The translations under genes and the position numbers were made by a program. The notes beneath the pieces are model-generated. The model was not told where the DNA came from, searched no databases, and was given only the letters and a program-made list of their open reading frames with translations. Positions 1 through 60,607 of a stretch of DNA of 60,607 nucleotides are shown one piece after another. Position 1 is the stretch's first letter. The number at the start of each line of letters is the position of its first letter. This DNA is from an uncultured Pelagibacteraceae bacterium (GTDB lineage Bacteria; Pseudomonadota; Alphaproteobacteria; Pelagibacterales; Pelagibacteraceae), in NCBI GenBank assembly GCA_902604005.1, contig CACKXH010000004.1, positions 1 through 60,607 on the forward strand, given 5' to 3'.

Positions 1-44
1 CAGAAGCTAAAAAAGAGGAAGCTCCTAAAAAAGAAAAAAAATAA
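1..44 (+). CDS. 3' end of an upstream gene, probably ribosomal protein S16
   Basis: Only the last 13 codons are present. They read EAKKEEAPKKEKK and end at TAA 42-44. The Lys/Glu/Ala-rich tail resembles the tail of L19 encoded just downstream. Bacterial operons commonly run rpsP-(rimM)-trmD-rplS, and trmD starts 14 bases after this stop, so the most likely identity is a C-terminally extended S16. This rests on gene order and tail composition only; no S16 core sequence is in the window. RimM is the alternative. Confidence 0.5.
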   Translation, partial: EAKKEEAPKKEKK

Positions 45-58
45 CCTAAAGTTTATTT

Positions 59-745
59 ATGTTTCAAGCTCAAGTATTTACTCTTTATCCAGAAGTCTTT
101 CCCGGACCTTTAGCTAAAGGTCTTTATGGTAAAGCTTTGTCTGATAAACTATGGAACTTAAGTGTAATAAATATAAGAGACTCAGCTACTGACAAACATA
201 AAACAGTTGATGACACACCATACGGTGGAGGAACTGGAATGTTACTTAAAGCTGATGTTTTAGCAAAGTCTCTTGATAAAAAAGTTAAAAAGGGAGAAAG
301 AGTATTTTATCTAACACCAAAGGGTAAAAAATTTGATCAAAAACTTGCTCAAGATTTATCAAAAGAAAAATCTATATCTCTAATTTGTGGTCATTTTGAA
401 GGTGTAGATGAAAGAGTTTTGACTACCAGAAATATCGAAGAAATAAGCATAGGGGATTATGTTTTGTCTGGAGGTGAAGCTGCTGCATTAGTAGTGCTCG
501 ACAGTATTTTAAGACTTTTGCCTGGGGTTTTAGGAAATGACAAATCTTCTGTTGATGAAACCTTTGAAAATGGTCTTTTGGAGTATCCTCAATATACAAA
601 ACCTCAAATATGGGAGGAAAAATCAGTCCCAGATGTATTATTATCTGGAGATCATAATAAAATTAAAGACTGGCGTTTATCTCAATCTGAGGCTATAACT
701 CGCGACCGAAGACCAGATTTGTGGCAAAAATATAAGAAAAATTAA
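59..745 (+). CDS. trmD: tRNA (guanine-37-N1)-methyltransferase TrmD
   Basis: A 228-residue SPOUT-fold methyltransferase that methylates N1 of G37, next to the anticodon, using S-adenosylmethionine. This prevents +1 frameshifting. Visible family motifs are the YGGGTGML stretch near residue 56 and the [12 protein letters not shown] stretch near residue 130, which forms the SAM-binding trefoil knot. The C-terminus contains the expected RDRRPDLW end. Family members usually have 230 to 255 residues, so this copy is slightly short but complete. It starts 14 bases after the preceding stop and one base separates it from the rplS frame, consistent with a ribosomal-protein operon. Confidence 0.96.
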
Positions 746-761
746 TTTGTTAAATATTAAA

Positions 762-1340
762 ATGAAAACTATTGAAGAAATAAATCAAAATAACGTTAAA
801 AAAATTCTTTCAGAAAAAAAAATCCCTGATTTTTTCCCTGGAGATGTAGTTAAAGTAGGAGTTAGAATTACCGAGGGTAAAAAAGAGAGAATTCAATATT
901 TTGAGGGTGTTTGTATTGCTAAAAAAAGAAGGGATATAAATTCATCATTTACAGTAAGAAAAATCTCTTTTGGAGAAGGAGTAGAAAGAACATTTCCATT
1001 GTATGGAACAGTAATAGACTCGATCAAGGTAATTCGTTCAGGAAAAGTTAGAAGAGCAAAGCTTTATTATTTAAGAGACAGAACTGGTAAATCAGCAAGA
1101 ATTGCAGAAAAAATTAGAAAAAAAATTGGTATTGATATTGATGTTAAACCAGAGACAGTTACTGAAGAAAATTTAGCCCCAGTGACCAAGGAAAGTGAAA
1201 TTGAGGTGAAAATAGATAAAGCTACAGCGTCGGAGGCTAAAAAAGAAGATGCTTCAAAAGTAGAAGTCAAAAAAGAAGAAGCCTCAAAAGCTGAAACTAA
1301 GACAGAAAAAAAACTTGAAAATATACCAGAAAAAAAATAA
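762..1340 (+). CDS. rplS: 50S ribosomal protein L19 with a long low-complexity tail
   Basis: Residues 1 to about 115 match L19, which sits at the 30S-50S interface; FFPGDVVKV, the R-I-E-G-K/R region and [14 protein letters not shown] are visible. The frame is open from a TTG at 747, but I chose the ATG at 762, which gives MKTIEEINQ as in other L19 proteins. The last 75 to 80 residues are an added Lys/Glu/Ala/Ser tail with two tandem 10-residue units at 1233-1262 and 1263-1292. L19 is normally about 115 residues, so the tail nearly doubles it. The function of the tail is unknown. Confidence 0.95.
1233..1292 (+). repeat. two tandem 30-base units in the rplS tail
   Basis: Two imperfect direct copies of 30 bases (1233-1262 and 1263-1292) encode [10 protein letters not shown] and [10 protein letters not shown], followed by a degenerate third start (ETKTEKK). 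The repeat keeps the reading frame and lies wholly in the low-complexity extension. Confidence 0.75.
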
Positions 1341-1351
1341 TTTTTTTTTCA

Positions 1352-2755
1352 ATGCCCAATACTCTTTACGATAAAATTTGGAACGATCACTTAGTAGATC
1401 AACAAGATGATGGTACTGCTTTACTATTTGTTGATAGACATTTAGTTCACGAAGTCACTAGTCCGCAAGCTTTTGAGGGACTAAGAAATTCTAAACGTAA
1501 AGTTAGACACCCTAACTTAACTCTTGCTGTCGCAGATCACAATGTGCCAACAACAGATAGGTCAAAGGGCATTTCAGACCAAGAGTCAAAAATTCAAGTC
1601 GAAACTTTAGAGGCTAACTGTAAAGAATTTGGTGTTCAACTTTTTGGAATGGATGATAAGAGACAAGGTATTGTGCATGTTACTGGTCCTGAACAGGGAT
1701 TTACTCAACCTGGCACAGTTATTGTCTGTGGTGATAGTCATACTGCTACTCACGGTGCATTTGGTGCTTTAGCATTTGGGATTGGAACTTCAGAAGTAGA
1801 ACATGTTTTAGCAACTCAAACATTAGTTCAAAAAAAAGCAAAGAATTTTAGAATAAATGTTAATGGCAAACTTCCATTAGGTGTTACATCCAAAGATGTA
1901 ATTCTCCAAATTATTGGAAAAATTGGTACAGCAGGTGGAACAGGTTGCGTAATAGAATATGCTGGTGACTTAATAAGATCATTGAGTGTTGAGCAGAGAA
2001 TGACGATTTGTAATATGACAATTGAAGGAGGTGCTAGAGCAGGATTGATAGCTCCTGATGAAAAAATATTTGAATATTTAAAAGGTAGACCAATGTCACC
2101 AAAAGGTAAAGATTGGGAAAAAGCTTTAGAATACTGGAAAAATTTAAATACTGATGAAGGTGCTAAATTTGATAAAGAAATAAATTTAAAAGCTGATGAA
2201 ATTTTACCTATGATTACCTGGGGGACATCGCCTCAGGATGTAATTACAATTGATGAGAAAGTGCCAAATCCACAAAATGAAAAGGATGAAGATAAAAAAA
2301 ACTCCTTAGAAAGAGCTCTTAATTACATGGGTTTAAAACCAAATATGGCAGCTAAAGATATTAAGATAGACAAAGTTTTTATTGGAAGCTGTACAAATGG
2401 TAGAATTGAGGATTTAAGAGAAGCAGCCAAAATTTTAAAAGATAAAAAGATAGCTTCCCATGTCCATGCAATGGTTGTTCCAGGTTCAGGTTTAGTGAAA
2501 GAACAAGCAGAGCAAGAAGGATTAGATAAAATTTTTGTAAATTCAGGTTTTGAATGGAGAGAACCAGGCTGTTCTATGTGTTTAGCAATGAACGCTGATA
2601 AATTAAAGCCAGAAGAGAGATGTGCTTCAACATCAAACAGAAATTTTGAAGGAAGACAAGGGAGAGGTGGCAGAACTCATTTAGTAAGTCCAGGCATGGC
2701 TGCAGCAGCAGCAATATCTGGAAACCTAGATGATGTAAGAAAGTATCAAAATTAA
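1352..2755 (+). CDS. leuC: 3-isopropylmalate dehydratase large subunit LeuC
   Basis: A 467-residue aconitase-family protein that isomerises 2-isopropylmalate to 3-isopropylmalate in leucine synthesis, as a heterodimer with LeuD. The [4Fe-4S] ligands are visible: one Cys in IGSCTNGR (about residue 347) and two in GCSMCLAMN (about residues 407-410). The N-terminus [11 protein letters not shown] and the [22 protein letters not shown] segment are typical. Length matches the family (about 465-475). It starts 11 bases after rplS and leuD begins one base after its stop, so it is part of a compact leuCDB run. Confidence 0.97.
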
Positions 2756-2756
2756 T

Positions 2757-3362
2757 ATGCAAAAATTTAATACATTAAAGAGTATACCAGCTCACTTACC
2801 AATAGTGAATATTGATACAGACATGATAATTCCAAAACAATTTTTAAAAACAATAAAAAGAACAGGCTTAGGTAAAAATTTATTTTTTGAGATGAGATAT
2901 GATGACAAAGGAAAAGAAATTAATGATTTTGTTTTAAACCAAAACCCTTTCAATAATTCAAAAATTTTAATTGTAGGTAAGAATTTTGGATGCGGTTCTT
3001 CAAGAGAACACGCTCCCTGGGCATTATTAGATTTTGGTATTACATGTGTGATAAGTTCAAGTTTTGCAGATATTTTTCATAGCAATTGTTTTAAAAATGG
3101 AATTTTACCAATTGTTCTTGATGATAAAAAAATTAAAGAGCTATCAGAATATGCAAAAAGAAAAGAAGAAATTTTTATCGATCTTAATGAAGAAAAAATT
3201 ATTTTTGGTAACAATGAGACAAAATTTAAAGTAGACTCGTTTAAGAAAAAGTGTTTATTAGAAGGATTAGACGATATAGCACTATCTCTTAAAAAATCAG
3301 ATAAAATAGAAAATTTTGAAAAAAATTTAAAAGTTCAAAAACCATGGATATTTAATGATTAA
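2757..3362 (+). CDS. leuD: 3-isopropylmalate dehydratase small subunit LeuD
   Basis: A 201-residue swivel-domain subunit that completes the LeuC active site. Recognisable motifs are [14 protein letters not shown] near the N-terminus and [17 protein letters not shown] near residue 80, the substrate-recognition loop of aconitase small domains. The ATG follows the leuC stop by one base. The 3' end overlaps the start of leuB by 8 bases, which implies coupled translation. Confidence 0.97.
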
Positions 3363-4461
3363 AGTTAAGAAACGAAAAATATTGTTACTACCTGGAGATG
3401 GAATTGGTCCAGAGGTTATTAGTGAAGTGAGAAAAATTATTAATTGGTTTAATGATAAAAAATCCCTTGATTTTGAAATTGATGAGGATCTTGCTGGAGG
3501 TTGTTCCTATGATAAACATGGAACTCCAATTACTGATGAAGTATTTTATAAAGCTTTAGAAAGTGCAGTGGTGATGTTAGGTGCAGTTGGAGGTCCAAAA
3601 TGGGATGGTGTTGAATTTTCAAAAAAACCTGAAAGAGCTCTATTAAAACTTAGAAAAGAATTAAAATTATTTGCTAATTTGAGACCAGCAATATGTTTTG
3701 AACAATTAGTTGAGGCATCAACATTAAAACCAGAAATAGTTTCTGGTTTAGATATAATGATTGTTAGAGAACTAACAGGTGGAATATATTTTGGTGAACC
3801 AAGAGGTATCAAGCCTATTGACAATGGTGAGAGAAAAGGAATTAATACTCATACTTACACTAGCAGTGAGATAATTAGAGTAGCTAGAATCGCTTTTGAT
3901 TTAGCTAAAAAGAGATCAAATAAAGTTACTTCTTGTGAAAAATCAAATGTTATGGAAGCAGGTCAACTTTGGAAAGAAGAAGTTCAAACATTACATGACA
4001 AAGAATATAAAGATGTTGAATTAAGTCATATGCTTGCTGACAATTGTTCCATGCAGTTACTAAGAAACCCAAAACAATTTGATGTAATTGTTACTGACAA
4101 TTTATTTGGGGACATGTTGTCAGATCAAGCTTCTATGTTAACAGGATCTTTAGGTTTATTGCCTTCAGCATCTTTAGGGGCCAAAAATAAAGATGGTGAA
4201 ATGAGAGCTATGTATGAACCCATTCATGGATCTGCTCCTGATATTGCTGGCAAAGGTATAGCTAATCCTATAGCGAGTATATTGAGTTTTGCTATGGCTT
4301 TAAGATATTCATTAGACCTTGATAAAGAGGCTCAAGCTCTAGAAAAAGCAGTACAGGGTGTCTTAAACAACGGTTTAAGAACTAAAGACATTTTATCGGA
4401 TGGAATGAAAGAAGTTTCTACTTCACAAATGGGTGATGCGATAATTTCAAAATTGCAATAA
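3355..4461 (+). CDS. leuB: 3-isopropylmalate dehydrogenase LeuB
   Basis: A 368-residue beta-decarboxylating dehydrogenase that oxidises 3-isopropylmalate with NAD+ to 2-oxoisocaproate. Visible motifs are [11 protein letters not shown] at the N-terminus, the substrate arginines in [13 protein letters not shown], and the family signature around [26 protein letters not shown] marks the NAD site. Length is standard. It overlaps leuD by 8 bases. Only 26 bases separate its stop from the first gene of the DMSP cluster, so read-through into dmdC is possible. Confidence 0.97.
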
Positions 4462-4487
4462 TCTATCAATTATTCTAAACTATTTTT

Positions 4488-6251
4488 ATGCCAAGCTATA
4501 CTGCACCAGTTGAAGATATGATGTTCCTCTTTGAGAAATTAAGAGATAATAAAAATTATAATGAATTAGAAAAATATAAAGAAGTTACCTCAGATTTGGT
4601 CAAAGATATTTTAGAAGAAGCTGCAAAAATTAACCAAAATTTAATATTACCACTTGCAAAAGTAGGTGATGAAAATCCTGCAGTATTAGAAAATGGAGTA
4701 GTTAGGACACCACCAGGATACAAAGAGGCATACAAAAAATATATTCAAGATGGGTGGACCTCTTTATCTTGTGATCCAAAATATGGAGGACAAGGTATGC
4801 CAAAAACAGTAAGCGCATTTTTTGATGAAATGTTATCTTCTGCAAGCTTATCCTTCAAACTGTATAGTGAGTTGAGCATAGGTGCATATAATTGCATTAA
4901 TCATCATGCATCAGATGAATTAAAAAATAAATATTTACCAAAAATTGTTGAAGGTAAATGGAGTGGAACTATGTGTTTAACAGAGCCTGTTTGTGGAACA
5001 GATTTGGGGCTTTTAAAAACCAAAGCTGAAAAACAAAATGATGGATCATATAAAATTAGTGGGCAAAAAATATTTATTACTTCAGGAGATCACGATTTAA
5101 CTGAGAATATAATTCATTTAGTAATTGCCAGAGAAACTGACTCACCAGCAGGCACTAAAGGTATAAGTTTATTTTTAGTTCCTAAATTTGTAGTTAATGA
5201 AGATGGAAGTATTGGTCCAAGAAATGGTATATCAACAGGATCTATTGAAAGTAAAATGGGCATAAAAGGTTCTGCGACATGTGTATTAAATTTTGATGAA
5301 GCTACCGGTTATATGATTGGTAAAAAAGATAAAGGTCTAAATGCAATGTTTACAATGATGAATCTTGAAAGAATAGTTGTTGGTATTCAAGGTTTAGGTG
5401 TTTCAGAAATTGCTTATCAAAACTCACTTGCTTATGCAAAAGAAAGAAAACAAGGTAAGACTAATAAAACTAAATCAACTAATGGTGCTGATTTTATAAT
5501 TGAACATGCAGATATAAGAAAATCATTATTAAACATGAAATCAATTATTGAGGGTGAGAGAGCTTTATGTTTTTGGTTATCACAACAAACTGAAGTTAGT
5601 TTAAATCATAAAGATGAAAAAGTACGTCAGATGGCATCTGATTTTGTTTCGTTGATGACACCAGTAGTAAAATCATTATTTACTGATTTAGGTATGGAAA
5701 TAACTAGTGATGCAATGCAAATTCATGGAGGTTATGGATATACAAAAGATCAAGGGATAGAACAGTTATATAGAGATAATAGAATAACACCAATATATGA
5801 AGGTACTAATTCAGTACAAGCTGCAGACTTAGTTTTTAGAAAATTATTTAATAAAAATGGAGATATAATCAATAAATACATAGATTTAATAAGAACCGAA
5901 ACTGATTTAGATAACGAAAAGATCAAGCCATTTACTAAGGAATTTACATATTACTTAAATATTTTAACTAAGTTTAGTGAATGGATTAATGAAAAAACCA
6001 AAACAGATAAAGACGATGTTAGCGCTGCTGCAAATGATTATTTAAAAACTCTTGGTTTTGTTTCAGTTGCTTATGCTTGGATAAAGGTCCTACATGTAAG
6101 TTTTAAAGATTATAATGAAAATAAAAACTTTTATGACGATAAAATCAATACTGCAAAATTTTATTTTGACAAAGTTTTACCTAGAGCCGAGCAACATTAC
6201 AAATCTGCTATTTCTGGAAGCTCAAATATAATGAGTTTTAAATTTGATTAA
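4488..6251 (+). CDS. dmdC: 3-(methylthio)propionyl-CoA dehydrogenase DmdC (acyl-CoA dehydrogenase)
   Basis: A 587-residue FAD acyl-CoA dehydrogenase. DmdC converts methylmercaptopropionyl-CoA to methylthioacryloyl-CoA in the DMSP demethylation pathway. The N-terminus MPSYTAPVEDMMFL, the roughly 590-residue length, the CLTEPVCGTDLG flavin segment (about 163-174) and IHGGYGY followed by YEGT (catalytic-base candidate Glu438) fit this long subfamily rather than the 380-residue ACADs. The assignment to DmdC rather than a general FadE comes mainly from its place beside dmdB and dmdA. It is followed by dmdB with essentially no gap. Confidence 0.87.
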   Translation: MPSYTAPVEDMMFLFEKLRDNKNYNELEKYKEVTSDLVKDILEEAAKINQNLILPLAKVGDENPAVLENGVVRTPPGYKEAYKKYIQDGWTSLSCDPKYGGQGMPKTVSAFFDEMLSSASLSFKLYSELSIGAYNCINHHASDELKNKYLPKIVEGKWSGTMCLTEPVCGTDLGLLKTKAEKQNDGSYKISGQKIFITSGDHDLTENIIHLVIARETDSPAGTKGISLFLVPKFVVNEDGSIGPRNGISTGSIESKMGIKGSATCVLNFDEATGYMIGKKDKGLNAMFTMMNLERIVVGIQGLGVSEIAYQNSLAYAKERKQGKTNKTKSTNGADFIIEHADIRKSLLNMKSIIEGERALCFWLSQQTEVSLNHKDEKVRQMASDFVSLMTPVVKSLFTDLGMEITSDAMQIHGGYGYTKDQGIEQLYRDNRITPIYEGTNSVQAADLVFRKLFNKNGDIINKYIDLIRTETDLDNEKIKPFTKEFTYYLNILTKFSEWINEKTKTDKDDVSAAANDYLKTLGFVSVAYAWIKVLHVSFKDYNENKNFYDDKINTAKFYFDKVLPRAEQHYKSAISGSSNIMSFKFD

Positions 6252-6255
6252 AACA

Positions 6256-7872
6256 ATGAGTCATTACGATACAAATTTAGATAAAAATGCTGCAAATTAT
6301 GTTCCATTAACACCTTTATCTTTTTTAGAAAGAGCAAAAGATGTTTATCCAAATTATGAGGCAATAGTATATGAAGATAGAAAATATACTTGGAGCGAAG
6401 TTTACAAAAGAGCCACCAAATTTGCTAGTGCATTAGAGAAAATTGGTATTCAAAAAGGAGATACTGTTTCTTTCTTGGCTTTTAATACTCCAGAAATTTT
6501 TGAAGCTCACTATTCAGTTCCGATGACAGGTGCTGTTTTAAATACAATTAATATTAGATTAGATGCAAATACAATTTCATACATCTTAAACCATAGTGAG
6601 GCAAAAGTACTGGTAGTTGATAGACAGCTTCATGTGGAAGTTAAAAAAGCTTTAAGTAAATTAGACAAAAAAATAATAATTATCGATATTCATGATAAAT
6701 TTACTGACCAATCAAAATTAGAAAAAATTGGTGATCTAGAATATGAAGATTTTCTTAATACAGGTGATGATAATTATATTTGGAAAATGCCTGAAGATGA
6801 GTGGCAGGCTATATCTTTAAGTTATACTTCAGGTACAACTGGAAATCCTAAAGGTGTTGTTTATCATCATAGAGGCTCTTATCTAATGTCTACTGGAAGT
6901 GCTGTTGCTTGGAATATGCCTAACAGATTAAATTTTTTAACTATTGTTCCAATGTTTCACTGTAATGGTTGGTGTTATCCCTGGACTGTTCCAATGTTGA
7001 ATGGAAGAACTATTTGTTTACGAAACATAGATGTAAAAAAGATTTTTGAATTAATAGATAAATATGATGTTACCCATTTTGGAGGAGCGCCGATTGTATT
7101 AAATATGATAACAGGTGCTCCTGAAAGTGATCGAAAAAAATTAAAAAATAAAGTTCATGTACTTACTGCAGGTGCTCCGCCTCCAAGTATAATTTTCAAA
7201 AAAATGAAAGAACTTGGTTTTGAGGTAATGCATGTTTATGGCTTAACGGAAACCTATGGTCATGTCACGCAATGTGCTTGGAATGAAGAATGGAACGAAT
7301 TTGACGAAGAAAAGAAAAATGAAATTAAAGCCAGACAAGGAGTTCGATATCCTAATCTTCAGGGAGCAGTAATTATGGATCCTGAAACTATGAAAGAAGT
7401 TCCAAAAGATGGAAAAACGATTGGCGAGATTATGCTTAAAGGAAATGTGGTCATGAAAGGTTATTTCAAAGATAAGGCTGCAACTGATAAGGCTATGGCT
7501 GGTGGATGGTTTCATTCTGGAGATTTAGCGGTAATGCATCCAGATGGATATGTAAAAATACAAGATAGATCAAAAGATATTATTATTTCTGGTGGAGAAA
7601 ATATCTCATCAATAGAAATAGAAAACACTTTAAGTAAACACCCTTCAGTATCAATTGCTGCTGTAGTAGCTAAACCTGATGAAAAATGGGGAGAAGTTCC
7701 CTGTGCATTTATTGAAATGGTTAAAGATAAACCTACTACAGAGAAAGAATTAATAAGTTTTTGTAAAGAAACTTTGGCAGGTTTTAAGGTTCCTAAACAA
7801 GTTGTTTTCTGTGAATTACCAAAAACTTCTACAGGTAAAATTCAAAAATTTGAGCTTAGAAAAAAATTTTAG
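6256..7872 (+). CDS. dmdB: 3-(methylthio)propionate-CoA ligase DmdB
   Basis: An AMP-forming acyl-CoA synthetase of 538 residues from the ATG at 6256. The frame is open from a TTG at 6244, but that would overlap dmdC. DmdB activates methylmercaptopropionate, the product of DmdA, to its CoA thioester with ATP. The adenylation signature YTSGTTGNPKG is at residues 190-200, the HVYGLTET motif follows, and the catalytic lysine is Lys528 in KTSTGK. Closely related medium-chain ligases cannot be excluded from sequence alone, but position between dmdC and dmdA supports the call. Confidence 0.87.
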   Translation: MSHYDTNLDKNAANYVPLTPLSFLERAKDVYPNYEAIVYEDRKYTWSEVYKRATKFASALEKIGIQKGDTVSFLAFNTPEIFEAHYSVPMTGAVLNTINIRLDANTISYILNHSEAKVLVVDRQLHVEVKKALSKLDKKIIIIDIHDKFTDQSKLEKIGDLEYEDFLNTGDDNYIWKMPEDEWQAISLSYTSGTTGNPKGVVYHHRGSYLMSTGSAVAWNMPNRLNFLTIVPMFHCNGWCYPWTVPMLNGRTICLRNIDVKKIFELIDKYDVTHFGGAPIVLNMITGAPESDRKKLKNKVHVLTAGAPPPSIIFKKMKELGFEVMHVYGLTETYGHVTQCAWNEEWNEFDEEKKNEIKARQGVRYPNLQGAVIMDPETMKEVPKDGKTIGEIMLKGNVVMKGYFKDKAATDKAMAGGWFHSGDLAVMHPDGYVKIQDRSKDIIISGGENISSIEIENTLSKHPSVSIAAVVAKPDEKWGEVPCAFIEMVKDKPTTEKELISFCKETLAGFKVPKQVVFCELPKTSTGKIQKFELRKKF

Positions 7873-7880
7873 GTAATTAA

Positions 7881-8657
7881 TTGAAAATAACTATACAAAA
7901 TAAAAGTGTTTATGCATCTGATGCCGGGCAAGGTATAAAAAATTCTAAAGATACAATAGTATTTTTGCATGGAAGTGGTTTATCACACATTGTTTGGTCC
8001 TTAACAGAACAATTTTTTTCAAATAAAAATTTTAATGTTTTGTCAATTGATTTACCTGGACATGGAAATTCCGAAGGACCTTGTTTAGATAGTATTGAAA
8101 AAATTGCAGAATGGTTAGAAAAAGTTTTTGAAGATTTAAAATTGAAGAATATAATTCTTGTGGGGCATTCACAAGGTTGTCTAGAAGCTCTGGAATATTC
8201 ATTTAAATATAAAGGTAGATTAAAAAAAATTATTTTTGTTGGAGGCTCCTATCGAATGCCAGTTAATAAAGATCTTATTGACTTAGCGTCAGATGGTGAC
8301 TCTGATGCTGTTAAGTTAATGATGAAATGGGGTTATGAAGGGTCAAAAAAATTTATTGGTGGAAATCCAGTAGAAAAAATTATTCAATCACCAAGAGATA
8401 TAAGTGAAATTTTAGCAGTTGATCTTATAGCATGCAATAATTATCAAAACGGTTCTGATGCTGCAAAAGCTATTAATTGCCCAGCTATGTTTATAATTGG
8501 AGAACTTGATAAGATGGCTAATTTAGAAAGTGGAAAAAAATTTGCAAATTTAGTCAAAAATTCAACTACTCATATAATTACTGGTTCAGGACATATGATT
8601 ATGATTGAAAAAGCTTTTGAAATGCGAGAAAAGATTTTGGAATTTTTAAATAAATGA
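7881..8657 (+). CDS. alpha/beta hydrolase embedded in the dmd cluster, substrate unknown
   Basis: A 258-residue alpha/beta-hydrolase fold protein. The nucleophile elbow GHSQG places Ser97, the acid is probably Asp210 in GELDKM, and the base is His238 in GSGHM; HGSG near residue 30 forms the oxyanion region. The start is TTG at 7881 with an AGG seven bases upstream. Its 3' end overlaps the dmdA start codon (ATGA), so it is translationally coupled to dmdA. Substrate cannot be read from sequence. A thioesterase or esterase acting on an intermediate of DMSP breakdown is an inference from position only. Confidence 0.85.
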
Positions 8658-9763
8658 AAAATTATTCAATAGCAAAATCTAGAAGATTAAGGAGCACACC
8701 CTATACTTCAAGAATAGAAAAACAAGGTGTAACAGCTTATACAGTTTATAATCATATGTTATTACCAGCAGCTTTTGGATCCATTGAAGATTCATATCAT
8801 CACCTAAAAAAAAATGTTCAGGTTTGGGATGTTGCTGCAGAAAGGCAAGTTGAAATTTCAGGAAAAGATTCAGCTAAACTAGTTCAATTAATGACTTGTA
8901 GAGATTTATCAAAATCTAAAATTGGTAGATGTTATTATTGTCCAATTATTGATGATAATGGAAATTTAATTAACGACCCAGTTATACTTAAATTAGCAGA
9001 TGATAAGTGGTGGATTTCCATTGCAGATTCTGATGTTATTTTTTTTGCAAAAGGACTCGCAGCAGGAAACAAATTTGACGTAAAAATTTCAGAACCAAAA
9101 GTAGATATCATAGCAATACAAGGCCCTAAATCTTTTGGCTTAATGGAAAAAGTTTTTGGCAAAGCAATTACAGAATTAAAGTTTTTTGGATTTGATTATT
9201 TTGATTACAAAGGTATTAGACATTTGATTGCTAGATCGGGCTGGTCAAAACAAGGTGGTTTTGAAATTTATGTTGAAAATACTGAATCAGGTCAAGATTT
9301 ATATGATTATCTTTTTAAAATAGGTAAGGAATTTAATGTAAAACCTGGCTGCCCAAATCTTATGGAACGAATTGAAAGTGGTCTGCTTTCCTACGGAAAT
9401 GATTTTGATAATGACGATAACCCTTTTGAATGTGGTTTTGAAAAATATGTAAATTTAGACACAGATATAGTTTTTTTGGGTAAAGAAAAATTAAGAAAAA
9501 TTAAATCTGAAGGAATCAAAAGAAAACTTATGGGAGTTCAAATTGAAACAAATGAAATTAATTTAACGGGTTCATTAAAAATTATGAATAATAAAGGCGA
9601 TATAATTGGAGATCTACGATCTGCATGCTATTCTCCTCATTTTAAAAAAGTTATTGGTATTGCAATGATAAATGAGCCTTTTTGCAAAGTATCAGAGACT
9701 GGCAAGCTCGAAATTCAAGGAAAAACTTTTACTCTTAAAGTTTGCGATTTACCTTTCATCTAG
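8654..9763 (+). CDS. dmdA: dimethylsulfoniopropionate demethylase DmdA
   Basis: A 369-residue GcvT-fold protein. DmdA transfers a methyl group from DMSP to tetrahydrofolate, giving methylmercaptopropionate and 5-methyl-THF. The sequence closely resembles the structurally characterised Pelagibacter ubique DmdA as I recall it: same length, the same first residues ([20 protein letters not shown]), the [19 protein letters not shown] segment, [10 protein letters not shown], and the ending VCDLPFI. This separates it from ordinary glycine-cleavage T proteins. The start codon overlaps the preceding hydrolase stop by 4 bases. Confidence 0.95.
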
Positions 9764-9778
9764 TATAAAACTTACATC

Positions 9779-10786
9779 ATGAATATTGCAATAGTTGGAG
9801 CAACAGGAAATGTTGGAAGAAAAACTTTAGAAGTTCTTGAAAAAAAAGAGCTATCTATTGATAATCTATATCTACTAGCTTCTTCAAAAAGTGCAGGCAA
9901 AAAAATTGGTTTTAAAGGCAAAGATTATGAAGTTTTTGATTTAGAAAGTTTTGATTTTGCTAAAGTAAAAATTGCTTTTTTTGCAGCAGGTGGAAAAATC
10001 TCAGAAAAATTTGCCGAAAAAGCAGCAAAGGATTGTCTAGTAATTGATAACTCAAGTTTTTATAGAATGGATCCAGATGTGCCTTTAATAGTTCCACAAG
10101 TTAACTCAAATCACTTAGTTAATATAAGAAAAAATATTATTGCCAATCCAAATTGTTCAACAGCACAATTAGTAATTGCCTTAAAACCTTTGCACGATTT
10201 ATTCATAATTAAAAGAATAGTTGTCTCTACATATCAATCAGTATCAGGTGGTGGCAAAGCACCTATGGATGAATTAATAGAACAAACTAAGTCAGTTCTG
10301 GATGGTAAAAAAGTAAAATCCAGAAATTTTACAAAACAAATAGCTTTTAATGCCATTCCTCATATTGATATATTTTCAAATGATGGTTACACAAAAGAAG
10401 AATTAAAAATGACCAATGAAACAAAAAAAATTTTAGATGATAAAATTGATTTAACAGCAACATGTGTAAGATTACCTATTTCTGTTTCACATGCAGAGTC
10501 AGTAAACCTACAATTTGAAAAACCTTTTTCTCTTGAAAAGGTAAGGGAAGCACTTAATAATTTTGAGAGTTGTAAAGTAATTGATGATAGAGTTGACGGT
10601 GGATACTCGACTCCATTAGAGGCAGAAGGTAAAGATGAAACATTTATATCGAGAATTCGAGAAGATAAAACAATTAAAAATGGATTAAATTTATGGATTG
10701 TTTCAGATAATCTACTGAGAGGTGCAGCTTTGAATGCAGTGGAAATAGCTGAGACATTAATTAAAAATAATTTTTATGGAAAATAA
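9779..10786 (+). CDS. asd: aspartate-semialdehyde dehydrogenase
   Basis: A 335-residue NADPH enzyme that reduces aspartyl phosphate to aspartate semialdehyde for lysine, threonine and methionine synthesis. The N-terminal GATGNVGRKTLEVL Rossmann loop, the catalytic cysteine in NPNCSTAQ (about residue 128), and the histidine in SHAESV are visible. It starts 15 bases after dmdA, and its last 11 bases overlap sdhC, so it may lead the sdh operon. Confidence 0.96.
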   Translation: MNIAIVGATGNVGRKTLEVLEKKELSIDNLYLLASSKSAGKKIGFKGKDYEVFDLESFDFAKVKIAFFAAGGKISEKFAEKAAKDCLVIDNSSFYRMDPDVPLIVPQVNSNHLVNIRKNIIANPNCSTAQLVIALKPLHDLFIIKRIVVSTYQSVSGGGKAPMDELIEQTKSVLDGKKVKSRNFTKQIAFNAIPHIDIFSNDGYTKEELKMTNETKKILDDKIDLTATCVRLPISVSHAESVNLQFEKPFSLEKVREALNNFESCKVIDDRVDGGYSTPLEAEGKDETFISRIREDKTIKNGLNLWIVSDNLLRGAALNAVEIAETLIKNNFYGK

Positions 10787-11162
10787 ACCACCATTATCTC
10801 CTCATATTCAAATTTATAAATGGCATATCTCATCACTAGTATCTATATCTCATAGAATAACAGGTATAATAAATATAATTGCAATTACATTTATTTGTTT
10901 ATTAGCTTCATCACTTGTTTTTGGTGAAGATAATTATGGATATATTTATTTATTTTTAAGTTCACTAATAGGTAAATTTATTATTCTAGGACTTACATGG
11001 TCTTTTTCTTTTCAAGCTTTAAGTGAAATAAGACATTTAGTCATGGACTTAGGTTATGGATTCGAACTTAAAACAACAAAAATAACTGGGCTAATAGTTA
11101 TATTTGGATCGGTAATTTTAACGGTAGTTTTTTACTTAATTGGAAAAAATTTTTTTTTATGA
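10776..11162 (+). CDS. sdhC: succinate dehydrogenase cytochrome b subunit SdhC, axial heme His apparently missing
   Basis: A 128-residue three-helix membrane anchor of complex II. It has the family start (SPHIQIYKW), the quinone-site motif with Ser23, His26 and Arg27 in SISHRITG, and the conserved IRHLVMDLGYG (Arg86, His87). The residue six before that Arg is the axial heme b ligand in the family (E. coli His84); here it is Gln80. The gene starts inside asd (11-base overlap) and ends overlapping sdhD by 4 bases. The protein is otherwise full length with intact transmembrane segments. Confidence 0.93.
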   Translation: MENKPPLSPHIQIYKWHISSLVSISHRITGIINIIAITFICLLASSLVFGEDNYGYIYLFLSSLIGKFIILGLTWSFSFQALSEIRHLVMDLGYGFELKTTKITGLIVIFGSVILTVVFYLIGKNFFL

Positions 11163-11482
11163 TTAATGCAACAAAAAAATGGATTTTTCTAAAAATTAGT
11201 GGAGCAATATTAGTTCCATTAATGATATGGTTTATTCTAAATTTTATAACAATTTATGATCAAGACTATTCCGTCATTTCAAATTTTTTTATAAATCCAT
11301 CATCTAGATTTTTATTTAGTTTATTTATTATCAACGCATATTTTTTTTCAGCCTTGAGTATTAGTGAGGTTTTTGAGGACTATATTAAAAATAATAAAAT
11401 CAAAAATGTCGCAAATAGACTTTTATATCTATCAGCAGTGGTAATTCCATTAATTACAATTATATTATTAACTAAGTTATGA
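11159..11482 (+). CDS. sdhD: succinate dehydrogenase membrane anchor SdhD, no histidine
   Basis: A 107-residue anchor with three predicted membrane helices. The family motif around [14 protein letters not shown] is present, as is Asp74-Tyr75 in EDYIKN, which corresponds to the quinone-site Asp82-Tyr83 of E. coli. The second heme ligand should lie 12 residues before that Tyr (E. coli His71), but here that position is Phe63. There is no His or Cys anywhere in the protein. Identity is supported by position between sdhC and sdhA with 4-base overlaps on both sides. Confidence 0.88.
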
Positions 11483-13254
11483 GTTCATATAAAATTATAG
11501 ATCATGAATATGATGTGGTAGTCTTAGGTGCTGGTGGTTCAGGTTTAAGAGCTGCAGTTGGCTTAAGTGAGGCAGGATTAAAGACGGCATGTATTTCAAA
11601 AGTTTTCCCTACGAGAAGTCATACTTCTGCAGCACAAGGAGGTATTTCAGCTGCGCTTGGTAACATGGGTGAAGATGATTGGCGTTGGCACATGTATGAT
11701 ACAGTTAAAGGTGCCGATTGGTTAGGAGATCAAGATAGTATTGAATATCTTTGTAAAGAGGCGCCAAAAGCAGTAATTGAATTAGAAAAATATGGGGTTC
11801 CTTTTAGCAGAACTGAGGATGGAAAAATTTATCAAAGACCATTTGGTGGTATGACTAAGAATTATGGAAATGGAATAGTTCAAAGAACTTGTGCGGCAGC
11901 AGATAGAACTGGGCATGCAATTTTACACACTTTGTATGGGCAGGCTCTAAAACATAAAACGGAATTTTTTATAGAATATTTTGCATTAGATTTATTAATG
12001 AAAGATGGAGAGTGTAAGGGTCTAATTGCATGGAATTTGAATGATGGAACTATTCATAGATTTAGAGCACACACTGTAATTATTGCAACGGGTGGTTATG
12101 GCAAAGTTTATTATTCAGCCACTTCCGCTCATACCTGTACAGGTGATGGTAATGCCATGGTTTTAAGGGCTGGATTACCATTACAAGATATGGAATTTGT
12201 TCAGTTTCATCCAACAGGAATATATGGCCATGGTACTTTAATAACAGAGGGTGCAAGAGGTGAAGGAGGATATCTTACGAATTCTAAAGGTGAAAGATTT
12301 ATGGAAAGATATGCGCCTAACGCAAAAGATTTGGCATCACGAGATGTTGTAAGCAGATCAATGTCAATTGAAATCAATGAGGGAAGAGGTGTTGGAAAAG
12401 ATCAAGATCATGTACATTTAAATTTAAGCCACTTAGATAAAAAAATTATTGAAAGTAGATTACCAGGTATAACGGATGCAGCAAGACTATTTGCGAACGT
12501 AGATATTACCAAGGAACCAATTCCTGTTGTGCCAACAGTTCATTATAATATGGGGGGTATTCCTACAAATTATAAAGGAGAAGTGTTAACAGTGAATGGT
12601 TCAGAAAGAACAGTTCCCGGATTGATGGCAATTGGTGAAGCTGCTTGTGTATCAGTTCATGGAGCTAATAGACTAGGATCAAATTCATTAATTGATCTAG
12701 TTGTATTTGGTAGAGCAGCAGCTAAAAGGACTGCAGAATTAGTTAAACTCGGAACACCCCATGAAGAAATAAGTGAAATGGAAACACAAAAGTGTATTGA
12801 TAGATTTGATAAAATTAGAAATGCTGACGGTGATATAGGAACAGCTGAATTAAGATTAGAAATGCAGAAAACGATGCAGTCTAAATGTGCAGTTTTTAGA
12901 ACTGAAAAAACTCTAAAAGAGGGTGTTGATGAAATAAGAAAAACTTATGATGGTTTATCTAGCTTATCAGTTAAAGATAAATCGTTGATATTCAATACTG
13001 ATTTAGTAGAAACTTTAGAATTTGATAACTTGATAAGGCAAGCAGTAGTTACTGTAGATTCTGCTTATAATAGAAAAGAAAGCAGAGGAGCACATGCAAG
13101 AGAAGATTATCCAAAAAGAGATGATGAAAAGTTTATGCAGCATACTCTTGCTTGGTGTGATGGAAAAGAAACGAAAATAAGCTATAGAGAAGTTCATAAG
13201 TCCACATTGACTAATGAAGTTCAGTATTTTCCACCTCAAGAAAGAGTTTATTAA
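11479..13254 (+). CDS. sdhA: succinate dehydrogenase flavoprotein subunit SdhA
   Basis: A 591-residue subunit that carries covalent FAD and oxidises succinate to fumarate. The dinucleotide-binding [10 protein letters not shown] is near residue 17, the FAD-linking histidine is in [10 protein letters not shown] (about residue 46), and the catalytic region includes [10 protein letters not shown] and the HYNMGGIPT segment. [11 protein letters not shown] is the usual C-terminal FAD contact. Length is standard for alphaproteobacteria. It overlaps sdhD by 4 bases and sdhB by one. Confidence 0.97.
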
Positions 13255-14033
13255 TGGTTCAAATCAATTTAGCTGAAGCTTCTCAAGTTAAAAAAGGTAA
13301 ATATTTTAAAGATAAAACTGGTTCAAAAAATTTAAGAAAAGTTAATGTTTATAGATGGGATCCTTCAACAGAGGAAAACCCTAGAATAGATACATATGAA
13401 GTTGATATGGATAATTGTCCTTCTAAAGTTTTAGATATTCTAAATAAGATAAAGAATGAAATTGATCCAACAGTTGCCTATAGAAGATCTTGTGCACACG
13501 GTGTTTGTGGCTCATGTGCGATGAATATGGATGGAAAAAATGGTTTAGCGTGCACTACCCCTCATTCTGAAATAGATGGTGATATAGACATTTATCCATT
13601 GCCCCATTTGAAAGTAAAAAAAGATTTAATAGGTGATTTAGATGGTTTGTATAAACAGTATCAATCAATAGAACCCTGGCTGAAATCTAATTCTAAATCA
13701 GAAAAAACAGAAATTATTCAATCAAAAAAAGATAGAGAAAAATTAGATGGCGCTTACGAATGTATAATGTGCGCATGTTGTTCAACTTCATGTCCGAGTT
13801 ATTGGTGGAATGGAGACAAATATTTAGGTCCAGCAGTATTATTGCAGGCTTACAGATGGATTGTAGATAGTAGAGATGAAGAGAGAGAAGCTCGACTTAA
13901 AAAAGTTGCTGATGAATTAAAACTTTATAGATGTCATACTATTTTAAACTGTACTAGTGCTTGTCCAAAGGGGCTGAATCCAGCTAAAGCCATTGCTGAG
14001 ATTAAAAAAATGATAGCGATAGCTAATCGTTAA
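13254..14033 (+). CDS. sdhB: succinate dehydrogenase iron-sulfur subunit SdhB
   Basis: A 259-residue subunit that passes electrons through [2Fe-2S], [4Fe-4S] and [3Fe-4S] clusters to quinone. The 2Fe-2S ligands are in CAHGVCGSC with a further Cys in LACTT. The ferredoxin-like domain has [16 protein letters not shown], then [17 protein letters not shown]. All cluster cysteines look intact, in contrast to the missing heme ligands in sdhC and sdhD. The 3' end overlaps the convergent IclR gene by 11 bases with no visible terminator. Confidence 0.97.
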
Positions 14034-14784
14034 ATAAAACTTTTTTCAGATTATTTGCAGAATTGAGCATAATTGGTAAAATTTTTTTTAAATCATTTAT
14101 GTCTTTTCTACTTTTAGCAGTATGTGTAGATAAACAAAAACACAATTCTTTTTCGGAATTAAATATTGGGACTGATATACCTACCATCCCGTTAAACCAC
14201 TCTTCATTATCAAAAGCATAACCTTGACTCTTAATTTTTTTTATCTCTTTTTTAAAATTTGAAATGTCGGTTATTGTATTTTTTGCTGTTTTGGGTGTTT
14301 TAATATTTTTAAAAATTTGAATTACTTTATCCTCAACTATAGATGATAAATATAATTTACCTGAGGCTGATGCATGCAAAGGAAGATGGTCACCTGCCTC
14401 TAAATTTAATTGCATTGGCCAATGAAATTCTATTCTATCAAAATAAACTAGCTTTGTTCCAATGGGCATAGATAAGCTTACTGTTTCTTCAATATCATTA
14501 GTTAATTTTCTTAAATATGATCGTCTTAAAGTAAAATTCGGCTCATAAGGTAAACTTTTTAATATTATGTTCCTAATTTTTGGGCCAGGTAGATATTTTT
14601 TTGAACTACTTGCTACTAAATATTTTTCCTCACACAATGTTTCTATGTGTCGGTAAATAGTCGGTAATGGAATCTTTAATTTATGAGAAATTTTTTTTGC
14701 AGTAAAATTGTTTGGATCAATAATAATTTCTTCGAGTATATTTAATATTCTTCTTGGGGAAGTTCTGCTATTAATTTCAGTCAT
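14023..14784 (-). CDS. IclR-family transcriptional regulator
   Basis: A 253-residue protein with an N-terminal winged helix (about residues 8-65, including [21 protein letters not shown]) and an IclR effector domain with the typical [12 protein letters not shown] segment near the middle. IclR proteins bind small acids and control adjacent catabolic genes. It lies 25 bases downstream of the semialdehyde dehydrogenase gene on the same strand, so the pair is probably one operon. It likely controls that gene and the divergent alcohol dehydrogenase/TRAP genes; the effector is unknown. Confidence 0.9.
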
Positions 14785-14809
14785 CTAAAGCTAAATTTTT
14801 AATAAAAAT

Positions 14810-16303
14810 TTATGATAAAACTGGAATTGTGAATTCAGGACCAGCATTGTCTTCAACCCAGGTTACAGTTGCAGTTTTAAGTTTGGTATAAAATCTCACA
14901 CCTTCAGGGCCATGCATTGAGTGATCTCCAAATAAAGATCTCTTCCAACCACCAAAACTGTGATAGGCAACTGGCACAGGAATAGGTACATTTACTCCAA
15001 TCATTCCAATTTTAGCATTTTCAGTAAAATGTTTTGCAATGTTTCCACTTTTTGTAAAAACAGCAGCACCATTTCCAAGTTCATGATCATTTACCAAATT
15101 TAATGCTTCTTCATAAGTTTCAGTAGTTACCATACTTAGTACAGGTCCAAATATTTCTTCTTTATAGATTTTCATATCAGGCTTAACATCATCAAAAATT
15201 GTTGGCCCTACAAAATAACCTTTTTCGTATCCTTGTTTTTTAAAACCTCTTCCATCTGCTAACAATTTTGCACCTTCTTTTTCTCCAGTGTCTATATATC
15301 CTAAAACTTTTTCAAAGTGTGCTTTGTTATTTAATGGCCCGAAGTCACTCTTTTCATCTGTATAAGGACCTACATTTAATTTGGATGTCTCTTCTAAAAG
15401 TTTTGTTTTTATTTTTTCTTTAGTTTTTTTTCCTACACAAACAGCAACAGAAATTGCCATACATCTTTCACCTGCTGATCCGAAAGCAGATCCTATTATT
15501 GCATCTGTTGTCTTGTTAACATCAGCATCTGGCATTATTACCATGTGATTTTTGGCACCACCAAGTGCTTGAACTCTTTTATTGTTTTTGGTTCCAGTAT
15601 GATAAACGTACTCAGCAATAGGAGTTGAGCCAACAAAACTGATAGCTTGTACTGTTTTATTTTCTAACAATGTATCTACAGCTTCTTTGTCACCATTAAC
15701 TACATTTAAAACACCAGCAGGTAATCCAGCCTCTATTGCCAATTCTGCTAATCTCATTGGACAGCTTGGATCTTTTTCTGATGGTTTTAAAACAAATGTA
15801 TTTCCACAAGCTATTGAAACAGGATACATCCACATTGGTACCATTGCAGGAAAATTAAATGGTGTAATACCAGCACAAACTCCAAGAGGTTGTCTTAGAG
15901 TATGAGAGTCAACATTTGTTCCGACACTTGATGAATGGTCTCCTTTTAAAGAGTCTGTAATTCCAGTTGCATATTCAACGACTTCAATACCCCTTTGTAT
16001 TGAACCTTTTGCATCAGGAATAGTTTTTCCATGTTGTTCTGAAACCATCACGGCTAGTTCTTCCATATTTTTTATAAGTAAATCTTTATACTTTGATAAA
16101 ATCCTAGCTCTATTTATAGGGGTGGTTTTTGACCATTTTAAAAATGCCTTAGCAGAACTTTCAATTGCCATTTCTACAGTTGCTTTACTTGCTAATTCAA
16201 CTTCAGCTATTTGTTCTCCAATAGCAGGATTAAATATTGGACCTTTTCGTGATTTTTTATCACTGTAAATTTTTCCATCAATAAAATGGTTTACTATTTT
16301 CAT
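14810..16303 (-). CDS. mmsA: CoA-acylating methylmalonate-semialdehyde dehydrogenase family (MmsA/IolA/DddC-like)
   Basis: A 497-residue aldehyde dehydrogenase. The catalytic cysteine is Cys281 in GSAGERCMA, a signature of CoA-dependent methylmalonate or malonate semialdehyde dehydrogenases. PFNFPAMVPMWMYP and the C-terminal PVPVAYHSFGGWKRSLFGD also match this subfamily. Substrates in the family are methylmalonate semialdehyde (valine, thymine) and malonate semialdehyde (beta-alanine, 3-hydroxypropionate, DMSP-derived C3). Which applies here cannot be read directly. It heads an operon with the IclR regulator. Confidence 0.92.
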   Translation of the reverse strand: MKIVNHFIDGKIYSDKKSRKGPIFNPAIGEQIAEVELASKATVEMAIESSAKAFLKWSKTTPINRARILSKYKDLLIKNMEELAVMVSEQHGKTIPDAKGSIQRGIEVVEYATGITDSLKGDHSSSVGTNVDSHTLRQPLGVCAGITPFNFPAMVPMWMYPVSIACGNTFVLKPSEKDPSCPMRLAELAIEAGLPAGVLNVVNGDKEAVDTLLENKTVQAISFVGSTPIAEYVYHTGTKNNKRVQALGGAKNHMVIMPDADVNKTTDAIIGSAFGSAGERCMAISVAVCVGKKTKEKIKTKLLEETSKLNVGPYTDEKSDFGPLNNKAHFEKVLGYIDTGEKEGAKLLADGRGFKKQGYEKGYFVGPTIFDDVKPDMKIYKEEIFGPVLSMVTTETYEEALNLVNDHELGNGAAVFTKSGNIAKHFTENAKIGMIGVNVPIPVPVAYHSFGGWKRSLFGDHSMHGPEGVRFYTKLKTATVTWVEDNAGPEFTIPVLS

Positions 16304-16455
16304 TTTAACCTTTTTTATAAATTAATTATAACAGGTTTTTTTTGATTGCAATACGTATTCCTTAAATGAGAAAAATATTATCAATTAAAGGTTATATGTT
16401 GTTGACTCCTAATTTTACTTAAGCTTAGATTAGAATAAATAAAAGAGGGGATAGC
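16304..16455. promoter_or_regulatory. divergent control region between mmsA and the iron alcohol dehydrogenase
   Basis: A 152-base intergenic region. Toward the alcohol dehydrogenase there is TTGACT (16402-16407), an 18-base spacer, and TAGATT (16426-16431). Toward mmsA there is a perfect TATAAT on the minus strand (16325-16330), 21 bases from the start codon, with a weak -35. A perfect palindrome AATACGTATT at 16350-16359 lies just upstream of the mmsA core promoter and is a candidate operator for the adjacent IclR-type regulator. Functions are inferred from sequence only. Confidence 0.6.
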
Positions 16456-17643
16456 TTGATTAAAAGAGACAATGTCCGAGTGTGCGTGCCAAGATATATG
16501 CAAATTGGCAAAGGTAGCTTAAATCAACTTCCAGAGATTCTTAATATTATTGGCTCAATAAAATCCTTATTAATAGTTACAGATAAACAGATGGTTAAGC
16601 TTGGTTATGTAAAAAAACTTCAAGAAATACTTTCTAAAGCAGGTTTTAAATCTAATATTTTCGATGATACGATACCAGATCCTACTGATACAGTAGTTTT
16701 AAATGGTGTTGATGTTTTAGAAAAAAATAAAAACGATGCAGTAATAGGATTTGGCGGAGGAAGTCCAATTGATACAGCTAAAGCAATAGCTGTGCTTTCT
16801 CAATATAGCAAAAATATTCAAGACTATAAGCCTCCATCAACTTTTGATAAAAAAGGGCTTCCTATAATTGCCATACCAACAACTGCTGGTACAGGATCAG
16901 AAGTAACTCACCACTCAGTAATAATTGACACTAAGAGTAATAATTTTGAAAAAATTTCTTGTAGAGGAGAAGGATTTGTTCCTATCGTTTCAATTATTGA
17001 TTATGAATTAACTTTATCAAAGCCAAGAAGATTAACTATAGATAGTGCAATCGATACTTTAACTCATGGAATTGAGGCTTATGTTAGTAAAAAAGCAACT
17101 TTATTTTCTGATAGAATGGCCTTGGATACTATTAGATTAGTTAAAGAAAATATTTATGCAGTTGATAAAGATCCAAAAAATCTGAAAGCTAGAGAAGGCC
17201 TTATGTTAGCAGCAACATTAGGGGGTTTGGCTTTTTCCAATGCATCTATTTGTTTAGTACATGGAATGAGTAGGCCTTTAGGAAGTAATTTTAAAGTACC
17301 TCATGGATTAAGTAATGCTATGTTATTGCCAACAATTACAGAGTTTTCAATTGATCATGCTAAAACTAGATATGCTGATTGTAGTAGAGCAGGAAAATTT
17401 GCAGCACCAGAGGATAATGATGATATAGCGTGTGAAAAATTGATTAAGGGACTTTATAAAATTAATAATGATTTTGATGTTCCATCTATGAAAAAATTTG
17501 GAATTAATGAAAAAAATTTTGAGGAAGAGTTAGAAAATATGGCGACTGATGCAGAAGTTTCAGGCGCGCCAAACCTCAATCCAAGAGTGCCTTCCGTAAC
17601 TGAAATGGTTGATCTTTACGGAAAAGCATGGAGAGCGTTCTAA
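16456..17643 (+). CDS. iron-containing alcohol dehydrogenase
   Basis: A 395-residue group III (iron-dependent) NAD(P) alcohol dehydrogenase. The metal ligands are visible at positions matching the family: Asp200 and His204 in DTLTHGIEAYV, His269 in LVHGMSRPLG and His283 in VPHGLSNA. GFGGGSPIDTAKA near residue 98 binds the nucleotide. The start is TTG at 16456, supported by a strong AGAGGGG five bases upstream. It is divergent from mmsA and leads directly into the TRAP genes. DddB of some DMSP-using bacteria is a member of this family, but 4-hydroxybutyrate or other alcohols are equally possible substrates. Confidence 0.92.
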   Translation: MIKRDNVRVCVPRYMQIGKGSLNQLPEILNIIGSIKSLLIVTDKQMVKLGYVKKLQEILSKAGFKSNIFDDTIPDPTDTVVLNGVDVLEKNKNDAVIGFGGGSPIDTAKAIAVLSQYSKNIQDYKPPSTFDKKGLPIIAIPTTAGTGSEVTHHSVIIDTKSNNFEKISCRGEGFVPIVSIIDYELTLSKPRRLTIDSAIDTLTHGIEAYVSKKATLFSDRMALDTIRLVKENIYAVDKDPKNLKAREGLMLAATLGGLAFSNASICLVHGMSRPLGSNFKVPHGLSNAMLLPTITEFSIDHAKTRYADCSRAGKFAAPEDNDDIACEKLIKGLYKINNDFDVPSMKKFGINEKNFEEELENMATDAEVSGAPNLNPRVPSVTEMVDLYGKAWRAF

Positions 17644-17645
17644 AA

Positions 17646-17682
17646 TGAGTTGGGAATGTTCTTCAATTTTTAAAACAACTCA
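17646..17682 (+). promoter_or_regulatory. possible stem-loop ahead of dctP
   Basis: TGAGTTG (17646-17652) is complementary to CAACTCA (17676-17682), giving a 7-bp stem with a 23-base loop between the alcohol dehydrogenase stop and the dctP ribosome-binding site. There is no T-run after it, so it is not a normal terminator. It could influence mRNA processing or stability, or be chance. Confidence 0.3.
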
Positions 17683-17701
17683 AAACAAAAGAGAGGGGAA
17701 T

Positions 17702-18767
17702 ATGAAAAAACTAATAAAAAAAATCTGTAAGTTTTTTTGCTGTTTTTGCTTTAATGATTACTTTTTCATTACAACAAGTTACTGCAGCAGAAAAAATCAG
17801 ATGGAAAGTTCAGTCTACTTTTAATACTGGTTGGCCAGCACTAGGAGATCCTGTTGCTCGTTTATCAGATACATTAGATAGAGCGACTGATGGTAGAATT
17901 AAACTAAAGGTTTACGAGCCTGGAAAGATACTTCCACCATTAGAAATCTCACCTTCAATTAGTAAAGGTGACTTACCTGCTGCCTACAACTACATGGCAT
18001 ACGACCAAGGAAGAATACCAGCGGCTGTATTATTTGCTGCAGTGCCATTTGGAATGGAACCATGGGAATATGCTGCATGGTGGTTTGAAGGAGAAGGCGC
18101 TAAGCTAGCTAATGAAATCTACAACAAACAAAATATTCAAGTTTTGTTATGTAGTACAATTGGACCTGAAACAGCAGGTTGGTATAGAAACCCTATAACT
18201 AGCCTAGCAGATCTTAAAGGTTTAAAAATTCGTTTCTCAGGTTTAGGAGGAATGGTTTTAAATGAAATAGGAGCTTCAGCTACTTTAATGGCTGGTGGAG
18301 AAATTTTTGCAGCTCTAGAAAAAGGAACTCTAGATGCAACAGAATATTCAATGCCTGCTATTGATGAAGTTTTAGGTTTCCATAAGATCACTAAGTTCAA
18401 CCTATTTCCAGGTTGGCACCAAGTATCAACTTCAACTCATTTCATGATTAATTTAGATTTATGGAAAAAAATGGGTGCAGCCGATCAAGCTTTATTCGAA
18501 ATGGCTTGTACAGCAGCAGCTATGAGAGCAATTACAACTGGTGAATTTTTACAAGGTAAACAAATTCAAAGTTTCCCTGGTAAAGGTGTAACAGCAGCTA
18601 GATTGCCTGATAGTGTATTGAGAGAACTACAAAAAGTAAGTGCTAGAGTAATGAAAGAAGAGTCTGCTAAAGACGCTGACTTTGCTAAAGTATGGGCTTC
18701 TCAACAAGCATTCATGAAAGAGTACGATGTTTGGCAAAAATGGGGTTATTTACCTCGAAACTTTTAG
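17702..18767 (+). CDS. dctP: TRAP transporter substrate-binding protein DctP, reading frame broken at an A8 run
   Basis: The protein binds a small solute, usually a carboxylate, in the periplasm for the downstream DctQM permease. A strong site (GAGAGGGG) precedes ATG 17702, but that frame gives a cysteine-rich nonsense stretch and stops. Removing one A from the eight-A run at 17716-17723 gives a good signal peptide (MKKLIKKSVSFFAVFALMIT, then cleavage near VTAA) in frame with the mature protein. Without the shift, the first in-frame ATG is 17754, with a truncated signal and no ribosome-binding site. The rest (residues from EKIRWKVQ to WGYLPRNF) looks intact and under selection. A sequencing error, a real mutation or slippage are all possible. 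Confidence 0.88.
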
Positions 18768-18800
18768 TATTTAATACTAAAAAAGTTGATTATAATGATG

Positions 18801-18834
18801 AAAGCGGCCGGTTTCACCGGCTGCTTTTGTTTTT
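18801..18834 (+). terminator. GC-rich hairpin with T-run between dctP and dctQ
   Basis: AAAGCGGCCGG (18801-18811), a 5-base loop, and CCGGCTGCTTT (18817-18827) form an 11-bp stem with one G-U pair, followed by a T-rich run to 18834. This is the strongest intrinsic-terminator structure I found in the window and one of its few GC-rich stretches. It sits inside the dctP-dctQ-dctM transcription unit and would let the binding protein be made in excess of the permease. Confidence 0.85.
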
Positions 18835-18848
18835 AAAGAAAAAAATTT

Positions 18849-19418
18849 ATGTCTAAAGATTTTACAACTGTCGAAGGATCTCTTGATAAAAAGCTACAGC
18901 TTAGACACACACCTATCACAAAAAAAATTGATGATTTTGTTTTAAAGATTGGTGAAGTTTTTAATTGGCTATGGGTATTTCTGGTAATAGTCATCATCTT
19001 AAATGTAGTTTTGAGATATGTCTTTAAAAATGGAATGATTGAGTTAGAAGAATTACAATGGCATCTTTACTGTATTGGATGGTTAGTAGGTTTATCTTCA
19101 ACATATATAGTTGACTCTCATGTCAGAGTAGACGTTTTAAGTGAAAAATTAAGTTATAGAAAAAAATTATGGTTTGAATTATTTGGTATTTTTATTTTAT
19201 TTTTACCATTCGTAATACTTGTTCTTTATTATGCTGTTCCTTTTTTTGAATTATCATGGAGCACAAGTGAAAGATCAACATCTGCAAACGGTTTACCAGC
19301 AAGATGGTTTGTAAAAGGTTTTTTAGTAATTAGTTTCTTCTTGTTATTAATTTCTGGAGTATCAAGAATAACAAGAATAATAACTACACTTAGATTTGGA
19401 TTAGAGGATAAAAAATGA
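18849..19418 (+). CDS. dctQ: TRAP transporter small membrane subunit DctQ
   Basis: A 189-residue protein with four predicted membrane segments, the usual form of the small TRAP subunit. ELQWHLYCIGWLVGLSSTYIVDSHVRVDVL (in two parts, around residues 73-102) is the typical conserved region. It probably bridges DctP and DctM. It lies just after the hairpin that follows dctP and overlaps dctM by 4 bases. Confidence 0.92.
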   Translation: MSKDFTTVEGSLDKKLQLRHTPITKKIDDFVLKIGEVFNWLWVFLVIVIILNVVLRYVFKNGMIELEELQWHLYCIGWLVGLSSTYIVDSHVRVDVLSEKLSYRKKLWFELFGIFILFLPFVILVLYYAVPFFELSWSTSERSTSANGLPARWFVKGFLVISFFLLLISGVSRITRIITTLRFGLEDKK

Positions 19419-20779
19419 TTTCATTAGTTACAGAATACTTTTTAGCGATTGCCCTCTTTTTTAGTTTTATAACATTAATATTTTATGGATTTCCAGTAGC
19501 TTGGACTATGGGCGGGTTAGGTGTTCTGTTTATATTTATTTCAATGCTTTCTGATAGTTTATTTGACACTTTTTATGGTGTTGATTTTGGATTTGCTTCA
19601 ATGGTTGTTTATAGACTTTATGGAGTCATGGCAAACTGGGTTTTAGTTGCATTACCAATGTTTATTTTTATGGGAATAATGATGGACAAATCTGGTATTG
19701 CAGAAGATTTAATGACCGATCTGTCAAAATTATTTGGCAAAACAAGAGGTGGTCTTGCAATCTCAATTGTATTTATTGGAGTTTTGCTAGCAGCATCAAC
19801 AGGAATTATTGGAGCTGCGGTAGTATTATTAACCATACTAGGTGTGCCATTGATGTTAAAAAATAATTATAATCCTAACTTAGCTTGTGGAGTTGTTTGT
19901 GCAACTGGAACTTTGGGAATTCTCATACCTCCAAGCATTATGCTAGTAATTATGGGAGACCAAGTAAGAATATCAGTTGGTGATTTATTTATGGGTGCTG
20001 TATTTCCTGGTCTTTTACTTGGTTTGCTATATACAATTTTTATTGTTGTCTATGCTTATATGAATCCTAAAGCTGCTCCATTACCAAAGGATGCTGAACC
20101 AGTAGATTTTAAAATAGTCCTAAGAGTTTTAAAATCAATTATACCGCCAGCTTTATTAATTGTTGCTGTTTTAGGAAGTATATTTATGGGTATCGCTACC
20201 CCAACAGAAGCATCAGGAGTTGGGGCTTTAGGTGCATCTTTACTAGCAATATTTAGAGGAAGATTATCCTTTTCAGATTTAAAAATTGTAATAAGAAAAA
20301 CAACTCATACTACAGCATATATTTTCGCACTTTTTGTTGGTGCAACAATGTTTGCATTAATTTTAAGAGGTTTAGGTGGGGATGAATTAATAGAGGGAGC
20401 CCTTAAAGCTTTACCATTTGGAACAAATGGAGTTGTAATTGTTGTTTTATTTGTTGCGTTTTTATTAGGTTTCTTTTTAGATTGGATAGAAATCACTTTG
20501 ATTATTTTACCTTTTTTAGCTCCTGTAATGGTTGATTTAGGAGTTGATTTAGTTTGGTTTATAGTAATGTTTGCAGTAGTTCTTCAAACTTCATTTATAA
20601 CACCACCTGTTGGATTTGCTTTATTTTATATGAAAGGTGTAGCTCCGCAGGGTATTTCTATAACAAATATCTATAAAGGTATAATTCCATTTGTTATTCT
20701 CCAAGTGATAGCAGTTGCGATAGTATTTAATTTTCCTGAAATAGTTACCTGGTTGCCTAAAGTAGCATACGGTCCATAA
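19415..20779 (+). CDS. dctM: TRAP transporter large permease subunit DctM
   Basis: A 454-residue integral membrane protein with about 12 hydrophobic segments, the ion-driven permease of a TRAP system. The conserved ALPMFIFMGIMMDKSG and GTLGILIPPSIMLVIMGDQ regions match DctM, and TPTEASGVGALGA is the family signature. Length is typical for the DctM group (about 425-460). Start overlaps dctQ by 4 bases. Substrate is unknown; the neighbouring alcohol and semialdehyde dehydrogenases suggest a small organic acid. Confidence 0.94.
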   Translation: MISLVTEYFLAIALFFSFITLIFYGFPVAWTMGGLGVLFIFISMLSDSLFDTFYGVDFGFASMVVYRLYGVMANWVLVALPMFIFMGIMMDKSGIAEDLMTDLSKLFGKTRGGLAISIVFIGVLLAASTGIIGAAVVLLTILGVPLMLKNNYNPNLACGVVCATGTLGILIPPSIMLVIMGDQVRISVGDLFMGAVFPGLLLGLLYTIFIVVYAYMNPKAAPLPKDAEPVDFKIVLRVLKSIIPPALLIVAVLGSIFMGIATPTEASGVGALGASLLAIFRGRLSFSDLKIVIRKTTHTTAYIFALFVGATMFALILRGLGGDELIEGALKALPFGTNGVVIVVLFVAFLLGFFLDWIEITLIILPFLAPVMVDLGVDLVWFIVMFAVVLQTSFITPPVGFALFYMKGVAPQGISITNIYKGIIPFVILQVIAVAIVFNFPEIVTWLPKVAYGP

Positions 20780-20794
20780 TATATATTAAAAATT

Positions 20795-21238
20795 GTGAAA
20801 AAAAAAAAATTAATTTTGATGATTATGGTTGTAATGTCTTTCATGAATTTTGCAAAAGCCGATTTGAATGCTTCTTTAAAAAAATTTTTAAATGGCAAAG
20901 ATCTTGAAGAAGGCTCTACTCAAATATATCTATTGAAAAGATGTAGTGCCGTTTATGCTTATGCATCTGGTATAGTCCTTAAATCAGATGCTGTAACTTC
21001 AAAAAATTTTATAGAGATTTCTAATAATTTATTATTTAAATCTGTAGAATTGATGGTTATTGAAGAAAATAAAAAACTTGAAGAAGCCCAAGAACAAGCT
21101 GAAAAAAACAGAAAAGAGTTATTTAATAATTATATAGTAGATGGTAAAGAAAATTGGGAAAAAAACAAATCTCACTTTAAAGGGTCTTATATATCTGAGG
21201 ATATGGCTATCTGTTCTAAGTTGACTGAAGAAAACTAA
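20795..21238 (+). CDS. small exported protein of unknown function
   Basis: A 147-residue protein from a GTG start. Residues 1-22 form a clear signal peptide: four lysines, a hydrophobic stretch rich in Met/Val/Leu, and a probable cleavage after FAKA. The mature part is mostly helical and charged, with a Glu/Lys-rich segment (about 90-112) and two cysteines, Cys50 and Cys140, which could form a disulfide in the periplasm. I do not recognise a family. It lies 15 bases after dctM and 60 before mdh, so it could be the last gene of the TRAP operon. Confidence 0.7.
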   Translation: MKKKKLILMIMVVMSFMNFAKADLNASLKKFLNGKDLEEGSTQIYLLKRCSAVYAYASGIVLKSDAVTSKNFIEISNNLLFKSVELMVIEENKKLEEAQEQAEKNRKELFNNYIVDGKENWEKNKSHFKGSYISEDMAICSKLTEEN

Positions 21239-21260
21239 AATAAAAATTTAAATTTTTATT
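21239..21260. repeat. 22-base perfect AT-only palindrome before mdh
   Basis: AATAAAAATTT (21239-21249) is followed directly by its reverse complement (21250-21260), immediately after the stop of the exported-protein gene. It has no G or C and only a weak T-run after it, so it would be a poor terminator. In such AT-rich DNA it may be chance. Confidence 0.4.
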
Positions 21261-21298
21261 GAATAATTTTGAGTTATGAATAAAAGATAATTTCATCC

Positions 21299-22264
21299 AT
21301 GAAAAAAAAAATATCTTTAATTGGTGCAGGTCAGATAGGAGGAACACTTGCGCATTTAATTGGAACAAAAGAACTAGTAGACGAGATAGTTTTGTTTGAT
21401 GTGGCAAGTGGAATCGCTAAAGGAAAAGCATTAGATATCGCTCAATCTTCCTCTGTAGATGGTTTTAATGTAAAATTATCTGGCACTGATAATTATAAAG
21501 ATATTAAAGACTCTGATGTAATCATTATTACTGCTGGTGTTCCCAGAAAACCTGGGATGAGCAGGGATGATTTACTTGGAATAAATTTAAAGATTATTAA
21601 ACAAGTTGCTGAAGGTGTAAGACAAAATGCACCAGGAGCATTTGTTATATGTATTACTAACCCACTAGACGTAATGGTTATGGCTTTCCAAAAATTTTCA
21701 GGCTTACCTGCTAATAAAGTTGTTGGAATGGCCGGAATTTTAGATAGTTCTAGATTTAAATTATTTTTATCTTTAGAATTAAATGTTCCAGTTAAAGAAA
21801 TTGATGCCATGGTTATGGGAGGCCACGGGGACACAATGGTTCCTATGCCAAGATTTACAAAAGTTTCAGGTAAACCCCTGTTAGACTTAGTAAAAGAGGG
21901 AAAGATTTCTCAAGAAAGATTAGAAGAAATAAATCAAAGGACAAGAGATGGTGGTGCTGAAATTGTAAAGTATCTTGAAAAAGGTTCAGCATTTTATGCT
22001 CCTGCAGCTTCAGGAGTTCAAATGGCTGAGGCATACTTAAATGATCAAAAAAAGTTATTACCTTGTGCTATTCAATTAAATGGAGAATATGGAGTTAATA
22101 ACGTCTATGCAGGTGTACCAGCAATTATAGGCAAAGGTGGTGTTGAAAAAATAGAGCAGATAGAACTAAATGAGAAAGAAAAAAAAGAATTTATGCACTC
22201 TATAGAAGCTGTAAAAGCCCTTTGGGAAGCAGCATCTAAAATAGATTCTGATCTTTCTAAATAA
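21299..22264 (+). CDS. mdh: malate dehydrogenase
   Basis: A 321-residue NAD malate dehydrogenase of the lactate-dehydrogenase-like type, oxidising malate to oxaloacetate in the TCA cycle. [12 protein letters not shown] at the N-terminus binds NAD, the substrate arginines are in [11 protein letters not shown] (mobile loop), and the catalytic histidine is in [10 protein letters not shown]. Length is standard. It starts the mdh-sucCDAB-lpd run; sucC begins 2 bases after its stop. Confidence 0.97.
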
Positions 22265-22266
22265 TA

Positions 22267-23427
22267 ATGAATATTCACGAACATCAAGCAAAACAAATTT
22301 TAAAAAAATATGGAGCACTTGTTCCGGAGGGAGTTTTTGCATTAACTGTAGATGAATTGGTTAAAAAAGCTAAATCATTAAAAACAAAAAAATATGTTTT
22401 AAAAGCACAAATCCATGCTGGCGGAAGAGGTAAGGCAGGAGGAGTAAAAATCTTAGACACGATTGAAGAATTAGGGTTAGCCGCTAAGGAGTTGTTAGGT
22501 AAAACCCTTGTAACACATCAAACTGGCCCACAAGGAAGAGAAGTTAAAAGATTATATGTTGAAGAGTCTTCAAATATAGATAAAGAATTTTATTTATCAT
22601 GTTTAGTAGACAGGGCTAGTTCTAAAATTGCATTTATATCTAGTGATCAAGGTGGAATGGATATTGAAGAAGTAGCGAGCAGTTCTCCAGAAAAAATTGT
22701 TACAACAAAAGTTGAATTAAATAATGAAATTTCAGAAAATAATTGTGAAAAAATAGTTAAAGTTTTTAATTTGAACGATAACACAAAAAAGCAGGCTATT
22801 TCCTTAGTAAAATCTATTTACAAAATGTTTATTAGTACAGATGCCAACATGGTTGAAATTAATCCTTTAATTTTAACTAAAGAAGAAAAAATAGTATGTT
22901 TAGATGCTAAAGTTAATTTTGATTCAAATGCTTTATTTAGACATCCGGAAATTTTAGAATTAAGAGATTTAAATGAAGAAGAGCCAACCGAAATTGAAGC
23001 AAGTAAATTTGATCTTGCCTATATTAAATTAGAAGGAAGCATTGGCTGTATGGTTAATGGAGCTGGTCTAGCTATGGCCACTATGGACATAATTAAGCTG
23101 TATGGAAAAGAACCAGCTAATTTCTTAGATGTAGGAGGAGGAGCCTCAAAAGAAAAAGTTTCTGCTGCCTTAAAAATAATTCTTTCAGATAAAAATGTAA
23201 AAGGTATTTTGATTAATATTTTTGGTGGCATTATGAGATGTGATGTTCTTGCAAAAGGAGTTATTGATGCTGCAAAAGAAATAAATATCGAAGTTCCAAT
23301 GGTAGTAAGACTTGCTGGAACAAATTTTAAAGAAGGAAAAGAAATATTAGATAATTCAGGTTTAAAATTGATTTCCGCAGAAAATTTAGATGATGCTGCA
23401 AAAAAAATTGTTAAAGCAATAAACTAA
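22267..23427 (+). CDS. sucC: succinyl-CoA synthetase beta subunit SucC
   Basis: A 386-residue ATP-grasp subunit that, with SucD, converts succinyl-CoA to succinate with formation of ATP or [19 protein letters not shown] is the standard start. The [16 protein letters not shown] segment near residue 46 binds nucleotide, and the C-terminal half has the [15 protein letters not shown] and [10 protein letters not shown] signatures. Spacing is 2 bases from mdh and 1 base to sucD. Confidence 0.97.
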
Positions 23428-23428
23428 C

Positions 23429-24304
23429 ATGTCAGTACTAGTAAATAAAAAAACTAAAGTTATATGCCAGGGATTTACTGGTAAGCATGGAGAATTTCAT
23501 TCTAAACAAGCAATAGAGTATGGGACAAATTTAGTGGGTGGTGTAACGCCAAAAAAAGGTGGACAAAAACATCTAGATAGACCTGTGTTTAATACAGTTG
23601 CTGAAGCAAAAGCAGAAGTTGGGGCAGATGCGACAATGATTTATGTGCCTGCTAAGTTTGCTGCTGCAGCAATTATAGAAGCAATAGAAGCTTCAGTTGA
23701 GCTCATAGTTTGTATAACTGAGGGTATACCTATACAAGATATGCTTAAGGTTAGGCAAAAGTTAAAAGGATCAAGCAGCAGATTAATAGGACCTAATTGT
23801 CCTGGAATAATCACGCCTGATGAATGTAAAATTGGGATAATGCCAGGAAGTATTCATAAGCGAGGAACTGTTGGTATTGTTTCAAGATCAGGAACTTTGA
23901 CATATGAAGCAGTTGCACAGACTACAGAAAATGGCCTAGGACAATCGACTTGTATTGGCATAGGTGGAGATCCTATTAATGGGACTAACTTTATAGACTG
24001 TTTAGATTTGTTTCTTAATGATGAAGAAACAAAATCAATTTTAATGATCGGAGAAATAGGTGGCACAGCTGAGGAGGAAGCAGCAGAATATGTAAAAAAT
24101 CATAAAATTAAAAAACCTATAGTAGGCTTTATTGCTGGAATTACAGCTCCTCCAGGTCGAAGAATGGGTCACGCGGGTGCTATAATTTCTGGAGGTAAAG
24201 GAGGAGCAGAGGATAAAATAAAAAAAATGGAAGATTGCGGGATAACTGTAGCTAACTCTCCTTCAAAAATTGGAAAAACTTTGTTCGATAAATTGTCTAA
24301 TTGA
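23429..24304 (+). CDS. sucD: succinyl-CoA synthetase alpha subunit SucD
   Basis: A 291-residue CoA-binding and phosphorylated subunit. [19 protein letters not shown] near the N-terminus binds CoA, GPNCPGII is the usual loop, and the active-site histidine that is phosphorylated is in [10 protein letters not shown] near residue 248. It ends 34 bases before the chosen sucA start. Confidence 0.97.
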
Positions 24305-24338
24305 AAAATTTTTCTCTAGGTTTATATTAATTAAAATA

Positions 24339-27215
24339 ATGTCTTCATCTAAAAATCTTGAATTTGAAAAAACAGCTTTTTTAAGCAAATCAAATAGTGC
24401 TTTCATAGAAGAAATGTACATGAAGTTTATAAAGAATGATCCAAATTTACCAGATAGCTGGAGAGAATACTTTACAGAGATAGCTGATGAGGCTGATATA
24501 GTTATTAAAGAAATAAATGGTCCATCATGGAGTCCTAATCCTAAACAAACTTTATCTAAAGAAGAACAAATAAATTTCAAAAAAGATGGATCTTTAAGTG
24601 AATTAGAAAAAATGAATTCGAATTCTAATTCAATTAAGGCAGTAGCAATGATTAGATCTTATAGACAGCGAGGACATCTAATTGCGAAATTGGATCCATT
24701 AAATTTATTGAAATCAGATTATTTAGATGAACTACATCCAGAGTCTTACGGATTTAAAAAGGAGGATTATAAAAAAGCAATTTTTCTTGATGGAGTGATT
24801 AATAAAAAGCAGTCAAATATTAAAGAAATACTCGGATTTTTAAGAGAAAAATATTGTGGTTCATTAGGTTATGAGTATATGCACATTTCTAATCCTACTG
24901 AGAGAAAATGGTTTAGAGATAGAGTTGAAAAGACTGATGATTTTAAATTTACTCAAAATGGCAAAGAAGCAATTTTAAACAAACTTATTCAAGCTGAGGG
25001 ATATGAAAAATTTCTTCATACTAAATATGTTGGTACAAAAAGATTTGGTTTAGATGGAGGGGAAAGCTTAATACCAGCTCTTGAGCAAATAATTAAGATA
25101 GGAGGTAGATCACAAGTAAAAGAAGTTAAAATTGGAATGTCACATAGAGGAAGATTAAACGTATTAGCAAATGTTCTTCAAAAATCTTATAAAAGAATAT
25201 TTAATGAATTTGCTGGAGAAATAAACTCCTCTAAAGAGGACAGCACTGGAGATGTAAAATATCACTTGGGTGCTTCATCAAATAGAGAATTCGATGGTAA
25301 TTCAGTGCATGTGAGCTTGACAGATAACCCTTCACATTTAGAAGCAGTGAATCCCGTCGTTCTTGGACAAACAAGGGCTAAACAATTTTTTCATAAAGAT
25401 AAAGAAAGAAAAAAGGTAATTCCAATATTAATTCATGGAGATGCAGCTTTTGCTGGCCAAGGAGTAGTTGCGGAATGTTTTGCCATGTCAGGTCTTCCAG
25501 GTCATAATACTGGTGGAACAATTCATATAATAATTAATAATCAAATAGGTTTCACAACTAGTCCAAGGTTTGCAAGATCTTCTCCTTACCCTTCAGACGT
25601 TGCTAAAATGGTTGAAGCTCCAATCATTCATGTAAATGGTGATGATCCAGAGGCTGTTGTATATGCAGCTAGAATTGCAACTGACTTTAGATTAAAATTT
25701 AATAGAGACGTTGTAATAGATTTAATTTGTTACAGAAGATTTGGACATAATGAGGGAGATGAACCTTCATTTACTCAACCGCTTATGTATAAAAAAATAC
25801 GCTCCCACCCATCTCCTGTAAAAGTTTATGGTGAAAAACTAGTTAATGAAGGATCAATTTCTAATGATTATTTAAATAGTTCTATCAAAAAATTTAAAGA
25901 TTTGCTTAATGAACAATTTGAAAATGCAAAAGATTATAAACCAAAAATAGAATGGTTTGAGGGAACATGGTCGAGATATAAGCCAGAGAAAGGAAAAGAT
26001 AAAAGAGGTGTAACAGGTTCAGATATTAAAAAATTGAGAGAAATATCCGATAAAATTAACACAGTACCAAAGGAAATTAATATTCATAAAACAATTTCAA
26101 AAATATTAGAAAATAGAAAATTAATTGTAAAAAATGGTACCGGCATTGATTGGTCGACTGCTGAAGCATTAGCTTTCGGATCTTTATTAGAAGAGGGATA
26201 TCCAGTTAGATTGGTTGGACAAGACTCAGGAAGAGGTACTTTTAGTCAAAGACATTCAGTTTTGAGAAATCAATTAGATAATTCTAGATATATCCCACTT
26301 AACAATATATCAAATAAACAAAAACAGTTTGAAGTTGTAGATAGCTTCTTATCAGAATTGGCAGTTCTTGGTTTTGAATATGGTTACAGTTTGGTAGAAC
26401 CAAATACCTTAACTTTGTGGGAAGCACAATTTGGTGATTTTGCTAATGGAGCCCAAGTTGTAATTGATCAATTTATAGCATCAGGTGAAAGAAAATGGTC
26501 TAGAGCATCAGGTTTAGTTATGTTACTGCCGCATGGTTATGAGGGTCAAGGTCCAGAACATTCTTCAGCTAGATTGGAAAGGTTCTTGCAGTTATGTTCA
26601 AATGATAATATGCAGATTATGAATTGCACCACCCCAGCCAATTATTTTCATGCATTAAGAAGGCAAATGCATAGAGATTTTAGAAAACCATTAGTTATAA
26701 TGACGCCAAAATCTTTATTAAGACATAAACAATGTATTTCTCATATTGATGATTTTAGTAAAAAAAATTCTTTTCACAGAGTTCTATGGGATCATGCAGT
26801 CGATCCAAAAAGCAAAGGATTTATAGAATTAAAAAAACCAAAAGAGATAAATAAAGTGATCCTTTGTTCAGGAAAAATCTACTTTGATTTGTTACAAGCA
26901 AGAGAAAAATTGAAAAGAAAAGATATTATTTTTTTTAGAATTGAGCAATTATACCCTTTTCCAGCCAAAGCCCTTGTAAAAGAATTAAGACCATATGCAA
27001 AAAATTCAAAGTTTTATTGGTGTCAAGAAGAACCAAAGAATATGGGTGCATGGTTTTCAGTTAGAGACTATATCCAATGGACATTAGATAATATTAAGGC
27101 TAATAATAAACAAGTTTCTTATATAGGAAGAAGCCCCGATGCATCTCCTGCTACAGGATACGCTAAATGGCATAATTCGCAACAAAAAGAAATTATAGAG
27201 AAAGTTTTTGAATAA
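24339..27215 (+). CDS. sucA: 2-oxoglutarate dehydrogenase E1 component SucA
   Basis: A thiamine-diphosphate decarboxylase of 958 residues from ATG 24339. The frame is open from 24270, inside sucD, but the extra residues do not resemble E1 starts. It decarboxylates 2-oxoglutarate and passes succinyl to SucB. The N-terminal FIEEMYMKF...PNLPDSWREYF region docks to the complex, MSHRGRLNVLANVL and the GDAAFAGQGVV segment belong to the ThDP domain, and GHNEGDEPSFTQP is typical. SRRG-type motif variants and LLPHGYEGQGPEHSSARLER complete the C-terminal half. Length matches the family (about 930-990). Confidence 0.96.
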   Translation: MSSSKNLEFEKTAFLSKSNSAFIEEMYMKFIKNDPNLPDSWREYFTEIADEADIVIKEINGPSWSPNPKQTLSKEEQINFKKDGSLSELEKMNSNSNSIKAVAMIRSYRQRGHLIAKLDPLNLLKSDYLDELHPESYGFKKEDYKKAIFLDGVINKKQSNIKEILGFLREKYCGSLGYEYMHISNPTERKWFRDRVEKTDDFKFTQNGKEAILNKLIQAEGYEKFLHTKYVGTKRFGLDGGESLIPALEQIIKIGGRSQVKEVKIGMSHRGRLNVLANVLQKSYKRIFNEFAGEINSSKEDSTGDVKYHLGASSNREFDGNSVHVSLTDNPSHLEAVNPVVLGQTRAKQFFHKDKERKKVIPILIHGDAAFAGQGVVAECFAMSGLPGHNTGGTIHIIINNQIGFTTSPRFARSSPYPSDVAKMVEAPIIHVNGDDPEAVVYAARIATDFRLKFNRDVVIDLICYRRFGHNEGDEPSFTQPLMYKKIRSHPSPVKVYGEKLVNEGSISNDYLNSSIKKFKDLLNEQFENAKDYKPKIEWFEGTWSRYKPEKGKDKRGVTGSDIKKLREISDKINTVPKEINIHKTISKILENRKLIVKNGTGIDWSTAEALAFGSLLEEGYPVRLVGQDSGRGTFSQRHSVLRNQLDNSRYIPLNNISNKQKQFEVVDSFLSELAVLGFEYGYSLVEPNTLTLWEAQFGDFANGAQVVIDQFIASGERKWSRASGLVMLLPHGYEGQGPEHSSARLERFLQLCSNDNMQIMNCTTPANYFHALRRQMHRDFRKPLVIMTPKSLLRHKQCISHIDDFSKKNSFHRVLWDHAVDPKSKGFIELKKPKEINKVILCSGKIYFDLLQAREKLKRKDIIFFRIEQLYPFPAKALVKELRPYAKNSKFYWCQEEPKNMGAWFSVRDYIQWTLDNIKANNKQVSYIGRSPDASPATGYAKWHNSQQKEIIEKVFE

Positions 27216-27222
27216 ATAAAAA

Positions 27223-28503
27223 ATGAGTGAAAAAATTCTAGTTCCTGTACTTGGTGAAAGTATTTCAGAAGCTACAGTTTCAAAATGGTTAAAAAATGAA
27301 GGTGATGTAGTCGAAGCTGATGAAGCAATTGTTGAATTAGAAACTGATAAGGTAAATTTAGAAGTCCCGTCACCAGTTTCAGGTATATTAACAAAGATAA
27401 ATTGTAAAGATGGTTCAGTAGTTGAGGTCGGAGCTTTATTGGGCTCAGTATCTGGAAGTGGCACACAAGAGACTAAGGAAAAAGAATTAAAAAAGATTGA
27501 ACCTAAATTAGAAGAAAACAATATTATAAAATTGGAAAAAGAAAAGGATGAACCAGAAATTTTTGATGAAAAACAAGAAGAAGAAATTCCATTAGTCTTA
27601 ACAAAACAAGTTGAAGAAAAAAAGAAACCAAAAAATTTAAAGAAAGATCAAACTTTGTCTCCAGCTGTAAGAAAAATAGTTGAAGAAAAAAAAATTGATA
27701 TTAAGTCGATAAAAGGATCAGGTAAAGATGGTAGAGTTTTAAAAGGTGATTTAATCAGTTTAATGGGAGTTAATCCACCACCATCTGAAAGAAAAATTAA
27801 GCATGGTGAAGAAGAAAGAATTAAAATGACTAGATTAAGACAAACCATTGCAAAGAGATTGAAACAAGCCCAGGATAATGCAGCTTTATTAACTACATTT
27901 AATGAAGTTGATATGACCAGTGTAATGGAAATGAGAAAAGAAAATCAGGAAGATTTTCAAAGTCGATATGGAATTAAATTAGGTTTTATGTCATTTTTTG
28001 TTAAAGCATGTGTGGTAGCTTTAAAAAATTTCCCAGCTGTAAATGCTGAAATCGAAGGCGAAGAGATCATTTATAAAAATTATTATAATATCAGCTTTGC
28101 TGTAGGTACTGAAAAAGGTTTAGTAGTTCCAGTTCTTAAAAATGCAGATGAACTATCATTTGCAGATATAGAAAGAAATATTAAAAAAATTTCAGAAAAA
28201 GCTAAAGATGGTAAACTTACTATAGAGGATCTACAAGGAGGTACATTTACTATAAGTAATGGAGGCGTTTACGGCTCAATGTTATCAACTCCAATATTAA
28301 ATTTACCTCAGTCAGGTGTATTAGGTATGCATAATATTGTTGATAGACCAATAGCTGTAGATGGTGAAATTAAGATTAGGCCAATTATGTACCTAGCATT
28401 ATCATATGATCATAGAATTATTGATGGTAAAGAGTCAGTATCATTTTTGAAAATGATAAAAGAAAATTTAGAAGATCCAAGAAGGTTGTTTTTAGATATT
28501 TAA
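27223..28503 (+). CDS. sucB: dihydrolipoamide succinyltransferase SucB (E2)
   Basis: A 426-residue E2 core. Order of domains: one lipoyl domain (residues 1-75, lipoylated lysine in [11 protein letters not shown]), a charged Glu/Lys linker, a peripheral-subunit-binding domain (about 145-180, [14 protein letters not shown] and [12 protein letters not shown]), and the catalytic domain with DHRIIDGKE near the C-terminus, holding the active-site His and Asp. A single lipoyl domain and position between sucA and lpd fit the succinyl rather than the acetyl enzyme. Confidence 0.96.
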
Positions 28504-29904
28504 ATGACAGATAAATTTCAAGCAGTAGTTATTGGTGGTGGTCCAGGTGGCTATGTATGTGCGATCAGACTTGCACAATTGGGTTTTAAAACTGCATGCA
28601 TAGAGTCGAGAGGTTCATTAGGCGGAACCTGCTTAAATATAGGATGTATTCCCTCTAAGAGTTTATTAAACTTATCTGAAGAGTTTCATAAAGCTAAACA
28701 TTTGTCTGGCAAAGGAATTGAAATTAGTGAAGTAAAACTTAATTTGTCAAAAATGATGAAAAACAAAGACAAAGCCGTTACAATATTGACTAAAGGTGTG
28801 GAGTTTTTATTAAAAAAAAATAAAGTAACTTATTTTAAAGGAACTGGAAGTTTTAAGTCAAAAAATGAAATTTCTATAAAAGATGATCAAAATAAAGAAG
28901 TTTTGATCCAAACTGATAAAACAATAATCGCAACAGGCTCATTGCCCGTAGCATTACCAGGAATAGATTTTGATGAAAAAATAATTATTTCATCCACAGG
29001 AGCTTTAAAACTAGAAAAGGTTCCAAAAAAAATGCTTGTAGTTGGTGGTGGTTATATAGGTTTGGAGATGGGATCAGTCTGGTCAAGACTTGGTGCAGAA
29101 GTTCACGTAGTTGAATTTCTGGATCATATTACTCCCGGTATGGACAAAGAAATTTCAAGTGAGTTTATGAAAATTTTAAAAAAACAAGGAATTAAATTTC
29201 ATATGCAGCATAAAGTTGAGCAAATAAAAAAAAATAAATCTGGAGCAATCGTTGTAACTACAGATAAAGAAAATAATAAAAAAGATTTTGAATGCGATGT
29301 AGTTTTAATTTCAGTTGGTAGAAAGCCGAATACAAAAGGACTAAATTTAGAAAAAATTGGTATTGATTTAGACAAAAAAAATAGAATAAAAACAGATAAA
29401 AATTTTAAAACTAAACTTGATGATGTTTACGCTATAGGAGATGTTATAACAGGTCCAATGCTTGCTCATAAAGCAGAAGATGAAGGAATTGCAGTTGCTG
29501 AAAATATTGCAGGTCAATCAGGCCACGTTAATTATGATACAATTCCTGGCGTTATTTATACTACACCCGAAGTTGCATCAATTGGCAAGACGGAAGAACA
29601 ATTAAAAGAATTAAATAAAAAATATAAGATAGGAAAGTTCTCATTCATGGCAAATTCAAGAGCTAAAGCTATTGATGATGCAGAAGGATTTGTAAAAATT
29701 TTAGCAGATGAAACTACAGATAAAGTTTTAGGAGCGCACATAATCGGACCTCATGCAGGAGAATTAATTGCAGAAATAGGTGTAGCGATGGAATTTGGTG
29801 CAAGCTCAGAAGATATCGCAAGAACTTGTCACGCTCATCCAACATTTTCTGAAGCTGTTAAAGAAGCAGCATTATCAGTAGATAAAAGAGCAATACATTC
29901 TTAA
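28504..29904 (+). CDS. lpd: dihydrolipoamide dehydrogenase (E3)
   Basis: A 466-residue FAD disulfide oxidoreductase that reoxidises lipoamide with NAD+. GGGPGGYVCAIRLAQLG binds FAD, the redox-active pair is in GGTCLNIGCIPSK (about residues 40-50), and the C-terminal HAHPTFSEAV holds the catalytic His-Glu pair. Its first codon follows the sucB stop with no gap. It probably serves the 2-oxoglutarate complex and possibly others such as pyruvate dehydrogenase or glycine cleavage. Confidence 0.96.
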   Translation: MTDKFQAVVIGGGPGGYVCAIRLAQLGFKTACIESRGSLGGTCLNIGCIPSKSLLNLSEEFHKAKHLSGKGIEISEVKLNLSKMMKNKDKAVTILTKGVEFLLKKNKVTYFKGTGSFKSKNEISIKDDQNKEVLIQTDKTIIATGSLPVALPGIDFDEKIIISSTGALKLEKVPKKMLVVGGGYIGLEMGSVWSRLGAEVHVVEFLDHITPGMDKEISSEFMKILKKQGIKFHMQHKVEQIKKNKSGAIVVTTDKENNKKDFECDVVLISVGRKPNTKGLNLEKIGIDLDKKNRIKTDKNFKTKLDDVYAIGDVITGPMLAHKAEDEGIAVAENIAGQSGHVNYDTIPGVIYTTPEVASIGKTEEQLKELNKKYKIGKFSFMANSRAKAIDDAEGFVKILADETTDKVLGAHIIGPHAGELIAEIGVAMEFGASSEDIARTCHAHPTFSEAVKEAALSVDKRAIHS

Positions 29905-29926
29905 TATATTTTCATAATATTTATAT

Positions 29927-31882
29927 ATGAAAGTACCAATTCTATTACCAAATATATTTAACCATCCATTTACATATGAAAGCGATATAAATCTAAAAAT
30001 AGGTGATTACGTATTAGTGCCATTTGGAAAATCAAAAATTACCGGGGTTGTATGGGACGAATTTGAAAAAAAAAAAGATAAAAAGTTTAAAGTAAAGAAT
30101 GTTTTAAAAAAATTAGATGTTACTCCACTTAAAAAAACAACTATAAAATTTCTTAATTGGTTTGCTGAATACAATATAGTCCCAAAGGGAATGGCCTTAA
30201 AACTACTTTTATTAAGTAGTAATGCTATAGAGAAGTTTCAAAAAAATACTTACAAAACTTTCAACTCCAATATTAAGATTAATTCAATCAGACTTTCTGA
30301 AGAACAAAAAAAATCTTTAAAAAAAATGAATATTTCTAATGAAAAATTTAGGGTTCACGTTCTTCAAGGTACAACAGGTTCGGGTAAAACTATGGTTTAT
30401 TTTTCAGCCTTAAAAAACATTGTAAATAATGGTTTCCAAGGTCTAATATTGTTACCTGAAATTGGACTCACAAGTGAATTTGAAAAAAAATTTATAGAAT
30501 TTTTTGGCATTATGCCAGCGGTTTGGCATTCTGGAATTTCAAAAAAGAAGAAAGAAGTCATTTGGAGTGGTATTGCAAATGGTGAAATTAAAGTTGTTAT
30601 AGGAGCAAGATCATCGTTATTTTTACCATTTAAAAAATTAGGTTTAATAATTGTTGATGAAGAACATGATCAATCTTATAAACAAGATGAAGGTATTACT
30701 TATAATGCAAGAGATATGGCAATTTCCAGAGCATCATTTGAAAATATTCCTATTAATTTGATAACAGCAGTTCCGTCAATTGAAACATTTGAGAATATAC
30801 AAAAAGGTAAATATAGTACTTCTAGATTAGAACAGCGTTATAAAAATGCATCTTTACCAAATTATGAGATAGTTAATCTCAATGAAACGAAATTAGAAAA
30901 GCAATCTTGGCTTTCAAAAAAAATAATAGACAAGGTAAATTTTCATCTGGATAAAAATGATCAAGTGCTATTTTTTTTAAATAGACGTGGATTTTCTCCA
31001 CATGTGCTTTGCAAAAAATGTTTTAAAAGCTACTCTTGTCCAAACTGCTCAATTAACCTAGTTTATCATAAAAACAAAAATAATTTGTTGTGTCACTATT
31101 GTGGTTTTAAATCATTATTGAAGAGAACTTGTATAAAAGATGGAGATTGTGAGGTAATTTTTAGTGGTCCAGGAGTTGAAAGAATATCTGAAGAAGTGAA
31201 AAAAAAATTTCCATTAAAAAAAATTGAAATTTTTTCAAGTGACACAATGAATAAAAAAGATTCTGGTGAAAAACTAGAAAAAATAATTAATAATGAAGTT
31301 CAAATTCTAGTTGGTACACAATTAATTTCTAAAGGTTTTCATTTTCCTAATTTAAATTGTATTGTTGTAGTTGATATTGACCTATCTTTACATGGACATG
31401 ATTTAAGAGGTGCAGAAAAAAACTTACAATTATATCATCAACTCTCTGGAAGAGCAGGTAGAACAGGTAAACCAGCAACAGTATATTTTCAAACTTATGA
31501 TAATAATACTAAAATGATTTCAGATTTAACTGATAGTAATCCTGATATTTTTTTAGACAGAGAGCTAGAAATTAGAAAAAAAAATAACCTTCCACCATTT
31601 CAAAGATTTATTTCATTAATTTTAACTGGCGATAACGAGGAAAAATTAGAAAAAGAGGCATACAAATTTAAAACTTCTATTGAAAATAACTTATTTGGAA
31701 AAATTCTAGGTCCAGTAAGTGCTCCAATATTTAAATTGAAAAAAAAATATAGAATTAGACTTTTAATTAGAGGGGCAAAAACATTAAAATTACAAAATTC
31801 ATTAGCAGCAGCAGTTTCAAATTACAAATTTCAACCAGGAATAAAACTGTCAGTTGATGTTGATCCAATAAACTTCAATTAA
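29927..31882 (+). CDS. priA: primosomal replication helicase PriA
   Basis: A 651-residue superfamily 2 helicase that restarts stalled replication forks. Walker A is GTTGSGKT at residues 148-155 and the DEAH-type Walker B is DEEHDQSYKQDEG. The zinc-binding region has CKKC, CPNC and CHYC pairs. The last pair is spaced wider (CIKDGDC) than the usual CPxC. Helicase motifs near the C-terminus include GTQLISKGFHFPNL and SGRAGRTGK. It is shorter than E. coli PriA (732 residues), mainly at the N-terminal domain and linkers. Confidence 0.94.
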   Translation: MKVPILLPNIFNHPFTYESDINLKIGDYVLVPFGKSKITGVVWDEFEKKKDKKFKVKNVLKKLDVTPLKKTTIKFLNWFAEYNIVPKGMALKLLLLSSNAIEKFQKNTYKTFNSNIKINSIRLSEEQKKSLKKMNISNEKFRVHVLQGTTGSGKTMVYFSALKNIVNNGFQGLILLPEIGLTSEFEKKFIEFFGIMPAVWHSGISKKKKEVIWSGIANGEIKVVIGARSSLFLPFKKLGLIIVDEEHDQSYKQDEGITYNARDMAISRASFENIPINLITAVPSIETFENIQKGKYSTSRLEQRYKNASLPNYEIVNLNETKLEKQSWLSKKIIDKVNFHLDKNDQVLFFLNRRGFSPHVLCKKCFKSYSCPNCSINLVYHKNKNNLLCHYCGFKSLLKRTCIKDGDCEVIFSGPGVERISEEVKKKFPLKKIEIFSSDTMNKKDSGEKLEKIINNEVQILVGTQLISKGFHFPNLNCIVVVDIDLSLHGHDLRGAEKNLQLYHQLSGRAGRTGKPATVYFQTYDNNTKMISDLTDSNPDIFLDRELEIRKKNNLPPFQRFISLILTGDNEEKLEKEAYKFKTSIENNLFGKILGPVSAPIFKLKKKYRIRLLIRGAKTLKLQNSLAAAVSNYKFQPGIKLSVDVDPINFN

Positions 31883-31990
31883 CCCTTAAAAAAGTGGCTT
31901 TTAAACGAATGTGCTACTTGAAGACATTATAGTCATATGTTAATTAATGCGTGATTTTAAAATAATCTTCAAGATAACAGAGGTATAAAG
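31883..31990 (+). promoter_or_regulatory. leader and promoter region of the atpHAGDC operon
   Basis: A 108-base gap. A candidate promoter is TTGAAG (31918-31923), a 17-base spacer and TAATTA (31941-31946); TATAGT at 31928-31933 is another possible -10. An inverted repeat CTTGAAGA (31917-31924) and TCTTCAAG (31966-31973) brackets the region. AGAGG at 31979-31983 is the probable ribosome-binding site for the TTG start of atpH. Confidence 0.45.
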
Positions 31991-32548
31991 TTGAGTAAAA
32001 ATAAGGGATTTTCAATAACTTCAGCTGATAGATATTCTTTAGCTTTATACGAGCTTGCAAGTGAAAATAATGTAATTGCACAAGTTGAAAATCAATCATC
32101 GTCCATCTTAAATTTGATTGTATCTAGCAAAGATTTTTCTTATTTAATTAAGGATCCAACGTGCAATCAAGAAGAACTTTTAAAAGTAATAAATAGTATC
32201 TCTGAAAATAATAAATTTGAAAATATATTTAAAAATTTTTTAAGTTTTTTAGTTATTAAAAGACGATTTTTTTATTTAGAACAAATATTGAAAAGTTTTA
32301 TTGAAATATGCTCTCAGAAAAGAGGAGAGTTAAAAGCTGAATTAAAGTCAGCAAAAGAGTTATCTAATGATGAAATTTTAAAAATTACAGATGAGCTTAC
32401 TAAAAATTTTAAATTTAAAATAAAATTAAACTATAAATATGATAAAGATTTAATAGGAGGGTTAATGATTCAAGTTGGAAGCACTATGGTTGACACTTCA
32501 ATTAAAAATAAATTACAGCAAATTGAAAACAGAATGATAGAGGCATAA
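31991..32548 (+). CDS. atpH: ATP synthase F1 delta subunit
   Basis: A 185-residue subunit that joins F1 to the peripheral stalk. It starts with TTG. The N-terminal helical region has ITSADRYSLALYELA, the standard delta motif, and the C-terminal part has the LIGGLMIQVGSTMVDTSIKNKLQQI signature (in two segments). The first gene of the F1 operon here; the F0 genes are not in the window, as is usual in alphaproteobacteria where they form a separate operon. Confidence 0.94.
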   Translation: MSKNKGFSITSADRYSLALYELASENNVIAQVENQSSSILNLIVSSKDFSYLIKDPTCNQEELLKVINSISENNKFENIFKNFLSFLVIKRRFFYLEQILKSFIEICSQKRGELKAELKSAKELSNDEILKITDELTKNFKFKIKLNYKYDKDLIGGLMIQVGSTMVDTSIKNKLQQIENRMIEA

Positions 32549-34084
32549 ATGGAAATAAATCCATCAGAAGTCACAAAAATCTTAAAAGAACAAATTAAAA
32601 ACTTTGGAGAAAAAGCAGAGATATCTGAAGTTGGACAAGTTTTATCAGTTGGTGATGGAATAGCCAGAATTTATGGTTTAGATAATGTTCAAGCTGGAGA
32701 AATGGTTGAATTTTCAGATGGCTCTAAAGGTATGGCTTTAAACTTAGAAAGTGAAAATGTTGGAGTTGTAATTTTTGGTGACGATAGAAATATTAAAGAA
32801 GGCGATGTTGTAAAAAGAACAGGAAGCATTGTAGATACTCCGGTTGGAAAAGAATTATTAGGCAGAGTAGTTGATGGATTAGGTAATCCTATAGATGGAA
32901 AAGGTGCTTTAGATAAAACTGTCAAAAAGAGCAGAGTAGAAGTGAAGGCTCCAGGAATTATTCCGAGGCAATCTGTAAGTGAACCAATGCAAACAGGTCT
33001 AAAATCAATTGATAGTTTAGTACCAGTTGGTAGAGGTCAACGTGAACTGATTATTGGTGATAGACAAACAGGAAAAACTGCTGTTGCTATTGATGCAATA
33101 ATAAATCAAAAAAAAATTAATGAGTCTGGAGATGAAAAACAAAAACTTTATTGCATTTATGTTGCAGTGGGACAAAAGAGATCAACAGTAAGACAAATTC
33201 AAAAAACATTAGAAGAAGCTGGAGCTATGGAATATACAACGATTGTTGCAGCAACAGCGTCTGACTCTGCTCCTTTACAATTTTTAGCTCCATATACAGG
33301 CTGTGCAATGGGAGAATTTTTTAGAGATAATGGAATGCATGCATTAATCATTTATGATGATTTGTCAAAACAAGCGGTAGCTTATAGACAGATGTCACTT
33401 CTACTTAGAAGACCTCCAGGACGTGAAGCTTATCCAGGAGATGTATTTTACTTGCATAGTAGATTGCTTGAAAGAGCCGCTAAATTAAGCGATGAGCATG
33501 GAGGAGGATCTTTAACAGCACTTCCAATTATTGAAACTCAAGGTGGAGATGTTTCTGCATTTATACCAACAAATGTAATATCAATTACTGATGGTCAAAT
33601 ATTTTTAGAAACTGAACTTTTTAATCAAGGTATTAGACCTGCAATTAATGTTGGTTTATCTGTCTCAAGAGTAGGATCGTCTGCTCAGACTAAAGCGATG
33701 AAAAAAGTTTCTGGATCAATGAAATTGGAGTTAGCTCAATATAGAGAAATGGCTGCATTTGCTCAATTTGGATCTGATTTGGATGCATCAACACAACAGC
33801 TTTTAAACAGAGGCTCAAAACTTACCGAACTACTAAAACAAAAACAATATTCACCTATGACCGTAGCAGAACAAGTTATCTCAGTTTTTTGTGGGGTAAA
33901 GGGGTATTTAGACAATATTGATCTAAAAGATATTTCTGAATTTGAAAATAAAATTATTGAAAGATGTAAATCTGAAAAACCTGAGATAATTGAGTCGATT
34001 CAAAGCTCAGGTAAACTTGAAGAAGATAAAGAAAAATTACTAGTTGAAGTAATCTCTAAATTAAAGGAAAACTTTAAATCTTAA
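32549..34084 (+). CDS. atpA: ATP synthase F1 alpha subunit
   Basis: A 511-residue non-catalytic nucleotide-binding subunit of the F1 hexamer. The P-loop GDRQTGKT is near residue 170, and the [13 protein letters not shown] signature is near residue 368. It begins directly after the atpH stop. Length is standard (502-513). Confidence 0.97.
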
Positions 34085-34090
34085 AAAATC

Positions 34091-36386
<2,296 letters not shown>

Positions 36387-36387
<1 letters not shown>

Positions 36388-36779
36388 TGAGTGAGGAATT
36401 TAAAATAGAAATTGTTAATCCTGAAAAATCTTTTTTATCAAAAGAAGATGTAATAGAAGTCATTGTTCCTGCATTTGAGGGAGAAATGGGAATTCTTAAA
36501 GATCATATTTCTATAATTTCATTTTTAAAACCCGGAATAGTTACAATTCGTTCAAATTCTGGAGAAGACAAATTTTATGTAGAAGACGGGATAGTTGAAT
36601 TTAAAAATAATAATTTGTCATTACTAACAAGCACGATTCTGAATTTAAAAGAATTGCAAAAAAATAAAATACAAGATTTGCTAAAAGAAGCAGAAGATGA
36701 ATCTAACAAGACAGAAATCACTGATCAATCAAAATATTTAGCTGATCAAAAAGTAGAAGTTTTAAAATCTCTTAATTAA
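36387..36779 (+). CDS. atpC: ATP synthase F1 epsilon subunit
   Basis: A 130-residue subunit with the N-terminal beta-sandwich (FKIEIVNPEKSFLSKEDV, then PAFEGEMGILKDH) and a C-terminal helical part. Epsilon couples rotation and can inhibit ATP hydrolysis. The 3' end overlaps the convergent nudix gene by 8 bases with no visible terminator. Confidence 0.94.
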
Positions 36780-37248
36780 TTATCTTTTTAATTTTTTCTT
36801 TTAGTTCTTTGTAAACATGGAGTTTAAAATCTACAACTACCTCAGTTATCATTTCTAAATCAATCCATTTCCAATCTAAAAACTCTGGGTTTTTTGTTTT
36901 AATATTAATTTCTTTCTCATGTCCAATAAATCTCATCAAAAACCATTTTTGTTTTTGACCTCTATATTTACCTTTCCAAATTATTCCTAATAAGTGCTCA
37001 GGAAGTTCATAAGTAATTGTACCATCTAATTCCTTAATTAATTCTACGTTTTTGATACTAGTTTCTTCTTCTAATTCTCTATAAGCAGCTTTTAAAAAAT
37101 CTTCACTCTCATCAACACCACCCTGAGGCATTTGCCAAAAATTTTTTGGATTATCGATTCTTTTAGCTACGAAAACTTTATTTTCTTTATTTAATACAAC
37201 AATGCCCACTCCACTTCTAAGAGGTAAATTTCTAAATTTTTCTTGCAT
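36772..37248 (-). CDS. rppH: RNA pyrophosphohydrolase RppH (nudix)
   Basis: A 158-residue nudix hydrolase. The nudix box is GGVDESEDFLKAAYRELEEE at about residues 43-62, with all catalytic glutamates. RSGVGIVVLNKENKVFVAKR and NFWQMPQGG match RppH, which removes pyrophosphate from RNA 5' ends and starts decay. It is the last gene of a minus-strand run with ctpA one base upstream. Confidence 0.93.
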   Translation of the reverse strand: MQEKFRNLPLRSGVGIVVLNKENKVFVAKRIDNPKNFWQMPQGGVDESEDFLKAAYRELEEETSIKNVELIKELDGTITYELPEHLLGIIWKGKYRGQKQKWFLMRFIGHEKEINIKTKNPEFLDWKWIDLEMITEVVVDFKLHVYKELKEKIKKIIN

Positions 37249-37249
37249 C

Positions 37250-38383
37250 TTAGCCGTTAAGCAATTTAATAGCGTAATTTAATTGGTTATCTGTTTCTGT
37301 CTTTATTCTAAAATTATTTGTTGTTTCATTGACTTCTATGTCTGGTGATACTCCTACCTCCGAAATAGATTTCCCTGATGGAAGATAATATTTAGCCACA
37401 GTTAATCTAATAGCTCCCTCATTTTTTAATGGTATAATCGATTGAACAGAACCTTTACCATAACTATTCTCTCCTAATAAAATTGCTCTTTTGTGATCTT
37501 TTAAAGCTCCAGCAACAATTTCAGACGCAGAAGCTGAACCATAGTTTATTAAAACAATTAGTGTTTTTCCATTGGTTAAATCACCTTCTTTAGCAAACCA
37601 TCTTCTATTTTCAGAAGGTTTTCTACTTTTTGTCGAAACAATTTCTCCATTATCTAAAAAAAAATCAGAAATTTTAATTGCTTGTGAAAGTAATCCTCCA
37701 GGATTATTTCTTAAATCTAAAATGTAAGAGTTAATATTTTTATTCTTTTCAAAATTTTCAATTTCTTTTTTAATTTGTTTACCACTATTTTCATTAAATG
37801 ATGTTAATCTAATATATCCAATATTGTTTTTTAAAAGATCAGATTTTACTGATTTAATTTGAATAATTTCTCTCACAATATTAAATATAAGTGCTTTTTT
37901 TTCTCCTCTTCTCCTGACTGTTAATTCTATTCCTGAACCGACTGGGCCTCTCATCAAAGCTACTGCTTCATTTAAAGATTTACCTTGAACTTGGATATCA
38001 TTAATTTTCACTATATAGTCTCCAGCTTTAATTCCTGCTTCTGAGGCTGGTGTATCATCAATAGGTGAAATGACTTTAACAACTCCTGACTCCATACTGA
38101 CTTCAATACCAAGTCCACCAAATTTACCACTAGTTTCTGTTTGCATTTCGTTAAATATTTCAGGTGACATATATGCAGAATAAGGATCTAAAGATTGAAG
38201 AAGACCATTAATTGCTGAGTCCATACTTTCAGATTGATTTATTTCATCCACATATTCTTTATTAATTTTTTCAAGAACTTCACCGAATAAATCGATCTTT
38301 TTATAAATATCATTTTCTGAAGCATTAATAATTTGAGTAAAAAAAATACAAAACAAAAATACTAAAATTGAATTTTTTTTCAT
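37250..38383 (-). CDS. ctpA: carboxy-terminal processing protease CtpA (S41)
   Basis: A 377-residue periplasmic serine protease with an N-terminal signal peptide (MKKNSILVFLFCIFFTQIINA). A PDZ domain spans about residues 95-165 (FGGLGIEVS, GDYIVKIND). The catalytic Ser is in NYGSASASEIVAG and the Lys in GENSYGKGSVQ. CtpA trims C-termini of envelope proteins. Its start codon overlaps the rsfS stop by one base. Confidence 0.95.
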   Translation of the reverse strand: MKKNSILVFLFCIFFTQIINASENDIYKKIDLFGEVLEKINKEYVDEINQSESMDSAINGLLQSLDPYSAYMSPEIFNEMQTETSGKFGGLGIEVSMESGVVKVISPIDDTPASEAGIKAGDYIVKINDIQVQGKSLNEAVALMRGPVGSGIELTVRRRGEKKALIFNIVREIIQIKSVKSDLLKNNIGYIRLTSFNENSGKQIKKEIENFEKNKNINSYILDLRNNPGGLLSQAIKISDFFLDNGEIVSTKSRKPSENRRWFAKEGDLTNGKTLIVLINYGSASASEIVAGALKDHKRAILLGENSYGKGSVQSIIPLKNEGAIRLTVAKYYLPSGKSISEVGVSPDIEVNETTNNFRIKTETDNQLNYAIKLLNG

Positions 38384-38733
38384 TATATGATTAATTTTTC
38401 TTTTGGAATTAATTCAGACCACATTTTTTCAAGTTCATAAAACTTTCTTTTTTCAGGATGAAAAATATGAACTATTAAGTCAATACCATCTACCAATTTC
38501 CATTCTCCACTTTCTTTTCCCTCAATTTTCGAGTCTATTATTCCATTATCTTTAAATTTATTTAAAACTTGTTCAGATAAAGATTGAATATGCCTAGATG
38601 ACGTACCACTTGCAATAATCATATAATCAGCCATAGAGCTTTTATCTTTAAGATCAATGCTAATGATGTCTTGTGCTTTATTAATATCTAAAGTGTTAAT
38701 AACGATTTGTTTTAAATCTGAAATTTTATCCAT
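38383..38733 (-). CDS. rsfS: ribosome silencing factor RsfS
   Basis: A 116-residue DUF143 protein. DYMIIASGTSSRHIQSLSE and WKLVDGIDLIVHIFHPEKRKFYELEKMW (quoted in parts) are the family's conserved blocks. RsfS binds L14 and blocks subunit joining under starvation. Its position between nadD and ctpA is common in bacteria. Confidence 0.94.
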   Translation of the reverse strand: MDKISDLKQIVINTLDINKAQDIISIDLKDKSSMADYMIIASGTSSRHIQSLSEQVLNKFKDNGIIDSKIEGKESGEWKLVDGIDLIVHIFHPEKRKFYELEKMWSELIPKEKLII

Positions 38734-38750
38734 TAATTAAATAAAGATTA

Positions 38751-39272
38751 TCAAATTTTTCTTAATTGAGAAGAAGAAATATTGACTTTATTAAACTCAA
38801 TAAAATTCAAATTTTTCTTGTTTAACCTTTTAAATGTTACCGAATTTAAAGATTTTTTTTTGTATCCATGACGATCAAAGACCATTATATTACATTTTTG
38901 TGAAATTGTTTTCCACTTATGCCACCTATGGAAATTAATTAGATTATCTGCACCCATCAAAAAGTAAATTTCATTTTTCTTATTCTTGGTTAAAAAATTG
39001 ATCAAATTGATTGTTTTATTAGATTTAATAATATTTTCATAAAACTTTACTTTTATATATTTAGATCTTCCAATAATTTTTTTACAACCCTCAATTCTTT
39101 TTGAGAGGGTTGTATTGCTTTTATTTTTAAAAGGATTTTTTTTTGTTATTGCCCAAATTATTTGTTTAAGTTCAAATCTCTTTGCTGCTTCTTTAGATAT
39201 TGCTAAATGCCCTTTATGAGCTGGATCAAAAGACCCTCCTAATATCCCAATTTTTTTTTTTTTTAATCCCAA
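38751..39272 (-). CDS. nadD: nicotinate-mononucleotide adenylyltransferase NadD
   Basis: A 173-residue nucleotidyltransferase that makes nicotinic acid adenine dinucleotide in NAD synthesis. IGILGGSFDPAHKGHL near the N-terminus contains the (H/T)xGH-type signature, GADNL is the usual mid motif, and SSSQLR near the C-terminus corresponds to the family ISSTxIR block. It is about 20 residues shorter than most NadD proteins, at the C-terminal end. Confidence 0.92.
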   Translation of the reverse strand: MGLKKKKIGILGGSFDPAHKGHLAISKEAAKRFELKQIIWAITKKNPFKNKSNTTLSKRIEGCKKIIGRSKYIKVKFYENIIKSNKTINLINFLTKNKKNEIYFLMGADNLINFHRWHKWKTISQKCNIMVFDRHGYKKKSLNSVTFKRLNKKNLNFIEFNKVNISSSQLRKI

Positions 39273-39273
39273 A

Positions 39274-40523
39274 TTAATTCCTAATTTTTCCTTTACTTGT
39301 TATTTGATATTTATATGAAACTAACTGATTTAAGCCGACAGGTCCTCTTGGAGGTAGAATGTTAGTGGAAATTCCTACTTCGCCACCAAAACCAAATTCA
39401 CCCCCATCTGCAAATTGCGTTGAAGTATTATGCATTGCAATAGAACTTTTTACATTTTTTAAAAATTTTTTTGCTGTCTTATTATTTTGGGTGATTATAC
39501 AATCAGTATGCATTGTTCCATACTTATTAATATGCGCTATCGCTTCGTCTACATTTTTGACAGCTTTGACTGATACAATTGGTGCTAAATATTCTTTAGA
39601 CCAATCTTTAGCACGAGCTCTTTGAATTTTCTTTTTATATGATTTTATAATTTTACCATCCCCTATTATTTTGCAACCATTTTTCTCTAAATTGTTCAAA
39701 ATGGAATTACCGAATTTTTTTATTATCTTATCGTGTAATAAGATAGTTTCTGTTGCTCCACAAATTGAAGTATTTCTTAATTTAGCATTATAAATAACTT
39801 TTTTTGCAATTGTTGGGTTTGCATCTTTATCAACATAAGAGTGACAGACCCCTTCCAAATGACCAATTGTCGGTATGTTGGATAAGTCTTGAACTTTTTT
39901 GACTAAGCCTTTTCCTCCTCTTGGAATAATTACATCAATAAATTTGCTCATTTTGGTTAAAAGAAAATCTACTACACTTCTTTTTTTAATATCTATAAAC
40001 TGAACAAAATTTTGATCAACTTTATTCATTTTTAAAGATTTTCTAAATAGGTTTGAAAGTATACGATTAGAGTTAAATGCTTCTGAACCACCTTTTAAAA
40101 TTACAGAATTTCCAGATTTAAAACATAATGAAGCTACATCAGATGTAACATTTGGTCTACTTTCATAGATTATTCCAATTATACCAATTGGAATTGATAC
40201 TTTTGAAATATTTAAACCATTAGATCTTTTCCATTTCTCTAGGACTATATTTGTGGGATCTTTTAATCTAATAATTTTCTTGATTGAATTAGTAATACTT
40301 AGAATTTTTTTATTATCTAAATAAAGTCTTTTAATTAAATTATCTTTTAATTTCTTTTTGTTGGCATTTTTAATATCTTTCCTATTCTCTTTGATAATCA
40401 AATCTTTATTTCTCTGAATTAATAAAGAGTAATCCTTCAAAACTTTATCTTTTTTTTTAGTACTGAGTTGGGTAATAAATGCTCTTTTAGAACGTTTACC
40501 AATATTTACTAATAAATTTTTCA

Positions 40524-40524
<1 letters not shown>
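39274..40524 (-). CDS. proA: gamma-glutamyl phosphate reductase ProA
   Basis: A 416-residue aldehyde-dehydrogenase-fold enzyme that reduces gamma-glutamyl phosphate to glutamate semialdehyde in proline synthesis. The catalytic Cys is in RNTSICGATET, and IPRGGKGLVKKV and GGEFGFGGEVGISTN are typical. It overlaps proB by one base and ends one base before nadD. Confidence 0.96.
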
Positions 40525-42886
<2,362 letters not shown>

Positions 42887-42895
42887 AACTTTGTC

Positions 42896-43294
42896 CTACT
42901 TACTTACTTGCTTCTTTGGCGCTTCCTTTTTTGAAGGCTTAGAAATTTTTTCAGCCTCAGATATAACTTTACCATCTTTTGAAAAAATTTTGTTAATTCT
43001 AATCATTGAATATTCTTGTCTATGTCCATTTTTTCTTCTTGAATTTTGTCTTCTTCTTTTTTTAAATATTAAAACAGTTTTATTTTTACTATTTTTAATT
43101 AAATTAGCCTCTACTTTTGATCCTTGAACCATTGGAGTTCCAATTTCAATTATCTTATCATCCCCATAAGCTAATATATCTTTAAATTCTATTTGGGCTT
43201 CAGGTTTAGAATCTGGCAGTTTTTCAATTTTTATTATATCACCAGATTTTACTTTATACTGCTTTCCACCTGTTTGTATTACTGCGTATGACAT
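42896..43294 (-). CDS. rplU: 50S ribosomal protein L21 with a short Lys-rich tail
   Basis: A 132-residue protein. MSYAVIQTGGKQYKVKSGD and KRRRQNSRRKNGHRQEYSMI are the L21 core. The core ends near residue 103; the remaining Lys/Ser/Pro residues, including KKEAPKK, form an extra tail like those of the S16 and L19 proteins at the left edge of the window. A good promoter precedes it at 43322-43349. Confidence 0.96.
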   Translation of the reverse strand: MSYAVIQTGGKQYKVKSGDIIKIEKLPDSKPEAQIEFKDILAYGDDKIIEIGTPMVQGSKVEANLIKNSKNKTVLIFKKRRRQNSRRKNGHRQEYSMIRINKIFSKDGKVISEAEKISKPSKKEAPKKQVSK

Positions 43295-43321
43295 ATAGTT
43301 AATGTAATTTTTTGTTAAGGC

Positions 43322-43349
43322 AATATAGTCTCAGCTTAGTTTTAGTCAA
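43322..43349 (-). promoter_or_regulatory. sigma-70-type promoter for rplU-rpmA-obgE
   Basis: On the minus strand TTGACT (43344-43349), a 16-base spacer, and TATATT (43322-43327) match the sigma-70 consensus. The start of transcription would lie about 20 bases before the rplU ATG. Confidence 0.7.
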
Positions 43350-43359
43350 GCTCTATAAA

Positions 43360-44079
43360 TTAAAAATTATCCTTTAAATCTCTTAATTTTGAAAAGCTTT
43401 TTATATTTTTAGCCTTAAGAAATATATTACATTCTATTTCTTCATTTAAAATAGTCGGTACAGTTGGTATTCCTTTTTCTAGTTTCTTTTTAATATTTAA
43501 TATTTTATTTTTAAGCTTCGCATTTTTAGAGTCTTGTGTAATACAAAAATATGAGTTTTGAAGCGTATATTCATGTCCACAATAGATTTTTGTTTCTTTA
43601 GGTAAATTTTTAATTTTATTCAAAGAGTTAAACATTTGCTCATAACTTCCTTCAAAAATTCTACCACAACCAAGAGAAAAAAGAGTATCGCCTGTAAAAA
43701 TTATTTTTTCTTTAAAAAAGTGGAAAGCAATATGTCCACTTGTATGACCAGGGATATGATAAATTTTTGCTTCAAAATTATCTTCTTTCCATATTTGGTT
43801 ATCTTCGAGAAAAATATCTATTCCTGGAATACGTTCTCTATCCTTTCTAAATCCAACTACTTTAGAGTCATATTTTCTTTTTAATTCCAGATTACCACCT
43901 ACGTGATCATAATGATGATGAGTATTAAGAATATATTTTAATTTTACATTATTATCTTTAATAAAATTAATTACAGGCAAAGATTCACTTGGATCAATAA
44001 CACAAGCATTTTTATTTGTTTCATCAATTATCAAATAACTATAATTATCTTTAAGGCATTTAATAATTTCAATTTTCAT
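43360..44079 (-). CDS. gloB: hydroxyacylglutathione hydrolase (glyoxalase II)
   Basis: A 239-residue metallo-beta-lactamase-fold protein. THHHYDHVGG is the binuclear metal motif (near residue 52), HIPGHTSGHIAFHF and TGDTLFSLGCGR are the other ligand regions, and CGHEYT near residue 160 is typical of glyoxalase II. It hydrolyses lactoylglutathione in methylglyoxal detoxification. It is one base downstream of metW, and so probably part of the metX-metW operon. Confidence 0.92.
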   Translation of the reverse strand: MKIEIIKCLKDNYSYLIIDETNKNACVIDPSESLPVINFIKDNNVKLKYILNTHHHYDHVGGNLELKRKYDSKVVGFRKDRERIPGIDIFLEDNQIWKEDNFEAKIYHIPGHTSGHIAFHFFKEKIIFTGDTLFSLGCGRIFEGSYEQMFNSLNKIKNLPKETKIYCGHEYTLQNSYFCITQDSKNAKLKNKILNIKKKLEKGIPTVPTILNEEIECNIFLKAKNIKSFSKLRDLKDNF

Positions 44080-44080
44080 T

Positions 44081-44677
44081 TTATTTTTCGATTAAAAATA
44101 TTCCAAGTTCAGAATATAGATTTTTGATAAATAAATTAGAATTGTTAATATTTGATACACTATTATTCACAAGAGCTAAAGATTTAAAAATCTTGAAATT
44201 TATAGTTTCAGAAAACTTAAAAAAATCTTTAATAGTACACATATGAATATTAGGTGTATTGTACCATTCATTAGGTAATGTTTTGGTCACTGGCATTGTA
44301 CCTTTTGTTAATAAATTTAACCTTACTTTCCAATGACCAAAATTTGGAATAGTAACGATAGCTTTTTTCCCTACTCTTAAGAGTTCTTTAATGACTATTT
44401 CTGGATTTATAAAAGCTTGCAAAGTTTGACCTAAAACAACATAATCAAAAGAATCATTTGGAAACTGTTTCAAGTCAAATTCTGCATTTCCCTCAATTAC
44501 TGTTAATCCTTTAGATATACATACTTGAACTTTTTCTTTTGAAATTTCTATACCTCTTATATCAACATTTTTATTCTTTTTAAGAAATTCCATTAAAGTT
44601 CCGTCATTACAACCAACATCTAAAACTCTGGACTTTTCATTTATCATATTAGTAATTATTTTATATTCTGGCTTCAT
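44081..44677 (-). CDS. metW: methionine biosynthesis protein MetW
   Basis: A 198-residue class I SAM-dependent methyltransferase-like protein. VLDVGCNDGTLMEFL is the SAM-binding loop, and PNFGHWKVRLNLLTKGTMPVT (in part) is the MetW signature. MetW is generally encoded with MetX and is needed for MetX function in several proteobacteria. It lies 5 bases after metX. Confidence 0.94.
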   Translation of the reverse strand: MKPEYKIITNMINEKSRVLDVGCNDGTLMEFLKKNKNVDIRGIEISKEKVQVCISKGLTVIEGNAEFDLKQFPNDSFDYVVLGQTLQAFINPEIVIKELLRVGKKAIVTIPNFGHWKVRLNLLTKGTMPVTKTLPNEWYNTPNIHMCTIKDFFKFSETINFKIFKSLALVNNSVSNINNSNLFIKNLYSELGIFLIEK

Positions 44678-44682
44678 AAGAT

Positions 44683-45798
44683 TTATTCTATGTATGATTT
44701 ATCTAAAAAATTTTTAAGAGCTTTTAAAAAATCTGGAACATCTAATAAAAAAGAATCATGACCTTTATCAGACTCTATTTCTACAAAACCAACATCAGCA
44801 CCAATGGCATTTAATGCAATAACTATCTCCTTATTTTCTTGAGTAGGATAAAGCCAATCTGATGTGAATGATATTACAAAAAATTTAGCCTTTGTATCTT
44901 TGAAAGCATTAGACAAATTTCCATTAAACTGTTTAATTAAATCGAAGTAATCCATTGCCCTGGTTATATAAAGATAGCTGTTGGCATCAAATCTATCTAC
45001 AAAAACAGAACCTTGATATCTCAAATAGCTTTCTATTTGAAAGTCAGCATCAAAACCAAATTTGAGATCATCTCTTTCTTGTAAGTTTCTTCCAAATTTT
45101 TCTTGAAGACCTTTTTTTGAAAGATAAGTTATATGTGCAGCCATTCTGGCAACTGCTAATCCTTTATCTGGAACATTATTGTTAGATAAATATTTTCCAT
45201 CTAACCAATTGTGGTCAGCTGTAATAGCTTGTCTGCCAAGTTCATTAAATGCAATATTTTGTGCAGAATGACTAGAGGTGCAAGCTATAGGTATTGCTGT
45301 TTTAGTTTTTTCAGGAAAATTACTCACAAATTGTAAAACTTGCATTCCTCCCATTGACCCACCAACAACAGAAAAAAGTTTTGTAATTCCAAAATGATCT
45401 AATAAATTTACTTGTGCGTTAACAATATCGTTTATTGTAATTACTGGAAAATCTGTTCCATATATTTTTTTTGTTTCTTGATTGATATGACTAGGACCAA
45501 AAGACCCCATGCATCCACCAATAACATTTGCACAAATAACAAAATATTTATTTGTATCAATTGATTTATTTGGACCAACAGCATAAGACCACCAACCATC
45601 TTTTTTAGTTATTGGATTTATACCTGTAACAAATTGATCTCCAGTTAATGCATGGCACACTAAAATTGCGTTATCTTTTTTTTCATTTAGGTAACCATAA
45701 GTTTCATAAGCTAAAGGGAAATTATTAATAATTTGACCACAATCTAACTTTAATGGTTTTTTTATAACAATTGTTTTTATATTCTCTTTAATATTCAT
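44683..45798 (-). CDS. metX: homoserine O-acetyltransferase MetX
   Basis: A 371-residue alpha/beta-hydrolase-fold acyltransferase. The nucleophile is Ser148 in GGSMGGMQ, the acid is in FTSDWLYP (Asp), and the base is in GHDSFLLD (His). [13 protein letters not shown] is typical. It makes O-acetylhomoserine (possibly succinyl in some family members), which accepts sulfide or methanethiol downstream. A SAM-II riboswitch and promoter precede it, so expression should fall when S-adenosylmethionine is high. Confidence 0.95.
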
Positions 45799-45833
45799 AA
45801 TTAAAGCTGAAGTGTGAATTGTGAGAAAAAAAA

Positions 45834-45884
45834 CTTTTTTAGCGGTTTTTTTAAAGCGCTCGCAATTCAGGTAAATCAGCGCAT
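45834..45884 (-). ncRNA. SAM-II riboswitch in the metX leader
   Basis: Reading the minus strand, GCGCUGAUUUACC, then UUGCGAGCGC, then CGCUAAAAAAG match the SAM-II (metA motif) aptamer in order and spacing. P1 pairs GCGCU (45882-45878) with AGCGC (45860-45856); the GCUAAAAA segment at the 3' end forms the pseudoknot strand. The 51-base element begins about where transcription would start and ends 35 bases before the metX ATG. SAM-II is known from alphaproteobacteria and marine metagenomes upstream of metA/metX genes, where SAM binding lowers translation. Confidence 0.93.
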
Positions 45885-45888
45885 AAAT

Positions 45889-45917
45889 TTTGTACTAGAA
45901 GTTATTTAGTATGTCAA
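45889..45917 (-). promoter_or_regulatory. near-consensus promoter for the SAM-II-metX transcript
   Basis: On the minus strand a perfect TTGACA (45912-45917), a 17-base spacer, and TACAAA (45889-45894). Transcription would start near 45883, right at the 5' end of the riboswitch, so there is almost no RNA ahead of the aptamer. Confidence 0.8.
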
Positions 45918-45936
45918 TTTTAAAAATATTTCTACT

Positions 45937-45942
45937 TATACT
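45937..45942 (+). promoter_or_regulatory. possible -10 element for hisC
   Basis: TATACT lies 47 bases before the hisC ATG in the divergent region shared with metX. No good -35 is visible at the right distance. It is the best candidate in the 45885-45988 stretch for the plus-strand genes. Confidence 0.35.
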
Positions 45943-45988
45943 ATATGAAAAATTGTTATTTTATTTATAAAGAGCTAAAAATTAAAAG

Positions 45989-47074
45989 ATGACAACATTA
46001 AGATTTAAACAATTTAATATAGAGCCTTACATACCGGGTAAATCTAATATTAAGAATTTTAAAGATACTATAAAACTCTCTGCAAATGAATCTGCATTTG
46101 GTGTAAGTTCAAGAGTTAAAAAAATTCTTTTAAGAAGAAAATTAAGTTTTTTTAGATATCCAGATGGGAAATCTAAAAAATTAATTTATCAAATATCCAA
46201 ACAATTTAAGTGTAATAAAGATAAGATTATTTGTGGTGCAGGTTCAGATGAAATTATTCAAATGTTGTGTCAACTTTTTCTTAATCCTAGGAATGAAGTA
46301 ATAGTCCCTCAGTTTAGTTTTTTGATGTACCGAATTTATGCAAAAATAGCTGGTGCAAAAGTTGTTTTTGCTAAAGAAAAAAATTTTAAAATATCAATTA
46401 CTGAAATATTAAGAAAAGTTACAAAAAAAACAAAAATAGTTTTTTTAGCAAATCCAAACAATCCTACTGGAACTTATTTAAATAGATTTGAAATTGTTCA
46501 ATTAAGAAAAAGGCTAAGACAGAATATATTGTTAGTTGTTGATGATGCTTATGCTGAATATATGAAAAATCCAGATTACAGATCTGGATTAGACTTATTT
46601 AAAAATAAAAAAAATGTTTTTGTTTTAAGAACATTTTCGAAAATTTATGGCTTAGCTTCTCTGAGAGTAGGTTGGGGATACGGAGATAAAAAAATAATTA
46701 GTAATTTAGATTTAATAAAACCACCATTTAATATTAATGAGGTTGCTCAATTAGCAGCAATTGAATCTCTTAAAGATAAAAAATTTATATCTCGTTCAAT
46801 TAAACATAATATAATTTATGCAAAAAAATTGAAAATTTTTTTGGATAAATTTAATATTAGATCAAACGATGTTTCTGCAAATTTCTTACTATTAGATTTT
46901 TCCAAGTGCAAATTTAAGGCTAAATATTTTTATGAAAAACTTAAAGTAAAAGGAATTATCTTAAGATCAACTGAATATGGCTATAAAATTAAAAATAGAC
47001 TACGATTAACAATAGGTTCAAGAACTGATTGTTTAAAGTTTATTCGTGCAGTAGAAAGTATATTTAAAAAATGA
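45989..47074 (+). CDS. hisC: histidinol-phosphate/aromatic aminotransferase HisC
   Basis: A 361-residue PLP aminotransferase of the HisC type. KLSANESAFGVS near the N-terminus, FLANPNNPTGTYL, DDAYAEY and the PLP-lysine motif RTFSKIYGLASLRVGWGYG (about residue 212) are visible. It converts imidazole-acetol phosphate to histidinol phosphate, and homologues also transaminate phenylpyruvate and hydroxyphenylpyruvate. Four-base overlap with a prephenate dehydrogenase suggests a role in tyrosine/phenylalanine synthesis here. Confidence 0.92.
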   Translation: MTTLRFKQFNIEPYIPGKSNIKNFKDTIKLSANESAFGVSSRVKKILLRRKLSFFRYPDGKSKKLIYQISKQFKCNKDKIICGAGSDEIIQMLCQLFLNPRNEVIVPQFSFLMYRIYAKIAGAKVVFAKEKNFKISITEILRKVTKKTKIVFLANPNNPTGTYLNRFEIVQLRKRLRQNILLVVDDAYAEYMKNPDYRSGLDLFKNKKNVFVLRTFSKIYGLASLRVGWGYGDKKIISNLDLIKPPFNINEVAQLAAIESLKDKKFISRSIKHNIIYAKKLKIFLDKFNIRSNDVSANFLLLDFSKCKFKAKYFYEKLKVKGIILRSTEYGYKIKNRLRLTIGSRTDCLKFIRAVESIFKK

Positions 47075-47964
47075 AAAATGTATTGATTATTGGTTGTGGG
47101 TTATTAGGTTCCTCTTTGTTAAGAAGAATTCATAAAAAAAAATTAGCAAAAAAAATATTTGTTTATGAAAAATCAAAAAAAAATATTAGAAAAATTAAAA
47201 AATTAAAATTATCAGGGATTTTAGTTAAAAGACCGCAAGATGTAGCAGCAGAATCAGAATTAATCATCTTTTGCACGCCAATAAGCGAGTACAAAAAAAT
47301 AATTTTAAAAATTAATAACAACCTTTCACCAAGGCATATAATTACAGATGTAGGTTCATCAAAATTAGTACTTTCAAAAATAATAAAAAAAAATATAAAG
47401 AAAGATATTTCATGGACCTCTAGTCATCCAATTGCTGGATCAGAGGTTAGTGGACCCGAGCACGGTAAACAGAGTCTTTTTGAAAATAAATGGTGTGTTT
47501 TGATTAAAGATAAAAAATCTAATATTAAACATTTAAAGTTTTTACACTCTTTTTGGAAAAAGATGGGATCAAAGACCGTCGAAATGAGCCTTGAAAAACA
47601 TGATAAAATTTTTTCAATAACAAGTCATTTACCTCATTTAATAGCCTATAATTTAGTCAAATCAGCTCAAGATTTTGAAAAAAAACAAAAATACAATTTA
47701 TTAAAATATAGTGCTGGAGGTTTGAGAGATTTTTCAAGAATAGCAGCCTCTAATGAAATAATGTGGAGAGATATTTTTTTTGATAATAAAAAGAATGTTT
47801 CAAAAGCTATTAATTTATTTATTAAAAATTTAAATGAATTTAAAAAAGATATTAATTTGAATAGAAACAATTCTATTTTAAAAAAGTTAATGCAAACTAA
47901 AAAAGTAAGATCTCAAATTATCAAGTTAAAACAAGATATAAACAAACCAGATTTTGGAAGATAA
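47071..47964 (+). CDS. tyrA: prephenate dehydrogenase (TyrA/TyrC type)
   Basis: A 297-residue NAD(P) dehydrogenase. GCGLLGSSLLRRI near the N-terminus is the Rossmann loop; TSSHPIAGSEVSGPEHG near residue 115 and TSHLPHLIAYNL are the substrate-site motifs of the family. It oxidatively decarboxylates prephenate (or arogenate) for tyrosine synthesis. No ACT domain is visible. The gene ends one base before the convergent TPR-sulfotransferase stop. Confidence 0.92.
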   Translation: MKNVLIIGCGLLGSSLLRRIHKKKLAKKIFVYEKSKKNIRKIKKLKLSGILVKRPQDVAAESELIIFCTPISEYKKIILKINNNLSPRHIITDVGSSKLVLSKIIKKNIKKDISWTSSHPIAGSEVSGPEHGKQSLFENKWCVLIKDKKSNIKHLKFLHSFWKKMGSKTVEMSLEKHDKIFSITSHLPHLIAYNLVKSAQDFEKKQKYNLLKYSAGGLRDFSRIAASNEIMWRDIFFDNKKNVSKAINLFIKNLNEFKKDINLNRNNSILKKLMQTKKVRSQIIKLKQDINKPDFGR

Positions 47965-47965
47965 A

Positions 47966-49504
47966 TTAATACTTAATATTTTCAATTAAGTTATTTAAAT
48001 ATTCCTTAAAAATTTTAGATGAGTTAATAGCTGATTTATAAATGGGTTTTCTAGCTTGTGTTGAACTAGCAGTTTTAATTGACCTAGCGTTTTTGTGATG
48101 ATTTAAGCAATTATCATCCCAATCTAATTTACAATAATCTAAAAGTTTTGAAACTTCTTTCTTTGGATCATCTACTAAATTCTCATATTTAATATCATAA
48201 ATAAATCCAGGAAATTTATTTCTCCAGAAAGACATAAGTTCTTCATATAAATTATAGAAACTTGCAATATCTTTTAAATCGTTTGAAAAAAGTAAACTAC
48301 CAGAAAAGTAATTTTTAAAAATTGACCACGAAACATCCAAAGAGTCTCTTTTACAATTTACTATTTTTGCCTCTGGAAAGATATTTTTGATAAAACCTAT
48401 ATACCTAAAATTTAATGGGGCTTTGTCAGTAAAAAAATTTTTGCTTTTATCTAAATATGAAATTTTGTTGTAATATTCTTCCTCTGAATTTGAAACTAAT
48501 TCATCATAATTCTTTTTTTTATTATTATCTTTAGGGTCTAAAAAATTTCTTTTTATTATTTTATCTAAGAAAATTAGTTCACCACCACCAAAAACTTCTT
48601 TATGAGATGATAATATTTGTTCGACCAAAGAAGTTCCAGATCTTGGCATACCAACAATGAATATTATCTTCCTATTATTGATTTTTTTAATTTTAGTAAA
48701 ACTATCATATGAATAATTCTTTATTTTATTGAAAATTTCTTCATCTTTTTCAAAATTATATTTTGAAAGTTTTTTTGCAATTTTATTGCCATTGAGATAA
48801 TTAGAAAAAGACTTTTTATAATCTTTTATGTCTTCATAATATTTTCCTAAACCAAAATATAAATGTGACTCTTGTAAATTATCAATTTCTTTACTGGCTA
48901 ATTTTTTTTTCATTTGATGATAATGTTCATGATTTTCTGAATAGTTGATAACTCTAGAATAGAGTCTGTCAGCTTCAGTAAAATAAGGCTGATAAGTTTG
49001 AATCTTTTCTAAATATTTTTTTGCATTTTCAAAATCTCCCAATGATTCATAGCTTAAAGATAGATTGAACAATACTTGGACTAAATCGCTTTTTATTGAC
49101 AAACATTTTTGATAAAGGCTAATTGCTTCATTTGTTAAATTTAAATCACGTTTTAAGTTTCCGAGATTATTGATTATATTTATGTAATTGGGTTCAATTT
49201 CTAAGCCTCTATTAAAAAAATATTCTGCTTTATCAAAGTTTTCTAGTCTATAGTGACTAATTCCCATATTATTTAAAAAGTGTGGATTTTTTGGATTAGC
49301 CTGTAGTGCTTGATCCATAACCTCTATAGCCTCTGAAAATTTTCCTAAATTTTGATAGGCGATACAAAGTATATTAAAAATTACTTGATGTTTTCTTTTT
49401 TTAAGTAAAGTTTTAGACTCAATAATAACATCCTCAAATAAACCTGCTTTTAATTTATTGCTGAGAGTTTCAAATTTTCGTTTTAATTCGGTATCTGAAA
49501 TCAT
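47966..49504 (-). CDS. TPR-repeat sulfotransferase fusion
   Basis: A 512-residue two-part protein. Residues about 10-240 are TPR helices with recurring spacing (for example AIEVMDQALQANPKNPHFLNNMG, quoted in parts, then NFDKAEYFFNRGLEIEPNY). Residues about 278-500 are a sulfotransferase: the PAPS phosphate loop is GMPRSGTS at 285-292 and the 3'-phosphate region is around NCKRDSLDVSWSIF. Such fusions are common in marine bacteria, but their acceptors are mostly unknown (protein, peptide or glycan). No signal peptide is visible. It overlaps the next gene by 4 bases. Confidence 0.88.
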   Translation of the reverse strand: MISDTELKRKFETLSNKLKAGLFEDVIIESKTLLKKRKHQVIFNILCIAYQNLGKFSEAIEVMDQALQANPKNPHFLNNMGISHYRLENFDKAEYFFNRGLEIEPNYINIINNLGNLKRDLNLTNEAISLYQKCLSIKSDLVQVLFNLSLSYESLGDFENAKKYLEKIQTYQPYFTEADRLYSRVINYSENHEHYHQMKKKLASKEIDNLQESHLYFGLGKYYEDIKDYKKSFSNYLNGNKIAKKLSKYNFEKDEEIFNKIKNYSYDSFTKIKKINNRKIIFIVGMPRSGTSLVEQILSSHKEVFGGGELIFLDKIIKRNFLDPKDNNKKKNYDELVSNSEEEYYNKISYLDKSKNFFTDKAPLNFRYIGFIKNIFPEAKIVNCKRDSLDVSWSIFKNYFSGSLLFSNDLKDIASFYNLYEELMSFWRNKFPGFIYDIKYENLVDDPKKEVSKLLDYCKLDWDDNCLNHHKNARSIKTASSTQARKPIYKSAINSSKIFKEYLNNLIENIKY

Positions 49505-50238
49505 TTTAAATATATTGGTTTTAATTTAGTTGTCTTATAAATTCTATCTATTGTTTTATTTATGTCCATTATTAGAACTTTCTTTTTGGGACCATATGCA
49601 TGAATTAATTTTTTGTTATTTAAACAAATAGCCACGTGTCCCTTCCAAAAAAGTATATTCTTTTTGATTAATTTTTTATCAGATAATTTTTTGCAAAATT
49701 TAATTTGATCTTTGGTGTCTCTAGGAAAAAATACTCTATTATAATAAAAATAAATTTGAATTAATGCTGAGCAATCAATGCCATTAGAAGTTTTTCCTCC
49801 CCACAAATATTTAGTATTTATAAATAATTTAAGAATTTTTTTAAAGTCTCTTTCATAATGATCAATTTTTTTAGTATCATTTATTTTAATCCATTTATTT
49901 TTTTCGAACTCAATAAACGCTTTTTCTTGTTTCTTTATAGAAATTCCTGTGCCAAAAAACAGAAATTTATTTGTTGATAAAAATTTATTACTTTTTTTTT
50001 TAAAAATTTTAGATTTTAATTTATAAACTTTATTTGTTGGATTAAAGTTTCTATTAAATTTTGTATTTTTGATATAGCCAATATATTTATCAAAATTAGT
50101 TTTAATTTTAAGCCAATTTTTTTTTTTACTTAAAATTTTAAATTTTTCTCCATATAAAATTTGTGTAACTATTTCTGAATTCAATGAAGGTTTTGAATTC
50201 AAATTTGTTACAGATGAATTAAAAAAATTATTTTTCAC
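49501..50238 (-). CDS. SH3/NlpC-P60 cell-wall peptidase, dipeptidyl-peptidase VI-like
   Basis: A 245-residue protein with one or two bacterial SH3 domains (residues about 5-120) and an NlpC/P60 catalytic domain (about 130-245). The triad is Cys156 in GIDCSAL, His201 in GHVAICLN and His213 in IHAYG, and YLWGGKTSNGIDCS matches the YkfC-type gamma-D-glutamyl-diamino-acid peptidases. I see no signal peptide, which fits a cytoplasmic enzyme acting on imported muropeptides. The next gene upstream is an AmpG-like permease, which supports murein recycling. Confidence 0.85.
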   Translation of the reverse strand: MKNNFFNSSVTNLNSKPSLNSEIVTQILYGEKFKILSKKKNWLKIKTNFDKYIGYIKNTKFNRNFNPTNKVYKLKSKIFKKKSNKFLSTNKFLFFGTGISIKKQEKAFIEFEKNKWIKINDTKKIDHYERDFKKILKLFINTKYLWGGKTSNGIDCSALIQIYFYYNRVFFPRDTKDQIKFCKKLSDKKLIKKNILFWKGHVAICLNNKKLIHAYGPKKKVLIMDINKTIDRIYKTTKLKPIYLK

Positions 50239-51604
50239 TAAATTTAAGTTTATCCTTCATAAGCCATAAAATAATAAGAGATGGAATTACCATAACTGCT
50301 GTTAAAATAAAAAATATCCCCCAATCTCCATTTAACCAATCCACCAATGCTCCAGAAGAAGATGCTAATGTAGTTCTTCCAGCAGTCCCTATAGAGGCTA
50401 AAAGAGCATATTGAGTTGCGGTATAAGCTCTATCAACCAGCAAAGATATGAATGCTACAAATGCAACTGTTGCAAATGCAGCTGCAATATCATCAAAAAT
50501 TACTGCAATGACAAAAAGTATTTCAGATTTATCACTCCAAGCCAAAAAGCTAAATAAAAAATTAGTACTTGCCATCATAATTCCAGCTAAAAACATTGCT
50601 TTAAGTACTCCAGATTTAATAACAAAAAGACCACCTAAAAGAGTAAAAGTTACAGTGGTAATCCACCCCAAAGTTTTTGAATAAATTGCAATATCAGTTT
50701 TGCTAAAACCAATCTCTTTATAAAAAATTATAGACATTCTACCTAAAAAAGCTTCTCCAACTTTGAATAAAAAAACAAAACCTAAAATTCCTAATGCTAT
50801 AGAAAAACCATTTTTTCTAAAAAAGCTAATTATGGGTCCACCGATAGTGCCACCTATCCAGGTTATAAATTGAGTAAAAAAATTTTCTTCTTTAAAATTA
50901 CTTGAAATTATTCGATCTGTTTCTTTTTGCTTATTTTGTCTTTCAAGAGAGCCAGTTTCTTTTATAAACATAAGACCTATATTCATTAAAATAATAAGAA
51001 CCCCTAGAATTAAAAATGTTAATTGCCAGTAATTTTCAAATCCTATTTTTTGTAAATATTCTGCAGAAAATAAGGATAATACACCTCCTAATTTATAGCC
51101 ACTCCACCAACCTACAACAGCCATTGCGGCTCCAGCGGCCATTGATTTTCCTTCATGTTCACCAATTTGTTCTATTCTTAATGCATCTACGGTAATATCT
51201 TGGGTTGCGGATGCTACTGCTATTAATAAGCCAACTGTAATTACCAATGCCAAATTTTCTGTTGGATTAATGATACTCCACAAAAAAAGTGAAATTAGAA
51301 TTAATATTTGCATTAAAACTATCCAGCCTCTTCTATGACCTATTTTTCTTGTCAAGAAAGGAATTTGCACTCTGTCAATTATAGGAGCCCATAAATAATT
51401 AAATGCATAAACTCCAAAAATTAATCCAGCCCAACCAATTGTAGATCTACTTAATCCATCTTCCTTTAACCATAAACTAAGACTACTACCAATTAAAACC
51501 CAAGGAAAACCTGAAATTGCACCCAATAATAAAATCTTTAACATTCTTTTATCTAAATAAATTGAAAACATTTCAGAAAAAGATTGTTTTTTAATTTCGA
51601 TCAT
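50228..51604 (-). CDS. ampG: AmpG-like muropeptide permease (MFS)
   Basis: A major-facilitator protein with about 12 membrane segments, 458 residues from the ATG at 51604. An upstream TTG at 51619 in the same frame would overlap trkH; the ATG lies 2 bases after the trkH stop. LLGAISGFPWVLIGSSLSLWLKEDG (in part) near the N-terminus and QDITVDALRIE near residue 145 are AmpG traits. AmpG imports anhydro-muropeptides for recycling. The 11-base overlap with the NlpC/P60 gene fits a shared pathway. Confidence 0.85.
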   Translation of the reverse strand: MIEIKKQSFSEMFSIYLDKRMLKILLLGAISGFPWVLIGSSLSLWLKEDGLSRSTIGWAGLIFGVYAFNYLWAPIIDRVQIPFLTRKIGHRRGWIVLMQILILISLFLWSIINPTENLALVITVGLLIAVASATQDITVDALRIEQIGEHEGKSMAAGAAMAVVGWWSGYKLGGVLSLFSAEYLQKIGFENYWQLTFLILGVLIILMNIGLMFIKETGSLERQNKQKETDRIISSNFKEENFFTQFITWIGGTIGGPIISFFRKNGFSIALGILGFVFLFKVGEAFLGRMSIIFYKEIGFSKTDIAIYSKTLGWITTVTFTLLGGLFVIKSGVLKAMFLAGIMMASTNFLFSFLAWSDKSEILFVIAVIFDDIAAAFATVAFVAFISLLVDRAYTATQYALLASIGTAGRTTLASSSGALVDWLNGDWGIFFILTAVMVIPSLIILWLMKDKLKFSEK

Positions 51605-51606
51605 TT

Positions 51607-53046
51607 TTAGTTTTTCCAAAAAGAAGGTAAAAATAATACTAATATTGCAAATAGTTCTAGTCTACCTAAAATCATACCTAAAGATAATATCCACTTAGAA
51701 ATGTCTGGTAATGATGAAAAATTTCCGTTTGGCCCAATAATTGATCCTAATCCAGGCCCAACATTTGAAATAGAGGTGGCAGCACCAGATATTGAAGTTA
51801 TAAAGTCTAAACCTGTTAAAGATAATAATGCTGAAATAATAAAAAAAATAACCAAGTACATATAAATGAAAGATATTATTGAAGCTATAAATTTATTATC
51901 AACAGGATTTTTGTTGTATTTTAGAACAAAAATACCTTTAGGATAAATAATTTTTTTAAGTTGATTAGAGATAAAAGAATACAAAATTTGAATTCTAAAA
52001 ATTTTAATACCACAAGTTGTTGAACCAGCACAACCCCCTATAAACATTAATCCTAAAAATAAGATTAAAGGAAATCCACCCCAACTATCAAATTGAGCGT
52101 TAACGTAACCTGTACCAGTAAGAATAGAAATTACGTTAAAAATAACAGATAGTACGTTAACTTGATTTGAATTATCTATGATTAGATATATTGATAAGAC
52201 TACAATACTGACAAAAATAATTTTAAAAAAAGTTTTTATTTGAATATCTGAAAAAAATATTTTTTTATTACCGCTCAAAAACTTTATATATGCTATAAAA
52301 GGTAAACTGCCCAGAATTATAAAAAACATCGCTGAAATTTCTATAGAGTAGCTATTAAAGAATCCTATTGACTCATTATAATTTGAGAACCCTCCAGTAG
52401 CAATTGTAGTCATCGAATGAGTTAAACTATCGAATACACTCATTCCAAGAACTTTATAGGAGATGGCACATAATGTTGTTAGGCCTGAATAAATGTAAAT
52501 TAATCTGAGAGCAATTTCTTTAGATTTAGGTAAAATTTTTTCTGAACTATCATTATTAGAAATTTTGAATAATTGCATACCTCCCACATTCATTATTGGC
52601 ATAAGAGTAATTGCCATAACAATTATACCTATACCCCCTAACCATTGGAGTATTGCTCTCCACAGCAAAATGCTTTTTGGCATACTTTCTAAGTTTGAAA
52701 TTATCGTAGATCCCGTTGTAGTAATTCCAGACATGCTTTCAAAAAAAGCATTAGTAAATGAAAACTCAATGCTAGAAAAAACGAAAGGGAGAGATCCAAA
52801 AATTGCTATACTTAACCAAGATAAAGCGGTTAATAAGAAAGCTTGTTGTAGGTTTAATTTTTTATCGTGGTCTAAATTTGATAAAAAAAATAATGATCCA
52901 AAAATAATTGTTACAATTGAAGCACCTAAAAAAGACGAGTCAATCTCATTATAAATAAATTGTACAATTACAGGTATCAACATAAAAATTCCTAGAATTA
53001 TTTGAAGAATTCCAAGTGTTAAAAAAACTGTTTTATAATTAGACAT
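51607..53046 (-). CDS. trkH: Trk potassium uptake protein TrkH
   Basis: A 479-residue membrane protein with the repeated membrane-pore-membrane units of the Trk/Ktr family. Selectivity-filter-like segments are visible in MSGITTTGST, THSMTTIATGGFSNYNES, LTGTGYVNA and ISNVGPGLGS. It would be the K+ channel subunit that pairs with TrkA, which is not in the window. It leads the minus-strand run that continues into ampG. Confidence 0.93.
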   Translation of the reverse strand: MSNYKTVFLTLGILQIILGIFMLIPVIVQFIYNEIDSSFLGASIVTIIFGSLFFLSNLDHDKKLNLQQAFLLTALSWLSIAIFGSLPFVFSSIEFSFTNAFFESMSGITTTGSTIISNLESMPKSILLWRAILQWLGGIGIIVMAITLMPIMNVGGMQLFKISNNDSSEKILPKSKEIALRLIYIYSGLTTLCAISYKVLGMSVFDSLTHSMTTIATGGFSNYNESIGFFNSYSIEISAMFFIILGSLPFIAYIKFLSGNKKIFFSDIQIKTFFKIIFVSIVVLSIYLIIDNSNQVNVLSVIFNVISILTGTGYVNAQFDSWGGFPLILFLGLMFIGGCAGSTTCGIKIFRIQILYSFISNQLKKIIYPKGIFVLKYNKNPVDNKFIASIISFIYMYLVIFFIISALLSLTGLDFITSISGAATSISNVGPGLGSIIGPNGNFSSLPDISKWILSLGMILGRLELFAILVLFLPSFWKN

Positions 53047-53134
53047 TTTGAAAGAACATTATTTTATGGTAAATAAATTTCAACTCTATAAGAATTAGTT
53101 AAATCGTTAATTTGAGATTTTTTTTGAATTATTC

Positions 53135-54697
53135 ATGATTAAAAAAGAAAATTTTGATAAAACTAGTGCATGGCCTTTTGTTGAAGCAAAAAAAATGCTT
53201 CGTGAAAGAAAATCAATTATAGAAAAAAAGGGAAAAATTACCCTGCAAACAGGATATGGTCCAAGTGGCCTTCCCCATATTGGAACATTTGGAGAGGTTG
53301 CAAGAACATCCATGATGGTTAATGCTTTAAATCAATTGACAGATCTACCAACTGAAATAATTACATTTTCAGATGATATGGACGGATTAAGAAAAGTTCC
53401 AGACAATGTACCTCAAAAAGATTTATTAAAAAAAAATTTACATAAGCCACTTACTCAAGTTCCAGACCCTTTTAATAAATTTGGTAGTTTTGGTGAACAC
53501 AATAATGAAATGTTAAAAAAATTTTTAAATAATTTTAATTTTCAGTATAGTTTTAAAAGTTCAACACTTCTTTATAAGTCTGGTTTCTTTAACTCCTCTC
53601 TACAAACTATTTTAAAAAATTATGATGGAATAATGAATATAATTTTGCCAACACTAGGAAAAGAACGTCAAAAAACTTATAGCCCATTTTTGCCTGTATG
53701 TCCTGAAACAGGACAGGTTTTGGAAATACCAGTTGTAAATATTCACAAAGATAAATCAAAAATTGTATTTGATAACAAAGGTAAAGAATTAGAAGTCAGC
53801 ATCTTAGATGGAAATTGTAAGCTACAATGGAAAGTAGATTGGGCAATGAGATGGTATGCATTAGATATTGATTTTGAAATGTATGGAAAAGATCTTATTG
53901 AAAGCGCAATTTTATCAACTAAAATTATAAAGCTCATAGGTAAAACAAATCCATCTGGATTTGCTTATGAATTATTTTTAGACGAAAAGGGTGAAAAAAT
54001 TTCAAAGTCAAAAGGTAATGGAATTACAATAGATCAATGGTTACAATATGCTTCTCCAGAAAGTCTTTCGTTGTATATGTATCAAAATCCTAAAAGAGCC
54101 AAAAAACTTTATAAAGAAATAGTTCCAAAAGCTGTTGACGAATATTTAGATTGTATTGAAAAAGCAAAAACTCAAAATGAATTACAGCTTCTTATGAATC
54201 CTGTATGGCATGTACATAACAGCAAAGTTCCAAAAGAAAATATGATAATGTCTTTTTCAATGTTACTTAATCTTGTTGAGACAAGTAATGCAGACAGCAG
54301 AGAACTTTTATGGAAATTTGTAAAAAAATATAGACCTAATATTTCCGAAAAGGAACATCCAATTTTTGATAAATTAATTAAATATGCAATTAAGTATTTT
54401 AAAGATGTTATCAAACTACAAAAGCAATATAAAAAACCAAATGATAAGGAAAAATTAGCGTTAACAGCTTTAGTAAAAAATTTAGATAAATGTAACGATA
54501 AAATGAATCCAGAAGATATTCAAACTTTGATTTATTCAACTGGAAAGGAAAATGGTTATTCAGATAATCTTAGAGACTGGTTTAAATTGATTTACGAAGT
54601 TATATTTGGTGATGAAAATGGTCCCCGAATGGGTTTTTTTATAAGTTTTTTTGGTGTTCAAGAAACAAAAGATCTTATATTAAATAAAATTAAATAA
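53135..54697 (+). CDS. lysS: class I lysyl-tRNA synthetase
   Basis: A 520-residue class I synthetase that charges tRNA-Lys. The HIGH-type motif is in GYGPSGLPHIGTF (residues about 40-52) and the KMSKS-type motif is KISKSKGNG near residue 289. This form is unrelated to the common class II LysRS and is found in archaea, spirochaetes and some alphaproteobacteria. Its last base overlaps the first base of pyrD. Confidence 0.95.
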   Translation: MIKKENFDKTSAWPFVEAKKMLRERKSIIEKKGKITLQTGYGPSGLPHIGTFGEVARTSMMVNALNQLTDLPTEIITFSDDMDGLRKVPDNVPQKDLLKKNLHKPLTQVPDPFNKFGSFGEHNNEMLKKFLNNFNFQYSFKSSTLLYKSGFFNSSLQTILKNYDGIMNIILPTLGKERQKTYSPFLPVCPETGQVLEIPVVNIHKDKSKIVFDNKGKELEVSILDGNCKLQWKVDWAMRWYALDIDFEMYGKDLIESAILSTKIIKLIGKTNPSGFAYELFLDEKGEKISKSKGNGITIDQWLQYASPESLSLYMYQNPKRAKKLYKEIVPKAVDEYLDCIEKAKTQNELQLLMNPVWHVHNSKVPKENMIMSFSMLLNLVETSNADSRELLWKFVKKYRPNISEKEHPIFDKLIKYAIKYFKDVIKLQKQYKKPNDKEKLALTALVKNLDKCNDKMNPEDIQTLIYSTGKENGYSDNLRDWFKLIYEVIFGDENGPRMGFFISFFGVQETKDLILNKIK

Positions 54698-55740
54698 TGT
54701 TTTCAAATTTAAGATCTTTAATTTTCAAGCTAGATCCTGAGACAGCACATAATTTAGCAATAAAATCATTAAAATTTAACTTTGTGCCAAATATTTTAGA
54801 TGAAGATAAAAACAACCCTTTATTCAAAACAAAATTATTCAATAAAGATTTGGATAATCCTATTGGTATGGCTGCAGGTTTTGATAAAAATGCTGAAGTA
54901 TATAATTCATTATTTAAACTAGGTTTTGGTTTTGTTGAAGCTGGCACAATCACACCTTTAAAGCAATATGGAAATCCCAAACCAAGAGTTTTTAGGTTAG
55001 TAGAAGATGAAGCTTTAATAAATAGACTGGGTTTCAATAATTTAGGTGCAAAAAATATTTTTAAACGAATTAAATCTAATAGACAAACGGGTTTACTTGG
55101 AATTAATATTGGGCCAAACAAAGACACAGAAAATAGACTTAAAGATTATCTTGAGTGTTTGAAAATATTTCATGATGTAGCTGATTATATTACAATAAAT
55201 ATTTCTTCACCCAATACAGAAGATCTAAGAAGTTTTCATGAGCAAACAAAACTAAATGAATTATTAAAAACTATAGACAAAGAGAAGAATAATTTAAGTT
55301 CAAAAATTCCATTAGCAGTTAAAGTATCACCTGATATTGATGATAAAGAAATAAACAAAATCTGTGAAGTTTTATTAAATAATAATATTGAAGCTATAAT
55401 TATTTCTAACTCATCTGACTCAACAAGAGATACTTTGGGTAATATTCAAAAACATCAAAAGGGAGGTTTATCAGGAAAACCTATAGAGCAAAAATCTACA
55501 AAATTAATTAATAAATTTTATAAAATTCTTAATGGAAGAATTAAAATAATTGGAGTAGGTGGAGTAGATTCCGGAAAAAGTACATATGAAAAATTTTTAG
55601 CTGGTGCAAATTGTGTTCAACTTTATACTGGAATGGTCTTTAAAGGACCAAACATAGTTAATATTATTAAAAAAGAGCTCAAAGGATTATTATTAAAAGA
55701 TGGTGTTAAGAATTTTACAGAAATAATAGGAAAAAAATAA
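54697..55740 (+). CDS. pyrD: dihydroorotate dehydrogenase (quinone), class 2
   Basis: A 347-residue FMN enzyme of pyrimidine synthesis. The N-terminal helix region for membrane and quinone contact (residues 1-40), PIGMAAGFDKNAEV, GFVEAGTITPLKQYGNPKPR (in part), the NISSPNTEDLR loop with the class 2 catalytic Ser, and GVGGVDSGKSTYEK near the C-terminus are visible. It feeds electrons to the quinone pool. Confidence 0.95.
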   Translation: MFSNLRSLIFKLDPETAHNLAIKSLKFNFVPNILDEDKNNPLFKTKLFNKDLDNPIGMAAGFDKNAEVYNSLFKLGFGFVEAGTITPLKQYGNPKPRVFRLVEDEALINRLGFNNLGAKNIFKRIKSNRQTGLLGINIGPNKDTENRLKDYLECLKIFHDVADYITINISSPNTEDLRSFHEQTKLNELLKTIDKEKNNLSSKIPLAVKVSPDIDDKEINKICEVLLNNNIEAIIISNSSDSTRDTLGNIQKHQKGGLSGKPIEQKSTKLINKFYKILNGRIKIIGVGGVDSGKSTYEKFLAGANCVQLYTGMVFKGPNIVNIIKKELKGLLLKDGVKNFTEIIGKK

Positions 55741-55760
55741 GTAACTTAAATCTTATAAAC

Positions 55761-55789
55761 TTGACGAGATCAGCAACACACTTTATATA
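55761..55789 (+). promoter_or_regulatory. near-consensus promoter for rpmB
   Basis: TTGACG (55761-55766), a 17-base spacer, and TATATA (55784-55789), 12 bases ahead of the rpmB start codon. Transcription would start only a few bases before the ATG, giving a very short or leaderless mRNA. Confidence 0.7.
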
Positions 55790-55801
55790 GTCGATATCTT
55801 T

Positions 55802-56116
55802 ATGTCAAAAAAATGCGAACTTACAGGAAAAAATCCAATGAAAGGTCATAATGTTAGCCATGCTAACAATAAGACTAAAAGGAGATTTCTACCAAATTTA
55901 AAAAAAGTAAAATTTACAAGCGGACTTTTAAAAAGGAGCTTAAAATTAACTGTAAGTAATGCTGGAGTAAGATCAGTTGATAAAAAAGGTAGTTTTGATG
56001 AATTTTTAAAGACTGTTAATAATAAAAATTTATCCCCAAGACTAAAAAAACTTAAAAAAAATTTGTTAATTAAATCTCCATTTCAAAAAAAAACGGTTCA
56101 ATCTAAAAACGCTTAA
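55802..56116 (+). CDS. rpmB: 50S ribosomal protein L28
   Basis: A 104-residue protein beginning [33 protein letters not shown] (quoted in parts), typical of L28. [19 protein letters not shown] continues the core. It is slightly longer than the E. coli form, like other alphaproteobacterial L28 proteins. Its stop shares one base with the next start. Confidence 0.96.
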
Positions 56117-56664
56117 TGAGTAAATTATTTCTATTACTCTCATTTATAATGGGAGTTGTCGTTTTAAGTTCTAATTATTTAGTTCAATTTCCAATTAATT
56201 ATTATGGCTTGGAGGAAGTATTAACTTATGGAGCATTTAGTTATCCCATAGCTTTTTTAATTACTGATCTTGCCAATAGATCTTATGGTAAGCTGATAGC
56301 AAGGAAAATTGTTTATATTGGTTTTGCAATTGGTGTTAGTTTTACTTTTTTATTTTCAACAAATTTTGCAGACTTAATATCCTTAAGAATTGCAATTGGT
56401 TCAGGCACTGCATTTTTAATTGCCCAACTATTAGATGTACAAATTTTTGACAATCTTCGAAAAAAAAAGTGGTTTATTGCACCCCTTACTTCCTCAATTA
56501 TTGGTTCGACAGTTGATACATTTTTATTTTTTTCAATATCTTTTTATGCAACTGGAGTACCCTGGGTTACACTTTTATTAGGAGATTTATCAGTTAAGAT
56601 AATAGTTGCTTTGTTGATGTTAATTCCTTTTAGACTTCTTCTTAAGACACTTAAACCAGTTTAA
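56116..56664 (+). CDS. queuosine-precursor transporter family (VUT/YhhQ-type) membrane protein
   Basis: A 182-residue protein with five or six membrane segments. ALSYPIAFLITDLANR-like sequence (here GAFSYPIAFLITDLANRSYG), a later AQLLDVQIFDNLR and the final LIPFRLL match the vitamin-uptake-like YhhQ family, which imports 7-cyano-7-deazaguanine or related bases for queuosine. It is coupled to rpmB by a one-base overlap. Substrate is inferred from family only. Confidence 0.8.
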   Translation: MSKLFLLLSFIMGVVVLSSNYLVQFPINYYGLEEVLTYGAFSYPIAFLITDLANRSYGKLIARKIVYIGFAIGVSFTFLFSTNFADLISLRIAIGSGTAFLIAQLLDVQIFDNLRKKKWFIAPLTSSIIGSTVDTFLFFSISFYATGVPWVTLLLGDLSVKIIVALLMLIPFRLLLKTLKPV

Positions 56665-56666
56665 AT

Positions 56667-57611
56667 TTAATATAAATATTTGTACGAGAGAATTTTATAG
56701 GCAAGTTTTGCAACTAGAAAATTATAAGAATTAAACCCTTTTATTGGAGCAAGTTCATTTATATCTGCACCGACAATATTAGAATTTTTTGCAGCAATTT
56801 TAATAATATTTAAAGTTTCATCCCATAACAATCCGCCAGGTTCTGGTGTTCCTGTTGCAGGCATTATGCTTGAGTCTAATCCATCTACATCAAATGTTAG
56901 GTATACGATCTTATTTTTTATAAGCTTTTTAAATTTTTGTAAGTTCCATTTTATTTTATCTTTTGCCCAAAAAATGTTGATTCTAGATTTGTTTTTTTTT
57001 AAAAAAGGTATTTCACTTTGAGATATATTTCTTATTCCAAACGAAATTATAGATACATTTTTATAATCTAAACACCTTCTTATAGCTGAAGCATGAGAAA
57101 ATTTTTCTCCATTATAACTATTTCTTAAATCTGCATGGGCATCAAAATGTAAAAGACAAATTTTTTCATATTTTTTAACAAATGGCTCTATACATCCAGG
57201 TGTTATAGAATGTTCTCCTCCAAACGTCATAGGAAAAAGTTTTTTGTTTAAAATTTCACTATTAATGTTAGACATTTTTTTGAGAGCTTTATTAATATTT
57301 TTGTCTATTTTAAAAGGTTTTAATGTCTTTATACCTATTTTTTTATATGGTTCACAATTGAGTTCTTCATCATATAATTCAACTTGATGAGAGGCTTTAA
57401 TTATTTCTTTTGGACCATTTTTGGTACCACCACCATAACTAACAGTTTTTTCTAAACCAAAAGGAACTATTACAACTTTTTCTTTAAAATTGAATTTATT
57501 ATCAATTCCTAGAAAACCATTTTTATTTGATAAATATTGCAATTTTTTATCCAAAAATTTTTGAAAAGTTTTTTCTATCTCTGTTTTTCCATTCAGCCCT
57601 ATGATAAGCAT
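56667..57611 (-). CDS. speB: agmatinase/arginase-family ureohydrolase
   Basis: A 314-residue ureohydrolase. The Mn ligands are visible in FGGEHSITPG, LHFDAHADLRNSY and TFDVDGLDSSIMPATGTPEPGG (the last quoted as overlapping short motifs). Agmatinase, guanidinobutyrase and arginase share this fold; the polyamine neighbours favour agmatinase, which yields putrescine. From the ATG at 57611 it overlaps the preceding gene by 65 bases. A TTG at 57542, just after that gene's stop, would remove the overlap and give a 291-residue protein. Confidence 0.88.
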   Translation of the reverse strand: MLIIGLNGKTEIEKTFQKFLDKKLQYLSNKNGFLGIDNKFNFKEKVVIVPFGLEKTVSYGGGTKNGPKEIIKASHQVELYDEELNCEPYKKIGIKTLKPFKIDKNINKALKKMSNINSEILNKKLFPMTFGGEHSITPGCIEPFVKKYEKICLLHFDAHADLRNSYNGEKFSHASAIRRCLDYKNVSIISFGIRNISQSEIPFLKKNKSRINIFWAKDKIKWNLQKFKKLIKNKIVYLTFDVDGLDSSIMPATGTPEPGGLLWDETLNIIKIAAKNSNIVGADINELAPIKGFNSYNFLVAKLAYKILSYKYLY

Positions 57612-58593
57612 CGCTTGCGATTAAAGGGAGCACACTTGTTGCTTCGGCAAATACCATCTGCTCTTTTGTAATATCGACCTTACCCCAAGAACTTGCTTCT
57701 TTCAAAGTTGAGCTGCTGCAAGCACCATCTCTAGAGTCTGCCACAGTTATTTGAATAGCATATTTATGCATATCAACTTCTTTACCTAAAAGTTCGGCGC
57801 ATATTACTGTATCTTGTATAAAATTTTTTGGAACACCACCCCCTACCATAAACAATCCAGAACCCTTAGACTGTATTTTAATCTCAGTTAATTCTCTAAA
57901 TTCTCTAATTGAGTCTATTGTTATATGTTTTTTTGGATTTTTCTCTTGGTGAATTACCAATCCAAAGCCAGCACTTGAGTCAGTAAATGCAGGGCAAAAT
58001 ATTGGAACATTATTGTCATAAGCTGTTTCAATTAATGAATCTTTTTTTACTGAATTTTTCTTTAAATATTTACCCATTTCTTGAATAAATTCTCTCGAAG
58101 TATAACTTTTTGGTTCTAGAGCATCTGCTATTTCACAAATTTTTTTGTCACAAATTTGTAGCTCATCTTCATCAATATAAGTATCATAAATTCTATCAAT
58201 ATAATTTTTTCTAAGTTCAGTATCATTTTGAAATTGTGATCCTTGGTAATGTCTAAAACCCAAAGCTTCAAAAAAATCCATATCTATAATCGATGCCCCA
58301 GTAGCAACAATTGCATCTACCATATTGTATTTTACTAAATCTTTATAAATATTCATACATCCCGCAGCAGAAGTTGAACCAGCCAAAGTTAAAAAAATTG
58401 TACACTCTTTATCTTTTAACATTTCGTTGTAAATAGCTGCAGCATTGGCAGTTTCTCTTGAAACAAAAGACATTTTTTTCATAGATGAAATAATTTTTCT
58501 AGAGTCAAAAGAAGTTATATCAATATGTTCTACAGGATTTTTTAAGAAATCTTTTTTACTGTTATGACCTAGACTTTTAATATCTGACATCAA
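57547..58593 (-). CDS. deoxyhypusine-synthase-like protein, probable polyamine enzyme
   Basis: A 348-residue NAD enzyme of the deoxyhypusine synthase family. The catalytic lysine is conserved as Lys305 in SSWGKV, and LAGSTSAAG, ATGASIIDMD, PAFTDSSAG and VGGGVPKN are family motifs. Bacteria lack eIF5A, so the true substrate is not that protein. Bacterial homologues have been linked to homospermidine-type aminobutyl transfer. Position between a decarboxylase and a ureohydrolase supports a polyamine role. Its start overlaps the decarboxylase stop by 4 bases. Confidence 0.85.
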   Translation of the reverse strand: MMSDIKSLGHNSKKDFLKNPVEHIDITSFDSRKIISSMKKMSFVSRETANAAAIYNEMLKDKECTIFLTLAGSTSAAGCMNIYKDLVKYNMVDAIVATGASIIDMDFFEALGFRHYQGSQFQNDTELRKNYIDRIYDTYIDEDELQICDKKICEIADALEPKSYTSREFIQEMGKYLKKNSVKKDSLIETAYDNNVPIFCPAFTDSSAGFGLVIHQEKNPKKHITIDSIREFRELTEIKIQSKGSGLFMVGGGVPKNFIQDTVICAELLGKEVDMHKYAIQITVADSRDGACSSSTLKEASSWGKVDITKEQMVFAEATSVLPLIASDAYHRAEWKNRDRKNFSKIFG

Positions 58594-59774
58594 GCAACCA
58601 AAGTAGCTTTATTAATGTCTTTATCATAAAGGCTCATTATTGGGCTATCTTCAACTTCATAAATTTCATCAGAGTAAAAACCATTAAATTGAGTTCTAAA
58701 GGTCAATCCATAGGCACCCAACTGACCAAGCTCAATGTAGTCATTTTCCTTAATATTATTAGGAAGAAGAAATGGGCCTTTCATATGATCCATACTATCA
58801 CAAGTTGGACCATAAAAATCAAAAGCAGTTATTTTTTTTGAAATAATCTTATTTGAACTATCTTTAATTAATTTTGAAGGAAAAACTATATTAGGAGTTC
58901 CTGCATCAAAAAGAGTTCCATATGTTCCGTCACTTATATAAAGTTTTTGTTTTTTTCTCAGATTAACCCTGACTATTGTTGAACCACTTTCAGCAACTAA
59001 TGCTCTTCCAGGCTCACAAATAATTTCAGGTAAATTATTTATTTTCAAATTTCTAAGTCCTTTTTTTATTTCATCTAAATAATTATTTAAAGATTGTGGA
59101 ATCAAGTCAGGATACACTGTAGGGAATCCACCCCCAACATTGATATAATCGGGAGTAATTTTTGTTTTTTTTATTATATTTCCTATTTCACTGATACCTT
59201 TAGAATACGAAATTGGATGCATACATTGAGACCCTACATGAAAACTTAAACCAATTTTTTTTGAATGTTGTTTTGCTAATCTAAATAAACCTGTTGCTTC
59301 AGAATTCAAAGCACCAAATTTTTTAGATAAATCGATTTCTGCATGTTCATTTGATACTGATACTCTTACAAATAATTCTAGATCTTTAGCATTACCAGTA
59401 CTTTCAATAATCTTTATCAGCTCATCCTTTGTATCTAAAGCAAATGTTTTAATTCCATATTTAAAATAAGCCTCACTAATACTTTCTCTACTTTTTACAG
59501 TATGCATAAATGAGCATTTTGCAGACTGACTAAACTTTTTTACAGCTTTTATTTCCTCTATCGACGCAACATCAAATTGATTAATCTGACTTTTTATTAA
59601 AGTTTTAATAACCTCAGGATGAGGATTTGTTTTTACAGCATATAAAATTTTACCTGGAAAATTATTTTGAAAAAACTTTGAAGCAGAAAGAATAGACTTC
59701 TTTCTGATACAATAAACCGGTTTATCTGGTCTCAGTTGATTTACTAATTCTTCAACTGACTTAAATTTTTGCAT
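58590..59774 (-). CDS. fold-III PLP decarboxylase (ornithine/lysine type)
   Basis: A 394-residue alanine-racemase-fold decarboxylase. The PLP lysine is Lys48 in YAVKTNP, FHVGSQC near residue 178 and GGGFPTVYP near 214 bind PLP phosphate, EPGRALVAESG is at 254-264, and the second-subunit cysteine is Cys325 in CDSMDHMKGP. The family makes putrescine from ornithine or cadaverine from lysine. It heads the operon with the deoxyhypusine-like enzyme. Its ATG is preceded by a run of seven G (minus strand), eight bases away, which probably acts as the ribosome-binding site. Confidence 0.9.
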   Translation of the reverse strand: MQKFKSVEELVNQLRPDKPVYCIRKKSILSASKFFQNNFPGKILYAVKTNPHPEVIKTLIKSQINQFDVASIEEIKAVKKFSQSAKCSFMHTVKSRESISEAYFKYGIKTFALDTKDELIKIIESTGNAKDLELFVRVSVSNEHAEIDLSKKFGALNSEATGLFRLAKQHSKKIGLSFHVGSQCMHPISYSKGISEIGNIIKKTKITPDYINVGGGFPTVYPDLIPQSLNNYLDEIKKGLRNLKINNLPEIICEPGRALVAESGSTIVRVNLRKKQKLYISDGTYGTLFDAGTPNIVFPSKLIKDSSNKIISKKITAFDFYGPTCDSMDHMKGPFLLPNNIKENDYIELGQLGAYGLTFRTQFNGFYSDEIYEVEDSPIMSLYDKDINKATLVA

Positions 59775-59782
59775 TTAAAATG

Positions 59783-59789
59783 CCCCCCC
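59783..59789 (-). promoter_or_regulatory. G7 run serving as ribosome-binding site of the PLP decarboxylase
   Basis: Seven C on the plus strand give GGGGGGG eight bases before the decarboxylase ATG. In DNA this AT-rich such a run is rare and sits where a Shine-Dalgarno would be. Confidence 0.5.
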
Positions 59790-59845
59790 AAAAAAAATTT
59801 AACAAAAAAAAGTTATTTTTTTCAAAAAAACTTTAATAACCGAGC

Positions 59846-59899
59846 AATTAATTCAATACTTATTCAATGTAAAGCAAATAATAGCCTATTGAATTAATT
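59846..59899. repeat. 13-bp inverted repeat with three ATTCAAT boxes, decarboxylase/regA intergenic
   Basis: AATTAATTCAATA (59846-59858) and its exact reverse complement (59887-59899) flank a 28-base centre. A further ATTCAAT at 59862-59868 lies 11 bases from the first (59851), about one helical turn; the third box (59888-59894) is inverted. This lies in the 148-base divergent region and is a candidate operator. Which gene it controls is unknown. Confidence 0.6.
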
Positions 59900-59922
59900 A
59901 AAAAAATGTCCATATATAATGT

Positions 59923-60486
59923 ATGAAAAACGAAGCTTCTCTCCAAAATCTAGCTGATTTTGACAATAAATCCCTTTTAATAGTGGATGATGACAATCCA
60001 TTTAGAGAAAGATTGGCAAGAGCAATGGAAAAGAAAGGATTCGAAGTAATTCAAGCAGAGGGTGTACAAAAAGGAATAGATTCTGTTAAAGCAAAAAAAC
60101 CTGGATTCGCAGTTGTAGACTTGAGACTAGGTGATGGTAATGGTTTAGAAGTAGTCAAACAAATACAATCTTCTAACTCTGAAAGTAGAATAATAATGCT
60201 AACAGGTTATGGAAATATACCTACAGCCGTTGCGGCAATTAAAGAAGGAGCGATAGATTATCTTGCAAAACCGGCAGATGCTGATGATGTTGAAAAAGCA
60301 TTATTAGCCGATCCAGCAAAAAAAGCTGCACCACCTGAAAATCCAATGTCAGCGGATAGAGTAAAATGGGAACATATTCACAGGGTATTCGAATTATGTA
60401 ATAGAAATGTTTCAGAAACTGCGAGGAGACTGAAGATGCATAGAAGAACTCTCCAAAGAATTCTCTCTAAAAGATCACCTAAATAA
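59923..60486 (+). CDS. regA: RegA/ActR/PrrA-family response regulator
   Basis: A 187-residue two-component regulator. The receiver domain (residues about 16-128) has the acidic pocket VDDD (21-24), phosphoacceptor Asp66 in VVDLRLG, Thr94 and Lys116. A Pro/Ala linker leads to a Fis-type helix-turn-helix (about 145-183; NVSETARRLKMHRRTLQRIL). RegA/ActR proteins answer to the redox-sensing kinase RegB/ActS, which is not in the window. No Shine-Dalgarno precedes the ATG. The 3' end overlaps the convergent gene by 8 bases. Confidence 0.93.
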   Translation: MKNEASLQNLADFDNKSLLIVDDDNPFRERLARAMEKKGFEVIQAEGVQKGIDSVKAKKPGFAVVDLRLGDGNGLEVVKQIQSSNSESRIIMLTGYGNIPTAVAAIKEGAIDYLAKPADADDVEKALLADPAKKAAPPENPMSADRVKWEHIHRVFELCNRNVSETARRLKMHRRTLQRILSKRSPK

Positions 60487-60607
60487 ATTTTCTAAATTTA
60501 AAAATTTTTTTTGTTAAAATAGTAATTAAGGTTATCTTAAATATTTCTGCTAATAAAAAAGGCATAACACCCAATTCTATAATTGGTTTATCCCACCCTA
60601 TTAATGT
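60479..60607 (-). CDS. bioY: C-terminal end of a probable biotin transporter BioY (cut by the window edge)
   Basis: The minus strand is open from the window edge to TAG at 60479-60481, 42 codons. The peptide contains LIGWDKPIIELGVMPFLLAE then IFKITLITIL, which resembles the BioY end, where a G-W-x-x-A-x-x-x-G-x-x-P-F-L pattern precedes the last membrane helix. Only this tail is visible, so the call is tentative; another small membrane transporter is possible. It converges on regA with an 8-base overlap. Confidence 0.55.
   Translation of the reverse strand, partial: TLIGWDKPIIELGVMPFLLAEIFKITLITILTKKIFKFRKFI

Follow-up and report, generated by a model that had tools for sequence, protein, structure and literature searches.

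Why does an alpha/beta hydrolase gene lie among the DMSP demethylation genes of a SAR11 bacterium, in a run that holds no dmdD? SAR11 cells count among the major consumers of marine DMSP. Their lack of DmdD is already in print (PMC5069961, PMC8547437); the accessible text of PMC5069961 reports DmdD orthologues to be absent, hypothesises alternate enzymes and treats the SAR11 enzyme that releases methanethiol as an open question. The hydrolase is also on record: in the accessible part of a 2011 article, a figure legend lists it with the DMSP genes of the HTCC1062 (Ca. P. ubique) dmd cluster and gives it no role (PMC3160333). Both the missing dmdD and the hydrolase gene itself ('mhpC') are thus already known. 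Our search of the open-licence literature found no report of a metY-hydrolase pair or of a SAR11 DmdD substitute. We analysed a 60,607-nucleotide stretch of a contig from an uncultured Pelagibacteraceae bacterium (hereafter the window; draft genome 67% complete) and compared it with related genomes.

The hydrolase and its operon

The genes in this part of the window run in the order leuCDB-dmdC-dmdB-abh-dmdA-asd-sdh (Table 1). The frames of dmdC, dmdB, abh and dmdA are all open at the coordinates listed; by eye, the ATG at 6256 is a likelier start for dmdB than 6244. The first-pass annotation had described a dmdC-dmdB-dmdA run, and gene order, reading frames and the DmdA model bear it out. The DmdB product, however, exceeded the broader acyl-CoA synthetase model NF006020 (862.6 against 677) but, at 347.5 against a cut-off of 822, fell below NF005426, which is curated for 3-(methylthio)propionyl-CoA ligase. 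As dmdC reached no curated NCBIfam model, we owe both names, DmdB and DmdC, to gene position and the SAR11 literature. A riboswitch ahead of dmd or metY-abh was considered and set aside: at Rfam gathering cut-offs the window and five loci yielded nothing but tRNAs and the IMES-2 motif, and hence no SAM riboswitch.

The same annotation had proposed a complete alpha/beta hydrolase with Ser97, Asp210 and His238, translationally coupled to dmdA, and both points were confirmed. The protein scored above the Pfam gathering cut-offs for Abhydrolase_1 (PF00561, 81.1 bits against 25.8) and Abhydrolase_6 (PF12697, 68.7 against 26.3), and the three residues were invariant in all 104 aligned family rows. 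Its AlphaFold2 model (mean pLDDT 87.6) aligned with esterases and lactonases at Z of about 30. We consider it very probable that abh hydrolyses an ester or thioester through this triad. The 4-base ATGA overlap between abh and dmdA occurred in 14 of 20 loci in the genus, including that of the window; the remaining junctions were 1-base overlaps (three loci) or gaps of 2–5 bases (three loci).

Table 1. Features of the window discussed in the text.
Feature	Coordinates	Strand	Description
dmdC	4488..6251	+	Acyl-CoA dehydrogenase whose C-terminal domain is PF12806; named 3-methylmercaptopropionyl-CoA dehydrogenase from its position; syntenic in the genus
dmdB	6244..7872	+	Acyl-CoA synthetase; above the NF006020 cut-off, below that of NF005426
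abh	7881..8657	+	Alpha/beta hydrolase, 258 aa, TTG start, Ser97-Asp210-His238
dmdA	8654..9763	+	DMSP demethylase; NF009133, 574.1 bits (cut-off 410)
asd-like gene	9779..10786	+	Named by eye; syntenic downstream neighbour with or without abh
CoA-acylating (methyl)malonate-semialdehyde dehydrogenase	14810..16303	-	TIGR01722, 659.5 bits (cut-off 448.5)
metX, homoserine O-acyltransferase	44683..45798	-	NF001209, 514.2 bits (cut-off 331) on bases 44704-45762; supplies acyl-homoserine for MetY

Two settings in the genus and one metY partner

Rarity of the hydrolase beside dmdA had been named beforehand as grounds for rejecting a role in the operon. We found abh in the dmd operon of 20 of the 30 dmdA-bearing genomes of the genus (20 of all 37 genomes); in this part of the genus it is a conserved operon member, coupled to dmdA at most loci, and it is not rare there. 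In the other ten, dmdB adjoined dmdA directly, with no abh there; eight of these carried a copy elsewhere, 38–41% identical and coupled to metY (O-acetylhomoserine sulfhydrylase). Across the genus, 20 genomes had the dmd-linked form, nine the metY-linked form and none both (n = 37; chance 2e-4 if genomes are independent). Either form was present in 28 of 30 dmdA-bearing genomes, as against one of seven without detected dmdA; the two dmdA-bearing genomes in which neither was found (G027 and G031) are 83% and 76% complete. No PRK08134-type MetY was found in the window's draft genome, and six of the 20 dmd-linked genomes, all drafts and the window's among them, gave no MetY of any type at E 1e-60. 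The window abh has no metY upstream, its neighbours being dmdB upstream and dmdA downstream.

The window protein matched P0002, from the MetY-partner family, along its full length at E 1.6e-57 and 39% identity. At the thresholds used, 27 positions were conserved and identical between the dmd-linked and metY-linked groups, and three were conserved but different. A quick tree placed the dmd-linked copies in one clade (28 rows, support 92) and left its sister unsettled. Lacking the upstream metY, the window abh is in our view not typical of the MetY-partner family but a relative that has been relocated; the relocation could be a separate arrival, because the tree does not fix how this clade stands to the metY-linked one of SAR11.

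We surveyed 385 alphaproteobacteria, taking E 1e-30 or better as a family match, and found 109 members in 108 genomes. Directly upstream of 103 of them, on the same strand and at −4 to 222 nt, was a metY of the PRK08134 type; of the other six, one had metY 427 nt away, two were cut by contig ends and three were SAR11 copies beside dmdA. The reciprocal count was similar: among 106 metY genes of at least 540 bits, 103 adjoined abh, one lay at 427 nt and two were cut by contig ends, and none of the next eight below 540 bits had abh adjoining. In other classes, metY stood upstream on the same strand in all 13 loci read (of 14 matches), within 120 nt in 12; at one such locus (L432) the spacing was 497 nt between alignments. 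Long open frames suggested a metY-abh gene fusion, an idea we dropped because the gaps at the two loci checked by hand, L274 and L275, are not in frame. That abh is a passenger with no role in either pathway would suit the mixed functions of the leu-dmd-asd-sdh neighbourhood. Across classes, however, the gene is paired almost one to one with a single type of metY, and in the genus the two forms exclude each other, so we rate this reading as very improbable.

The family and DmdA also co-occurred: 25 of the 33 genomes with DmdA had a family member, as did 83 of the 352 others (for the class an odds ratio of 10, a figure that ignores kinship). However, 83 of the 108 family-bearing genomes had no DmdA over the cut-off, and eight of the 33 DmdA genomes had no family member, so the substrate need not be DMSP-derived and the enzyme is not needed everywhere. 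Taken with the position behind metY, these genomes link the family to methanethiol/methionine chemistry generally, not to the DmdD step alone, and such a tie for abh is likely.

The pairing with MetY, close to exact, and the alpha/beta hydrolase fold that abh shares with MetX could point to an acyltransferase making O-acetylhomoserine for MetY. We rejected this, rating its chances as very slight: the window holds a proper MetX (Table 1), so abh is not needed as one, and similarity between the two did not exceed chance (14.6 bits, E 2.8). Matches to the MetX model occurred in 55 of 61 genomes, none over the model's own cut-off, and of the 27 NCBIfam matches the 25 listed include no MetX model. 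Alternatively, abh might serve repair in methionine synthesis, opening the homocysteine thiolactone or the homoserine lactone that arises around MetY. Such a function would suit the metY linkage everywhere, and the structural neighbours of the model include the enol-lactonase 2xua (Z 30.8) and 5egn, an esterase degrading N-acyl homoserine lactones (Z 27.7). Fold neighbours do not show function, however, and lactone repair gives no reason for the position in the dmd operon; we regard it as improbable.

Candidates for the missing DmdD step

Of 61 genomes searched for crotonase-family proteins, that of the window alone gave no match; the 60 with a match included all 36 others of the genus. The absence therefore means little and is probably due to incompleteness, and we dropped the idea that crotonases are absent from the genome. 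Strong matches (1e-50 or better) occurred in 26 of 37 genus genomes, and the same changed stretches were seen by eye in all five of these proteins inspected. In an alignment, one of them (L035) had Gly and Lys at what we take to be the two catalytic glutamate positions of human ECHS1. For this genus, that makes the customary fallback for DmdD questionable, although the same protein exceeded the curated enoyl-CoA hydratase model NF006008 (347.5 against 313), so a crotonase stays eligible for the hydratase step. Six genus genomes carried a further strong crotonase (G010, G011, G014, G018, G027 and G030); the second match of the complete genome G012 is, to judge from its weak crotonase score, presumably a FadN fusion. 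The HAD/crotonase fusion retains only one catalytic glutamate (by eye). A FadN-like fusion (60–64% identity) was present in 31 of 37 genus genomes, but also in six of the seven without detected dmdA, and is therefore not a pathway marker. MaoC-type hydratases were found in none of the 37.

These results bear on whether abh stands in for dmdD as a whole, a reading that carries the earlier suggestion to its full extent: abh alone would convert methylthioacryloyl-CoA to methanethiol and malonate semialdehyde or acetaldehyde. The lack of a dmdD beside dmdA, the place of abh within the operon, the lack of a MaoC-type hydratase and the missing glutamates in L035 and the fusion all speak for it. Against it stand the ten dmdA-bearing genomes with no abh in the operon, the binding of the family to metY in genomes without DmdA, and the eligibility of the L035 crotonase; moreover, enoyl-CoA hydration is not an activity known to us from any serine hydrolase with this fold. 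The ten genomes and the metY linkage rule out full replacement as the main reading, and we judge it highly unlikely.

The DmdD reaction might instead be divided. A crotonase domain, such as that of the FadN-like fusion, would hydrate methylthioacryloyl-CoA and release methanethiol, abh would hydrolyse the remaining CoA thioester, and the semialdehyde dehydrogenase encoded within the window could turn the malonate semialdehyde produced last in the pathway into acetyl-CoA. Besides the wide occurrence of the fusion in the genus, some neighbours of metY-abh fit this scheme. Within 6 kb of metY-abh at 70 loci (of 106 non-SAR11 matches; counts without a control), a hot-dog thioesterase-like gene occurred at 24 (centre at most 900 bp away in 21), a HAD/crotonase fusion at 12 (seven clearly of FadN type) and a DmdB-like ligase at ten; genes of other function recurred as often. 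One genome (L280) has the order fadN-dmdB-metY-abh, and in both f118 genomes a true DmdA is divergent from metY-abh. Division of the reaction leaves metY-abh in genomes without DmdA unexplained, however, and the fusion is common where dmdA was not detected; we hold this reading to be doubtful.

A proposed role and comparison with known systems

The best explanation, to which we give a probability of about one half, is that abh is related to the serine hydrolases that partner MetY and, in the dmd operon, acts where methanethiol is released or captured. The usual place of the family is directly behind a PRK08134-type metY; in part of the genus, where that MetY was not found, abh lies between dmdB and dmdA and is translated with the methanethiol-producing operon. 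The metY pairing in the class and beyond it, the two exclusive forms in the genus, the co-occurrence with DmdA, the neighbours of metY-abh given above (the DmdA of the f118 genomes and the order in L280 among them) and the closeness to the CoA-binding esterase AF-Est2 speak for this explanation. Ser97 would attack a carbonyl to give an acyl-enzyme, to be resolved by water activated by His238 and Asp210. The likeliest bond would be a small thioester. It may be malonyl-semialdehyde-CoA, the CoA thioester left once methanethiol departs from the last intermediate, whose hydrolysis would be the second half of the DmdD reaction; or it may be an S-methyl thioester, which if left intact would keep methanethiol trapped. 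The enzyme may hydrolyse a pathway thioester; that the substrate is one of these two is a tentative proposal.

More speculatively, and with little confidence, the family might be a proteobacterial enzyme of methanethiol hand-over, splitting a thioester to free methanethiol, or some other small thiol, where MetY captures it. Part of SAR11 would then have transferred this enzyme from metY, where methanethiol is captured, to dmdCBA, where it is produced. If true, this would close the long-open dmdD gap in a DMSP degrader that ranks among the most abundant in the ocean. Now that its relatives are seen to pair with a single type of metY across Proteobacteria, what was loosely a hydrolase in the operon becomes the subject of a testable claim about sulfur hand-over, and the metY-abh relatives offer other, cultivable organisms for testing it.

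The accessible account of the HTCC1062 dmd cluster mentions neither the metY link nor the two exclusive forms (PMC3160333). DmdD and AcuH, which carry out the step missing beside dmdA, are crotonase methylthioacryloyl-CoA hydratases, whereas abh has a different fold and no crotonase domain. The solved protein closest to abh in sequence is the Archaeoglobus fulgidus esterase AF-Est2 (5frd; profile E 2.9e-30). The two are alike in fold, size and short cap (Z 29.1, rmsd 2.1, 239 aligned), but identity is 24–25%, and other esterases and lactonases outrank AF-Est2 by structure. In the accessible text of PMC4861933, AF-Est2 is a small esterase with CoA tightly bound in its active-site groove, inactive on acetyl-CoA and succinyl-CoA, the two CoA esters tried. 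By eye on the alignment, with residues as given there, its CoA contacts are only partly retained in abh: a Tyr-x-Asn-Gly stretch is common to both and Arg117 aligns with Arg or Lys in many dmd-linked copies, but Lys206 and Tyr207 are not retained in the window protein. The alphaproteobacterial MetY-partner hydrolases differ from the window copy in setting, the latter being linked to dmdA and not to metY; they show about 40% full-length identity with the SAR11 metY-linked copies and have conserved residues in common.

The hydrolase gene in the dmd operon

The window carries, on one strand, the gene order leuC, leuD, leuB, dmdC, dmdB, abh, dmdA, asd-like and sdh genes, abh being an alpha/beta hydrolase gene (leu, asd and sdh names were assigned by eye). 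It is a SAR11 contig, its closest named matches being single cells of Pelagibacteraceae and strains designated Ca. Pelagibacter ubique. The first-pass annotation had described a Ser97/Asp210/His238 hydrolase coupled to dmdA, and this was borne out: the same residues are present, and the abh stop and dmdA start overlap as ATGA. The abh start, TTG, lies 8 bases past the dmdB stop. Across 20 loci from the window's genus, the abh-dmdA overlap was 4 bases in 14, 1 base in three and absent in three. The codon aligned with the window's abh start was TTG in 15 of these loci and CTG, a doubtful start, in the other five (L016-L020).

Positions of the dmd genes and abh in the window
Gene	Position	Strand	Observation
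dmdC	4488-6251	+	matches no curated NCBIfam model
dmdB	6244-7872	+	matches a broader model only
abh	7881-8657	+	258 residues; over Pfam cut-offs for alpha/beta hydrolase
dmdA	8654-9763	+	firmly DmdA (574.1 bits against a cut-off of 410)

We searched 61 genomes: that of the window, 36 others in its genus and 24 in its order. A close abh copy (at least 53% identity) was found in 20 genus genomes, including the window's, with dmdB upstream and dmdA downstream in all 20; abh is a real, conserved operon member in part of the genus. Among the best 80 of 436 relatives in a named genome collection, a sample chosen by similarity and so not representative, abh preceded dmdA in 80 out of 80 and dmdB preceded abh in 79 out of 80. 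Two further genus genomes in the class draw, each a single contig (L284 and L285), also had abh in the dmd operon. At one locus (L099, SAG-MED01), abh-dmdA-asd was present and no dmdB, dmdC or leuB was detected over the 6 kb preceding position 6001, reflecting either rearrangement or an assembly effect. In one single-cell genome (L094:6768-7875), the dmdA match was split into two pieces in different frames, likely by a frameshift or sequencing error.

A second form of abh behind metY

We searched 385 alphaproteobacterial genomes with an abh protein encoded directly behind metY (O-acetylhomoserine sulfhydrylase) at E 1e-30 or better, and the same genomes with its MetY partner. There were 109 family matches in 108 genomes, 103 of them immediately preceded by a co-oriented MetY gene (gap of -4 to 222 nt); the remaining six comprised one with MetY 427 nt away, two cut by contig ends and three SAR11 copies in the dmd operon. 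Counted in reverse, 103 of the 106 MetY matches of at least 540 bits had abh adjacent, one had it at 427 nt and two were cut by contig ends, while none of the eight next-ranked matches, below 540 bits, had abh beside it. In all 70 loci fetched from the 106 non-SAR11 class matches, the first query match upstream of abh was metY. A draw of 398 proteobacterial genomes yielded 14 matches from other classes at E 1e-40 or better, and metY lay upstream on the same strand in 13 out of 13 loci examined (within 120 nt in 12). The MetY partner scored 663.1 against a cut-off of 636 on the curated O-acetylhomoserine aminocarboxypropyltransferase model PRK08134; enzymes of this type use methanethiol to form methionine or sulfide to form homocysteine.

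Within the genus, DmdA (at least 67% identity) was detected in 30 of 37 genomes, one copy being partial. Ten of these 30 had leuD-leuB-dmdC-dmdB-dmdA-asd-sdh intact, with the dmdB and dmdA alignments only 20-110 bases apart; eight of the ten, together with one genus genome lacking a detected dmdA, carried an abh of 38-41% identity elsewhere. By match positions, metY ended where this abh began in 9 out of 9 genomes (gene tables were inspected for four), and MetY of this type occurred in exactly these 9 of 37 genomes. The others had a more divergent MetY, sharing 42-45% identity with the abh partner, or, in eight drafts, no MetY at E 1e-60; six of those eight, including the window's own, were dmd-linked. 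The dmd-linked form was present in 20/37 genomes and the metY-linked form in 9/37, with no overlap (chance 2e-4 if genomes were independent). Either form occurred in 28/30 dmdA-bearing genomes versus 1/7 others and, setting aside the 20 physically linked genomes, in 8/10 versus 1/7 (Fisher 0.015).

Three genus genomes had a metY-abh-metY tandem, the distant MetY lying right behind metY-abh (L173:6446-9982, L178:7176-10676 and genome G005). An IMES-2 RNA motif lay about 7 kb from metY-abh in 3 out of 3 SAR11 loci searched that carry this pair (L171:16142-16281, L173:87-227 and L179:991-1131). In the window, a metW-like methyltransferase gene and a glyoxalase-II-like metallo-hydrolase gene lie downstream of metX and in its orientation (43360-45798 for all three; names of the downstream pair assigned by eye).

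Clustering of genes within 6 kb of metY-abh in the 70 fetched loci, with uncontrolled counts, returned a hot-dog thioesterase-like gene in 24 (centred within 900 bp of abh in 21), a 3-hydroxyacyl-CoA dehydrogenase/crotonase fusion in 12 (seven clearly FadN type) and a DmdB-like acyl-CoA synthetase in ten. The one hot-dog example tested matched Pfam 4HBT_2 and fell outside the curated YbgC/FadM model. One genome (L280) had the order fusion-dmdB-metY-abh, and both genomes of family f118 had a true DmdA (480-481 bits against 410) divergent from metY-abh and followed by the fusion gene. Recurrence alone is no proof of function, because two apparently unrelated genes, one oxidoreductase-like (29 loci) and the other a further conserved gene (26 loci), also recur there and the counts are uncontrolled. 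In family f32, a small protein of 113-114 residues directly follows abh (L281:7977-8321, minus strand; L282; L283), overlapping it in L281 and L283; it weakly resembles formaldehyde-activating (GFA) enzymes, the L281 copy scoring far below the curated model.

DmdA exceeded its cut-off in 33 of the 385 alphaproteobacterial genomes, and abh was present in 25 of these 33 versus 83 of 352 others (odds ratio 10, or 9 without SAR11, with kinship ignored). Eight DmdA genomes had no abh, so abh is not needed everywhere.

Candidates for the last pathway step

A passage of PMC5395565 gives DmdD or AcuH for the last step, and one in PMC5069961 reports DmdD orthologues absent from HTCC1062 and alternate enzymes hypothesised. 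MaoC-type hydratases/dehydratases were found in 0 of 37 genus genomes versus 24 of 24 in the sister family. No crotonase-family match was found in the window's own draft, probably through incompleteness, and all 36 of the remaining genus genomes had at least one.

Strong crotonases (1e-50 or better) occurred in 26 of 37 genus genomes; five were inspected and one was aligned (L035:1501-2247, minus strand). A generic crotonase as fallback for DmdD in the genus looks weak, because the L035 protein has Gly and Lys at both of what we take to be the catalytic glutamate positions of human mitochondrial enoyl-CoA hydratase. Its nearest structures were 3myb and 2vx2 (ECHDC3), and 5xzd, presumably AcuH, ranked 13th. 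Against this, the protein exceeds the curated model NF006008, named enoyl-CoA hydratase (347.5 versus 313). The dehydrogenase/crotonase fusion protein occurred in 31 of the 37 genus genomes, whether or not dmdA was detected, and kept one of the two glutamates (by eye), and six genus genomes carry a further crotonase outside the five inspected.

Nor is abh an obvious answer as a methylthioacryloyl-CoA hydratase in SAR11. The first-pass observation of abh in a dmd cluster stands; its suggestion of abh in place of DmdD is weak, and the metY partnership is the better lead.

Proposed chemistry and comparison with known systems

The AlphaFold2 model of abh (mean pLDDT 87.6) had esterases and lactonases as structural neighbours (Z about 30), and the closest solved sequence to abh was the short-cap esterase AF-Est2. 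Because of the triad, the fold and this relative, abh would likely hydrolyse an ester or thioester through an acyl-enzyme. Its linkage to MetY, DmdA and CoA-thioester enzymes suggests that it would act where methanethiol is released or captured, and we favour a small thioester as substrate. We give this reading moderate odds, because AF-Est2, in whose groove CoA sits, did not act as a thioesterase on those CoA esters with which it was assayed (as a passage of PMC4861933 reports) and family members are common in genomes lacking DmdA.

We found no mention of the metY-abh pairing among the open-licence papers searched. The presence of the hydrolase among DMSP genes is not new, because a figure legend in PMC3160333 places dmdA in one list with mhpC (alpha/beta hydrolase), fadD and mmgC.
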